A DNA stretch of 38,192 bases from NCBI GenBank assembly GCA_014804965.1, contig JAAUYU010000019.1:5897-44088 (forward strand), in the 5' to 3' direction. Numbering within the stretch: the first letter of the stretch is position 1; every line of letters begins with the position of its first letter. Position numbers and translations under genes: made by a program. Positions 1 to 38,192 of this stretch are shown here, one piece after another. The notes under the pieces were generated by a model that saw only the letters and a list, made by a program, of their open reading frames with translations, ran no database searches and was not told the origin of the DNA. This DNA comes from Desulfovibrio sp. (GTDB taxonomy: Bacteria; Desulfobacterota; Desulfovibrionia; Desulfovibrionales; Desulfovibrionaceae).

Positions 1-319
1 GTATTTTCAATGCTCTTTTGCATCGATTCAGGGACATCACATCGGATGACTATTTCCCGTAAAACTACAGGGGCGGCAAAGAGGCCGAATTGTCCTGCGC
101 TCATGCCGGTACCGTGATTTTCCGTTCCACCTATTAAAATATCATAACCGCGTGAACCACAAATTTTCCCTGCTTTCTCAAGGCAGGTCCCCATGCTGTT
201 CATGTATCCTGAACAGTCTGCAGTACTTCTCCATTCGGGCCGCTGAGTTGTTTGGAAGTCGCGCATCCTGATATAAGAAGAATAGCCCAACCTAAAGAGA
301 CTAAAGGAGGAAAATTCAT
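1..319 (-). pseudogene. lipoprotein gene, frameshifted, 3' end outside the window
   Basis: A leftward gene begins at the ATG 317-319, seven bases after a strong ribosome site (GGAAGGAG). The first frame gives a short lipoprotein signal: a hydrophobic stretch, then the lipobox LLISGC with the lipid-accepting Cys at residue 19. That frame stops after 39 codons, at 200-202. From about position 260 another frame is open to the window edge and reads on convincingly (SGYMNSMGTCLEKAGKIC, then GSRGYDILIGG and REIVIRCD, with several Cys). The two halves look like one small envelope lipoprotein broken by a single frameshift, most likely between the lipobox and the TADCSGYM segment. It may be a true pseudogene or a sequence error. 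The function is unknown. The base composition is more AT-rich than the rest of the window. Confidence 0.6.
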
Positions 320-469
320 TTGCTGGCTCCTTCCCGGCGGTACTGTTCAACAGGCTGCCCACCTTCGCTCCGGTAACGTGGGAAATGACATATGGCAGAA
401 ATCCGGAAGGAAAGCAGGGCTGTGCCGGGATTTCATTGAAAGGGAGAAGTGCCCCCCCTTTTTCAATAT

Positions 470-487
470 GACCAACTATTGTAGGTC
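470..487. promoter_or_regulatory. dyad GACC-N10-GGTC ahead of the XRE regulator
   Basis: The space between the divergent lipoprotein gene and the regulator gene carries a GACC...GGTC dyad centred 23 bases before the regulator's first ATG. A second imperfect inverted repeat, ATTGAAA (435-441) and TTTCAAT (461-467), lies just upstream. Either could be the regulator's own operator, as XRE regulators often repress a divergent neighbour. This is inference from position and symmetry only. Confidence 0.25.
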
Positions 488-501
488 GATTTTGTCAAGC
501 C

Positions 502-789
502 ATGCCGTATAGCGAAGGCATGAGAAAGAGCTATGACGAGGATAATCTTGCAAAGACCTTCATGCCCGGCGTTCTTAGACGGTATCGTGATGCCGCAGGG
601 CTGTCCCAGCAGGAGCTGGCCGACAGTGTGGGCATCGGCAAGAGCTATATTTCGTCGCTGGAGTTGGGCTACCGTGCTCCCAATATAAATTTGCTGGTAA
701 AGATAGCGGACGCCCTTCATATTAGCCCAGGGCAGCTGGTGGATGAGATGGTAGCGGACGCGCAGAAAAGTTCTTCAAATCTTTGCTAA
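502..789 (+). CDS. XRE-family helix-turn-helix transcriptional regulator
   Basis: A 95-residue protein that is almost entirely one Cro/CI-type DNA-binding domain. From about residue 24 to 80 it shows the usual five-helix pattern: LRRYRDAAGLSQQELAD, the recognition-helix turn GIGKSYISSLELGYRAPN, and the closing LLVKIADALHISPGQLVD. No ligand-binding or protease domain follows, so it is a minimal regulator. The ATG at 502 has no good ribosome site; the in-frame ATG at 520 has GAAGG too close to it, so the start is uncertain by six codons. It is divergent from the broken lipoprotein gene and lies in the AT-rich first part of the window, which suggests acquired DNA. Its target is unknown; self-regulation is the likeliest role. 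Confidence 0.85.
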   Translation: MPYSEGMRKSYDEDNLAKTFMPGVLRRYRDAAGLSQQELADSVGIGKSYISSLELGYRAPNINLLVKIADALHISPGQLVDEMVADAQKSSSNLC

Positions 790-837
790 TGCGGCCTACG
801 AGCAGCATATATCCGTTTGGTGCAAACCCCCGTTGTC

Positions 838-853
838 GTTCCGTTGCCGGAAC
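838..853. terminator. hairpin between convergent genes
   Basis: GTTCCG-TTGC-CGGAAC is a perfect six-base stem with a four-base loop, between the ends of the XRE gene and the nuclease gene. No T-run follows on either strand, so termination is only a possibility. Confidence 0.3.
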
Positions 854-880
854 AGTCAAGATGCCCTTGTGTAGTGGTCC

Positions 881-1393
881 CTACTTTTTCCGCTTCGCAC
901 GCTGCATCTTGCGCCAGGTCCACGGAGGCACGGCGCCTTCGTCTGCCCAGAGGCCGCGCCCGGCGGATTTGGCTTCGCGCTGGTGGAGCCGCCAGAGGTC
1001 GCAGACGGGCAGTTTGCAAAAGCGGTCGTCCACCCAGGCGAGGCCCGCGCTGACGAGCGCGTCCTGAATGACCAGCATATCGCTCACCAGGACGATGCCG
1101 CCCACCTCGCGCCTATAGCTCTTGCCCTTCTGCGCCGGGACGATCTCCACCGTCTTGCCGTCCAGCACCTGTTTTGCCAGGTCCCGTGCCGCCTCGCCAT
1201 AGGGCTGGCCGAGCTCGGGGCAGTCGATGCCGTAGATGCGCACCTTTTGCGGCTTTTCCTGCTTCGCGCCCACACGCCGGGCCGTGATGCTGTCCCCATC
1301 GTGGATGGAGAGCACCTCAGCCGGAAAGGCGTGGGCCGTGGCGCCGCAAAAGAGCATCCCAAGCAGGAGAGTGGATATGAGTTGAAATCGCAT
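881..1393 (-). CDS. secreted thermonuclease-like (SNase-fold) nuclease
   Basis: A 170-residue exported protein of the staphylococcal nuclease family, which hydrolyses DNA and RNA with calcium. Residues 1-22 form a Sec signal peptide ending THA. The mature part has the family's landmarks: VLSIHDGDSIT at the start of the barrel, RIYGIDCPE carrying the substrate-binding Arg and the calcium Asp, and the Glu of PYGEAARDLA, the usual general base. The C-terminal helix carries the WxxD-like and GLWADE segments. A longer reading frame extends to 1537, but the extra residues are not protein-like and the signal peptide fixes the start at 1393. The ribosome site is weak (AAGG, 13 bases upstream). It is likely a periplasmic or extracellular nuclease. 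It has its own transcript after the terminator at 1465-1494. Confidence 0.85.
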   Translation of the reverse strand: MRFQLISTLLLGMLFCGATAHAFPAEVLSIHDGDSITARRVGAKQEKPQKVRIYGIDCPELGQPYGEAARDLAKQVLDGKTVEIVPAQKGKSYRREVGGIVLVSDMLVIQDALVSAGLAWVDDRFCKLPVCDLWRLHQREAKSAGRGLWADEGAVPPWTWRKMQRAKRKK

Positions 1394-1464
1394 AGGTTTT
1401 TCTATACCTTGCGATGACGCTTTACAAGGGAGGCACTGCAGCCTCTCCGCGTATGTCCCAAGGG

Positions 1465-1494
1465 AAAAACTCCCGCCAAGACGGGGGAGTTTTT
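1465..1494 (-). terminator. intrinsic terminator after the pyruvate oxidase gene
   Basis: AAAAACTCCC (1465-1474) pairs with GGGAGTTTTT (1485-1494), with further G-C pairing inside. The A and T tracts flank the stem on both sides, so it can act on both strands. It lies 62 bases past the stop of the gene at 1556-3253. Confidence 0.85.
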
Positions 1495-1555
1495 CCTGTT
1501 CAAGCGCCCTGCGGCGGCGTTCTCTGCCGTGATTCACCCCGTCTGTGCGCGATCC

Positions 1556-3253
1556 TCAAATGCCGGGAGGCAGGAAGTTCTCCGTATGGCTGCCGGGCTT
1601 CGCCCCCGCCATCATTTTGCGGCTGAATGTGAAAGAGGCCGCATGGGGGTCGGTGAGCACGGACAGCAGCGCCGGGCCGTCGGCAGCCAGCCACGCCTCC
1701 ATGGCCTTTTCCAGTTCGGCGGGTTCCTTCACCGTTGCTGCATGGAAGCCCATCGCACGGGCCATGTCGCCGAAATCCGGGTTTACCAGCGAGGTCTCGC
1801 TGGGCGCAAAGCCCGCCATCTCCATTTCCCACTTGACGAAACCGAGGGTACGATTGTCGCTCACAAGGATTTTGACCGGGAGCCGGTACTGGATGATGGT
1901 CAAAAGATCCCCCATGAGCATGGCAAGGCCGCCATCGCCGGAGAGCGCGATAACCTGACGTCCGGGGCAGCTCACCGCTGCCCCGATGGCCTGCGGCATG
2001 GCGTTGGCCATGGAGCCGTGCATGAAGGAGCCAATCATGGCGCGGCCCTTGCCCGGCGTGAGATAGTGGCTGCTCCAGAGATTGTTCATGCCCGTATCGA
2101 CGGTGAAGATGCAATCGTCGGCGGCGAGGCGGTCCAGGGTGGCATACACATATTCCGGGCGCACGGCCCCGGGCGTTCCGGGCTTGGCCACCGGCTTCGC
2201 CAGTTCCTTGCGGATGGTGGCGTAGTTGGCGAGCGCCGTGTTAAGGAAGGCGGTATCCTTCTTTTGCGTGAGCCTGGGCTTAAGTGCGGTGAGGAAGAGG
2301 CGCGCATCCGCCCGAATGCCCAGATCGACCCGCGCGACCTTCCCGAGCCGGCTCGCCCGCACATCCACCTGGATGATTTTTTTGTCCGTGGGGAAGAAGC
2401 CGGGATAGGGGAAGTTGGTCCCCAGCATGAGGATGGCGTCGGCCTCCTGCAAGGCTTCGATGGCTGACCAGGCGCCGAGGTACGCGAGGTGACCCACATG
2501 GTTGGGGCAGTTGGCCGTAAGCGCGAGCAGGCTTTTGTAGGTGGTGGCTACGGGCGCCTGCAACAGGGCGGACGCCTCGGCCACAAGATCGGCAGCCCCG
2601 GCGGCGCCCATGCCCGCGTAAATGACGACCTTTCGCGCCGCATTCAGAATGCCGGCGGCCTCGTCGACTTCCTCGGGCGAGGCTTCCGGCGCTCGCTGCG
2701 TGGGCAGCGCCAGAAGCGTGGCCAAATCTGTTTCCGCGGGCTTTCCCGTCACGTCCTGAGGCAGGCCCACGACCCCCACTCCCGACCGGGAGATGGCGTG
2801 CTGGATGGCATTCTGGAACATGTGCGGCACTTGGGCCGGGTTGACCGCCATCTGGTTGTAAAAATTGCAGTTGGAGAACAGGAGGATGGGATTTGTCTCC
2901 TGAAAATAGCCCGTACCGAACAGGGAGGACGGACAGGTGGAGGCGATGGCGAGCACCGGTGCGTTGCTGCGCTGGGCATCGTAGAGGCCGTTGATGAGGT
3001 GCACATGGCCGGGGCCGCTGCTGCCCGCGCAGCAGGCCAGCCTGCCGGTGAGCTGAGCCTCGGCGCTGGCGGCGAAAGCTCCGGCCTCCTCATGGCGCAT
3101 GTGGATGAAGCGGATGCGTCCATCGCGGACAATGGCGTCCGTCAGCGCATTGAGGCTGTCGCCCGTGATGGCATAGATGTTCTTGATGCCGGCGTTTGCC
3201 AGCATGTCCACGACCTGGTCGGCCACAAGGGGCTTGGCTTGGGCTGGGCTCAT
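1556..3253 (-). CDS. poxB: thiamine-diphosphate enzyme, pyruvate oxidase / pyruvate:quinone dehydrogenase type
   Basis: A 565-residue ThDP enzyme with the three-domain layout of pyruvate oxidases. The N-terminal domain has ITGDSLNALTDAI and the catalytic Glu in MRHEEAGAFAASAEAQLTG (about residue 54). A central FAD-binding type domain follows. The C-terminal ThDP-binding motif starts GDGG near residue 439 and ends in N about 30 residues on (LVSDN). Length and domain order match E. coli PoxB (572 residues), which decarboxylates pyruvate to acetate and CO2 and passes electrons to quinone. A phosphate-dependent, acetyl-phosphate-forming oxidase cannot be excluded, and no clear C-terminal membrane helix is visible. 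The start is the ATG at 3253; the same frame runs on upstream to 4294, antisense to another gene, which is spurious. The gene stands alone, ended by the terminator at 1465. Confidence 0.85.
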   Translation of the reverse strand: MSPAQAKPLVADQVVDMLANAGIKNIYAITGDSLNALTDAIVRDGRIRFIHMRHEEAGAFAASAEAQLTGRLACCAGSSGPGHVHLINGLYDAQRSNAPVLAIASTCPSSLFGTGYFQETNPILLFSNCNFYNQMAVNPAQVPHMFQNAIQHAISRSGVGVVGLPQDVTGKPAETDLATLLALPTQRAPEASPEEVDEAAGILNAARKVVIYAGMGAAGAADLVAEASALLQAPVATTYKSLLALTANCPNHVGHLAYLGAWSAIEALQEADAILMLGTNFPYPGFFPTDKKIIQVDVRASRLGKVARVDLGIRADARLFLTALKPRLTQKKDTAFLNTALANYATIRKELAKPVAKPGTPGAVRPEYVYATLDRLAADDCIFTVDTGMNNLWSSHYLTPGKGRAMIGSFMHGSMANAMPQAIGAAVSCPGRQVIALSGDGGLAMLMGDLLTIIQYRLPVKILVSDNRTLGFVKWEMEMAGFAPSETSLVNPDFGDMARAMGFHAATVKEPAELEKAMEAWLAADGPALLSVLTDPHAASFTFSRKMMAGAKPGSHTENFLPPGI

Positions 3254-3514
3254 GGGGAACTCGCAGGGATGAAGGTTTGCCGGTCCTCGGTGACCGGGAC
3301 GGCGGCGCCGGAGGGCGGAAAAGACCGCCAGCGCATGGTAGCGTTTTTTCCCAGCCCCGGACAGCCCTTTTTTGGCTGATGGGCGCGGGCAGCGTGCCCC
3401 CACTGGCGCATCGGGGCGATGCGCGCTATGCTGTAGCCCGACGCCGCGACCTGTTGGGACGACAGGGTGGCGGGACACGGAATCACGAATATTTCCGAAC
3501 AGCGGAGAGCGGAC

Positions 3515-4072
3515 ATGAAAAAAGGCTTCCATGTGTGGTGTTGGGCTCTGGCCCTCGTGATGGCGCTGTGCCTCTGTGACACGCCGCAGGCAAAGATTCG
3601 CGCGCCGCGCCATCTCCACGGCCAGCAGGAGCAGGGCCAGCAGAATACGGGCGCGCAACAGCAGCAGCCCAAGGAAATCAAGACCGTCTATTTCAATCTC
3701 AGTCTTGAAAAGGGCTGGCGGCTGCTCAAGCCTGTGCAGACGCAGAACGGCGCGGTGAGCGTGCTTCTGGGCGCGCCGGGCAACAAGGGGGCCATCGCCA
3801 TCAACGTGATGAAGGCCAACCTGAGCGCCGAGGAACTTGCCAAGAACATGCGTACCAACATGGAGAAGGACAAGGTGAGCCTTGAGCCCCTGGAGGAGAA
3901 GGACGGCATCCAGGAATTCGGCTTCACGCGCGGCAAGGCCACGGGGCGCGCCTGGATCGGGGCCAATGGCAAGGAGGCCGCGGCCGTCACCATTTTCGGC
4001 GACCAGGAGGCGGGCAAGGAAGTGATGAAGAAGCTCCAGCCCAAGGACCCCAAGATCTTCCCCAAGTTCTAG
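3515..4072 (+). CDS. exported protein of unknown function
   Basis: A 185-residue protein with a clear Sec signal peptide (charged MKKG, a hydrophobic core to about residue 22, cleavage near TPQA). A short Gln-rich linker follows, then one compact domain with SLEKGWRLLKPVQTQNGAVSVLL, SAEELAKNMRTNM and GRAWIGANGKEAAAVTIFG. No catalytic motif was recognised. The mature protein is Lys- and Glu-rich and lacks Cys, typical of a small soluble periplasmic protein. The start follows a GGAG ribosome site. It is divergent from the pyruvate oxidase gene with about 260 bases between them, and ends at a strong terminator, so it is a single-gene unit. I do not recognise the family. Confidence 0.8.
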   Translation: MKKGFHVWCWALALVMALCLCDTPQAKIRAPRHLHGQQEQGQQNTGAQQQQPKEIKTVYFNLSLEKGWRLLKPVQTQNGAVSVLLGAPGNKGAIAINVMKANLSAEELAKNMRTNMEKDKVSLEPLEEKDGIQEFGFTRGKATGRAWIGANGKEAAAVTIFGDQEAGKEVMKKLQPKDPKIFPKF

Positions 4073-4131
4073 GGCGCTCCTGCTCGCCGGACATTTTTCC
4101 GCTCTCCTCCTCCGGGGGCTTGCGGATGCAG

Positions 4132-4156
4132 AAAGCCCCGGTCCTGCCGGGGCTTT
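4132..4156 (+). terminator. intrinsic terminator
   Basis: AAAGCCCCGG (4132-4141) pairs perfectly with CCGGGGCTTT (4147-4156) around a five-base loop, 60 bases after the exported-protein gene. The stretch from here to the next terminator at 4316 holds nothing recognisable. Confidence 0.9.
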
Positions 4157-4315
4157 TCTCGTGAAAGGCAGATGCGCATCGATGCGGAGCCAACGCGCCG
4201 CATCCTGAACTGGGCCGAGGTGTGGCCGACAAGCGGGCGCCCCTGAAGGCCCGCGCGACTGCTGGGCGCCATTTCTGCACCTCCCCAGCCGCACTCCCCT
4301 TCAGGGCGACAGCAA

Positions 4316-4348
4316 CAGAAAACCCCCGGCATGACCGGGGGTTTTCTG
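4316..4348 (-). terminator. intrinsic terminator after the dsrC pair
   Basis: CAGAAAACCCCCGG (4316-4329) pairs perfectly with CCGGGGGTTTTCTG (4335-4348) around a five-base loop, 28 bases past the stop of the downstream dsrC copy. Confidence 0.9.
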
Positions 4349-4376
4349 CATTCAGTGGGAAAAACAGCGGTGCGGA

Positions 4377-4694
4377 CTACACACAGCCGGTGGGCTTGGG
4401 CAGGCCGGCCATCTTGCAGGCGCCCTTGCCGGGGCCGGAGGGGAAGAGCTCGTAGATTTCCTTGAGCTTGTAGCCCGTGTTCTTGGAAAGGATGCGCACC
4501 ATGGGCGCAATGCCGTTCTTGCGGTAGTAGTCCTGGAGGAAGTCGAGCAGCTTCTGGTGGTCAGGCGTGATTTCCGGAATGCCCTCGGATTCTTTCACAT
4601 ACTCGAGCCATTCCGGGCACCAGTCATCGAAGTGCAGCAGGAAGCCGTCTTCATCCACTTCAAACGTCTTGCCCTTGAAGGTGATCTCAGCCAT
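4377..4694 (-). CDS. dsrC: DsrC, sulfur-carrier partner of dissimilatory sulfite reductase (downstream copy)
   Basis: A 105-residue DsrC/TusE-fold protein. DsrC carries the sulfur taken from sulfite by DsrAB as a trisulfide between two C-terminal cysteines, which the membrane complex DsrMKJOP then reduces. Both are present: Cys93 in GACKMAGLPKPTGCV and the penultimate Cys104, ten residues apart, as in true DsrC rather than one-Cys TusE relatives. The signature DFLQDYYRKNGIAPMVRILSK is intact. The ribosome site AAGGAGG is ideal. It lies 33 bases downstream of a nearly identical copy, from which it differs at residues 10, 21, 40, 41, 49 and 80 (here T, H, P, E, L, I), all outside the C-terminal arm. 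The two genes probably share one transcript ending at 4316. Confidence 0.97.
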   Translation of the reverse strand: MAEITFKGKTFEVDEDGFLLHFDDWCPEWLEYVKESEGIPEITPDHQKLLDFLQDYYRKNGIAPMVRILSKNTGYKLKEIYELFPSGPGKGACKMAGLPKPTGCV

Positions 4695-4727
4695 GCGCGT
4701 GTCCTCCTTTTTAGGAAAAAGCGTTGA

Positions 4728-5045
4728 CTACACGCAGCCGGTGGGCTTGGGCAGGCCAGCCATCTTGCAGGCGCCCTTGCCGGGGCCGGAGGGGAAGAGT
4801 TCGTACACTTCCTTCAGCTTGTAGCCGGTATTCTTGGAAAGGATGCGCACCATGGGCGCGATCCCGTTCTTGCGGTAGTAGTCCTGGAGGAAATCGAGGA
4901 TCTTCTGGTGATCGGGGGTAATATCGCTGATGCCCTCGGATTCCTTCACATATTCCAGCCATTCCGGGCACCAGTCATCGAAGCGGAGCAGAAAGCCGTC
5001 TTCGTCAACTTCGAAGCTTTTCCCTTTAAAGGTGATCTCAGCCAT
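4728..5045 (-). CDS. dsrC: DsrC, sulfur-carrier partner of dissimilatory sulfite reductase (upstream copy)
   Basis: The first gene of a tandem dsrC pair, also 105 residues, with Cys93 and Cys104 and an identical C-terminal arm. It has S, R, S, D, I and V at the six positions where the copies differ. The DNA shows many silent differences besides, so the duplication is not fresh and both copies have been kept under protein-level selection. The ribosome site AAGGAGGACACG is almost the same in both copies, so the duplicated unit included the translation signal. dsrAB is not in the window, as expected, since dsrC usually lies apart from dsrAB in Desulfovibrio. A symmetric site at 5094-5107 lies 49 bases upstream of the ATG. 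Confidence 0.97.
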   Translation of the reverse strand: MAEITFKGKSFEVDEDGFLLRFDDWCPEWLEYVKESEGISDITPDHQKILDFLQDYYRKNGIAPMVRILSKNTGYKLKEVYELFPSGPGKGACKMAGLPKPTGCV

Positions 5046-5093
5046 GCGTGTCCTCCTTGGACAGATAGTCTCACTCGACGGGACGGGATTGCC

Positions 5094-5107
5094 CTGACGT
5101 CGGTCAG
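5094..5107. promoter_or_regulatory. dyad CTGAC-N4-GTCAG upstream of dsrC
   Basis: CTGACGTCGGTCAG is a perfect five-base dyad with a four-base spacer, placed where a regulator could act on the dsrC promoter. The TGAC...GTCA core is of the kind bound by Crp/Fnr-type dimers. The assignment is inference; no clear -35/-10 pair was found. Confidence 0.35.
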
Positions 5108-5182
5108 CCGGAACCCATATCCGGCCGAGTTCCCCACTTGGTCAGGCGGCGTTCTGCCGCAGGTACACAAGCGTTATGGCAT

Positions 5183-5215
5183 AAAAAATCCCGGCTTGCA
5201 AGCAGGCCCCGGATT
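5183..5215 (-). terminator. possible terminator after the activase gene
   Basis: Read leftward, AATCC and GGATT close an imperfect hairpin that also contains GCTTGCAAGC, followed by six T. It lies 50 bases past the stop at 5265. The stem has mismatches, so confidence is modest. Confidence 0.4.
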
Positions 5216-5264
5216 GAAGTGGAGTCCTTGCTGCGGGCGGCCCGTGGCGCGGCTCCGCGCGGGT

Positions 5265-8200
5265 TTACGCCCCCCCGGCGCTTTGCGCGCCCCCCGATGC
5301 CTCGTGGAGGCCCGCGCGCATCATGAGCTTGATGCGGTTGATCTGGTTGACCTCGCTCGCGCCCGGGTCATAGTCGAGCGCGGTGATGGTGGCCTTGGGG
5401 TAGCGGCGCTTGAGCTCGCGGATGAGGCCCTTGCCCACGATGTGGTTGGGCAGGCACCCGAAGGGCTGCATACAGAGGATGCCGCTGACGCCGCTTTCGA
5501 GCATCCGCACCATTTCCGCGCCGAGCAGCCAGCCCTCGCCCGTCTGGTGCCCGAGGGAAATGAGGTTGCGCGTGCGGCGCCTGAGATCGTGGAAGCGCGC
5601 GGGCGCGCTGAAGCGGCGGCTGCGCCTGAAACCGTAGCGCATGAAGAGCCGCGTAAATTCCAGAAAGGCGATGCCGGCCATGGCCACGCGCGCATCCCGG
5701 CGGGGACCCGCTAGGTGCCGGTAATTGAACACATGGTCATAGAAATTGTAGAGCAAAAAGTCGATGAGGTCCGTGACCACGGCCTCGCCACCCTCCTCCT
5801 CGATGATGCGCGCGGCGTTGTTGTTGGCGTCCGGGTGGTACTTGAGGAGGATCTCGCCCACCAGACCCACGCGCGGGCGGCGTTCTTCCGTGGTGATGGG
5901 CAGGCGGTCGAATTCCCGAATCATGGCGAGCATGTTGCGCTGGAAGCGGAGCACCCCGCCCGAGGCGATATTGCCCCTGGCCTTTGCCGCCCACTCGCAG
6001 GCCAGCGCCTCCACCATGCCCGGCTCGCGCTCGTAGGGGCGCAGGCGGTGTACCATGCGCATGAGCGCATCGCCGTAGTGGCCGGTCATGATCAGGCGCT
6101 TGAAGATGCGCCGCGTCAGCGGGATGCCCGGCGAGCTGATGCTGGTGGAGAAGGAGGCGATGGGGATGTGCGAAAGCCCCGCGTCGTGCAGGGCCTTGCG
6201 CAAAAAGCCCACATAGTTGGTGGCGCGGCAGCCGCCGCCCGTCTGCGAGATGACGAGGGCGATTTTATTGGTGTCGTACTGGCCGCCGAGCACGGCCTCG
6301 AGCAGTTGGCCGATGACCACGATGGCCGGATAGCAGGCGTCGTTGTTCACATGGCGCAGCCCGAGCTCGATGGCCTTGCGGCTCACCGTGGGGAGCAGCA
6401 CGGCGTCATAGCCCTCGGCGCCGAAAATCTCAGGTACGAACTGGAAGTGCATGGGCGACATCTGCGGCACGAGCAGGGTGTGCGTGTGCCGCATGTCGTG
6501 GGTGAAGGCCGGGGCGTCGTCGTGCGCCGAGGCGGCGGGGCCGGCTTTGCGGCAGGTGGGGCGGCTCGCTCCTGCGTCGGAGATTTTCCGAACCGTGGCC
6601 GCGGCCTCGCGCCGTTCCTTCTGGTCGCGCATGGCCGCCAGAAGCGAGCGGATGCGGATGCGCGCGGGCCCGAGATTCGCCCCCTCGTCCACCTTGATCT
6701 GGGCATAGAGGCGCCCGCCGCGGCGGACGATCTCCTCCAGCTGGTCCGCGGTCACGGCGTCGAGGCCGCAGCCGAAGGAGAGCAGCTGCAACACGGCGAG
6801 ATTGTCCGCTGCCGTGGCCAGCGCGCCCGCGCGGTAGAGCCTCGAGTGGTAGGCCCACTGGTCCACCACGCGCAGGGGGCCCGGGTCCGGCATAAGGTGG
6901 GCCACGGAATCCTCGGTGAGCACGGCGAGCCCGCAGGAGGTGACGAGCTCGGCCACGCCGTGATGCACCTCCGGGTCCGTGTGGTAGGGATGCCCGGCGA
7001 GGATGAGGCCCATTTCGCCGCTTTGCGCCAGCTCCTTGAGGGCGGCCTCGCCCGCGGCGCGGATGTCGCGGCGGTAGGCGTCCATCTCGTCAAAGGCGGC
7101 CGTGACGGCGGCCTCCATTTCGTCCGCAGGGATGTCGGCAAAGAAGGGGATCTCGCGCAGCCGGCGGCCGAGCAGTTCCCGCTCCAGCGGCAGGAAGGAA
7201 TGGATGAGGGTGACGCCCTTCTCCTCCAATATGCCCATGTTCCGCGCCAGAAGCTCGGGATAGCCGATGACCACCGGGCAGTTGTAGCCCGCGCCGCCGA
7301 AGCCCGCGCCCTTCTGCTCGCGCTGGACGCAGGGGAAGAAGATGGTCCTGACGCCCTTGTCCACGAGGTCGCGCACGTGCCCGTGCGAGAGCTTGGCCGG
7401 GTAGCACACGGTCTGCGAAGGGATGGTGTCATGCCCGCGGTAGAAAATCTCCTTGGAGGACGGCGCGGAAAGCTCCACGCGGAAGCCGAGGCGCGTGAGC
7501 AGCGTGAACCAGAGCGGATAATTCTCAAAAATGTTCAGGGCCCGCGGGATGCCGATGCTGCCGCGGGGGGCCTTGTCCGCGGCCAGCGGCACATAGGGCT
7601 CGAAAACACGCTGCTGCTTGTAGGCGTAGAGATTGGGTCGGCGCTGGGGCTCGTGCTCGGCCCCGCGCTCGCAGCGGTTGCCGGAGATGAAGCGGCGGCC
7701 GTCGCCGAAGCTCGTCACCGTGAGCAGGCAGGCGTTGGCGCAGCGCCGGCAGCGTGTGGTCGCCGTGCGCGCGCTGAAGGCGGCCACCGCCTCGGGACCG
7801 ATAAGGGCCGTGGCCGCGCCGACCGCCGGGCCGCGTTTTTTGGCGATGAGCGCCGCGCCGAACGCGCCCATGATGCCCGCGATGCCGGGCCTGGTCACGC
7901 GCACGCCCAGCTCCAGCTCCAGCGCGCGCAGAAGCGCGTCGTTGCGGAAGGCCCCGCCCTGGGCCACCACGCAGTCGCCCAGCTCCGCCGTGTGGCTGAT
8001 CTTCATCACCTTGAAGATGGCGTTGCGCACCACGGCCCAAGAAAGCCCGGCCGCGATGTCGCCCACGGCCACGCCTTCCTTCTGGGCCTGCTTGACCTTG
8101 GAATTCATGAACACGGTGCACCGCGTGCCGAGGTCCACCGGGGAGCGCGCGTTGAGCGCCGCGGCCACGAAGTCAGGGAGCGGCATGGCGAGGGATTCGG

Positions 8201-9656
8201 CAAAATTCTCGATGAAGGAGCCGCAGCCCGCGGAGCAGGCCTCGTTGAGGCTGATGCGGTCGATGACGCCCTCGCGCACCCGCATGCACTTGATGTCCTG
8301 GCCGCCGATGTCGAGGATGAAGGAGACCTTGGGCTCGAAAAAGGACGCGGCCGTGAAGTGGGCCACGGTCTCCACCTCGTCCACGTCCAGGCGCAGGGCA
8401 GCCGTCAGGAGTGCGCTGCCATAGCCCGTGGCCGCGGCCGCGCGGATGGTGAGGCCCGGCTTCTTGCGGCGGTAAATTTCGGCGAGCACGCCAAGGGCGG
8501 CGCTGAGCGGGTCGCCCTTGTTGGCCTCATAAAAGGAATAGAGCAGCCGCCCCTCGCCGTCGATGAGCGCGGCCTTGATGGTGGTGGAGCCACAGTCGAA
8601 GCCGAGCCAGGCGTCGCCTTCCGCCTCCTCCAACGGCAGCGCGGGCACGGAATGGTCCGCGTGGCGGGCGGCAAAGGAGGCGCGCTCCTCCTCGTCGGCA
8701 AAAAGCGCGGGCAGGCGGCCGCAGCCCTCGGGCGGTGTGCCGTGCTCCAAAAGGTCCAGGGCGCGAGCAAAGGAAAAGTCCGGGCTTGCCATGTCCCGTG
8801 CGTGCCAGGCCGCGCCGAGGGCCACGAAGAAGTGGCCATCCTCGGGAAAGACCGCCTCGGTCATTTCCGCAAGCTGTGCCGTGAAGCGCTCGCGCAGGGA
8901 GGCGAGGAAGAAGAGCGGCCCCCCGAGAAACACCACCTTGCCCTTGATGGGCCGCCCGCGCGCGAGGCCGCCGATGGTCTGGCCCACCACGGCCTGCATG
9001 ATGGAGGCGGCAATGTCCTCGCGGGCGCAGCCCTCGTTGAGCAGGGGGAGGATGTCGCTCTTGGCGAACACGCCGCAGCGCGAGGCGATGGGATAGATGG
9101 TCTTGTGGCGAAGGGCCAGCGCGTCCAGGCCGCCCGCGTCCGTGCCGATGAAGGCCGCCATCTGGTCGATGAAGGCCCCGGTGCCGCCGGCGCAGGTCTC
9201 GTTCATGCGCTGTTCCGCGCCGCCCGTGAGGAAGATGAGCTTTGCGTCCTCGCCACCGAGCTCGATGACGGCGTCGGCGTCCGGTATCTTGCGGCCGATG
9301 GCGAGGCTTGAGGCGAGCACCTCCTGAATGAAGGGAAGCCCCAGCTCCCCGGCGAGGGAAATGCCCCCGGAGCCGGAAATGGCCGCCCGGCAGGGCCGCC
9401 CTTCGCCGAGCGGCGCCATCTCGCGCAAAAGCACCGCCGTGCAGCCGCGCACATCCGAAAAGTGGCGGCTGTACTTGCTGAAGATCACGCGGTCATCCGC
9501 ATCCAGCAGCACGGCCTTGACCGTGGTGGAGCCGATGTCCAGGCCCAGGTTCCAGGGGCGCGCGGCGGATGCGGGAGCGGCCTCCCCGGCAGGGGGAGGG
9601 GTGGGCGCGGGGGCTTTTTGTGCGGCGTCATTCGACGCCGGGGCGTCAATTTCCAT
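5265..9656 (-). CDS. giant acyl-CoA dehydratase activase (double BadF/HgdC domain plus DUF2229 and dehydratase-like part)
   Basis: A 1463-residue protein. Two ASKHA ATPase domains of the 2-hydroxyacyl-CoA dehydratase activator type lie in tandem, with phosphate loops LGLDIGSTTVKAV (about residue 37) and GFDCGSTTIKAAL (about 352). Each keeps both cysteines that bind the dimer-bridging [4Fe-4S] cluster in HgdC: ETCAGGTGAFID with SRCGVFAKSD, then EACSAGCGSFIE with TRCTVFMNSK. A Cys-rich knot near 637 (RCRRCANAC) follows, then a DUF2229-type region from about 700 (IGIPRALNIFENYPL). The C-terminal part has more cysteines in SQTGGGCRATNYVGF (about 1142) and CMQPFGCLPNHIVGKG (about 1395), like dehydratase subunits. 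Activases use ATP to drive one electron onto a dehydratase; no separate dehydratase gene is nearby. The start at 9656 has no clear ribosome site, and the first 30 residues are low-complexity Ala/Pro. Confidence 0.9.
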   Translation of the reverse strand: MEIDAPASNDAAQKAPAPTPPPAGEAAPASAARPWNLGLDIGSTTVKAVLLDADDRVIFSKYSRHFSDVRGCTAVLLREMAPLGEGRPCRAAISGSGGISLAGELGLPFIQEVLASSLAIGRKIPDADAVIELGGEDAKLIFLTGGAEQRMNETCAGGTGAFIDQMAAFIGTDAGGLDALALRHKTIYPIASRCGVFAKSDILPLLNEGCAREDIAASIMQAVVGQTIGGLARGRPIKGKVVFLGGPLFFLASLRERFTAQLAEMTEAVFPEDGHFFVALGAAWHARDMASPDFSFARALDLLEHGTPPEGCGRLPALFADEEERASFAARHADHSVPALPLEEAEGDAWLGFDCGSTTIKAALIDGEGRLLYSFYEANKGDPLSAALGVLAEIYRRKKPGLTIRAAAATGYGSALLTAALRLDVDEVETVAHFTAASFFEPKVSFILDIGGQDIKCMRVREGVIDRISLNEACSAGCGSFIENFAESLAMPLPDFVAAALNARSPVDLGTRCTVFMNSKVKQAQKEGVAVGDIAAGLSWAVVRNAIFKVMKISHTAELGDCVVAQGGAFRNDALLRALELELGVRVTRPGIAGIMGAFGAALIAKKRGPAVGAATALIGPEAVAAFSARTATTRCRRCANACLLTVTSFGDGRRFISGNRCERGAEHEPQRRPNLYAYKQQRVFEPYVPLAADKAPRGSIGIPRALNIFENYPLWFTLLTRLGFRVELSAPSSKEIFYRGHDTIPSQTVCYPAKLSHGHVRDLVDKGVRTIFFPCVQREQKGAGFGGAGYNCPVVIGYPELLARNMGILEEKGVTLIHSFLPLERELLGRRLREIPFFADIPADEMEAAVTAAFDEMDAYRRDIRAAGEAALKELAQSGEMGLILAGHPYHTDPEVHHGVAELVTSCGLAVLTEDSVAHLMPDPGPLRVVDQWAYHSRLYRAGALATAADNLAVLQLLSFGCGLDAVTADQLEEIVRRGGRLYAQIKVDEGANLGPARIRIRSLLAAMRDQKERREAAATVRKISDAGASRPTCRKAGPAASAHDDAPAFTHDMRHTHTLLVPQMSPMHFQFVPEIFGAEGYDAVLLPTVSRKAIELGLRHVNNDACYPAIVVIGQLLEAVLGGQYDTNKIALVISQTGGGCRATNYVGFLRKALHDAGLSHIPIASFSTSISSPGIPLTRRIFKRLIMTGHYGDALMRMVHRLRPYEREPGMVEALACEWAAKARGNIASGGVLRFQRNMLAMIREFDRLPITTEERRPRVGLVGEILLKYHPDANNNAARIIEEEGGEAVVTDLIDFLLYNFYDHVFNYRHLAGPRRDARVAMAGIAFLEFTRLFMRYGFRRSRRFSAPARFHDLRRRTRNLISLGHQTGEGWLLGAEMVRMLESGVSGILCMQPFGCLPNHIVGKGLIRELKRRYPKATITALDYDPGASEVNQINRIKLMMRAGLHEASGGAQSAGGA

Positions 9657-9716
9657 CGCGTTGTGTGAGGCGCGGCACAGGGGGCGCGGCCCGTGTGCCT
9701 GTTCTGCTGTCTTTTC

Positions 9717-10502
9717 CTACTGGCGGCCGAGAATCCAGTAGGTGTCAAAACCGTCGTCGAGGAAGCCGTCGTCGATGCCCGCGAATCCGGCCTGGGCGAA
9801 GAGGCGGCGGTATTCGGCGCGGGTTCGCCGCCAGCCCCAGAACTGCTGCCGCCGGATGCCGAGCAGGTGCAGCACCGCGCGGATGAGTATCTTGATGGCG
9901 TTCACAAAGCTGCCGATGAAGGAATCCTCCTCCAGAAGCGACGCCGAAAGGCAGATGAGCTCGCCGCCGGGGGCAAGCTGGCTGCGCAGTTCCCCGAGCA
10001 CATGGACGAGCTCGCGCGTGGGGATGCCGTAATCCACCGCGGAAAGATAGATGACGTCGTACTGCACGTCCGGCGGCAGGCACGCGGGCGGAAGGCCGAT
10101 ATAGATGCGCTCCGCCGGGATGAGGCGCCTGAGCCAGCGCATCCCCACAGTGCTCGGCTCGTTGACGTGCAGCTCCACCCCCGGCAGCTCCTCGAGGAGG
10201 AGCTTTTCCATATAGCCCACGCCGCTGCCGATGGAGAGCACCCGCGCGGGTCCGTCGTTGTCGCGCAGGCCGTCCTCGCACTGGCCGGCCACCACCTCGC
10301 GGATGCGGTCGGCGAGCCAGCGGGCGTCCTTGGCCTTGTTGGCGCGCCAGCGGGAGGGCAGATCGTTCCAGCCCTGGTAGCGGCGGAAGAGCTCCTCATA
10401 AAAGGTGGCGTAGAACTTGGGGTCCGCCAGGTGGAAGAACGAAATATGCGAGAAGGCCGTGAAGGGGATACCCTGCCAGCTTTCCTGATAAAATCGCCGC
10501 AC
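9717..10502 (-). CDS. class I SAM-dependent methyltransferase
   Basis: A 261-residue protein with a Rossmann methyltransferase core. Motif I, VLSIGSGVGYMEKLLLEE, binds SAM. An acidic strand end follows (VELHVNEPS), then YDVIYLSAVDYGIP in the motif IV position and LAPGGELICLSASLL as motif VI. The substrate is not evident. I chose GTG at 10502 because AAGGAGG lies nine bases before it; the frame continues upstream to a TTG at 10544, but that adds a basic segment with no ribosome site. The gene is 60 bases upstream of the giant activase in the same direction, so the two may share a transcript from the promoter at 10553-10581. A link in function is not established. Confidence 0.8.
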   Translation of the reverse strand: MRRFYQESWQGIPFTAFSHISFFHLADPKFYATFYEELFRRYQGWNDLPSRWRANKAKDARWLADRIREVVAGQCEDGLRDNDGPARVLSIGSGVGYMEKLLLEELPGVELHVNEPSTVGMRWLRRLIPAERIYIGLPPACLPPDVQYDVIYLSAVDYGIPTRELVHVLGELRSQLAPGGELICLSASLLEEDSFIGSFVNAIKILIRAVLHLLGIRRQQFWGWRRTRAEYRRLFAQAGFAGIDDGFLDDGFDTYWILGRQ

Positions 10503-10552
10503 TCTCTTGCGCCTCCTTGAGGGCCCGGCCCCCCGTGCATCCAAGGCCGCTT

Positions 10553-10581
10553 AATATAACGCACGATGCCCCGGTGCGCAA
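10553..10581 (-). promoter_or_regulatory. sigma-70-type promoter for the methyltransferase gene
   Basis: On the minus strand TTGCGC (10576-10581) and TATATT (10553-10558) are spaced by 17 bases, about 50 bases ahead of the GTG start. It stands out in otherwise GC-rich DNA. Confidence 0.5.
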
Positions 10582-10671
10582 TGCCCGCGCCCGCGCGCCA
10601 CGGCAAGTTGCCACGGGGCGGCTTTCCGATTAGAGCAGTCGCACGGAACTTTGCCAGGAGAGGAGGAAAAC

Positions 10672-11313
10672 ATGTCTTCTTCACGCGAACAGGGGGGGCA
10701 GGAGCCGCTCACCCTCACGCCGGACAGGCTGGAACGCCTGGCCGACTTCTGCAACGAGGCCGGGATGCTCCGGCACACGCCGCGCAGCGGCTACGCCTTT
10801 CTCGGCAGCGGCAAGGAAAGCGTGGCCGAACACTCCTACAGGACCACGGTGCTCGGCTACCTGCTCGCGCGCATGGCCGGGCTAGAGCCCTCGCGCGTGG
10901 TCATGCTCTGTCTCTTCCATGACCTGCACGAGGCGCGCACCGGCGACTTCAACTATGTGAACCACCGCTACGACACCTGCCGGGCGCGCGCGGCCCTGGA
11001 GGACGCCACGGAAGGCACGGGCCTTGCGCCGGACATCCTCGGCGCGTGGGACGAGCTTGAGGCGGCGGAAACCGGGGCCGCGCGCCTCGCCCATGACGCG
11101 GACCAGCTGGACCTCATCTGCAATCTCCAGGCCGAGCTCTCGCGCGGCAACGAATTCGCCCGTGAGTGGCTGGACAGCGCGCTCAAGCGCCTGCGCACGC
11201 CCGAGGGCCGCGAACTTGCCGAGGCCGTCCTGCGCACGGACCCCAACCAGTGGTGGTATGGCCGCGTGGACAAGACGTGGTGGGTGCGCCACGGCCTCCC
11301 CGACGAGGACTGA
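10672..11313 (+). CDS. HD-domain hydrolase, YfbR/HDDC2 type
   Basis: A 213-residue metal-dependent phosphohydrolase of the HD family. The metal ligands are in order: His54 (VAEHSYR), His83-Asp84 (LFHDLHEARTGD), and a third Asp within HDADQLDL (residues 141-147). The spacing and the phrase HDLHEARTGD fit the YfbR/HDDC2 group, several of which are 5'-deoxynucleotidases acting on dNMPs; the substrate here is inferred only from family. The ATG at 10672 follows AGGAGG with ideal spacing, so the seven-codon upstream extension is not used. The gene is divergent from the methyltransferase and convergent with argB, whose stop is 28 bases away. Confidence 0.85.
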   Translation: MSSSREQGGQEPLTLTPDRLERLADFCNEAGMLRHTPRSGYAFLGSGKESVAEHSYRTTVLGYLLARMAGLEPSRVVMLCLFHDLHEARTGDFNYVNHRYDTCRARAALEDATEGTGLAPDILGAWDELEAAETGAARLAHDADQLDLICNLQAELSRGNEFAREWLDSALKRLRTPEGRELAEAVLRTDPNQWWYGRVDKTWWVRHGLPDED

Positions 11314-11340
11314 GCCCCGCTGCCTTGCGTCCCGCGCGGG

Positions 11341-12123
11341 CTAGGGCGTTACCAGGGTGCCGAGCGGCGCTTCTTCGAGGAGGAAGCGGCGGAGGCTCGA
11401 GGGCGCGCGGCCGTCAAGGATGAGTGCGCGCCCGCAGCCCGCGGCCAGCGCCCCGAGGCAGGCCTCCACCTTGGGAATCATGCCGCCGCTGATGACCCCC
11501 GCTTCGCGCAAGCTCGCGATTGCCGCCCCGTCAAGGCGCGGCAGCAGTTTCCCCTCGCCGTTGAGCACGCCGGGCACGTCGGAAATGAGCACAAAATACT
11601 CGGCCCGAAGCGCCCCGGCCAGCGCCCCGGCCGCCGTGTCCGCATTGATGTTCAGGGCCTCGCCGTCCGGACCCGAGGCCACGGGCGCCACCACGGGTAC
11701 GAAGCCGCCGTCGAGCAGGCAGCGGGGGAGCGCCGGGTCCACGCGGACGACCTCGCCCACGAGGCCCAGGGCCGGATTTTTCTGGCGCGCGCGCAAAAGG
11801 CCGCCGTCCCGCCCGGAAATACCCGCCGCCGCCACCCCGCGGGCCGCGAGCTCGCTGACCACGGCCTTGTTCACCTGCCCGCAGAGCACCATTTCCACCG
11901 CTTCCATGGTGGCCGCGTCGGTCACGCGCAGGCCGTCGGCAAAGCGGCTCTCGATATGGAGGCGCTCAAGCAGGGCGCTTATCTGCGGGCCGCCGCCGTG
12001 GACGACCACAAGGCGGAAGCCCCGCCCGGCAAGCAGGGCCAGGTCTTCCGCAAAGGCGCGGGCAAGTTCCGGCTTGTCCATGGCGTGACCGCCATACTTG
12101 ATGACCACAGTACTTGCTTTCAT
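11341..12123 (-). CDS. argB: acetylglutamate kinase
   Basis: A 260-residue amino-acid kinase that phosphorylates N-acetylglutamate, the second step of arginine synthesis in the cytoplasm. It shows VVIKYGGHAMD with the catalytic Lys (residue 9), the glycine loop VVHGGGPQIS, the substrate-binding stretch FADGLRVTD, and NINADTAAGALAGAL with the Asp and Asn of the active site. The final part has GGMIPKVEACLGAL and GRALILDGR. The length is normal for the family (about 260-300). No N-terminal arginine-sensing helix is evident, so feedback inhibition cannot be inferred. The start has GAGG as ribosome site. It lies 25 bases downstream of queA, in the same direction, so it is probably co-transcribed, although the two pathways are unrelated. 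Confidence 0.95.
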   Translation of the reverse strand: MKASTVVIKYGGHAMDKPELARAFAEDLALLAGRGFRLVVVHGGGPQISALLERLHIESRFADGLRVTDAATMEAVEMVLCGQVNKAVVSELAARGVAAAGISGRDGGLLRARQKNPALGLVGEVVRVDPALPRCLLDGGFVPVVAPVASGPDGEALNINADTAAGALAGALRAEYFVLISDVPGVLNGEGKLLPRLDGAAIASLREAGVISGGMIPKVEACLGALAAGCGRALILDGRAPSSLRRFLLEEAPLGTLVTP

Positions 12124-12148
12124 GGAAAAATCCTCGCGTTTTCGTAAA

Positions 12149-13387
12149 TCAGCGGATGAGCATGGCGTCGCCGTAGGAGAAAAAGTGGTAACCTCGCCGC
12201 ACGGCCTCGGCATAGGCGGCGAGCATCCGCCTCCGGCCCGCAAATGCCGAAACGAGCATGAGCAGGGATGATCCGGGCAGGTGAAAATTGGTCACGAGCG
12301 CGTCCACCACGCGGAAGGGCCTGCCGGGATAGAGAAAAATATTCGTCCAGCCCGCAAAGGGGCGCACCTCCCCGCACTGGGCCGCCACACCCTCGAGCGC
12401 GCGGGCGCTTGTGGTGCCCACGGCCACCACGGGACGGCCCTCGGCCCGCGCCGCAGCCACGGCATGGGCCGTTTTCTCGGGGATTTCCATATATTCCGAA
12501 TGGATGTCATGCTGCCGGATGTCCTCGCAGCGCACCGGGCTGAAGGTCCCATAGCCCACATAGAGGGTGACTTCCCGCCAGTCGAAGCCACGGGCGCGCA
12601 ACCCCTCCCGCAGTTCGGGGGTGAAGTGCAGACCGGCCGTGGGCGCGGCCGCGGAGCCCGTCTTGTCGGATCTCGCATAGATGGTCTGGTAGCGCTCGGC
12701 GTCCCCGCTCTCCGCAGGGCGGCGGATATAGGGCGGCAGCGGCATCTTCCCCGCGCGCGCAAAGGCCGCGGCGAGGTCGCCTCGCCACTGGAGGCGCACC
12801 CGGTGCCGCCCGAAGGGGCCTTTTTCCAGCAGGGTCGCCGTGATGTCGCCGTCCAGTGTGAGCTGCTCGCCCTCGCGCAGCTTACCCCCCGAGCGCACGA
12901 GGCCCTCGGCCACGGCGCTGAGTCTGCCGCCGAGCGCGGCTTCGGCCGCTTCGGGCTGCGCCAGCAGGAGGGGCAGCGGCGTGAGCAGGAGAAATTCCAC
13001 CGCGCCGCCCGTGGCCTCGCGCCTGCCGCCAAGCCGCGCGGGCAGCACGCGCGAATTGTTGGCCACGATGAGCGCGCCCTCGGGGAGCCAGCGGCCGAGC
13101 TCGCCGAAGTGGGTATGTTGTGGGTCCGCGCCCGCGCGGTCCAGCACCATGAGGCGCGAAGCGCCCCGCGCCTCGGGGGGAAACTGCGCTATCTGCGCCT
13201 CGGGCAGGGGAAAGTTGTAGCTTTGGAGGGAAAAATCTTCGGGTTCCGGGGCCACGGCAAAGGCAGCCCGCCCGACGCTCCACGTCGAGGCTTGCCAGCC
13301 CGGTCCGGAGAGGCTAGGCTGCTCCGCAGTGTCCGGGCTCTCCGGTGTGCCCGGCGTCCTCGGGCGGTCCCCACCGGGAATGACCAT
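12149..13387 (-). CDS. queA: S-adenosylmethionine:tRNA ribosyltransferase-isomerase
   Basis: QueA moves the ribosyl part of SAM onto 7-aminomethyl-7-deazaguanine at the wobble position of tRNA, making epoxyqueuosine. The 412-residue product contains the family core: QIAQFPPEARGASRLMVLDR, IVANNSRVLPARL, YQTIYARSDKTGSAAAPTAG, LYVGYGTFSPVR and VTNFHLPGSSLLMLVSAF. The ATG at 13387 follows AAGGAG at eight bases. This gives an N-terminal extension of about 55 Pro/Ser-rich residues before the usual beginning (LQSYNFPLPEAQIAQ); no Met or well-placed GTG occurs between, so the extension may be real. The gene is divergent from the lipoprotein gene with 66 bases between. Confidence 0.93.
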   Translation of the reverse strand: MVIPGGDRPRTPGTPESPDTAEQPSLSGPGWQASTWSVGRAAFAVAPEPEDFSLQSYNFPLPEAQIAQFPPEARGASRLMVLDRAGADPQHTHFGELGRWLPEGALIVANNSRVLPARLGGRREATGGAVEFLLLTPLPLLLAQPEAAEAALGGRLSAVAEGLVRSGGKLREGEQLTLDGDITATLLEKGPFGRHRVRLQWRGDLAAAFARAGKMPLPPYIRRPAESGDAERYQTIYARSDKTGSAAAPTAGLHFTPELREGLRARGFDWREVTLYVGYGTFSPVRCEDIRQHDIHSEYMEIPEKTAHAVAAARAEGRPVVAVGTTSARALEGVAAQCGEVRPFAGWTNIFLYPGRPFRVVDALVTNFHLPGSSLLMLVSAFAGRRRMLAAYAEAVRRGYHFFSYGDAMLIR

Positions 13388-13453
13388 ATGCGGAGCTCCT
13401 TTTCCTGTCCCGGAAGGCTGACGGACCGGGCCCGCGCCTTCACTTGCCAAAAA

Positions 13454-14083
13454 ATGAGTATAGCCATGCGTCGGCAGCTTGTCACCAGTATTCTTGCCCT
13501 CTTCGTCTGCACGGTGCTGCTTTCGGGCTGCGCCTCCATGGGGCTGGAGAATCCCTTTGCCAGCGATCCCCTCACCGGCGGCGTGGACACCACCACGAGC
13601 GCGCTCCTCAACGTGCCGCTGCCCGCGGGCCTCCAGCGCTATCCCTCGCACGGCTACAGCGGCACCACTTCCGGCGGCGGCCGCCAGGGCCTCGAGGTGC
13701 TGCGCGGCAATGTCAACGCGGCCGCGTGCGCCATGGAGATCTTCTCGGCCCTCAAGAGTCACGGCTGGCAGTTGCGCCTCGCGCTGCACAAGGAAGACCA
13801 CATGCTCCAGGTGTATGAAAAGGGCACAGAAATGGCGGTGCTCACCTTCCGCAGCCAGGCCGTGCTCACCATCCTCGAAATATGGCTCGGGGAGCGCCTG
13901 CCCGACGGCGCCACGCTGGAGATGCCTCTGGAGGACCCGGGCGTGAGCGGGGGCGGCGCGGAACTTCCGGGCGAGGAATACGGCCCCCTGAACGAAGCCG
14001 GGGAGAGCTCTGGCGGCGCTTCCGCCCCAGCGCCCAAGCCCGGCACCGTGGAGCAGTGGGGCGTCGAGGAGCGTGCCCTGTGA
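13454..14083 (+). CDS. lipoprotein of unknown function, coupled to coaBC
   Basis: A 209-residue lipoprotein. After MRRQ comes a hydrophobic signal ending in the lipobox LLSGC, so the mature protein is anchored by a lipidated Cys. The central region (about 70-150) is a compact alpha/beta domain with LEVLRGNVNAAACAMEIF, a tail-like HGWQLRLALHKEDHMLQVYEKG, and a hydrophobic helix VLTILEIWLG. The last 45 residues are a Gly/Ser/Pro-rich tail. The family was not recognised. Two start codons, 13454 and 13466, are possible; the second makes a more typical signal peptide (MRRQLVTSIL), but neither has a good ribosome site. The stop codon overlaps the GTG start of coaBC, so translation of the two is probably linked. 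Confidence 0.8.
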   Translation: MSIAMRRQLVTSILALFVCTVLLSGCASMGLENPFASDPLTGGVDTTTSALLNVPLPAGLQRYPSHGYSGTTSGGGRQGLEVLRGNVNAAACAMEIFSALKSHGWQLRLALHKEDHMLQVYEKGTEMAVLTFRSQAVLTILEIWLGERLPDGATLEMPLEDPGVSGGGAELPGEEYGPLNEAGESSGGASAPAPKPGTVEQWGVEERAL

Positions 14084-15336
14084 GCGCGCTCTGGGCCGAC
14101 ACCCCTTTCATGGACAGCGGCAAGTTCTCCGGGCGGCGGCTGCATCTCGGGGTGAGCGGTTCCGTGGCCTGCTACAAGGCCGTGGAGCTTCTGCGCGCCT
14201 GGCGGCGGCTGGAGCTGGAGGTCACGGCCACGCTCACCGCGGGCGCGCGCGAATTCGTGACGCCGCTGCTTTTCGCATCGCTCGGGGCCGCCCATGTCTA
14301 TGGTGAGATGTTCGCGCCCGCTGAGGACGTTTTTGCGCACCTCGCCCCGGGCCAGGAGGCCGAGGCCATGATCGTGGCCCCGGCCACGGCCGACGTGCTT
14401 TCGCGGCTGGCGGCAGGGGCCGCTTCCGATATGCTCTCTGCGCAGGCGCTCGCCTTTGCCGGGCCGCTCGTCGTGGCCCCGGCCATGAACCCGCGCATGT
14501 GGGCGCATCCTGCCACGCAGGAGAATGTGGCGCGACTCGTCGCCCGCGGGGTGGTCATGGTGGGGCCCGACAGCGGGGAGGCCGCCTGCGGCGACCAGGG
14601 CCGGGGGCGGCTGGCCGAGCCGGACGCCATCTTTTTTGCCGCGCTCCGCGCATTGGCCCCGCAGGACATGGCGGGCTTGCGCGTCATGGTGACGCTCGGG
14701 CCCACGCGCGAGCCCTGGGACGGCGTGCGCTACTGGTCCAACCCTTCCAGCGGGCGCATGGGCGCGGCGCTCGCCACCTGCGCGTGGCTGCGCGGGGCTT
14801 CCGTCACGGCCATTTGCGGCCCCGGCGTGCGGATGCGGCTCCCCGAGGGCGTCACCCGCGTGGACGTGACCACGGCGGCTCAAATGTTCACGGCGGCGAG
14901 CGAGCTCTGGCCGCAGATGGACATGGGCTTTTTCAGCGCGGCCGTGGCGGATTTCTCCCCCGAGCGCCCGGCGGACGGCGGTGAGGGCAAGTTCAAGAAG
15001 AACGGGGCGGAAGACGGCCTGACCCTCACCTTCACGCCCAATGCCGATATTTTGCGCACGCTCGCGGCCGCCCGCCGTCCGGGCCAGCGGGTGCTCGGCT
15101 TCGCCGCGGAAATCGTGCCGGATATGGAGAGCCTGCTCGCCTTGGCGCGCCTCAAGCTCACAAGCAAGGACGCGGACATGGTGGCGGCCAATCCCGTCAA
15201 TGCCGGGCACGGGGCCTTCGGCGCGGCCGAGGCCTCCATGGCCGTTGTGGACCGGAACGGCCACGAGGAAATCTGGAACGCACGCAGCAAGGCGGACATC
15301 GCCTGGGACCTCTGCTCATGGCTTTTGCGGATCTGA
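14080..15336 (+). CDS. coaBC: bifunctional phosphopantothenoylcysteine decarboxylase / phosphopantothenate-cysteine ligase
   Basis: A 418-residue CoaBC, which performs two consecutive steps of coenzyme A synthesis. The N-terminal CoaC flavoprotein half has GVSGSVACYKAVELL, the active-site His (residue 87 in DVFAHL), the PAMN motif (134-137) and the catalytic Cys170 in EAACGDQGRGRLAEP. The CoaB half starts near 205 with VTLGPTREPWDGVRYWSNPSSGRMG and includes AAVADFSPERP and KFKKN. The GTG at 14080 is chosen because GAGGAG lies eight bases before it and it overlaps the preceding stop (GTGA). The ATG at 14110 is the alternative. The next gene starts 19 bases before the coaBC stop. Confidence 0.95.
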   Translation: MSALWADTPFMDSGKFSGRRLHLGVSGSVACYKAVELLRAWRRLELEVTATLTAGAREFVTPLLFASLGAAHVYGEMFAPAEDVFAHLAPGQEAEAMIVAPATADVLSRLAAGAASDMLSAQALAFAGPLVVAPAMNPRMWAHPATQENVARLVARGVVMVGPDSGEAACGDQGRGRLAEPDAIFFAALRALAPQDMAGLRVMVTLGPTREPWDGVRYWSNPSSGRMGAALATCAWLRGASVTAICGPGVRMRLPEGVTRVDVTTAAQMFTAASELWPQMDMGFFSAAVADFSPERPADGGEGKFKKNGAEDGLTLTFTPNADILRTLAAARRPGQRVLGFAAEIVPDMESLLALARLKLTSKDADMVAANPVNAGHGAFGAAEASMAVVDRNGHEEIWNARSKADIAWDLCSWLLRI

Positions 15337-16133
15337 GCTTCACCGCTGCCTTGTGGCGGGGCCGGGGCCTCTGCTGGCTCACCGCCAGTGCGGATCTTCC
15401 GCCGGGGCTCTCCCTCACCGCTGAGGTCCCTGTCACGGCCGCGCCCCGTGCCCCCGTTGCCCGGTCCGGTCGGCCCGCTTCCCCCGCGAGCTCCCGCGCG
15501 GCACGGCCGCCGCGTCCCGACGCAAGAGAGGAGCAGGCAAAGGTGCGCCAAGCCCCGCAAGCCGTTGCCCCTGCAGGAGCCTCCCCGCGCTGGCGGCCGC
15601 TTGCGCCCGACGCCCTGCCGCATCATTGGCAAAACCGCCTTGCCGCCACGCGCCCCGGCCTCGTGGCCTGGACCTACTGGAATCTCGCGCAGGACCTCTC
15701 CGCCGCAGGCGGAAGCGCCACCGGGGAGGACGCGGACGCCGAGGCCCGTGCCTTGCGCCGGAACTTTCTCGGGCGCCTTCTGCGCGAGCTCGCGCATCCC
15801 GCGGGCACGCATACCTTTTGGCCGGCCTGTATGCCGCAGGCGCAGGGCGCCCCCGTACCGGAGGCCGGACCGGACCTTGCGGCCCATCCCGAGGCCTTCT
15901 GGTCCGGCGCGGCGCACCTCGGCTGCCGCGCGGTCATCGTCATGGGGAGCGCCGCGGTGCGCGCCCTGGGCCTCCCCGGAAACGCGCGGCCGCTCAGTCA
16001 GTTGCGCTGGCGCGGCCAGCATGTGCTCGTTCTCTGGGAGGTGGATAGCCTCGCGCAGGATGCGGCGCGCTTCGGCCCCACGCTGGCCTTTCTCCGCCAG
16101 GCGCTCGGCCCTGTGACCGCGCCCCGGCGCTGA
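15318..16133 (+). CDS. protein of unknown function overlapping coaBC
   Basis: A 271-residue protein whose ATG lies inside the end of coaBC, a 19-base overlap that points to coupled translation. Residues 1-35 are a folded-looking start (MAFADLSFTAALWRGRGL). Residues 40-95 are a Pro/Ala/Arg-rich linker. The rest is one domain: GLVAWTYWNLAQDL, LRRNFLGRLLRELAHPAG, FWSGAAHLGCRAVIVMG, then LRWRGQHVLVLWEVDSLAQD. The alternation of short helices and hydrophobic strands suggests a single alpha/beta domain. There is no signal peptide or membrane segment. I do not recognise a family. The position suggests a conserved neighbour of CoA synthesis, but no role can be deduced. Confidence 0.7.
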   Translation: MAFADLSFTAALWRGRGLCWLTASADLPPGLSLTAEVPVTAAPRAPVARSGRPASPASSRAARPPRPDAREEQAKVRQAPQAVAPAGASPRWRPLAPDALPHHWQNRLAATRPGLVAWTYWNLAQDLSAAGGSATGEDADAEARALRRNFLGRLLRELAHPAGTHTFWPACMPQAQGAPVPEAGPDLAAHPEAFWSGAAHLGCRAVIVMGSAAVRALGLPGNARPLSQLRWRGQHVLVLWEVDSLAQDAARFGPTLAFLRQALGPVTAPRR

Positions 16134-16166
16134 GGCCACGGCTTTCAAACCCCACAAGGCCGCGGA

Positions 16167-16481
16167 ATGTATACCGCCCTCTCCATCATGATTTGCGGGA
16201 TGATCGCCGGACGCATCTTCCGCGGGCGCTTGCGGGCCGAGGCGCTCCGGCGCTGGATATTTCTCGCCATCATGCTCCTGCTCTTTCTCCTCGGCGTGGC
16301 CGTGGGCGGCAATGAGCGGCTCGTGCGCAACCTGCCCAGGCTCGGCGGCGCGGCGCTCACGCTCGCACTGGGGGCGCTCGGCGGCACGCTCGTCTGCGCG
16401 GCGCTGCTCGGGCCGCTTTTCAGGCGGGGACCGGGGCCGCAGCCACCAAACCCGCAGGACGGGAAGGATGGCGGCGCATGA
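16167..16481 (+). CDS. lysO: lysine exporter LysO, N-terminal part as a separate small membrane protein
   Basis: A 104-residue membrane protein with three hydrophobic segments (about 2-16, 29-47 and 60-83) and the typical start MYTALSIMICGMIAGRIFRGR followed by RRWIFLAIMLLLFLLG. This matches the N-terminal third of LysO (YbjE), the inner-membrane lysine exporter, which is a single protein of about 300 residues in E. coli. The remaining part is encoded by the next gene, which begins in the stop codon of this one (ATGA, 16478-16481), so the two products are probably made together and form one transporter. The last 15 residues are a Pro/Gly-rich cytoplasmic tail. Confidence 0.85.
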   Translation: MYTALSIMICGMIAGRIFRGRLRAEALRRWIFLAIMLLLFLLGVAVGGNERLVRNLPRLGGAALTLALGALGGTLVCAALLGPLFRRGPGPQPPNPQDGKDGGA

Positions 16482-17077
16482 GCGCGAGCCTGCCCATCCT
16501 CGGCTGCTTTGTGCTCGGGCTGCTTATGGCGCGCTTCGGCCTCGTGCCCGAGCTGCTGCTCGCGCATGACCCCACGCTCCCGGCCCTGTGGCTGCTCATG
16601 GCGCTGGTGGGCCTCTCGCTGGGGGCGGACCGCCGCCTCATGGAGATTTTGCGCTCGCTTCAGCCCCGCATCCTCCTGTTGCCGCTGGGCACGACCGTGG
16701 GCACCTTTGCGGGCTGTGCGCTGGTGGGCGTGTCCCTCGTCTACAGCCTCGCGGACTGCCTCGCCGTGGGCGCGGGCTTCGCCTATTATTCGCTTTCGTC
16801 CGTGTTCATCACCCAGTACCGCGGGGAGGAACTGGGCACGGTGGCGCTGCTCGCCAATATTTTCCGTGAGCTGTTCACGCTCATTTTCACCCCGGTGCTG
16901 GTGCGGCTCATGGGCGCGCCGGCGCCCATCATGTGCGGCGGGGCCTCGACCATGGACACCACGCTTCCGGGCATCACCCGCGCCGCCGGGACCTTGTGGA
17001 CTTTTCCGTCCATCGTCCACGCCATGATCCTCGACTTCAGCGTGCCCTTCTGGGTGACGCTGTTTTGCAGCCTGTGA
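16478..17077 (+). CDS. lysO: lysine exporter LysO, C-terminal membrane domain
   Basis: A 199-residue membrane protein with about five or six helices. It contains the LysO family core: LPALWLLMALVGLSLGADRR, ILLLPLGTTVGTFAGCALVG, LAVGAGFAYYSLSSVFITQ, GTVALLANIFRELFTLI and GGASTMDTTLPGITRAAG. The conserved acidic and small residues of the family are in these last two segments. It should export L-lysine (and toxic analogues) from the cytoplasm together with the small protein encoded just upstream. GGAAGG precedes the ATG and the ATGA overlap suggests coupling. It is convergent with the flavoprotein gene, whose stop is seven bases away, leaving no room for a terminator. Confidence 0.88.
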   Translation: MSASLPILGCFVLGLLMARFGLVPELLLAHDPTLPALWLLMALVGLSLGADRRLMEILRSLQPRILLLPLGTTVGTFAGCALVGVSLVYSLADCLAVGAGFAYYSLSSVFITQYRGEELGTVALLANIFRELFTLIFTPVLVRLMGAPAPIMCGGASTMDTTLPGITRAAGTLWTFPSIVHAMILDFSVPFWVTLFCSL

Positions 17078-17084
17078 GCGGAGT

Positions 17085-18452
17085 TCAGGCAAGGACCGCG
17101 CGCCCGGCGAGCAGGCCGCTGGCCCAGGCCCAGTGAAGATTATAGCCGCCGAGCCGCCCGGTGACATCGAGCAATTCACCCGTGATAAAAAGGCCCGGCA
17201 CAAGGCGGCTTTGCAGGGTTTCCGCATCCACCTCGGCGGTGTCCACGCCGCCGGAGCAGGCCTCGGCCTTGTCGAGGCCTTCCGTGCCCGTGGGCACGAC
17301 GGTGAGCGCGTGCAGGGCGGCGGCGATTTGGCGGCGATGCGGCCGCGAAAGCTCGGCCGCCTTGCGGGTGGCCAGCTCCGCGGGGAGCACGGCGTCGAGC
17401 AGGCGTTGCGGCAGGCGCTCGCGCAGGATACCGCGGGGCGTGCGGCCGCCTGCCCCGTCCAGCAGGGCCTCCACATCCTCGCCGGGGAGCAGGTCGAGCA
17501 CAAGGGCATCACCGTCGCGCCAGAAAAGGGACGCGCCGAGGATGAGCGGACCGCTCAGGCCCGTGTGGGTGAAGAGCAGGTCGTCCTCAAAGCTGCGCCG
17601 TGTGCCGTCCGCGCCCCCCACACCATTGGGGAGGCTGAGGCGCGCGGGAACGCTGATGCCCGCAAGCCCGCGCAGGGCCGCGCCCAGGGGCGTGGCCCCG
17701 GAGAGCCGGAGCGGCACGAGGGCCGGGCGCACGGGCGCGAGCCTGTGCCCGAGGCTTGCGGCCATGCGCCAGCCCGCGTGGGTGCCCCCGGCGCGGGGAA
17801 AGGCCGGGCTGCCGAGGGCGAGCACGAGGGCGCGGGCGCGCCAGGTGAGGCCGCCGCATTCCACGGCGAAGCCGCCCGCTTCCCGGTGGACGGCGCGTGC
17901 GTCGGCGCCGCAGACGAGGCGGCAGCCGGAGGCGGCGCAGTCCTCCTCCAGCGCGTGCACGAGGCGCAGGGCGGGCACGGTGAGGAAGAGGCGCCCGTGG
18001 TCGCGCTCCTCCACGGGGAGGCCCCAGGTCCGCATCCGGCGAAGCACGGCCTCCGGCGTGAGGGCCTCGAGTGCCGGGCGCAGGAAGTCCGGGCCCGAGC
18101 CGCAGAGATAGTCCTCTGGCGTGACGGAGCGGTTGCTGAAATTGGCCCTGCCGCCGCCGCTCACGGCGAGCTTGCGGCCGGGCCGCGGCCCGCGCTCGAG
18201 GAGGAGGACGCTCAGTCCCCGCCGCCCCGCCTCGGCCGCGCAGACGAGGCCGGAGGCGCCCGCGCCGAGCACGATAACGTCAAAGATGCCTGCGGCAGCG
18301 TCCGGGCCGCTGTCGGGCGCCGGGATGACCGGCCCCCGGTCCTCCCCGGCGCCAGCGGCAGGCCTTCGCGCCTCGGGCGCCTCCCGACGCGCCGGGGGCG
18401 CAGCACTGTTCCGCGGCCTTGCGCCGCGTCCTTTGCCGGAGTTTCGCGCCAT
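17085..18452 (-). CDS. HI0933/YhiN-family flavoprotein oxidoreductase
   Basis: A 455-residue flavoprotein of the BaiN/YhiN/HI0933 group, whose physiological substrates are mostly unknown. The FAD-binding Rossmann motif is [20 protein letters not shown] near residue 60. The family's [16 protein letters not shown] follows, then [23 protein letters not shown] and the C-terminal FAD contact [16 protein letters not shown]. The first 55 residues are Arg/Pro/Ala-rich and absent from usual members, but no alternative start codon occurs before the FAD motif. The ribosome site GAAGGAAGG fits the ATG at 18452 (or the one at 18458). This start codon overlaps that of the divergent hydrolase gene, so its promoter must lie inside that gene. 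Confidence 0.9.
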
Positions 18453-19422
18453 GCCCATCCTTCCTTCTTCCTATAAAGCGCCGTGGTGGCTCAGGAACGG
18501 CCACGCGGGTAGCATCTGGCCCGTGCTCTTCCGGCCCGTGCCCCAGCCGGCCCCGGGCATGAAAGAGCCCGAGCGCATCCGCATCGGGACCGATGACGGC
18601 GATTTTCTCGACCTCGACCTCCACCGCCACGCGGGCGGGAAGGCGCGGGGCCTCGCCATCATTTCCCACGGGCTCGAGGGCAACAGCCGCCGCAAGTATA
18701 TCCTCGGCATGGTGCGGGCGCTGGCCCTGCGTGGCTTCGACTCGCTCGCGTGGAACATGCGCTCCTGCTCGGGCGAGAGCAACCGCACGGACCGCCTCTA
18801 CCACATGGGCGAGACCGGGGACCTCGCGGCCGTCATCCGCTATGCGGAAGCGCTGGACCTGCCGCTGGCGCTGGTGGGCTTCAGCCTCGGCGGCAACCAG
18901 GTGTGTCGCCATCTCGCCCGCGGGCCCGTGTCGCCGCTTTTGCGCGGGGCCGTGGCCGTCTCCGTGCCGTGCGACCTTACCACCGCCGCCGTCAGGATGG
19001 ACGCCCCCTCGTGCCGCCTCTACATGGCCTATTTCCTGCGCACCCTGCGCCGCAAGGTGCGTGAAAAGGCCGCGCGCTTCCCAGGGTATCCTTCGGCGGC
19101 GGGCGTGGAGCATATCCGCACCTTCGGCGTCTTTGACGAGCGCTTTACCGCCCCGGTCTACGGCTTCGCCTCGGCGGCCGACTACTGGGCGCAGAACAGC
19201 GTGCTGGCGGACCTTGACGGCATCACTACGTCGCTCTATCTGCTCCTCGCGGCGGACGACCCCTTTTGCACGCCCACCTGCTACCCGCGTGAGGCGGCGG
19301 CCAAAAATTCGCACCTGTATCTTGAGGTCGCGCCCCACGGCGGCCATGTGGGCTTTGCACAGGCCGGGGAATACTACAGCGAGGCCCGCGCGGGGGCCTT
19401 TCTGGAGCAGCTTTTCGACTGA
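18451..19422 (+). CDS. YheT-family alpha/beta hydrolase
   Basis: A 323-residue alpha/beta hydrolase of the YheT/ABHD1-3 group (COG0429), probable carboxylesterases of the cytoplasm. It opens with the family hallmark [33 protein letters not shown] forms the oxyanion region, and VGFSLGGNQ carries the nucleophile Ser145. The acid lies in [12 protein letters not shown] and the His in [10 protein letters not shown]. The ATG at 18451 follows a GGAG nine bases upstream. It overlaps the start codon of the divergent flavoprotein gene by two bases, so its promoter must lie within that gene. A hairpin with a T-run follows at 19451. Confidence 0.92.
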
Positions 19423-19450
19423 GCGGGCAGGCCCTACTGCCGGAGCGCAG

Positions 19451-19475
19451 AAAACGCGCGGGGGCCGCGGTTTTT
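19451..19475 (+). terminator. probable terminator after the hydrolase gene
   Basis: AAAACGCG pairs with CGCGGTTTT with one bulged G, around a GC-rich loop, and ends in five T. It is 29 bases past the stop at 19422. Confidence 0.6.
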
Positions 19476-19492
19476 GCTGGCAATTCGGCCCA

Positions 19493-19508
19493 TGTCAGTG
19501 TATTGACA
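19493..19508. promoter_or_regulatory. dyad TGTCA-N6-TGACA ahead of the sigma-54 activator gene
   Basis: TGTCAGTGTATTGACA is a perfect five-base dyad with a six-base spacer, the geometry of Crp/Fnr/CooA-type operators. Its right half also forms TTGACA, a perfect -35 hexamer, though no good -10 follows. It lies 66 bases before the chosen start at 19575. The regulator is unknown. Confidence 0.4.
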
Positions 19509-19574
19509 CCTGAAGAGCAGTCAAACGCCCGCAAGAGCGGCCAGCGGCCGCCCGGGGCCATGAGCAGGAAAGCC

Positions 19575-20660
19575 ATGGATCTCAACACCAGCGGCATCAT
19601 CGGCCAGAGCACCACGCTCGCCGAGGTCTTCAAGGTTCTCGGCAAGGTGGCCCCCACGGACAGCACCGTCCTTGTAACCGGAGAATCCGGCACCGGCAAG
19701 GAGCTTCTGGTGCGCGCGCTGCACGCCAACAGCAAGCGCGCGGACAAGCCCTTCGTGCCCATCAACTGCGGGGCCATCCCCAAGGAATTGCTGGAAAGCG
19801 AGCTTTTCGGGCACGAGAAAGGCGCCTTCACCCACGCCATCCGCTCCCGACCCGGGCGTTTCGAGCTCGCCGATGGCGGGACCATCTTCCTCGATGAAAT
19901 CGGCGAGATGGACCTGAGCCTCCAGGTCAAGATCCTGCGCGTGCTCCAGGAGAAGGAAATCGAGCGCGTGGGCGGCACGGGCAGCAAGAAGGTGGATGTG
20001 CGCGTGGTGGCGGCCACCAACCGCGACCTTGAGCGCGAAGTGGCGGAGGGACGCTTTCGCGAGGACCTCTATTACCGCCTCAACGTCATTCCCCTGCACC
20101 TCCCCCCCCTGCGCGAGCGCGGCGGCGACGTGCTGCTGCTCGCCGAGCATTTCCTCGAGGCGGACTGCAAGAAGAAGGAGCGGCCGCCGCTCACGCTTTC
20201 GCCGGATACGCGGCGCATCCTCTCCGCCTATTCCTGGCCCGGCAATGTGCGCGAGCTCGAGAACTTCATGGAGCGGCTGAGCATCCTCGTGGACGGCGAC
20301 ACGGTGATGCCCTCGGACCTCCCCGCCAAAATCCTTGATGAAGTGGGGGACCTTGCGGCGCTGCCCGAGCCGGAACCGCCCCTTGAAGTGCCGCTGATTT
20401 CGTCGGCCCCGGCCGAAGCAGCCGCGCCCGCGGGAGCACCTGCCGCCAGCGCGCCCGCCGCGCCGGGCGAATTTGTCTGGCCAACCCTCGCCGTGCTGGA
20501 AGCCCGTGGCATGAACCTCAAGGATTTTCTGGATACCGTGGAGGGGCGACTCATCGACGAGGCACTCACGCGCGCCGAGGGCGTCAAGAACCAGGCTGCC
20601 GAATACCTGGGCATCAAGCGGACCACGCTCATCGAAAAGCTCAAGAAGCGGGGAGCCTGA
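19575..20660 (+). CDS. sigma-54-dependent activator without a sensor domain, GAFTHA variant
   Basis: A 361-residue enhancer-binding protein consisting of an AAA+ domain from about residue 6 and a C-terminal Fis-type helix-turn-helix ([24 protein letters not shown]). Walker A is GESGTGKE (from residue 36), Walker B is [12 protein letters not shown], and the arginine-finger region [25 protein letters not shown] is intact. There is no receiver, GAF or PAS domain, so like PspF it would be controlled by another protein or by its own level. The loop that contacts sigma-54 reads GAFTHA (83-88) instead of GAFTGA. An Ala/Pro-rich linker separates the ATPase and DNA-binding parts. ATG 19575 has AGGAA upstream; ATG 19560 is the alternative. 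It probably controls the next gene. Confidence 0.92.
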
Positions 20661-20680
20661 GGCGCCCGCCCGGCGCCCCG

Positions 20681-20696
20681 TGGTATTTTTTTTGCA
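20681..20696 (+). promoter_or_regulatory. sigma-54 (-24/-12) promoter-like site before the repeat-protein gene
   Basis: TGGTATTTTTTTTGCA has GG (20682-20683) and GC (20694-20695) exactly 12 bases apart, with TTGCA intact and TGG(T)A at -24. It lies directly behind a sigma-54 activator gene. Caveats: it would start transcription near 20707, only 13 bases before the ATG, with the AGGA ribosome site at the very 5' end. The T-run with the GGCGCC hairpin (20661-20677) just upstream could instead be a terminator of the activator gene. Confidence 0.5.
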
Positions 20697-20719
20697 TTTT
20701 TCCGCGCAGGATACTGCAA

Positions 20720-23700
20720 ATGGCTGGTTTTTTCCGCTTCATCCCCATCGCGCATTTCGCGCTGTCCGCCCTGCTCGCGCTGGCTGTACTCGCGGCGTCC
20801 GCGCCGCACGCCTGGGCTGCCGCCGGGCCAGTCGGCCGCCAGACCATCCCCTTTTCACAGCTGAACAGCCTTGGCGGCAATGCCGGGGCTGAAACCGCGT
20901 GGCCCGAAGCCGCAGCCCCGGCCGAAAAACCGGGAGTGGTGGCGCGCGCCCTCGGCGCGGCCTCCGCGCAGGCGGCCACAGCCGGGGAAACCCCTTCGGG
21001 GCCGGACTCCCCGGCAGGGCCGCAGGACCTTGGCGGCAGGGGCGTCATGGATTCGCGGCAGGCCCTGCGCGGCAAGGTCAATGCCGGCGGCCCGGAAGAC
21101 TGGCCGGAAGAAAGTGGCCTTTCCACGACCACGGCCGATGTGCCCCGGAATACGGGCACGGCGGCGATGCCAGCGCCGCAGCCGAACGCCCCCCAGGCAC
21201 CGGGTGTGACCGGACAGGCTGCGCCCGCGCAGGGGGGCACCCCGGTGCAGCCACCTACTCCGGAGCAAGCTCCGACTTCTGCACAAGCTCCGGCGGCTGC
21301 GCAGGCTCCGGCCGCTGTTCAGTCTCCTGCCTCGGCGGCCGCGCCTTCAGTGGCTCCTCCTGCCCAGGCGATGCAGCCCACAGCCCGGCAGGCCCCGGAC
21401 GCCACATCGGCTGCGGCTCCTGCCCCCGGAGCGGCGCAAGGCCCCTCGGCGGCAGCCCCCCCCGGCTCCGTTCCCGCTCCGACAGCGGCCCAGGCCCCTG
21501 AAACAGCCCCTTCTCAGCCTCGCGCAGTCCGCAACGAAGGGCGGCAGGCCTCTGGCGCGGCAGCGCCCGGCACCGTGGGCCTGCCCCTGGGCGAAAAGGC
21601 CGCGCCGCCCGAGCCCGAGAAGCCGCGCGAAGTCATCTATGTGGACGAGCAGGGCAATCCCGTGCCGAAGCCGCCGGAGCCGGACAAGATGTTCGCCGCG
21701 GCCGAGGCGCTCATGGACGAGGGCAAGTATGACGAGGCGCTGCCCGCCTTCGAGGCCATCCGCCAGCTGCCCAATATTTCGCCCGAACTGCTGGAAAGGG
21801 TGCTCTACCGCATCAGCGACTGCCTCTGGGCGCGCTATGCCGACAATCCGCTGGCCGGTTTCGAGCCCATTGTCTCTTCCACCAACGAGGCCATGAACGC
21901 CAACCTGCGTTCACCGCGCGTGCCCGACGCCCTGCTGCGCCTCGGGCTCGCCAACGCCAATGTGGGCAATCTCGGCGAGGCGCAGGGCTATATCATCGCC
22001 CTTCTCCGGCGCTTCCCTGACTATCCCGGCGTGGCGCAGGGCCTCACCGCCCTCGGCGAGGCGCAGCTCAAGAACGGGCTCAACGCCGAGGCCGAGCAGT
22101 CCTTCGGCATCGTGCTCGACAAGTATCCCGAATCCTCGCAGCTTCAGGCCGCCTCGGTGGGCCTTGCGCGCGCCCTCGTCAACCAGGACAAGCATGACCG
22201 CGCCCAGGTCATCCTCGACTTTATCAGCAAGCGCTGGCCCCGCTACTACATCGAGGACCCGGAATTTCTCCTTCTCCAGGCGGGCAATGACGAAAAAATG
22301 GGGCGCCCGGACGCAGCCATGGACCTCAACTGGCTCTATATCAACCTCGACCCCAAGCGCCAGGGCAACGACAGTCTGCTGCTCAGGATGGGCGACACCT
22401 ATTTGCGGCAGGGCAACAAGCAGGCGGCGGAATTCATCTATAATGACCTCGTGCGCGACTTCCCGGACAGCCCGGCGGCCGTCACCGCGCGCCTCAGGCT
22501 GGCGGAAAAGGGCATCTACGAATCGCCCATCACCTATGACGAGATGACCCGTGTCTTTGCGCGCGGCAGCGAGCCGCCGCTGTGGCAGGTCTATTCGGAT
22601 CTGGCCGCCTCCTCCGACACCACGCCCGAGGCCGTGCTGGCGCGCCTCAAGCAGGCCATGTGGCTCTACTGGGACCGCCAGTATCCCGAAGCCATGGGCA
22701 AGGCCGCGGATTTCATCGACGCCTATCCCGAGCACCGCGACGTGCCGCAGGCGCGCGAACTCCTCTGGCAGGCCTTCAACAAGGAACTTGCCAATTCGCT
22801 CGCCGAGCAGAATTACGGCCGCATCCTCCTGCTCTGGAACGGCTTCCCGCTGGTGCGCGAGCGCTACGGCGAGGTGGACCCCCGGCTGCGCTACGCGCTG
22901 GCCCAGGGCTGGCTCGAGCGCGGCAACGAGGACAAGGCCTTCGGGCTCATGGCCGACTTCCTCAAGGGCCCCATGGACCCGGACTACGGCGAGGCCGCTT
23001 TCTCGCAGTTTTTCAACCACTACCTGAAAAACGGGGCCTGGGACAAGATCCTCGACCTCGGCAAGCTCGTGGAAGGCTGGAACCTTCAGCCGCAGTTGCG
23101 CAACCAGCTCGACTACGCGCTGGCGCTCTCCTCGCAGAACCTCAATCTCGGGGCGCCCGCGCTCGCCATGTGGCGGAAGCTCGCCGAGCGGACGGACATC
23201 CCCCTCTACCAGCAGGCCTACGCCACCTATTTCCTCGCGCGCGACGCCGAGGCGCGCAAGGACATCCGCAACGCTTACGAGACCAATCGCCGCGTCATCG
23301 AGCTCTTCACCCGGCTCCAGGACGAGCGCTCCGACAAGGCGGACCCGCAGCGCATCAAGGAGGCCACGGCGGCCCTGATGGACATTTGCGAGGTGGGCAA
23401 CCGCATCCCCGAGGCCCTGCAATGGGTGGAGCGCTACAATGCCTATGTGCCGCAGGATTCAGAGGAATATCCGGGCCTGCGCTTCCGCGAGGCGCGCCTC
23501 TACCGCAAGCTCGGGGACGCCTCGCGCGCCGAGGCGCTGCTGGAGGACATCGTGCGCCGCTTCCCGGATTCGCCCTTCGCCCAGGCGGCCGCGGCGGAAC
23601 TGCGCACCTTCGAGGTCTCGCGCGATTTGCAGCGCTTCATGCCCGGGCAGGCCAAGGAACAGAAGCAGGCCAGCGAGGGCACCACGGACGGGACGTGGAG

Positions 23701-23743
23701 CAGCTCAGGGCCGGCACGTCCGCAGGAAGGGGAGAATCGCTGA
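20720..23743 (+). CDS. large exported TPR-type repeat protein
   Basis: A 1007-residue protein with an N-terminal Sec signal peptide (hydrophobic to about residue 28, AHAWAAA-type cleavage). Residues 35-300 are low-complexity Pro/Ala/Gln/Ser, including a run of short APxAAQAP-like units from 21250 to 21520. From about 320 to the end it is a helical repeat region: KMFAAAEALMDEGKYDEALPAFEAI, LRLGLANANVGNLGEAQGYI, YLRQGNKQAAEFIYNDLVRDFPDSP and later similar units, each with the TPR alternation of small and aromatic residues. It ends in a polar tail. It is likely a periplasmic scaffold, perhaps wall- or outer-membrane-linked through the Pro-rich part, but no partner is known. AGGA precedes the ATG by eight bases. 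The gene probably depends on the activator upstream. Confidence 0.85.
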   Translation: MAGFFRFIPIAHFALSALLALAVLAASAPHAWAAAGPVGRQTIPFSQLNSLGGNAGAETAWPEAAAPAEKPGVVARALGAASAQAATAGETPSGPDSPAGPQDLGGRGVMDSRQALRGKVNAGGPEDWPEESGLSTTTADVPRNTGTAAMPAPQPNAPQAPGVTGQAAPAQGGTPVQPPTPEQAPTSAQAPAAAQAPAAVQSPASAAAPSVAPPAQAMQPTARQAPDATSAAAPAPGAAQGPSAAAPPGSVPAPTAAQAPETAPSQPRAVRNEGRQASGAAAPGTVGLPLGEKAAPPEPEKPREVIYVDEQGNPVPKPPEPDKMFAAAEALMDEGKYDEALPAFEAIRQLPNISPELLERVLYRISDCLWARYADNPLAGFEPIVSSTNEAMNANLRSPRVPDALLRLGLANANVGNLGEAQGYIIALLRRFPDYPGVAQGLTALGEAQLKNGLNAEAEQSFGIVLDKYPESSQLQAASVGLARALVNQDKHDRAQVILDFISKRWPRYYIEDPEFLLLQAGNDEKMGRPDAAMDLNWLYINLDPKRQGNDSLLLRMGDTYLRQGNKQAAEFIYNDLVRDFPDSPAAVTARLRLAEKGIYESPITYDEMTRVFARGSEPPLWQVYSDLAASSDTTPEAVLARLKQAMWLYWDRQYPEAMGKAADFIDAYPEHRDVPQARELLWQAFNKELANSLAEQNYGRILLLWNGFPLVRERYGEVDPRLRYALAQGWLERGNEDKAFGLMADFLKGPMDPDYGEAAFSQFFNHYLKNGAWDKILDLGKLVEGWNLQPQLRNQLDYALALSSQNLNLGAPALAMWRKLAERTDIPLYQQAYATYFLARDAEARKDIRNAYETNRRVIELFTRLQDERSDKADPQRIKEATAALMDICEVGNRIPEALQWVERYNAYVPQDSEEYPGLRFREARLYRKLGDASRAEALLEDIVRRFPDSPFAQAAAAELRTFEVSRDLQRFMPGQAKEQKQASEGTTDGTWSSSGPARPQEGENR

Positions 23744-23767
23744 GGAGGAGGCTGGGGATTTTTCCTC

Positions 23768-23787
23768 AGTCAGGCCGGAGGCTGACT
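23768..23787. terminator. hairpin between convergent genes
   Basis: AGTCA-G-GCC-GGA-GGC-TGACT folds with one bulged G between the repeat-protein stop and the ABC ATPase stop. No T-run follows, so termination is uncertain. Confidence 0.35.
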
Positions 23788-23791
23788 TCGG

Positions 23792-24550
23792 CTAGATGCT
23801 GACTTCGAGGATGCGCAGGCAGAAATCGCGGGTGCGTGTGCCCGCGCCGTCGGCGAGCAGTTGCGCGGGCGCGCCGCGCTCGATGATGCGGCCGCGCTCC
23901 ATGAAGAGGATCTCCGTGGCGAGCGCGCGTGCAAAATCCATCTGGTGCGTGGCCATGACCATGGTCATGCCCCCGGCCGCCAGGTCGCGGATGACGGCGA
24001 GCACCTCGCCCACCAGTTCCGGGTCCAGCGCGGAAGTGGGCTCGTCCAGCAACATGACCTTGGGGTCCATGGCAAGGGCGCGGGCAATGGCCACGCGCTG
24101 CTTCTGGCCGCCCGAAAGCTGTGCCGGATAGAGCAGGGCCCGCCGCGCGAGGCCTACGCGCGCGAGCTCGTCCAGCGCCCTTTCCCTGGCTTCCTTGCGC
24201 GACATGCCGCGCACCTTGCGCAGGGCGATGGCCACATTCTCTTCGGCCGTCAGGTGGTCGAAGAGGTTGAATTCCTGAAAGATCATGCCCACCTGGGCGC
24301 GGAAGGCGCAGAGCTTGCGCTTGTCGTCGCGCTCAAGCCGCCTGCCATCCAGCCATATCTCGCCGGTATCCGGCGGAATGAGGCAGTCGATGCACTGGAG
24401 CAGGGTGCTCTTGCCCGCGCCTGAGGGCCCGATGAGCACCATGAGCTCGCCCCGGCGCACGTCGAGGGAGCAGTCATCGAGAATGAGCTTGCCCCCCAGC
24501 CGCTTGGAGATGTGCTCCACCCGCAGCACGACGTCCTGATCTGCGCTCAT
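23792..24550 (-). CDS. polar amino-acid ABC importer, ATP-binding subunit
   Basis: A 252-residue ABC ATPase of the GlnQ/HisP group. It has Walker A GPSGAGKST (41-49), the Q-loop at GMIFQEFNLFDHLTAEEN, the signature LSGGQKQR (145-152), Walker B MLLDEPTSALDP (166-177) and the switch His in MATHQMDFAR. It powers uptake of a polar amino acid across the inner membrane, with the permease encoded 28 bases upstream and the binding protein before that. GAGGAA precedes the ATG at 24550; the frame extends further upstream into the permease gene, which is not used. A small direct repeat, GCTGACTTCG, occurs at 23781 and 23798 around the stop codon, without evident meaning. Confidence 0.95.
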   Translation of the reverse strand: MSADQDVVLRVEHISKRLGGKLILDDCSLDVRRGELMVLIGPSGAGKSTLLQCIDCLIPPDTGEIWLDGRRLERDDKRKLCAFRAQVGMIFQEFNLFDHLTAEENVAIALRKVRGMSRKEARERALDELARVGLARRALLYPAQLSGGQKQRVAIARALAMDPKVMLLDEPTSALDPELVGEVLAVIRDLAAGGMTMVMATHQMDFARALATEILFMERGRIIERGAPAQLLADGAGTRTRDFCLRILEVSI

Positions 24551-24578
24551 TGGCTTTCCTCTTCCTTGTGCGGGCCGC

Positions 24579-25271
24579 TCAGGCCGGTTCACCCATGTCG
24601 AAGCTGCCGCCGGTGGAATAGCCGGGCACATGGACCTTGTCCTCGAGGCGGCGCAGCAGCCGGAGCACCACCCAGGTCAGGAGAAAATAGATGGCGCCCG
24701 CCGCGGCATAGAGCGCGAGGTGCTCGTGCGTGCGCGCCGCGGCGAAGGAGGTGCGGGCCATGATGTCCTGCGTGCCGAGCACGAAGCAGATTGCCGAATC
24801 CTTGAGCAGGATGGAAAATTCGTTGGCCCAGCCGGGGATGGAAAGGCGCAGGGCCTGCGGCAGGATGATGTGCGTGATGCCCGTGATGTCGCTCATGCCG
24901 AGGGCCCGCGCCGCCTGCAACTGCCCGCGGGGCAAGCTTTCGATGGCCCCGCGGAAGATTTGCGACTGGTAGGCCGTGCTGGTGCAGCCGAGCACCAGGC
25001 AGGCGATGAGGAAGGGATCGGCCGGGAGCCCCAGGCTGATGAAAAAGCCGTAAAAGAGGAAGAGGAGGACGAGGATGGGCACGCCACGGAAAAACCACAC
25101 ATAGAGCCGCACCAAGCGGCGGCTCCACGCCGGTCCGTAGACCTGCGCCACCGCAAAGGGCACGCCCAGGGCGAGGCCCATGGCGAGCGACGCGGCCACA
25201 TTGCCCACGGTGACGAGGATGCCCGGCAAAATGGCGGGCAGCGCCTCAATGACGACAAGCAATGAATGCAT
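24579..25271 (-). CDS. polar amino-acid ABC importer, permease subunit
   Basis: A 230-residue inner-membrane permease of the His/Glu/Gln/Arg/opine (HisM/GlnP) type with about five helices, the first being ILPGILVTVGNVAASLAMGLALGV. The EAA loop that docks the ATPase reads QLQAARALGMSDITGITHIILPQALRLSIPGW. FFRGVPILVLLFLFYGFF is the usual second helix pair. Only one permease gene is present, so it likely acts as a homodimer. It is the middle gene of the operon binding protein - permease - ATPase. The intergenic space upstream carries a stable hairpin that may lower its expression relative to the binding protein. Confidence 0.95.
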   Translation of the reverse strand: MHSLLVVIEALPAILPGILVTVGNVAASLAMGLALGVPFAVAQVYGPAWSRRLVRLYVWFFRGVPILVLLFLFYGFFISLGLPADPFLIACLVLGCTSTAYQSQIFRGAIESLPRGQLQAARALGMSDITGITHIILPQALRLSIPGWANEFSILLKDSAICFVLGTQDIMARTSFAAARTHEHLALYAAAGAIYFLLTWVVLRLLRRLEDKVHVPGYSTGGSFDMGEPA

Positions 25272-25359
25272 GGGCGTGGCGTTCCTGGGTTTTCGTCGGG
25301 GATGGGCCGCGCGGTGGCCGCGGGCACTGGGAGGCTCGCGGCCTCCGGCGTGCTGCGGC

Positions 25360-25397
25360 CCGGAACCCCTCGCCCGCACAAGGCCAAGGGGTTCCGG
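25360..25397 (-). promoter_or_regulatory. intercistronic hairpin in the ABC importer operon
   Basis: CCGGAACCCCT (25360-25370) pairs perfectly with AGGGGTTCCGG (25387-25397), and the stem can be extended with one mismatch. It lies between the binding-protein gene and the permease gene, and no T-run follows. Such stems commonly protect the upstream message from 3' decay, giving more binding protein than permease. Confidence 0.6.
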
Positions 25398-25423
25398 GGC
25401 AAAACGCGGCTTGAGGCTGCGCC

Positions 25424-26182
25424 TTACTTGTGCAGGTACTTCTTCTGCAGTTCCTGCCAGTACGGGTCGGCCTTGAGCTTGCGGTAGCCTTCGTCCACCA
25501 GCGCGCGCAGGTCCTTGTCCTCCTTGCGGATGGCAACGCCGAAGCCGTCGGGCTCGCCATGCGTGCCCGCCTTCTTCACGGCGCGGCCCTTGGAGATGGC
25601 GTCGTCTGCGGGCAGCTCGTCCATGAGGGCGGCTTGGATGCGGCCGTTAAGCAGGTCCTCCACGGCGAGCGGCGCGGAATCATAGAAGCGCAGCTCCATG
25701 GGGTAGCCCTTGGCCTGCTGCTCCTGCTTCAGGGCATTGGCCTCGGAGGTGCCGCGCTGCACGCCCACCTTGATGGGCTTGCTCAGGATCTCCTCCACGG
25801 TGAGCGTGGAATCGGCGGGCACCACGAAGACGCGCGAGACCGTCCAGTACGGGTCGGAGAACTGCACCATCTTGGCGCGCTCGGGCGTGATGCTCATGCC
25901 GGAGCAGACCATGTCGATCTGGTTGGCCAGAAGAGCCGGGATGATGCCGTCCCAGGCCATGGGCTTGTGCTCAATGTTGACGCCCATGTTCTTGGCGATC
26001 CAGTTCATGGAATCCACGTCAAAACCGGCGGCCTGGCCGGTTTTTTCATCCACATAGGCGAAGGGCGGATAGTTGGGGTCGATGCCGTTGACATAGGTCC
26101 TGGCGTCGGCAGCGAAGCTCCCCTGCGCGAAGAACAGGGTGAGCAGGCCGGCCAGGAGCGCGCCGCAGAAACTCTTTTTCAT
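25424..26182 (-). CDS. polar amino-acid ABC importer, periplasmic binding protein
   Basis: A 252-residue solute-binding protein (cluster 3, SBP_bac_3). Residues 1-24 are a Sec signal peptide ending GSFA. The mature protein begins with the family pattern DPNYPPFAYVDEKTGQAAGFDVD, then WDGIIPALLANQIDMVCSGMSITPERAKMVQFSDPYW, and later IKVGVQRGTSEA for the second lobe. The ligand should be a polar or charged amino acid; the exact one cannot be read from sequence. GGGGAG precedes the ATG at 26182. First gene of a three-gene operon, so the promoter should lie between 26183 and about 26420, but no convincing -35/-10 pair was found there. Confidence 0.95.
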   Translation of the reverse strand: MKKSFCGALLAGLLTLFFAQGSFAADARTYVNGIDPNYPPFAYVDEKTGQAAGFDVDSMNWIAKNMGVNIEHKPMAWDGIIPALLANQIDMVCSGMSITPERAKMVQFSDPYWTVSRVFVVPADSTLTVEEILSKPIKVGVQRGTSEANALKQEQQAKGYPMELRFYDSAPLAVEDLLNGRIQAALMDELPADDAISKGRAVKKAGTHGEPDGFGVAIRKEDKDLRALVDEGYRKLKADPYWQELQKKYLHK

Positions 26183-26424
26183 GCTGGGCTCCCCTCGGGA
26201 AAATGCGTGTGCGGACGGAGACGGCCATCGCCCCCGCGGAAAGGCGCAATTTACCAGATGGCGGAACGCAGCGCAAGGCGCGCGCCCGGGGCGTGGCGGG
26301 GTGGAGGGAAAGTGGTGGCTGCGGTGCCACTGCCTCAGAGAAAACCCGAAGGGGATGTGGGCAGGTGCCTGCGCGGGGATTTTCCCGGCAGAGACTCCGA
26401 AGTCATCCGTTCCGGCAGGCAAGA

Positions 26425-26452
26425 AAAAAGGGGGCCCTGCGGCCCCCTTTTT
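26425..26452 (-). terminator. strong bidirectional intrinsic terminator
   Basis: AAAAAGGGGGCC (26425-26436) pairs perfectly with GGCCCCCTTTTT (26441-26452) around a four-base loop. Both strands have a T-run. It ends the small gene at 26556-26834 and insulates the ABC operon. Confidence 0.93.
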
Positions 26453-26555
26453 GTGTTGAGTGATGCGGGGAAAGCGGAAATCGGCGTCGCCTTCATGTCG
26501 GAAAGGTGATGCGTGTGAGGTGCATCTTTACAGCGCGCACGCCTGCGAAGCGCTC

Positions 26556-26834
26556 CTACTGGGTGGGCGGCTCCTCGCAGGGGTGCACAAGGGCCAGCGC
26601 CAGCCTGGCGGCGGAAAGGGCAGGCCTGGGGCGCCCGCCCACGCGGCGGCGCACAAAGCCGGCCATGTCCAGCGCCACGGCCGCATCATTGGGCACAAAG
26701 CGGCTGGCGTTTTTATTGTCTTCAAGAATGTCGAGGTATCTGTCGATCTTTGCGAGGTCCTGATGGTTTCCCGGTGGTTCGTCGGGCCGCTGCGCGAGCG
26801 ACTCAAAGGATGTGTGATTCAGAATCAGCGACAT
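26556..26834 (-). CDS. small protein of unknown function, Shine-Dalgarno in a hairpin loop
   Basis: A 92-residue soluble protein beginning MSLILNHTSFESLAQ, with DLAKIDRYLDILEDNKNASRF in the middle and a basic, Pro-rich second half (FVRRRVGGRPRPALS). No known motif, signal or membrane segment was recognised. The case for a real gene is its very strong ribosome site (AAGGAGG, seven bases before the second ATG) and the terminator about 100 bases after its stop. The first ATG at 26840 is too close to the ribosome site, so the second is chosen. The ribosome site itself sits in the loop of a small hairpin, and the 340-base leader holds five more hairpins, so expression is probably controlled after transcription starts. 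Bases 26453-26555 hold nothing visible. Confidence 0.6.
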   Translation of the reverse strand: MSLILNHTSFESLAQRPDEPPGNHQDLAKIDRYLDILEDNKNASRFVPNDAAVALDMAGFVRRRVGGRPRPALSAARLALALVHPCEEPPTQ

Positions 26835-26836
26835 GT

Positions 26837-26854
26837 CCATTCCTCCTTGAATGG
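26837..26854 (-). promoter_or_regulatory. hairpin presenting the Shine-Dalgarno sequence in its loop
   Basis: On the minus strand CCATTC-AAGGAG-GAATGG forms a perfect six-base stem whose six-base loop is the core of the ribosome site for the small gene. A GGA in a hairpin loop at the ribosome site is the form recognised by CsrA/RsmA repressors (AnGGA). CsrA control is an inference. Confidence 0.55.
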
Positions 26855-26886
26855 TTCACTGCTTCCCTGCAGACGGATGACGCCGT

Positions 26887-27062
26887 TCCCCGCGCGCAAG
26901 GCGCACGGGGACGCCTCACGGCATATTGGTTGAAAATTCTCCAAATTTTCAACCATACGCGCTTGCGTTTCGCGGAAAGAGCGCGGTCTTTCCGCTCACT
27001 TTGGCGCGGGCGCTCAAGAATGAGCGCCGGGCAGCCGGGCAAAAAGCCTAGCCGGGCTGCCC
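26887..27062 (-). other. chain of five hairpins in a 340-base gene-free stretch
   Basis: Between the glycosyltransferase stop and the small gene, five stems follow one another. H1 is 26887-26911 (TCCCCG/CGGGGA outer, GCGC/GCGC inner, one mismatch). H2 is 26927-26955 (TGGTTGAAAATT with AATTTTCAACCA, perfect, loop of five). H3 is 26972-26995 (GCGGAAAGA with TCTTTCCGC, perfect). H4 is 27009-27028 (GGCGCTC with GAGCGCC, perfect). H5 is 27029-27062 (GGGCAGCC with GGCTGCCC, extended past one mismatch). The arms are unrelated in sequence, so this is not one repeated unit. No T-run follows any of them directly. The rest (27063-27176) is AT-rich with T-runs on the minus strand and may hold the promoter. 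It could be a structured leader RNA, a small RNA, or stacked operators. Confidence 0.55.
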
Positions 27063-27176
27063 TAATTCCACTCAACACCGGCCTTATCGGCGGGGGGACA
27101 AGAGTCCTTTAGGGCGGATTTCGTTTTTTCCAGAAAAATTTGAAAAAAATTCACAAAGGCAAGAAAAAGCAGACTT

Positions 27177-28289
27177 TTAATTTTTTATGGTGCAAGTGGG
27201 CGCACCCGGAGAGGCTGAGCTTCCCCCCATCTCCAGCTTCCCCGTCCTGATAAACGTGTCCACCAGGCCGAAGACGAGCGCATTGCCGCAGAAATTCCCT
27301 TGGGCGATGGCGTTTTTATAGGCATCCAGCCGCTGCTCGAATCCGGCGAGCGCGTCCGGCGTGAGGCTCGGCAGGTCCGCCTGCATCCCGTAGCCCAGGC
27401 GCTCCAGGTAGAGGGCGTTGAAGCGCTGTTCCACCATGGCCCGGATGGGCAAGGAGAGCACGGGCTTGCCGAGATAGAGCGCCTCGCCCATGAGGGTGTG
27501 CCCGCCGCCCTGAATGACATAGGCGCAACCGGCAAGAAGCTCGAGGAATTCCTCCTCGCTCTTGCGCTTAAAGATGACATTGCCCTCCCGCCCCTCCTCG
27601 CGCACATAGCCATAGACATAACAGGTGCGGGTGGTCCCGGCGCGCAAAATATCGATGAGCTTCTTATGCGTGGAATTGCTCTGGTAGACGACGACATGCC
27701 CCTCGTCGCGCGGCGTGAGGCCGAGCACCCGCTCGCGCAGGATGGGGGGCGCGATGCGCGTGGTGGCGGCATATTGCGGCAGGAGCGGCGGCGCGTAAAA
27801 GGAAATGATGAGGTTGGCGTCCGTGGGCCGGAAGAGCCAGCGCGGCGTCAGGCCCTGCACAAAGGCGTCCCAGCGCAGGTTCGGCGGCAGGTCGTGGCGG
27901 CAGGAGGTGATGATGTGCTGGTGGTCAAGCGTGAGGCAGGGAAGATGCGCGCGCTCGGCCGCCCGGGGCACGAAATACTCGAGGTCCGTCATGCAGACCT
28001 CGGGGCGGAAGTCGTCGATGAGCCTGAGGGCCTCGCCGATATAGCGCTCGCGATGGAGGAGCAGGGGTACGGCGCGGGCCACGGTGGCGCCCACGTCCAC
28101 CTTGTAGTTCTTGAACACCGTACCGAGATTGGGCAGGCGGTAAACGCGAAATTCCGGCTCAAGCACACGGGCCGCGTCGTCGTTGGCGACGAAGAGGAAC
28201 TCGTGCTGCGGCAGGCGTCGCGCCAGGGTGAGGCCGCGCATGGCGTGGCCGTGGCCTGTGCCGTGGATGCCGTAGAGGACGCGCGCCAT
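27177..28289 (-). CDS. MJ1255/VC2487-type GT-B glycosyltransferase
   Basis: A 370-residue GT-B fold protein related to MurG and UDP-sugar transferases. The N-terminal acceptor half starts ARVLYGIHGTGHGHAMRG, the glycine-rich loop of this family. The C-terminal donor half has YVIQGGGHTLMGEALYLGKP followed by IRAMVEQRFNALYLERLG, the UDP-sugar binding region. In MJ1255-type proteins the acceptor is unknown; envelope glycan or glycolipid is likely. The ATG at 28289 has only a weak ribosome site. The final 20 residues are low-complexity (SSASPGAP). The gene ends 114 bases before the hairpin chain. The first 195-bp repeat copy lies 60 bases upstream. Confidence 0.85.
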   Translation of the reverse strand: MARVLYGIHGTGHGHAMRGLTLARRLPQHEFLFVANDDAARVLEPEFRVYRLPNLGTVFKNYKVDVGATVARAVPLLLHRERYIGEALRLIDDFRPEVCMTDLEYFVPRAAERAHLPCLTLDHQHIITSCRHDLPPNLRWDAFVQGLTPRWLFRPTDANLIISFYAPPLLPQYAATTRIAPPILRERVLGLTPRDEGHVVVYQSNSTHKKLIDILRAGTTRTCYVYGYVREEGREGNVIFKRKSEEEFLELLAGCAYVIQGGGHTLMGEALYLGKPVLSLPIRAMVEQRFNALYLERLGYGMQADLPSLTPDALAGFEQRLDAYKNAIAQGNFCGNALVFGLVDTFIRTGKLEMGGSSASPGAPTCTIKN

Positions 28290-28349
28290 GTGGTTACCGT
28301 GAGCCTTTTGGTTTACTGTTGGGTAGGTGGTGTGGCGGTGCAGCTTGAT

Positions 28350-28544
28350 TAATGCCGAAATTATCCGTCAAAAACAGCCTTTTCGCTGCTGGCTGCGTCA
28401 GAAAAAAATTTCCTCGGTCGAGTACTTGAGTACACTCCCTTCGGAAATTTTTGTCTTCCTTGCCAGCAACGAAAAATCTTATTTTTTAGGATTCTTCCGG
28501 CACCAGCACCCGTCTTCCGCTTCGCTCCAGACGGAATTAGGGAA
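28350..28544 (+). repeat. 195-bp fold-back repeat, copy 1
   Basis: The same 195-bp element occurs inverted at 37523-37717; I count 175 of 195 matches and no gaps. It folds on itself. Outer arms AATT(AT)CCGTC and GACGGAATT pair. An inner stem joins CGCTGCTGGC (28384-28393) with GCCAGCAACG (28462-28471). AAAAATTTCC (28404-28413) pairs with GGAAATTTTT (28443-28452), and the tip is GTACTTGAGTAC (28422-28433). AAAAATCTTATTTTT makes a side hairpin. It fills most of the gap between ssb and the glycosyltransferase. No target-site duplication is visible. It could be a MITE-like element or a structured RNA/DNA site. Confidence 0.9.
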
Positions 28545-28617
28545 GGTCTATCAAGGGCACGAGATGATATGCAACCTTCAGGTATATGAAGTGTGAAGCC
28601 GTAGCAAACACCCTTGG

Positions 28618-28664
28618 CAGGCGCGGGAACACGCCTGAAAGGTACCGGGCGCATCTGCGCCCGG
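28618..28664 (-). terminator. two hairpins downstream of ssb
   Basis: CAGGCG pairs with CGCCTG (28618-28637), and CCGGGCGC (28645-28652) pairs perfectly with GCGCCCGG (28657-28664) around ATCT. They lie 20-70 bases past the ssb stop. Read leftward no T-run follows, so they may stop transcription weakly or protect the 3' end. Confidence 0.45.
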
Positions 28665-28684
28665 CATGATCACAAAAACACTTC

Positions 28685-29209
28685 CTAGAACGGCACCTCG
28701 TCCATGCCCGCTTCGGAGGGGAAGGCCGGCCCCAGGTCCTCGTCCTGCCGGGATTGGCGTCCCTGCGGGGCGTGCTGGGGCGGCCGGTTGCCGCCGCCCT
28801 GGCGATTGCCCTGCGGGCGCTGGCGCTGGCCGCCGCCGTCGCCCCAGTCACCGGGCGCGCCGTCCGGGGCCTGGCCGCGCTCGCCCTTGCGGTCGAGGAA
28901 CTGGACGCGCTGGGCCTTGATCTCGGTGGTGTAGCGGTCCTGGCCGGACTGGTCCTGCCATTTGCGCGTCTGGAGGCTGCCCTCCACATAGACGAGGCTG
29001 CCCTTGGAAAGGTAGTTGGCGCAATTTTCCGCCTGGCGCTGGAAAACGGAAACGCGGTGCCATTCGGTGCGCTCCACCTTGTTGCCGTCCCTGTCCGTAT
29101 AGGATTCGTCGGTGGCCACATTGAGCGTCGCCACCGGGGAGCCGCTCTGGGTGTAGCGGAGTTCGGGGTCGCGGCCGAGACGGCCGATGAGCATGACCTT
29201 GTTCAGCAT
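28685..29209 (-). CDS. ssb: single-stranded DNA-binding protein
   Basis: A 174-residue SSB. The OB-fold covers residues 1-110 ([53 protein letters not shown]). A Gly/Gln/Arg/Pro-rich disordered tail follows, and the acidic tip ends MDEVPF, the docking peptide for replication and repair partners (DDIPF in E. coli). It binds single-stranded DNA as a homotetramer in replication and repair. AGGAG precedes the ATG at 29209. It is the last gene of the carboxylase operon, 48 bases downstream of a small gene, so it may be partly expressed from that operon; a promoter of its own was not identified. Confidence 0.97.
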
Positions 29210-29257
29210 GGAAGGCTCCTGAAAAGCGGGAAAAAGTGTCGGGGGAGGAGCGGGCCG

Positions 29258-29596
29258 CTACTCCGTATAGGCGCGCTCCAGCGCGTCCAGGGCGTCTTCA
29301 AGGTCGTCGCTCAGGCCATTGGCCTTGCGCGGGTCCCAGTCGGCGAGCGCCGCCTCGAGTTCGGCCTTGAGGCGCGCGGCCTCGCGGATGCCCGGCCCCA
29401 TGGCCTGCTTGCGCGCCTCGGACCACTTCATGAAGCGCAGGCCTTCGTCCAGCCGCCGCACGAGCTCCAGCACGCCGCGGCCCTCGCTCTTCACCGGCAC
29501 TGTCCCCGCCAGCGTGACGAGCCTCGGCCAGTATTCCTCCACCAGTTCCTCATTCCAGGTCACGGCCGTGACCCTGATTTGCAGCACTTTGCCCAT
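29258..29596 (-). CDS. small protein of unknown function between the carboxylase genes and ssb
   Basis: A 112-residue soluble protein, MGKVLQIRVTAVTWNEELVEEYW, followed by LELVRRLDEGLRFMKWSEARK and a long, acidic, Ala/Leu-rich helical C-terminus (REAARLKAELEAAL, LSDDLEDALDALERAYTE). The second half looks like an amphipathic helix or coiled coil. There is no signal peptide or known motif. GGAGG lies a few bases before the ATG at 29596. Its start is only 11 bases past the stop of the carrier-like gene, so it is certainly in that operon; a role as an assembly or regulatory partner of the carboxylase is possible but unsupported. I do not recognise the family. Confidence 0.8.
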   Translation of the reverse strand: MGKVLQIRVTAVTWNEELVEEYWPRLVTLAGTVPVKSEGRGVLELVRRLDEGLRFMKWSEARKQAMGPGIREAARLKAELEAALADWDPRKANGLSDDLEDALDALERAYTE

Positions 29597-29607
29597 ATGC
29601 CCTCCGT

Positions 29608-30258
29608 TCAGTCGTTTTCCGTCCATTCGGTCTGGACGCGCATGATGACGTCCTGAATGGCGGGGAGCTGGTCGCGCGGGCACACGCCGATGAGCGGCGC
29701 GCCCGCGTCCATGTTTTCGTTATAGGTGAAATACACCGCGTAGATGACGCCCTCGGGCCCGGAATAGCGCAAGGGGGCCTCGCGCTTCATGCGCGACATG
29801 ATGAGCAGTTCCATGCCGTCGCGCACGGCCACGGAGTGGGCGTCCGAGGCGCGGATCTTCTTGTCCACTTCGGGGGTGAAATAATACTTGGCCCGCTCCG
29901 GGGCGCGGAAGAGGTGCAGCGCGCGGCGCAGGATGATGGCCTGCACCTCCTCGCGGGTGAGCTTGTGGCGCAGCACGGCGAGCTCGGTCCCGGCCTCCAC
30001 GAAGGCGCCCTCCAGCTCGTCGCGCACCGCCGAGATTTCGCCCTTTTCCGGCACGCAGATGGGCTTGGGGTTGCGCTCGCGCTCCAGCGTGGCCACGAGG
30101 GTGCCGGGTTTTTCCTTCCACTGCCCCTGGGGGCCGTGCACCTGGTCGCCGGGTTTCAGCCCGGCGAAGGTCACCGTGCCGGTATGCGGGGCGGAGATGA
30201 CGATCTCCCGGTAGGGGGACGCCTTGATTTCGTCGAGCAGCGCGGAAATGTCGATCAT
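29608..30258 (-). CDS. carboxylase carrier-like protein with two biotinyl/lipoyl-type domains
   Basis: A 216-residue protein that appears to hold two biotinyl-fold domains. The first (about 18-97) reads VISAPHTGTVTFAGLKPGDQV, then LERERNPKPICVPEKGEI, then FVEAGTELAVL. Aligned to the usual IEAMKMENEIRAP, the biotin-accepting Lys is Arg62. The second (about 135-193) has MSRMKREAPLRYSGPEGVIYAV and NENMDAGAPLIGV. Here a Met-Lys pair (Lys158) sits at the expected hairpin position, but in the context RMKR rather than AMKM. The likely role is the carrier arm of the carboxylase encoded upstream, with Lys158 the candidate site. That is inference; a modified or biotin-free role is possible. It follows the carboxyltransferase gene by 33 bases. 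Confidence 0.75.
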   Translation of the reverse strand: MIDISALLDEIKASPYREIVISAPHTGTVTFAGLKPGDQVHGPQGQWKEKPGTLVATLERERNPKPICVPEKGEISAVRDELEGAFVEAGTELAVLRHKLTREEVQAIILRRALHLFRAPERAKYYFTPEVDKKIRASDAHSVAVRDGMELLIMSRMKREAPLRYSGPEGVIYAVYFTYNENMDAGAPLIGVCPRDQLPAIQDVIMRVQTEWTEND

Positions 30259-30291
30259 GCCTTTCCTGTGCGGGGCTGCCTTGGCGGCCCG

Positions 30292-32538
30292 CTAGCGGTA
30301 ATAGAGGTTCCTGCCGCCGATGGTCATCAGGGCCTGCTTGAGATTGGTGCGTATCTGCCGCCTGTCCCAGATGCCCTGGATATGGCCGCGCGACAGGGCG
30401 CGGTAGGAGCGGTGATACTTGGGCGGGATGTCCATGCCCGTGGTTTCCTTGATGACGCCGGGGCCCGCGAAGCCGATATTGGAGGAGCGCACGGCGAACT
30501 GGTAGGGCGAGCAGCCAAGGAAGCTCGCCACCGGCCCGGCAAAGGAATTGGTGTCGTAAAGCACCATGTAGAGCCCCCCGGACTCGATATAGCGGCGCAC
30601 GGCCACGGTGCAGCGCGGCATCTGGATGACGCCGTGGGTGCCTTCCTGGATGCGGATGCCCGCGGTGCCGTGCACATAGGCGAGGAAGGGCTGGCGCTTC
30701 TTGGCGGCGCGCTCGGCCGCCTCCACGAACTTGAAGCCCTCGGCCGCGCCCACGGAGCCGCCCCGGAAGGTGCCCATGAGCATGGCGACGACCATCTTGA
30801 TATTGTCGATGCGCGCCTCGAAGGTCATGCAGCCGCTCTTGGCGCCGGTCTTTTTCTGCGCCGCGGCGATGCGCTCGGCAAAGCCGGGAAAGTCCAGCGG
30901 GTTGCCGGCCTCGATCTCGCTGTTGAACTCAAAGACCGAGCCCTCGTCGAACACGTTCTGCACATACCATTCCGGTTCCATGGGGAAGTGGTAGCCGCAA
31001 TGGCTGCACACGCCCGCAAATTCGGCGAAAAGGTCGGGCCCCCAGAGGTCCAGGCAGCCGTAGGAGGCGCTGTTGGGGCAGGTGACGGCGCGGTCTATCT
31101 TGTAGCGCGGCGAAATGTAGTTCCACTTGCGCCGCCTGCCGTCGCCGGACCAGGCGGAAAGCGCGGTGAGCTCGCTCGCGGCGTCGTCCTTCTTGGCGCG
31201 CGGGCCGGTGATCTTGTGGAGCGGCGAGAAGAGGCGCCCCTTGAAGGTCTCCCACTCGTTGCCCACCTCTTCCATGAAGCCGCTGATCTTGCGCCGGTGC
31301 TTGCGGTAAAAATCGTACTTGAAGGCCACCCAGGGCTTGCTCGCCCAGTCCCAGAAGGCCGTGGCCGTCTTGGTGAGGAAGGGGCGGCGGTCCATGGCGG
31401 CATTGCGCGACAGCCGGAGGAATTTTTGCTGGCGCCGCTCGCGCAGGCGCTGCTTGGCCGCGGGCGTCAGGCCCCAGCGCATGTGCATCTCATCGAGATT
31501 GGCCTCGGGATTGCGGCGGCGCGACAGCGCAAGCCCCCGGAACATGGGGAGTTTTCGGGTGGAAATCACCACCTCGTCCGTGGCGCGGAGCACCTCCTGC
31601 CTCAGGTTGCGGAAAAACTCGAAATGCCAGGGCCTTGCCCCCAATGGCGGCTCCTGCACGATGCGGTCGATATAGCCGAAGCGCAGATTGTCCTCGGCCG
31701 TGATGTGCAGGTTTTCGGCGCAATGCTCGATGAGCTCGGGCGTGGCGCGCTCCCCGGCTTTCAGGTGCCCCTCGATGGCGGCCGCGCCCTCGGGCGAGAT
31801 GACGGAATAATAGCCGTGCGAGAGCATGAGACGCTTGTCCGCGAGACCTATGGCCTCCGCCCCGCCGGAGCCGCCCTCGGAAATGACCGCCACCACCGGC
31901 ACGCGCAGGCCCGCCATGCCGTAGATATTGCGGGCGATCTGCTGCGCGGCGCCGGGATAGTCCTCGATGGGGTAGGAGCCCGGGGTGAAGATATAGGCGT
32001 GGATGGGGATGCCCTCGGTCTCGGCCACGCGCATGTATTGCAGGGCCTTGGCATTGCCCCAGGGCTTCACCGAGCCGCCGTTGCGGAACTCCGCGCCGTG
32101 GCCCTTTTCCTGCCCGATGACGAGCACGGACTGCTGGTAGGTTTTCTTGCCGCGCCGCCGGATGATGACCGCGCGCGCGATGAGCATACTGGGGTCGAGG
32201 CTGTGCTCGTCCTGGCCGCCCACCTCGGTGAAATTGTCGTAGACGTTTTCGAGGATGTCGCGCAGGCAGATGCGTTGCGGATGGCGCACGATGCGCACCT
32301 TGTCCATGGGCGTGATCTCGTTGTCGAGGCGCCGCTCCACATAGGAGAACAGGTCCTCCACGGTGGCGAGCTCGGCGAAGGGGTCCTCGAGGGAGCCCTC
32401 GGCCGCGCGCTTGGCGAAGCCGTCCAGCCGCTCGCGCAAAAGGTCCGCGTTGTCCGCGTGCTTGCCCGCGAAAATGTCCTCGAGGTAGGCGAGCCTGTCG
32501 CGCAGGCTCTGGATGCGTTTTGCGATATTGTTGTCCAT
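30292..32538 (-). CDS. fused carboxyltransferase (AccA-like then AccD-like), acyl-CoA carboxylase type
   Basis: A 748-residue fusion. The N-terminal half is AccA-like: VLVIGQEKGHG, ALQYMRVAETEGIPIHAYIF, TPGSYP, IARNIYGMAGLRVPVV, then the oxyanion loop SEGGSGGA near 223 and YYSVISPEGAAAI. After a basic linker (about 350-480), the C-terminal half is AccD-like: a zinc-ribbon region starting CPNSASYGC (about 491) and ending CSHCGYHF (about 511), then MGTFRGGSVGAAEGFKFVEAAERA and YVHGTAGIRIQEGTHGV. The first Cys pair is spaced CxxxxxxxC rather than the usual CxxC. The enzyme should move a carboxyl group from a carrier to an acyl-CoA or 2-oxo acid; the substrate is unknown. The gene sits between the biotin carboxylase-like and carrier-like genes. 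Confidence 0.9.
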   Translation of the reverse strand: MDNNIAKRIQSLRDRLAYLEDIFAGKHADNADLLRERLDGFAKRAAEGSLEDPFAELATVEDLFSYVERRLDNEITPMDKVRIVRHPQRICLRDILENVYDNFTEVGGQDEHSLDPSMLIARAVIIRRRGKKTYQQSVLVIGQEKGHGAEFRNGGSVKPWGNAKALQYMRVAETEGIPIHAYIFTPGSYPIEDYPGAAQQIARNIYGMAGLRVPVVAVISEGGSGGAEAIGLADKRLMLSHGYYSVISPEGAAAIEGHLKAGERATPELIEHCAENLHITAEDNLRFGYIDRIVQEPPLGARPWHFEFFRNLRQEVLRATDEVVISTRKLPMFRGLALSRRRNPEANLDEMHMRWGLTPAAKQRLRERRQQKFLRLSRNAAMDRRPFLTKTATAFWDWASKPWVAFKYDFYRKHRRKISGFMEEVGNEWETFKGRLFSPLHKITGPRAKKDDAASELTALSAWSGDGRRRKWNYISPRYKIDRAVTCPNSASYGCLDLWGPDLFAEFAGVCSHCGYHFPMEPEWYVQNVFDEGSVFEFNSEIEAGNPLDFPGFAERIAAAQKKTGAKSGCMTFEARIDNIKMVVAMLMGTFRGGSVGAAEGFKFVEAAERAAKKRQPFLAYVHGTAGIRIQEGTHGVIQMPRCTVAVRRYIESGGLYMVLYDTNSFAGPVASFLGCSPYQFAVRSSNIGFAGPGVIKETTGMDIPPKYHRSYRALSRGHIQGIWDRRQIRTNLKQALMTIGGRNLYYR

Positions 32539-32555
32539 TTCGCCCTTTTGCTGCC

Positions 32556-34022
32556 TCAGAAACGCAGGATGCGCCCGGTATTGGCCTTGAGGAAATTCAC
32601 GTTGGACCTGAGCGGCTCGCCCGCGCCGTTGACGCCCTCGAGCTTGAGGGAATCGAGAAAGGCGAGGCCCCGCTCCTTGGCTTCGTCGATGTCCTTGCCC
32701 CAGATGATGGCAAGCGCGAGGTTGGGGTCAAATTCCGTCGGGATCTCGTAGGGATGGTCCAGCGGCACATGGGTGAGCACCGTGAGCCACGGGGCGGGCG
32801 TCCACGAGAAATGCTCGATGCGGCCCACCCAGGGGGTGAAGTTGTTGTCCGGGTCCTCGGCGATGAGGCGGTATTCCACGCCCACGCCCTCGGTGGCGAT
32901 TTCCGCCTGGGTGTAGCCGAGCGGCTCGCCGAGCCCCGTGCGGATCTGCTCGGCGATGAGGTCCACGCCCTCCTCGCCGCGCACGCGCGCGATGCAGGCC
33001 GAGACGCCGTTCTCCACCTGAATCCTGGTATTCACCTCCATGAGGAAAGGCTCGCCCTTGCGGGTGACGATCCACTCCCAGGTGCCCACATTGTCGTAGC
33101 CCACCTTTTTCGCCATGGCGAGGGAATAGTCCACGATGTCGGTGAGCACGCGGTTGGCGTCGAAGGTGTAGTGCAGGGTCTCGGGCGCGAAGCCCGGCGC
33201 CACCTCGATGCGCTTCTGCAGGCCCGTGGACTGGATGGAGCAGTTGCGCGTGCCGAAATGCACGGGGTTGCGGCCCGTGCGGTCGGAAACGATCTGCACT
33301 TCCAGATGGTTGAAATCGGTGATGCGCTGCTCGATGAGCACGCCCTCGTCCTTGAACTGGCGCAGGGCGTAGTTGCGGATGCGGCGGTAGACGGAGCGGA
33401 ACTGGTCCGGGTCGTAGACCTCCTCGATGCCCATGCCGCCGCCGCCCGCCGAGGCCTTGACGAGCACCAGCGGCCGCTCGATGCCCTGGGCCTCCTGAAA
33501 TTCGAACACCGACTTGGCAATGCGCTCGGCCTCGAGCTCGTCATAGATGGGGCGGTCCGAGCCGGGCACGGTGGGCACGTTGAGGCTGCGCGCGAGGCGC
33601 TTGGTGTTGATCTTGTCGCCGAGCTCGCGGATGATCTTCCACGAGGGGCCGATGAAAATCATGGCGCGGTCGCGCTTGGTCACGCGGCGGGCGAAGCGGA
33701 AATCCTCGGCGAAGAAGCCGTAGCCGGGGTGGACCGCGGTGCACCCGGCTTCGTCGGCCACGGCCATGAGCTCGTTGGCGTCATGGTAGGAGGAGACGCG
33801 GAACAGGCTCTTTTCCCCGCCGATGCGCCGCGCGAGCTCCACATGGCCCGAGGCTTCGTCCTCCCCGGTGTAGATGGCGGCAAAGCCCACGCCGAGCTTG
33901 CGGCAGGCCTGCATGATGCGCATGGCGATCTCGCCCCGGTTGGCCACGAGCACCTTGTGGCCCGAGAGGTCCGGGGCGGCCGCCGGCGCGGCTTTTTTCT
34001 TGCTGTCCTGGGCCTTGCTCAC
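32556..34022 (-). CDS. biotin carboxylase-like ATP-grasp subunit
   Basis: A 488-residue AccC-type protein. It has the N-terminal HKVLVANRGEIAMRIMQACR, the ATP-grasp loop LVKASAGGGGMGIEE (about 193), HLEVQIVSD, GTWEWI, and EVNTRIQVENGVS (about 332). Against E. coli AccC the ATP and catalytic residues Lys116, Lys159, His209, Glu276, Glu288, Asn290, Arg292, Glu296 and Arg338 all have counterparts. Two spots differ: RRHQK becomes STGLQK (one inserted residue, His236 lost), and EHP becomes ENG. There is no carrier domain at the C-terminus. The GTG at 34022 follows GGGGAG, giving a short Lys/Ala-rich N-terminal tail. It is the first gene of a five-gene operon and is divergent from the nucleoside phosphorylase, 133 bases away. 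Confidence 0.92.
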   Translation of the reverse strand: MSKAQDSKKKAAPAAAPDLSGHKVLVANRGEIAMRIMQACRKLGVGFAAIYTGEDEASGHVELARRIGGEKSLFRVSSYHDANELMAVADEAGCTAVHPGYGFFAEDFRFARRVTKRDRAMIFIGPSWKIIRELGDKINTKRLARSLNVPTVPGSDRPIYDELEAERIAKSVFEFQEAQGIERPLVLVKASAGGGGMGIEEVYDPDQFRSVYRRIRNYALRQFKDEGVLIEQRITDFNHLEVQIVSDRTGRNPVHFGTRNCSIQSTGLQKRIEVAPGFAPETLHYTFDANRVLTDIVDYSLAMAKKVGYDNVGTWEWIVTRKGEPFLMEVNTRIQVENGVSACIARVRGEEGVDLIAEQIRTGLGEPLGYTQAEIATEGVGVEYRLIAEDPDNNFTPWVGRIEHFSWTPAPWLTVLTHVPLDHPYEIPTEFDPNLALAIIWGKDIDEAKERGLAFLDSLKLEGVNGAGEPLRSNVNFLKANTGRILRF

Positions 34023-34155
34023 GCGATTCTCCCCAAAAGTCCCGTACGGTGCGCGCCGGGGCGCGGGCTTGTGGCAAACGCCTGTCCGGCATATCCTGCG
34101 GCGCAAGGCCGCCCGTGGCCGCGTCGCCGTCCTTTCATTACCAAGGAATGATTCT

Positions 34156-35010
34156 ATGCAAAATCCGCAAGAAGTCCAGCCTGCCGTGGCCGCCCTGCGC
34201 CTCGCCCTCGAGGCCGGGGGCGCGGATCTTTCACGGCCTCTCGTGGGGCTCGTGCTCGGCACGGGCCTTTCCGCCGTGGGGGAGGCCCTGCTGGCCCAGA
34301 AGGGCAGCGTGCGTGTGCCCTTTGCCGATATTCCCGCCATGCCTCGGCCGGGCGTGGATTCGCACACCGGGGCCTTTGTCTGGGGGCGGCTCAACGGGGT
34401 TCCCGTGCTCGGGCAGCTCGGCCGCTGCCATTTGTATGAGGGCCGCACGCCCGCGGAGGTCTGCATGGGCGTGCGCGTCATGGCGGGGCTCGGCGCGCGG
34501 GCACTCGTCATCACCAATGCCGCCGGCGCGCTGGACCCGCTCTTTGAGGCGGGCTCGCTCATGTGCATCGCGGACATGATCAACCACACCGGCGTTTCGC
34601 CGCTCACCGGGCCCAACTGCGGGGAGTTCGGCGAGCGCTTTCCCGACATGTGCGAGCCCTATGATCGCGAGTTCCGCAAGCTCGCGCAGGATGCGGCGCT
34701 CAGGCTCGGCATCCGGCTGGAGGAGGGCGTCTATATCGGCGTGCACGGCCCGGAGATGGAAACCCCGGCGGAAACGCGCATGTACCGCCAGTGGGGGGCG
34801 GATGCGGTAGGGATGAGCACGGTGCTGGAGGTCATCGCCGCGCGCCACATGGACCTCAGGGTGCTGGGCATCTCCTGCCTCACCAACAAGAACCTGCCGG
34901 ACTGCATGGCGCCCGCGCCGCTTTCCGAGGTCATCGCCGTGGCCGGGCGCGCCGGGGAGGCGCTGGGGCGGCTCCTCGGGGAGGTGCTGCCCGCCATTGC
35001 CGCCGCCTGA
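34156..35010 (+). CDS. purine nucleoside phosphorylase (PNP/MTAP family)
   Basis: A 284-residue phosphorylase that splits purine nucleosides with phosphate to base and ribose-1-phosphate, in purine salvage. It has LVLGTGLSAVG near the start, GVDSHTGAF and GRCHLYEGRTPAEVCMGVRVM for phosphate and substrate contacts, VITNAAGALDPLFEAG, and GPEMETPAETRMYRQWGADAVGMSTV, the base-binding segment with its Glu and Met. NKN (residues 243-245) lies where trimeric PNPs carry the base-specific Asn. This fits trimeric PNP rather than MTAP. AAGGA lies eight bases before the ATG at 34156. It stands alone, divergent from the carboxylase operon, with 116 bases to the next gene. Confidence 0.93.
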   Translation: MQNPQEVQPAVAALRLALEAGGADLSRPLVGLVLGTGLSAVGEALLAQKGSVRVPFADIPAMPRPGVDSHTGAFVWGRLNGVPVLGQLGRCHLYEGRTPAEVCMGVRVMAGLGARALVITNAAGALDPLFEAGSLMCIADMINHTGVSPLTGPNCGEFGERFPDMCEPYDREFRKLAQDAALRLGIRLEEGVYIGVHGPEMETPAETRMYRQWGADAVGMSTVLEVIAARHMDLRVLGISCLTNKNLPDCMAPAPLSEVIAVAGRAGEALGRLLGEVLPAIAAA

Positions 35011-35126
35011 GCCGGGAGCGCGCCGGTGCGGCGCGGCGGACCGTTGCCAAAGCCCCGCGCCCGGGCTATGCTTTGAGCAGCGAGCCGCCTTTTCACGGGC
35101 GGCGAACCACTTGCCGGGATGCCTGC

Positions 35127-36164
35127 ATGTTGACGCTGTTTCTGGCCGTTGGCGTGGCCGTTTTCGTGTCCTTTTTCTGTTCGCTCGCCGAAGCCGCGCT
35201 CTACGCGGTGCCGTGGTCGGCCATCGAGCGCCTGCGCAGCGAGGGCAAGACCGTCGGCAAACTCCTCTACCGGATGCGCAGTGATGTGGACAGGCCCATC
35301 GCGGCCATCCTTACGCTCAATACGGTCGCCAACACCGCGGGTTCGGCCATTGCGGGCGCTGCTTTCCTCGCCGTGTTCGGGGCCTCGCACATGGCGCTTT
35401 TCGCCACACTGTTCACCGTGGTCATCCTCGCCTTCGGCGAAATCGTGCCCAAGACGCTTGGGGTGGCCTATGCCACGCCCGTGGCCGCCATGCTGGCGCG
35501 GCCGCTCATGCTGATCATCCGGGTACTTTCGCCGCTTCTGTGGCTCACCGGGCTCATGACGCGGCTGCTCTCGCCCAAATCCGGCAAGCCCGAGGTCTCG
35601 GAGGACGACATCCGCGCCATGACCAGCCTCTCGCGCAAGGCCGGGCGCATCCAGCCCTATGAGGAGCACTTCGTCCGCAACGTGCTCTCGCTGGACCAGA
35701 AGCGCGTGCATGAAATCATGACACCGCGCACGGTGGTCTTTTCCCTGCCGGACGACCTCACCGTGGCCGAGGCCTACAAGGACCCGCGCATCTGGCACTT
35801 CAGCCGCATCCCGGTCTACGGCGAGGACAATGAGGACCTCGTGGGCCTGGTGGAGCGGCGCACCCTCGGCCGCTGCTACGCCGAGGACAAGCTCGACCTC
35901 ACTCTCTCGGCCATCATGCGGCCGCTGCATTTCGTGCAGGAAAGCCAGACCCTTGACGTGCTTTTGCGCGAGCTTCTGAGCGCGCGCGTCCACCTTTTCG
36001 CGGTGCTCGATGAATATGGCGGCCTTGCGGGCGTGGTCTCGCTGGAGGACGTGCTGGAGGAGATTCTCGGCAGCGAGATCATGGACGAGAGCGACAATGT
36101 GGCCGATTTGCGGGCGCTGGCGCGCGAGCGGCGCAAGGCCCTCACCCGCAAGGCTGCCTCCTAG
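35127..36164 (+). CDS. CNNM-type membrane protein with CBS domain pair
   Basis: A 345-residue inner-membrane protein of the CNNM/CorC (hemolysin C-related, DUF21) family. The membrane domain covers about residues 1-145, beginning MLTLFLAVGVAVFVSFFCSLAEAAL and including VVILAFGEIVPKTLGVAYA, the conserved GEIxPK segment that binds the metal. A CBS pair covers about 190-320: VHEIMTPRTVVFSLPDDLTV, FSRIPVYGEDNEDLVGLV, then FAVLDEYGGLAGVVSLEDVLEEILG. Family members handle Mg2+ or Co2+, with the CBS pair sensing nucleotides. The extra CorC_HlyC domain found in many relatives is missing. The ATG at 35127 has only a weak ribosome site. Confidence 0.92.
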   Translation: MLTLFLAVGVAVFVSFFCSLAEAALYAVPWSAIERLRSEGKTVGKLLYRMRSDVDRPIAAILTLNTVANTAGSAIAGAAFLAVFGASHMALFATLFTVVILAFGEIVPKTLGVAYATPVAAMLARPLMLIIRVLSPLLWLTGLMTRLLSPKSGKPEVSEDDIRAMTSLSRKAGRIQPYEEHFVRNVLSLDQKRVHEIMTPRTVVFSLPDDLTVAEAYKDPRIWHFSRIPVYGEDNEDLVGLVERRTLGRCYAEDKLDLTLSAIMRPLHFVQESQTLDVLLRELLSARVHLFAVLDEYGGLAGVVSLEDVLEEILGSEIMDESDNVADLRALARERRKALTRKAAS

Positions 36165-36198
36165 GGCCGCGCGGGCCGGGCAGGCCTTGACATCCTCT

Positions 36199-36213
36199 CA
36201 GGAATGATTCCTG
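36199..36213. promoter_or_regulatory. operator-like palindrome CAGGAAT-G-ATTCCTG
   Basis: A perfect 15-base palindrome with a single central base, lying just upstream of and touching the -35 region of the ccmE promoter candidate. It is more compact than a terminator and no T-run follows, so a protein-binding site is the more likely reading. TTGACA also occurs at 36187-36192. Confidence 0.45.
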
Positions 36214-36215
36214 TC

Positions 36216-36244
36216 TTGTCAGCACACGAAAAAGCGTCTAGACT
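36216..36244 (+). promoter_or_regulatory. sigma-70-type promoter candidate for ccmE
   Basis: TTGTCA (36216-36221) and TAGACT (36239-36244) are spaced by 17 bases, about 75 bases before the ccmE start. The DNA between 36165 and 36323 has no gene and is AT-rich near 36255. Confidence 0.45.
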
Positions 36245-36323
36245 TGTGCATCCTTAAAAAAAATAAACAGCAGGCGGCGCAGACAGCACCTCACCGCGAG
36301 GGCCGCGCCGCCCCGGAGCACGC

Positions 36324-36737
36324 ATGGCGCGCAAGAAAAATACTGGCCTCTATGTGGCCGCGTTCCTTCTTTTTCTCGGCGGGGTCGGCTTCCTCGCCTA
36401 TACCGGCTTTGCGGAGAACAGCGTCTACTTCCTCAACGTGGCCGAGGCCCGCGCCGCTACGCAGGACAGGCTCACGGCCGCGCGTATCTTCGGCACCGTG
36501 GCGCAGGAGGGCATCGAAAAACCCGCCGACGCCATGGGCGTGAGCTTCCGGCTGGAGGACAAGGACGACGCGGCCGTGATTCTGCCCGTGGATTATCGCG
36601 GCGCGGTGCCGGACGCCTTCAAGCCCGGCGCGGAGGTCATCGTCGAGGGCGGCATGGGCAAGGACGGCCGCTTTGCCGCCAAGGTGCTCATGACCAAGTG
36701 CCCCTCCAAGTACCAGAAGGAAAACCGCGCGAGCTAG
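36324..36737 (+). CDS. ccmE: cytochrome c maturation haem chaperone CcmE, CxxxY type
   Basis: A 137-residue CcmE, which holds haem covalently in the periplasm before handing it to apocytochrome c. A single N-terminal membrane anchor (about 8-28, GLYVAAFLLFLGGVGFLAYTGF) is followed by the OB-fold domain: RIFGTVAQEG, VSFRLEDKDDAAVILPVDYRGAVPDAFKPG, then EVIVEGGMGKDGRFAAKVLMTKCPSKY. The haem-binding residue is Cys in the motif CPSKY (CxxxY), in place of the HxxxY of E. coli. That variant is described for Desulfovibrio and archaea. GGAG precedes the ATG. Other ccm genes, often beside ccmE, are absent here; an exported protein of unknown function follows 169 bases on. Confidence 0.93.
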   Translation: MARKKNTGLYVAAFLLFLGGVGFLAYTGFAENSVYFLNVAEARAATQDRLTAARIFGTVAQEGIEKPADAMGVSFRLEDKDDAAVILPVDYRGAVPDAFKPGAEVIVEGGMGKDGRFAAKVLMTKCPSKYQKENRAS

Positions 36738-36906
36738 GATTTTTCGCCGGGAAGGGAGCACCGGCGCCGCGGCCTCACGCCCTTTGCCGGAGCACCGTGC
36801 AGGCCCGCGCGGGAAAAAGGCTTTACAGCCCCCGCGCTTGGCGCTATTTTCATGGGGCGTTCCGGGAATCCGGGACGGCAACCTTTTATTCAACGGAGCC
36901 TCAGCA

Positions 36907-37341
36907 ATGAAAAAACTGCTTTTTACCGCCGCCGCCCTGTGCGCCTTCGGTTTTGCCGGCATCTGCCAGGCGGCCGATAAGACCCCTGCCGCCTATGACC
37001 TCCCCCTCGTGGGCGAGTATGTGAATGACGCGGGCTTCCTCGTCATCGCCCCGGCCGCCCAGGGCCAGAACGCCAACTACAATGTGGGCATCCAGGACAA
37101 GTCCGGCAAGTGCAGCCTCAACATCGTGGCCGGCACCTGGCAGACCACCGAGCAGCAGGGCGCCATCGGCCCCAAGACTCACCCCAAGGCCATCGTGACG
37201 GTGCAGGGCCAGGACTTCCCCAATTTCGCCCTGTGGCCTGAAGACGAGAAGATCCGCCTCGCCGACGACGCGCTGCCGCTGGACAAGCTTGATCCCGCCT
37301 GCGCCGTGTTCAAGAACAACCTGGTCTTTACCCGCAAGTAA
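36907..37341 (+). CDS. small exported protein of unknown function
   Basis: A 144-residue protein with a classic signal peptide (MKKLLFTAAALCAFGFAGICQA, residues 1-22). The mature 122 residues read as one small beta-rich domain: DLPLVGEYVNDAGFLVIAP, NYNVGIQDKSGKCSLNIVAGTW, AIVTVQGQDFPNFALWPEDEKI, then KLDPACAVFKNNLVFTRK. Two Cys (about 71 and 130) may form a disulfide. No known motif was recognised. GGAG lies eight bases before the ATG at 36907; the longer frame upstream is not used. It ends at a strong terminator, so it is probably a separate unit from ccmE. Confidence 0.85.
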   Translation: MKKLLFTAAALCAFGFAGICQAADKTPAAYDLPLVGEYVNDAGFLVIAPAAQGQNANYNVGIQDKSGKCSLNIVAGTWQTTEQQGAIGPKTHPKAIVTVQGQDFPNFALWPEDEKIRLADDALPLDKLDPACAVFKNNLVFTRK

Positions 37342-37365
37342 GTCCGGGCTCACCCCCTGAACATC

Positions 37366-37394
37366 AGAGGCCACGGCGTTACGCCGTGGCCTCT
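37366..37394 (+). terminator. strong intrinsic terminator
   Basis: AGAGGCCACGGCG (37366-37378) pairs perfectly with CGCCGTGGCCTCT (37382-37394) around a three-base loop and is followed by TTTGTCT. It ends the small exported-protein gene. Confidence 0.9.
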
Positions 37395-37447
37395 TTGTCT
37401 GCGCGAAACCCGGCAGGGCTTCGGATATTTTGTCCTTAAAAGGCCGG

Positions 37448-37478
37448 GGCCGCTGCGGGAGTGATTCCCGAAGCGGCC
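37448..37478. other. hairpin with internal loop
   Basis: GGCCGCT pairs with AGCGGCC, and inside it GGGA with TCCC, separated by a two-by-two internal loop. It lies between the terminator and the second 195-bp repeat, in a gene-free stretch of 440 bases (37342-37781). Function not evident. Confidence 0.4.
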
Positions 37479-37522
37479 ACAAAATTTTCTAAGACAACAT
37501 TACAAAACGCAGTTGACGAATA

Positions 37523-37717
37523 TTCCTTAATTCCGTCTGGAGCGAAGCGGAAGACGGGTGCCAGTGCCGGCAGAATCCTAAAAAATAAGATTTTTTAGTT
37601 CCGACAAGGAAGATAAAAATTTCCGCAGGGAGTGTACTTAAGTACTCGACCAAGGAAATTTTTCTCTGACGCAGTCGGAACCAAAAAGGCTGTTTTTGAC
37701 GGATAATTTCGGCATTA
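37523..37717 (-). repeat. 195-bp fold-back repeat, copy 2 (inverted)
   Basis: The reverse complement of this stretch matches 28350-28544 over its whole length without gaps, at about 90 percent identity. The inner stem arms are TGGTTCCGAC and GTCGGAACTA (minus strand; 37674-37683 and 37596-37605). These differ from copy 1 on both sides yet still pair. The tip is a perfect GTACTTAAGTAC, and the side hairpin is CTAAAAAAT-CTT-ATTTTTTAG. It lies between two convergent genes. Nothing recognisable lies between it and 37782. Confidence 0.9.
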
Positions 37718-37781
37718 TGCAGGCAGCACAGTCCCAGTACACATCAAGGTGAAACGGACCTTTTCTCAAGGCACTTTCGCG

Positions 37782-38192
37782 CTACTGCCGCGCCAGCATG
37801 AGCGTATAGCGCTCAACCGGGGCGAAGTCGTCGCGCAGGGGCTCGCTGGGCGGGATGGGTGCGGTGTAGCGGTGCGCCTCCATGTCGTCGCCCGCAAGGA
37901 GGGGGAGCGCTTCGCCTGCCCGCTCCTCGGGGAGCGCCACCAGCATGAGGTTCTGCACGCGCTCCGGGTGGGCCGGGCTTCCCACGCAATAGACACGCAC
38001 CTCGGGGAAGGCTTGCGCGAGCGCGTGCCAGATGCCGCGGAAGAGGCGCCCGTCCGGCCCTTCCACCGCCGAAATGACGTTCATGACGAGCGCCCCGCCG
38101 GGAGCCACGGCCCGGCGCAGAGCCTTTGCCGCCTCCACCGTACCCATCTGGAAGGGCACGGAATAGTGGGAGTTGAACACATCCACGAACAC
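37782..38192 (-). CDS. spermidine synthase-like methyltransferase-fold protein, C-terminal part (cut by the window edge)
   Basis: The last 136 codons of a leftward gene whose beginning lies outside the window. The fragment starts in the middle of a Rossmann domain (VDVFNSHYSVPFQMGTVEAAKAL), continues APGGALVMNVISAVEGPDGRLFRGIWHALAQAFPEV, and ends PPSEPLRDDFAPVERYTLML. The last phrase resembles the LTDDYAPVE-like end of the polyamine aminopropyltransferase (SpeE) superfamily, including membrane-fused spermidine synthase-like proteins. Whether it makes a polyamine cannot be told from this half, since the catalytic Asp region is missing. The GTG at the very edge is not the true start. Confidence 0.75.
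   Translation of the reverse strand: MFVDVFNSHYSVPFQMGTVEAAKALRRAVAPGGALVMNVISAVEGPDGRLFRGIWHALAQAFPEVRVYCVGSPAHPERVQNLMLVALPEERAGEALPLLAGDDMEAHRYTAPIPPSEPLRDDFAPVERYTLMLARQ

Follow-up and report, generated by a model that had tools for sequence, protein, structure and literature searches.

The two 195-bp repeats found in the window, a 38,192-nt stretch of a Desulfovibrio sp. genome, are members of an extensive Desulfovibrio family of non-coding fold-back repeats. At fixed chromosomal sites their stems go on changing in sequence while the two halves are kept complementary, suggesting that it is the folded form that counts. The family is probably an old, non-coding MITE- or REP-like repeat in which pairing has been kept by selection or by rewriting templated within the hairpin. 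It is widespread and, as far as our literature search goes, apparently undescribed, since no paper was recognised as describing this fold-back repeat family.

The two copies and their parts are listed in Table 1. Recounting reproduced the figures of the original prediction to the base: 195 bp each, identity at 175 of 195 positions, with the arms of the variable stem accounting for 11 of the 20 differences. The four pairs in which both partners were said to have changed (C-G to T-A, G-C to T-A, T-A to C-G and G-C to A-T) are also seen in the arm letters, as is the fifth change from mismatch to pair (C.A in copy 1, G-C in copy 2). In addition, one G-C of the copy 1 arms, absent from the earlier description, has become G.T in copy 2. 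A repeat search extended the similarity to 214 nt (28331-28544 versus 37523-37736, 87%). Whole-copy folding gave z = -5.2 for copy 1 and z = -3.6 for copy 2; for the opposite strand of the copy 1 core, z was -8.7. Promoter and intrinsic-terminator scans returned nothing at either copy, and no Rfam family reached its gathering score in the window, the best weak match (E 0.6) lying at copy 1. The short inverted repeats previously placed at the termini are in fact internal; other copies bear decayed repeats of the GGCTTTGTTATAC type further out.

Table 1. Coordinates, in the window, of the two fold-back repeats and their parts
Feature	Position	Strand	Remarks
Copy 1, fold-back repeat	28350..28544	+	similarity to copy 2 from 28331; model R1 match 28382-28475, 102.8 bits
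Copy 2, fold-back repeat	37523..37717	-	similarity to copy 1 out to 37736; model R1 match 37592-37685, 102.4 bits
Copy 1 variable stem, 5' arm CGCTGCTGGC	28384..28393	+	recount
Copy 1 variable stem, 3' arm GCCAGCAACG	28462..28471	+	one C.A mismatch; recount
Copy 2 variable stem, 5' arm TGGTTCCGAC	37674..37683	-	recount
Copy 2 variable stem, 3' arm GTCGGAACTA	37596..37605	-	one G.T pair; recount
Conserved internal-loop motif GCGTCA	copy 1 28395..28400; copy 2 37667-37672	+; -	
Conserved internal-loop motif CTTCCTT	copy 1 28455..28461; copy 2 37606-37612	+; -	
Conserved apical part GGTCGAGTAC-NNNN-GTACACTCCC	copy 1 28416..28439; copy 2 37628-37651	+; -	
Small second hairpin CCGTCT...AGACGG, right module of copy 1	28510..28534	+	from the sequence; kept in other copies

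A pattern for the apical part matched 88 times in the window's genome (G000) and 0 times in the control, and many of these core matches occupy sites common to sister species. Other genomes carry the element: its core recurs across the genus (hairpin-core model R1 matches 33 of 79 genomes) and more thinly across the phylum (40 of 395), with five Lysobacter-type records also carrying it. Two single-contig genomes, G064 and G088, gave 120 and 117 core matches, respectively, some of which count a single place twice, once per strand; 30 loci were read in each, together with 60 short stretches of G088. No match to the element was obtained in plasmid and phage collections. At the classified loci this 195-bp, multi-copy, non-coding repeat is intergenic, as for a MITE. 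For the comparisons below, 204 copies of the window's clade (84 from G000, 52 from G073 and the remainder from four partly read genomes) were collected with patterns permitting one or two changes per loop; 23 copies without an arm were excluded from the arm counts, leaving 181.

In these 181 copies, from six sister genomes, all ten stem pairs were Watson-Crick in 134, as compared to 9.1% with shuffled partners; 40 others carried a single mismatch and only 3 had fewer than eight pairs. Counted as distinct arm pairs, 24 of 61 were fully paired. Full pairing was still observed in 21 of 27 copies carrying a long insert between the centre and the right arm. Among 27 diverse cores, 86.9% of cells were paired, compared with 67.7% after shuffling and at most 47.9% after sliding, with 135 both-side changes where shuffling predicts 43.5. 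The single-contig genome G064 gave 88.5% versus 62.1% shuffled in an alignment fitted to model R1; alignments A2-A4 were all fitted to this model and are biased towards it. The original prediction, which staked covariation and a conserved fold on what further copies would show, is thus borne out in the sister genomes, where arm changes stay paired, but not in one G088 family (47 copies read), in which they are uncompensated (8.5 pairs observed, 8.4 shuffled; for 2 of 40 copies the count pattern put the arms in the wrong place). While the stems of the core vary freely and yet remain paired, its loops (GCGTCA / CTTCCTT and GGTCGAGTAC / GTACACTCCC) are near-invariant, the commonest base reaching 97-100% in loops and falling to 47% in arms. 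Part of this uniformity of the loops follows from the collecting patterns, which permitted only one or two changes per loop. Since the loops do not drift, something would appear to recognise the folded single strand.

Two copies alone are compatible with an exchange of whole hairpins between loci, and a linkage test was therefore required. We compared 48 ortholog pairs, 41 of them with all arms: both arms differed in 25, were identical in 9, and one arm differed in 7. By independent orthologous groups, both arms differed between species in 20 of 33, window copy 1 being one such case. These co-changes, and the recurrence of the arm pair elsewhere in the same genome (36 of 50 cases), are as expected if ordinary gene conversion swapped whole hairpins among copies, the arms changing together by travelling together. 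This was our initial working model; it was abandoned after two results and is now judged very improbable. The combined arm and centre haplotype recurred in only 3 of 50 cases, and in 118 full-length copies with a 67-nt centre (orthologues included) the association was 0.764 between arm partners but 0.016 between an arm and the centre lying between them. Arms are linked to each other and not to the centre, so that whole-hairpin transfer does not explain the covariation. Rare intermediates display block replacement of one arm (L006, L068 and L102, with 5, 6 and 7 pairs, respectively), and fully symmetrised hairpins occur at L110 and L341. Both observations favour the view that mutation alone keeps the pairing, with hairpin-templated template switching copying arm onto arm without selection for the fold. 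We nevertheless consider this rather unlikely, given that the asymmetry of the loops GCGTCA / CTTCCTT has lasted in the collected copies and across genera and that a count of centres gave 177 in the normal orientation and none inverted (left module A only). As for a repeat-joining artefact of the draft genome, G000 does comprise 39 contigs, and 65 of its 88 copies are whole in the fetched stretch, the others being cut, mostly at contig ends. However, joins within the centre would break arm pairing, yet so few as 3 of 181 copies fall below eight pairs; moreover, the single-contig genomes carry their 120 and 117 matches and G064 exhibits covariation, making such an artefact scarcely credible.

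Under the preferred reading of an old fold-back repeat, stems at fixed loci would be rewritten a short patch at a time, with the second arm soon following the first; the driver would be selection for pairing, arm-from-arm copying within the hairpin, or both. We tentatively raise a further possibility, namely that the segments of the helix are inherited independently of one another: arms would be rewritten at fixed sites and the intervening sequence would not, recombination or repair following the helix of an extruded single-strand hairpin and not the chromosome. If so, these repeats would document, in nature, the formation of hairpins inside living cells. The question of gene conversion in the evolution of REP-like repeats reportedly goes back at least to a 1988 review, to judge from its title. 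The present family offers dozens of loci common to sister species for following stem exchange, and the linkage test on it separates hitch-hiking from pairing.

Mobile-element ends are clearest in G064, a related species, where a recent MITE shell with identical terminal repeats and the core inside is present in 14 copies, flanked on both sides by TA in 13 and by TC in 1. An 827-bp element with the same ends in this genome encodes DUF4096 and DDE_Tnp_1 frames (IS5-type). The outer ends of the window's clade (GGCTTTGTTATAC) are decayed but recognisable, with the left end present in 39, the right in 22 and both in 13 of the 204 copies; no clear or consistent target duplication was seen in these 13. 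A MITE-like element, one of the candidates originally proposed, is therefore supported by a repeat that is short, non-coding and in many copies, with terminal inverted repeats clear in G064 and decayed in the window's clade. Copies would have been spread by a transposase acting on the outer inverted repeats, since decayed in the window's species, and afterwards retained as hairpins. IS5-type transposition needs only the element ends, not a conserved hairpin core. Nested inserts sit 3' of CCTT or TCTT with no evident duplication. The inserts after CCTT had prompted us to consider a RAYT/IS200 engine, dropped because a search for the Y1 transposase (PF01797), positive in 27 of 41 genomes, gave nothing in G000 (93% complete) or G004 (63% complete). 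An IS630-type engine, suggested by the TA target, was likewise dropped, as no DDE_3 was found in G000, G064, G073 or G088; the IS5-type partner was found afterwards in G064. These Y1 and DDE_3 searches yielded no transposase to act on the outer ends of the window's clade.

Gene orientation matches the better-folding strand in the window's clade and not in other species. As RNA, the reverse complement folds better in 132 of 132 clade cores and in 44 of 53, 36 of 37 and 23 of 25 cores of three other sets; alignment A2 held antisense matches, and those listed by hand were removed with identical rows (60 to 53) before fold-strand and mismatch counts. The copies are not independent in this comparison, because the difference stems largely from one common loop feature. 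A.C exceeded G.T as written (56:30, 40:17 and 35:19), equivalent to G.U above A.C on the opposite strand, and the ratio per distinct outer-stem haplotype was 14:9. Among 134 clade loci, 66 co-directional ones favour the better-folding strand and 30 the other (p 0.0003), while 28 are convergent and 10 divergent (p 0.005). Convergent loci also outnumber divergent ones in G088 (17:0) and G064 (11:4), placing the repeat, like REP/BIMEs, downstream of genes in preference to divergent gaps. Elsewhere, co-directional loci lean the opposite way (G088 14:5, G064 19:7, other genus loci 9:2), in sets that include a few antisense matches of one place. Gene strands in the genus are codon-usage calls, free of conflict in all 29 orthologous groups; for distant genomes, calls by length disagree at orthologous Lysobacter loci and were left out.

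The fold preference, the mismatch excess and the clade orientations, together with the GA/GA internal loops predicted when copy 1 is folded, would all be accounted for by a structured RNA of the reverse-complement strand, with its transcription at the 3' end of the gene next to the repeat's right end, in which both conserved loops would be GA facing GA. Such a reverse-strand mRNA element had seemed convincing in the window's clade and was demoted to an alternative by the opposite orientation in G088, G064 and other genus loci. It is possible but doubtful: neighbours of the Lysobacter-type locus also read in the other direction, the mismatch ratio falls to 14:9 by haplotype, Rfam gives no match, and the fold-energy gap comes largely from one shared feature. 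A kink-turn, considered by eye, was not supported. Equally tentative is a strand-specific single-stranded DNA hairpin, arising in a cruciform or at the fork, which a repair factor, recombinase or transposase would recognise. Strand asymmetry would suit DNA too, in which G.T and tandem G.A are also tolerated. The inconsistent gene orientation across species, the few wobbles (G.T is 1.8-3.0% of pairs as written) and the nested inserts lacking evident duplication point the same way. Against it, the usual single-strand enzyme, Y1 transposase, was absent from the searches of G000 and G004, and the carrier in G064 is an IS5-type element requiring only its ends. The preferred reading of a retained fold-back repeat could accommodate a role like that of REP/BIME hairpins near gene 3' ends or that of a strand-specific DNA hairpin. 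With one hairpin core occurring in different shells and in distant bacteria, the question arises of what recognises its loops.

Among known repeats, IS5-family MITEs resemble the G064 form, in which the core lies between terminal repeats common to an IS5-type element with a 2-bp duplication; they differ from the window's clade, where the ends (GGCTTTGTTATAC) are different and decayed and a clear duplication is missing. The pneumococcal BOX, RUP and SPRITE repeats, in the available part of their description (PMC3049150), have strong secondary structure; some are modular, one is nested in another and one is enriched near convergent-gene 3' ends. The present family shares with them interspersed structured copies, partial modularity, nesting and convergent 3'-end enrichment, a likeness drawn from description; stem exchange at orthologous loci is not reported in that part. 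With the REP/BIME GTAG and CGTC super-families, as far as the accessible text of PMC3733652 goes, it has in common high-copy intergenic palindromes, mostly downstream of genes, with variable stems. CGTC REPs are described there as 20-40 bp long, with 8-9 bp stems, 4-5 nt loops, a terminal tag and no known transposase. CGTC also occurs here, at the foot of the middle hairpin. However, the repeat is not a 20-40 bp palindrome with an unpaired terminal GTAG or CGTC: CGTC is internal, the core measures ~95 nt with two conserved internal loops, and the shell is longer, which sets it apart in description. Nor was the RAYT (Y1) transposase associated with GTAG REPs found in G000 or G004. REPINs, in the portion of PMC3116915 available, are paired GTAG REPs tied to RAYT transposases, whereas here no Y1 was found in G000 and no GTAG unit was recognised; they nevertheless resemble the present family in having conserved parts with a hairpin between them, whose compensatory changes are reported to be common.

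The original prediction described two fold-back repeats of 195 bp in the window (copies 1 and 2) with covarying stem arms, and our recount agreed exactly with its positions and numbers of matches. In a repeat search of the window the similarity between the copies extends further, to 214 nt. From the outside inward, the element comprises a decayed shell, a left module, a 10-bp variable stem, an internal loop (GCGTCA / CTTCCTT), a middle stem and an apex. The shell is kept in other copies, with left repeats of type GGCTTTGTTATAC and right repeats of type GTATAACATAACC. The apical part reads GGTCGAGTAC-NNNN-GTACACTCCC, and the right module, beyond the returning strand of the hairpin, contains a second small hairpin. 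Elsewhere in the window, a direct repeat with 88% identity between its units covers two adjacent 105-aa frames on the minus strand and is a tandem gene duplication.

Coordinates of the repeats and of the transposase-encoding element
Feature	Sequence	Positions	Strand	Length
Fold-back repeat, copy 1	window	28350-28544	+	195 bp
Fold-back repeat, copy 2	window	37523-37717	-	195 bp
Direct repeat, first unit	window	4375-4674		300 nt
Direct repeat, second unit	window	4726-5025		300 nt
Inverted end pair of G064 element	L398	671-1498		827 bp

Among 181 two-armed copies from six sister genomes, the arms pair at all ten positions in 134, at nine in 40, at eight in 4 and at fewer in 3, whereas shuffled partners reached ten in 9.1%. 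Their arms form 61 distinct combinations, of which 24 are fully paired. We matched 48 orthologous pairs by their flanks, which have a mean identity of 90.9%; for 37 pairs the match rests on both sides. Among the 41 with all arms known, both arms differ in 25, one differs in 7 and the arms are identical in 9; 17 of the 25 that differ in both are fully paired in both species. At the site of copy 1, the arms are CGCTGCTGGC/GCCAGCAACG in the window's genome (G000) and TGGTGCTTGC/GCAAGCACCA in its sister G073, while copy 2 had no orthologue among the loci compared. Another locus shows three arm states, TGCTGCTTGC in G000, TGCTGCTGGC in G073 and CGGCGCTGGC in JAAUYX, each time with its full complement.

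Exchange of whole hairpins would couple arm variants to those of the centre, the sequence between the arms. The corrected normalised mutual information rules against this: it is 0.764 for arm partners and 0.127 for non-partner arm sites, but drops to 0.016 when either arm is compared with the centre, and to 0.006 for the centre against the right module. The contrast between partners and centre is also present in G000 alone. Since arm variants are unlinked to centre variants, it is the pairing itself that is being kept. Chimeric assembly should disrupt arm pairing as readily as arm-centre linkage, yet arm pairing is intact. Inside the centre, three associations are strong (32-58, 20-70 and 29-61), all between sites opposed in the fold, although of the three the covariance model pairs only 29-61.

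This model was built from 27 diverse cores, in which 86.9% of cells are paired, compared with 67.7% after shuffling and at most 47.9% after sliding; 135 both-side changes were observed against 43.5. Across 118 copies the commonest base reaches 97-100% at loop sites, a figure inflated by the gathering of copies through loop patterns, and falls as low as 47% at arm sites. Rare intermediates with 5, 6 and 7 pairs (L006, L068 and L102) have the appearance of block replacement of one arm, and for L006 the old state is visible in the orthologue. Stems would thus be rewritten by short patches in one arm, the partner following quickly. Either selection or hairpin-templated copying could yield this order. 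The asymmetry of the loops argues for selection at least on these. Templated copying does take place in the wider family, as two symmetrised hairpins, L110 and L341, demonstrate. Another species, G088, has one fold-back family whose core, TCCGTTTGGC / GCCAAACGAA, is related (L405-L464 and others); in the 47 copies of it that were read, arm changes were unpaired and uncompensated, with no covariation, and this family may be young.

Pairing is also seen across inserts of type B, which are about 118 bp long. In 27 of the 181 copies such an insert lies after TTCCTT, ahead of the right arm, and the arms are complementary across it at ten positions in 21, nine in 5 and six in 1. Type B also follows CCTT of the left module, in 41 of 204 copies, and its presence differs between species at several orthologous loci. 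In L032, L034, L050, L077 and L110, a second repeat type of about 118 bp, GCTTCAGCCGTTG...GGCTAGCGC, is nested on the 3' side of CCTT or TCTT, and no target duplication is evident at these five loci. L032 (contig C3 of G000) carries a third nested insert, TCGCTGCTGTCGATGCCCG...GGTCGCA, in the right module between CACCA and GCACCC. Two G028 copies (L092 and L104) are without the entire centre between the two CCTT motifs, so that the left module abuts the right arm and right module.

The folded molecule could be RNA or single-stranded DNA. In RNA folding, the reverse complement is more stable than the strand as written in all 132 clade cores, and in 44/53, 36/37 and 23/25 cores of three other sets; the fold predicted for copy 1 sets GA against GA at each of the two conserved loops. 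The strand as written has about twice as many A.C as G.T mismatches (14 to 9 by distinct haplotype in the outer stem alone). Co-directional loci of the window's clade favour the better-folding strand by 66 to 30 (p 0.0003), as RNA would have it, and gaps there are convergent in 28 cases versus 10 divergent (p 0.005). The opposite leaning is found in G088 (14 to 5), in G064, also another species (19 to 7), and at other genus loci (9 to 2). Because of this reversal, neither RNA nor single-stranded DNA is preferred.

The family is large. G000 has 88 matches to the apical pattern, 41 forward and 47 reverse, with 0 control matches (up to 3 mismatches), and a DNA search placed the best 40 of 108 candidates at at least 40 places, with 5 weak other-strand matches of the same places. 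At the DNA level 8 of 61 relatives match. The covariance model matches 33 of 79 genus genomes, several with 30 to at least 53 matches, and, from the best ten candidates per genome, at least 40 of 395 phylum genomes in at least 24 of 245 genera. Two single-contig genomes, each searched alone, gave 120 and 117. A loops-only pattern found 70 stretches across named genomes, the majority in Desulfovibrio MAGs. Others belong to one Lysobacter, one Lysobacteraceae, three 'Proteobacteria' MAGs and one Desulfuromonas, and two (L155, L160) are labelled Lachnospiraceae. The L160 MAG is probably mis-binned or contaminated, as judged by flanks that share 95-97% identity with a Desulfovibrio genome; it was the sole such stretch that could be compared. 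In five Lysobacter-type records (L142, L143, L146, L150, L177) the hairpin occupies one common conserved locus (flank identity 73-94%), between genes which we take to be frr and uppS.

No duplication could be shown at element ends in the window's clade, where these are too decayed. G064 has 14 one-core copies with common terminal repeats, GGGYCTGTTAACRCTAT, flanked on both sides by TA (13) or TC (1), and 96 end matches. The same ends as those of the amplified MITE bound an element with two frames, which match DUF4096 (IS4/5 transposase) and DDE_Tnp_1. Because the MITE copies share their ends with this transposase-encoding element, the carrier of the core in G064 is, as judged by sequence, an IS5-type MITE.
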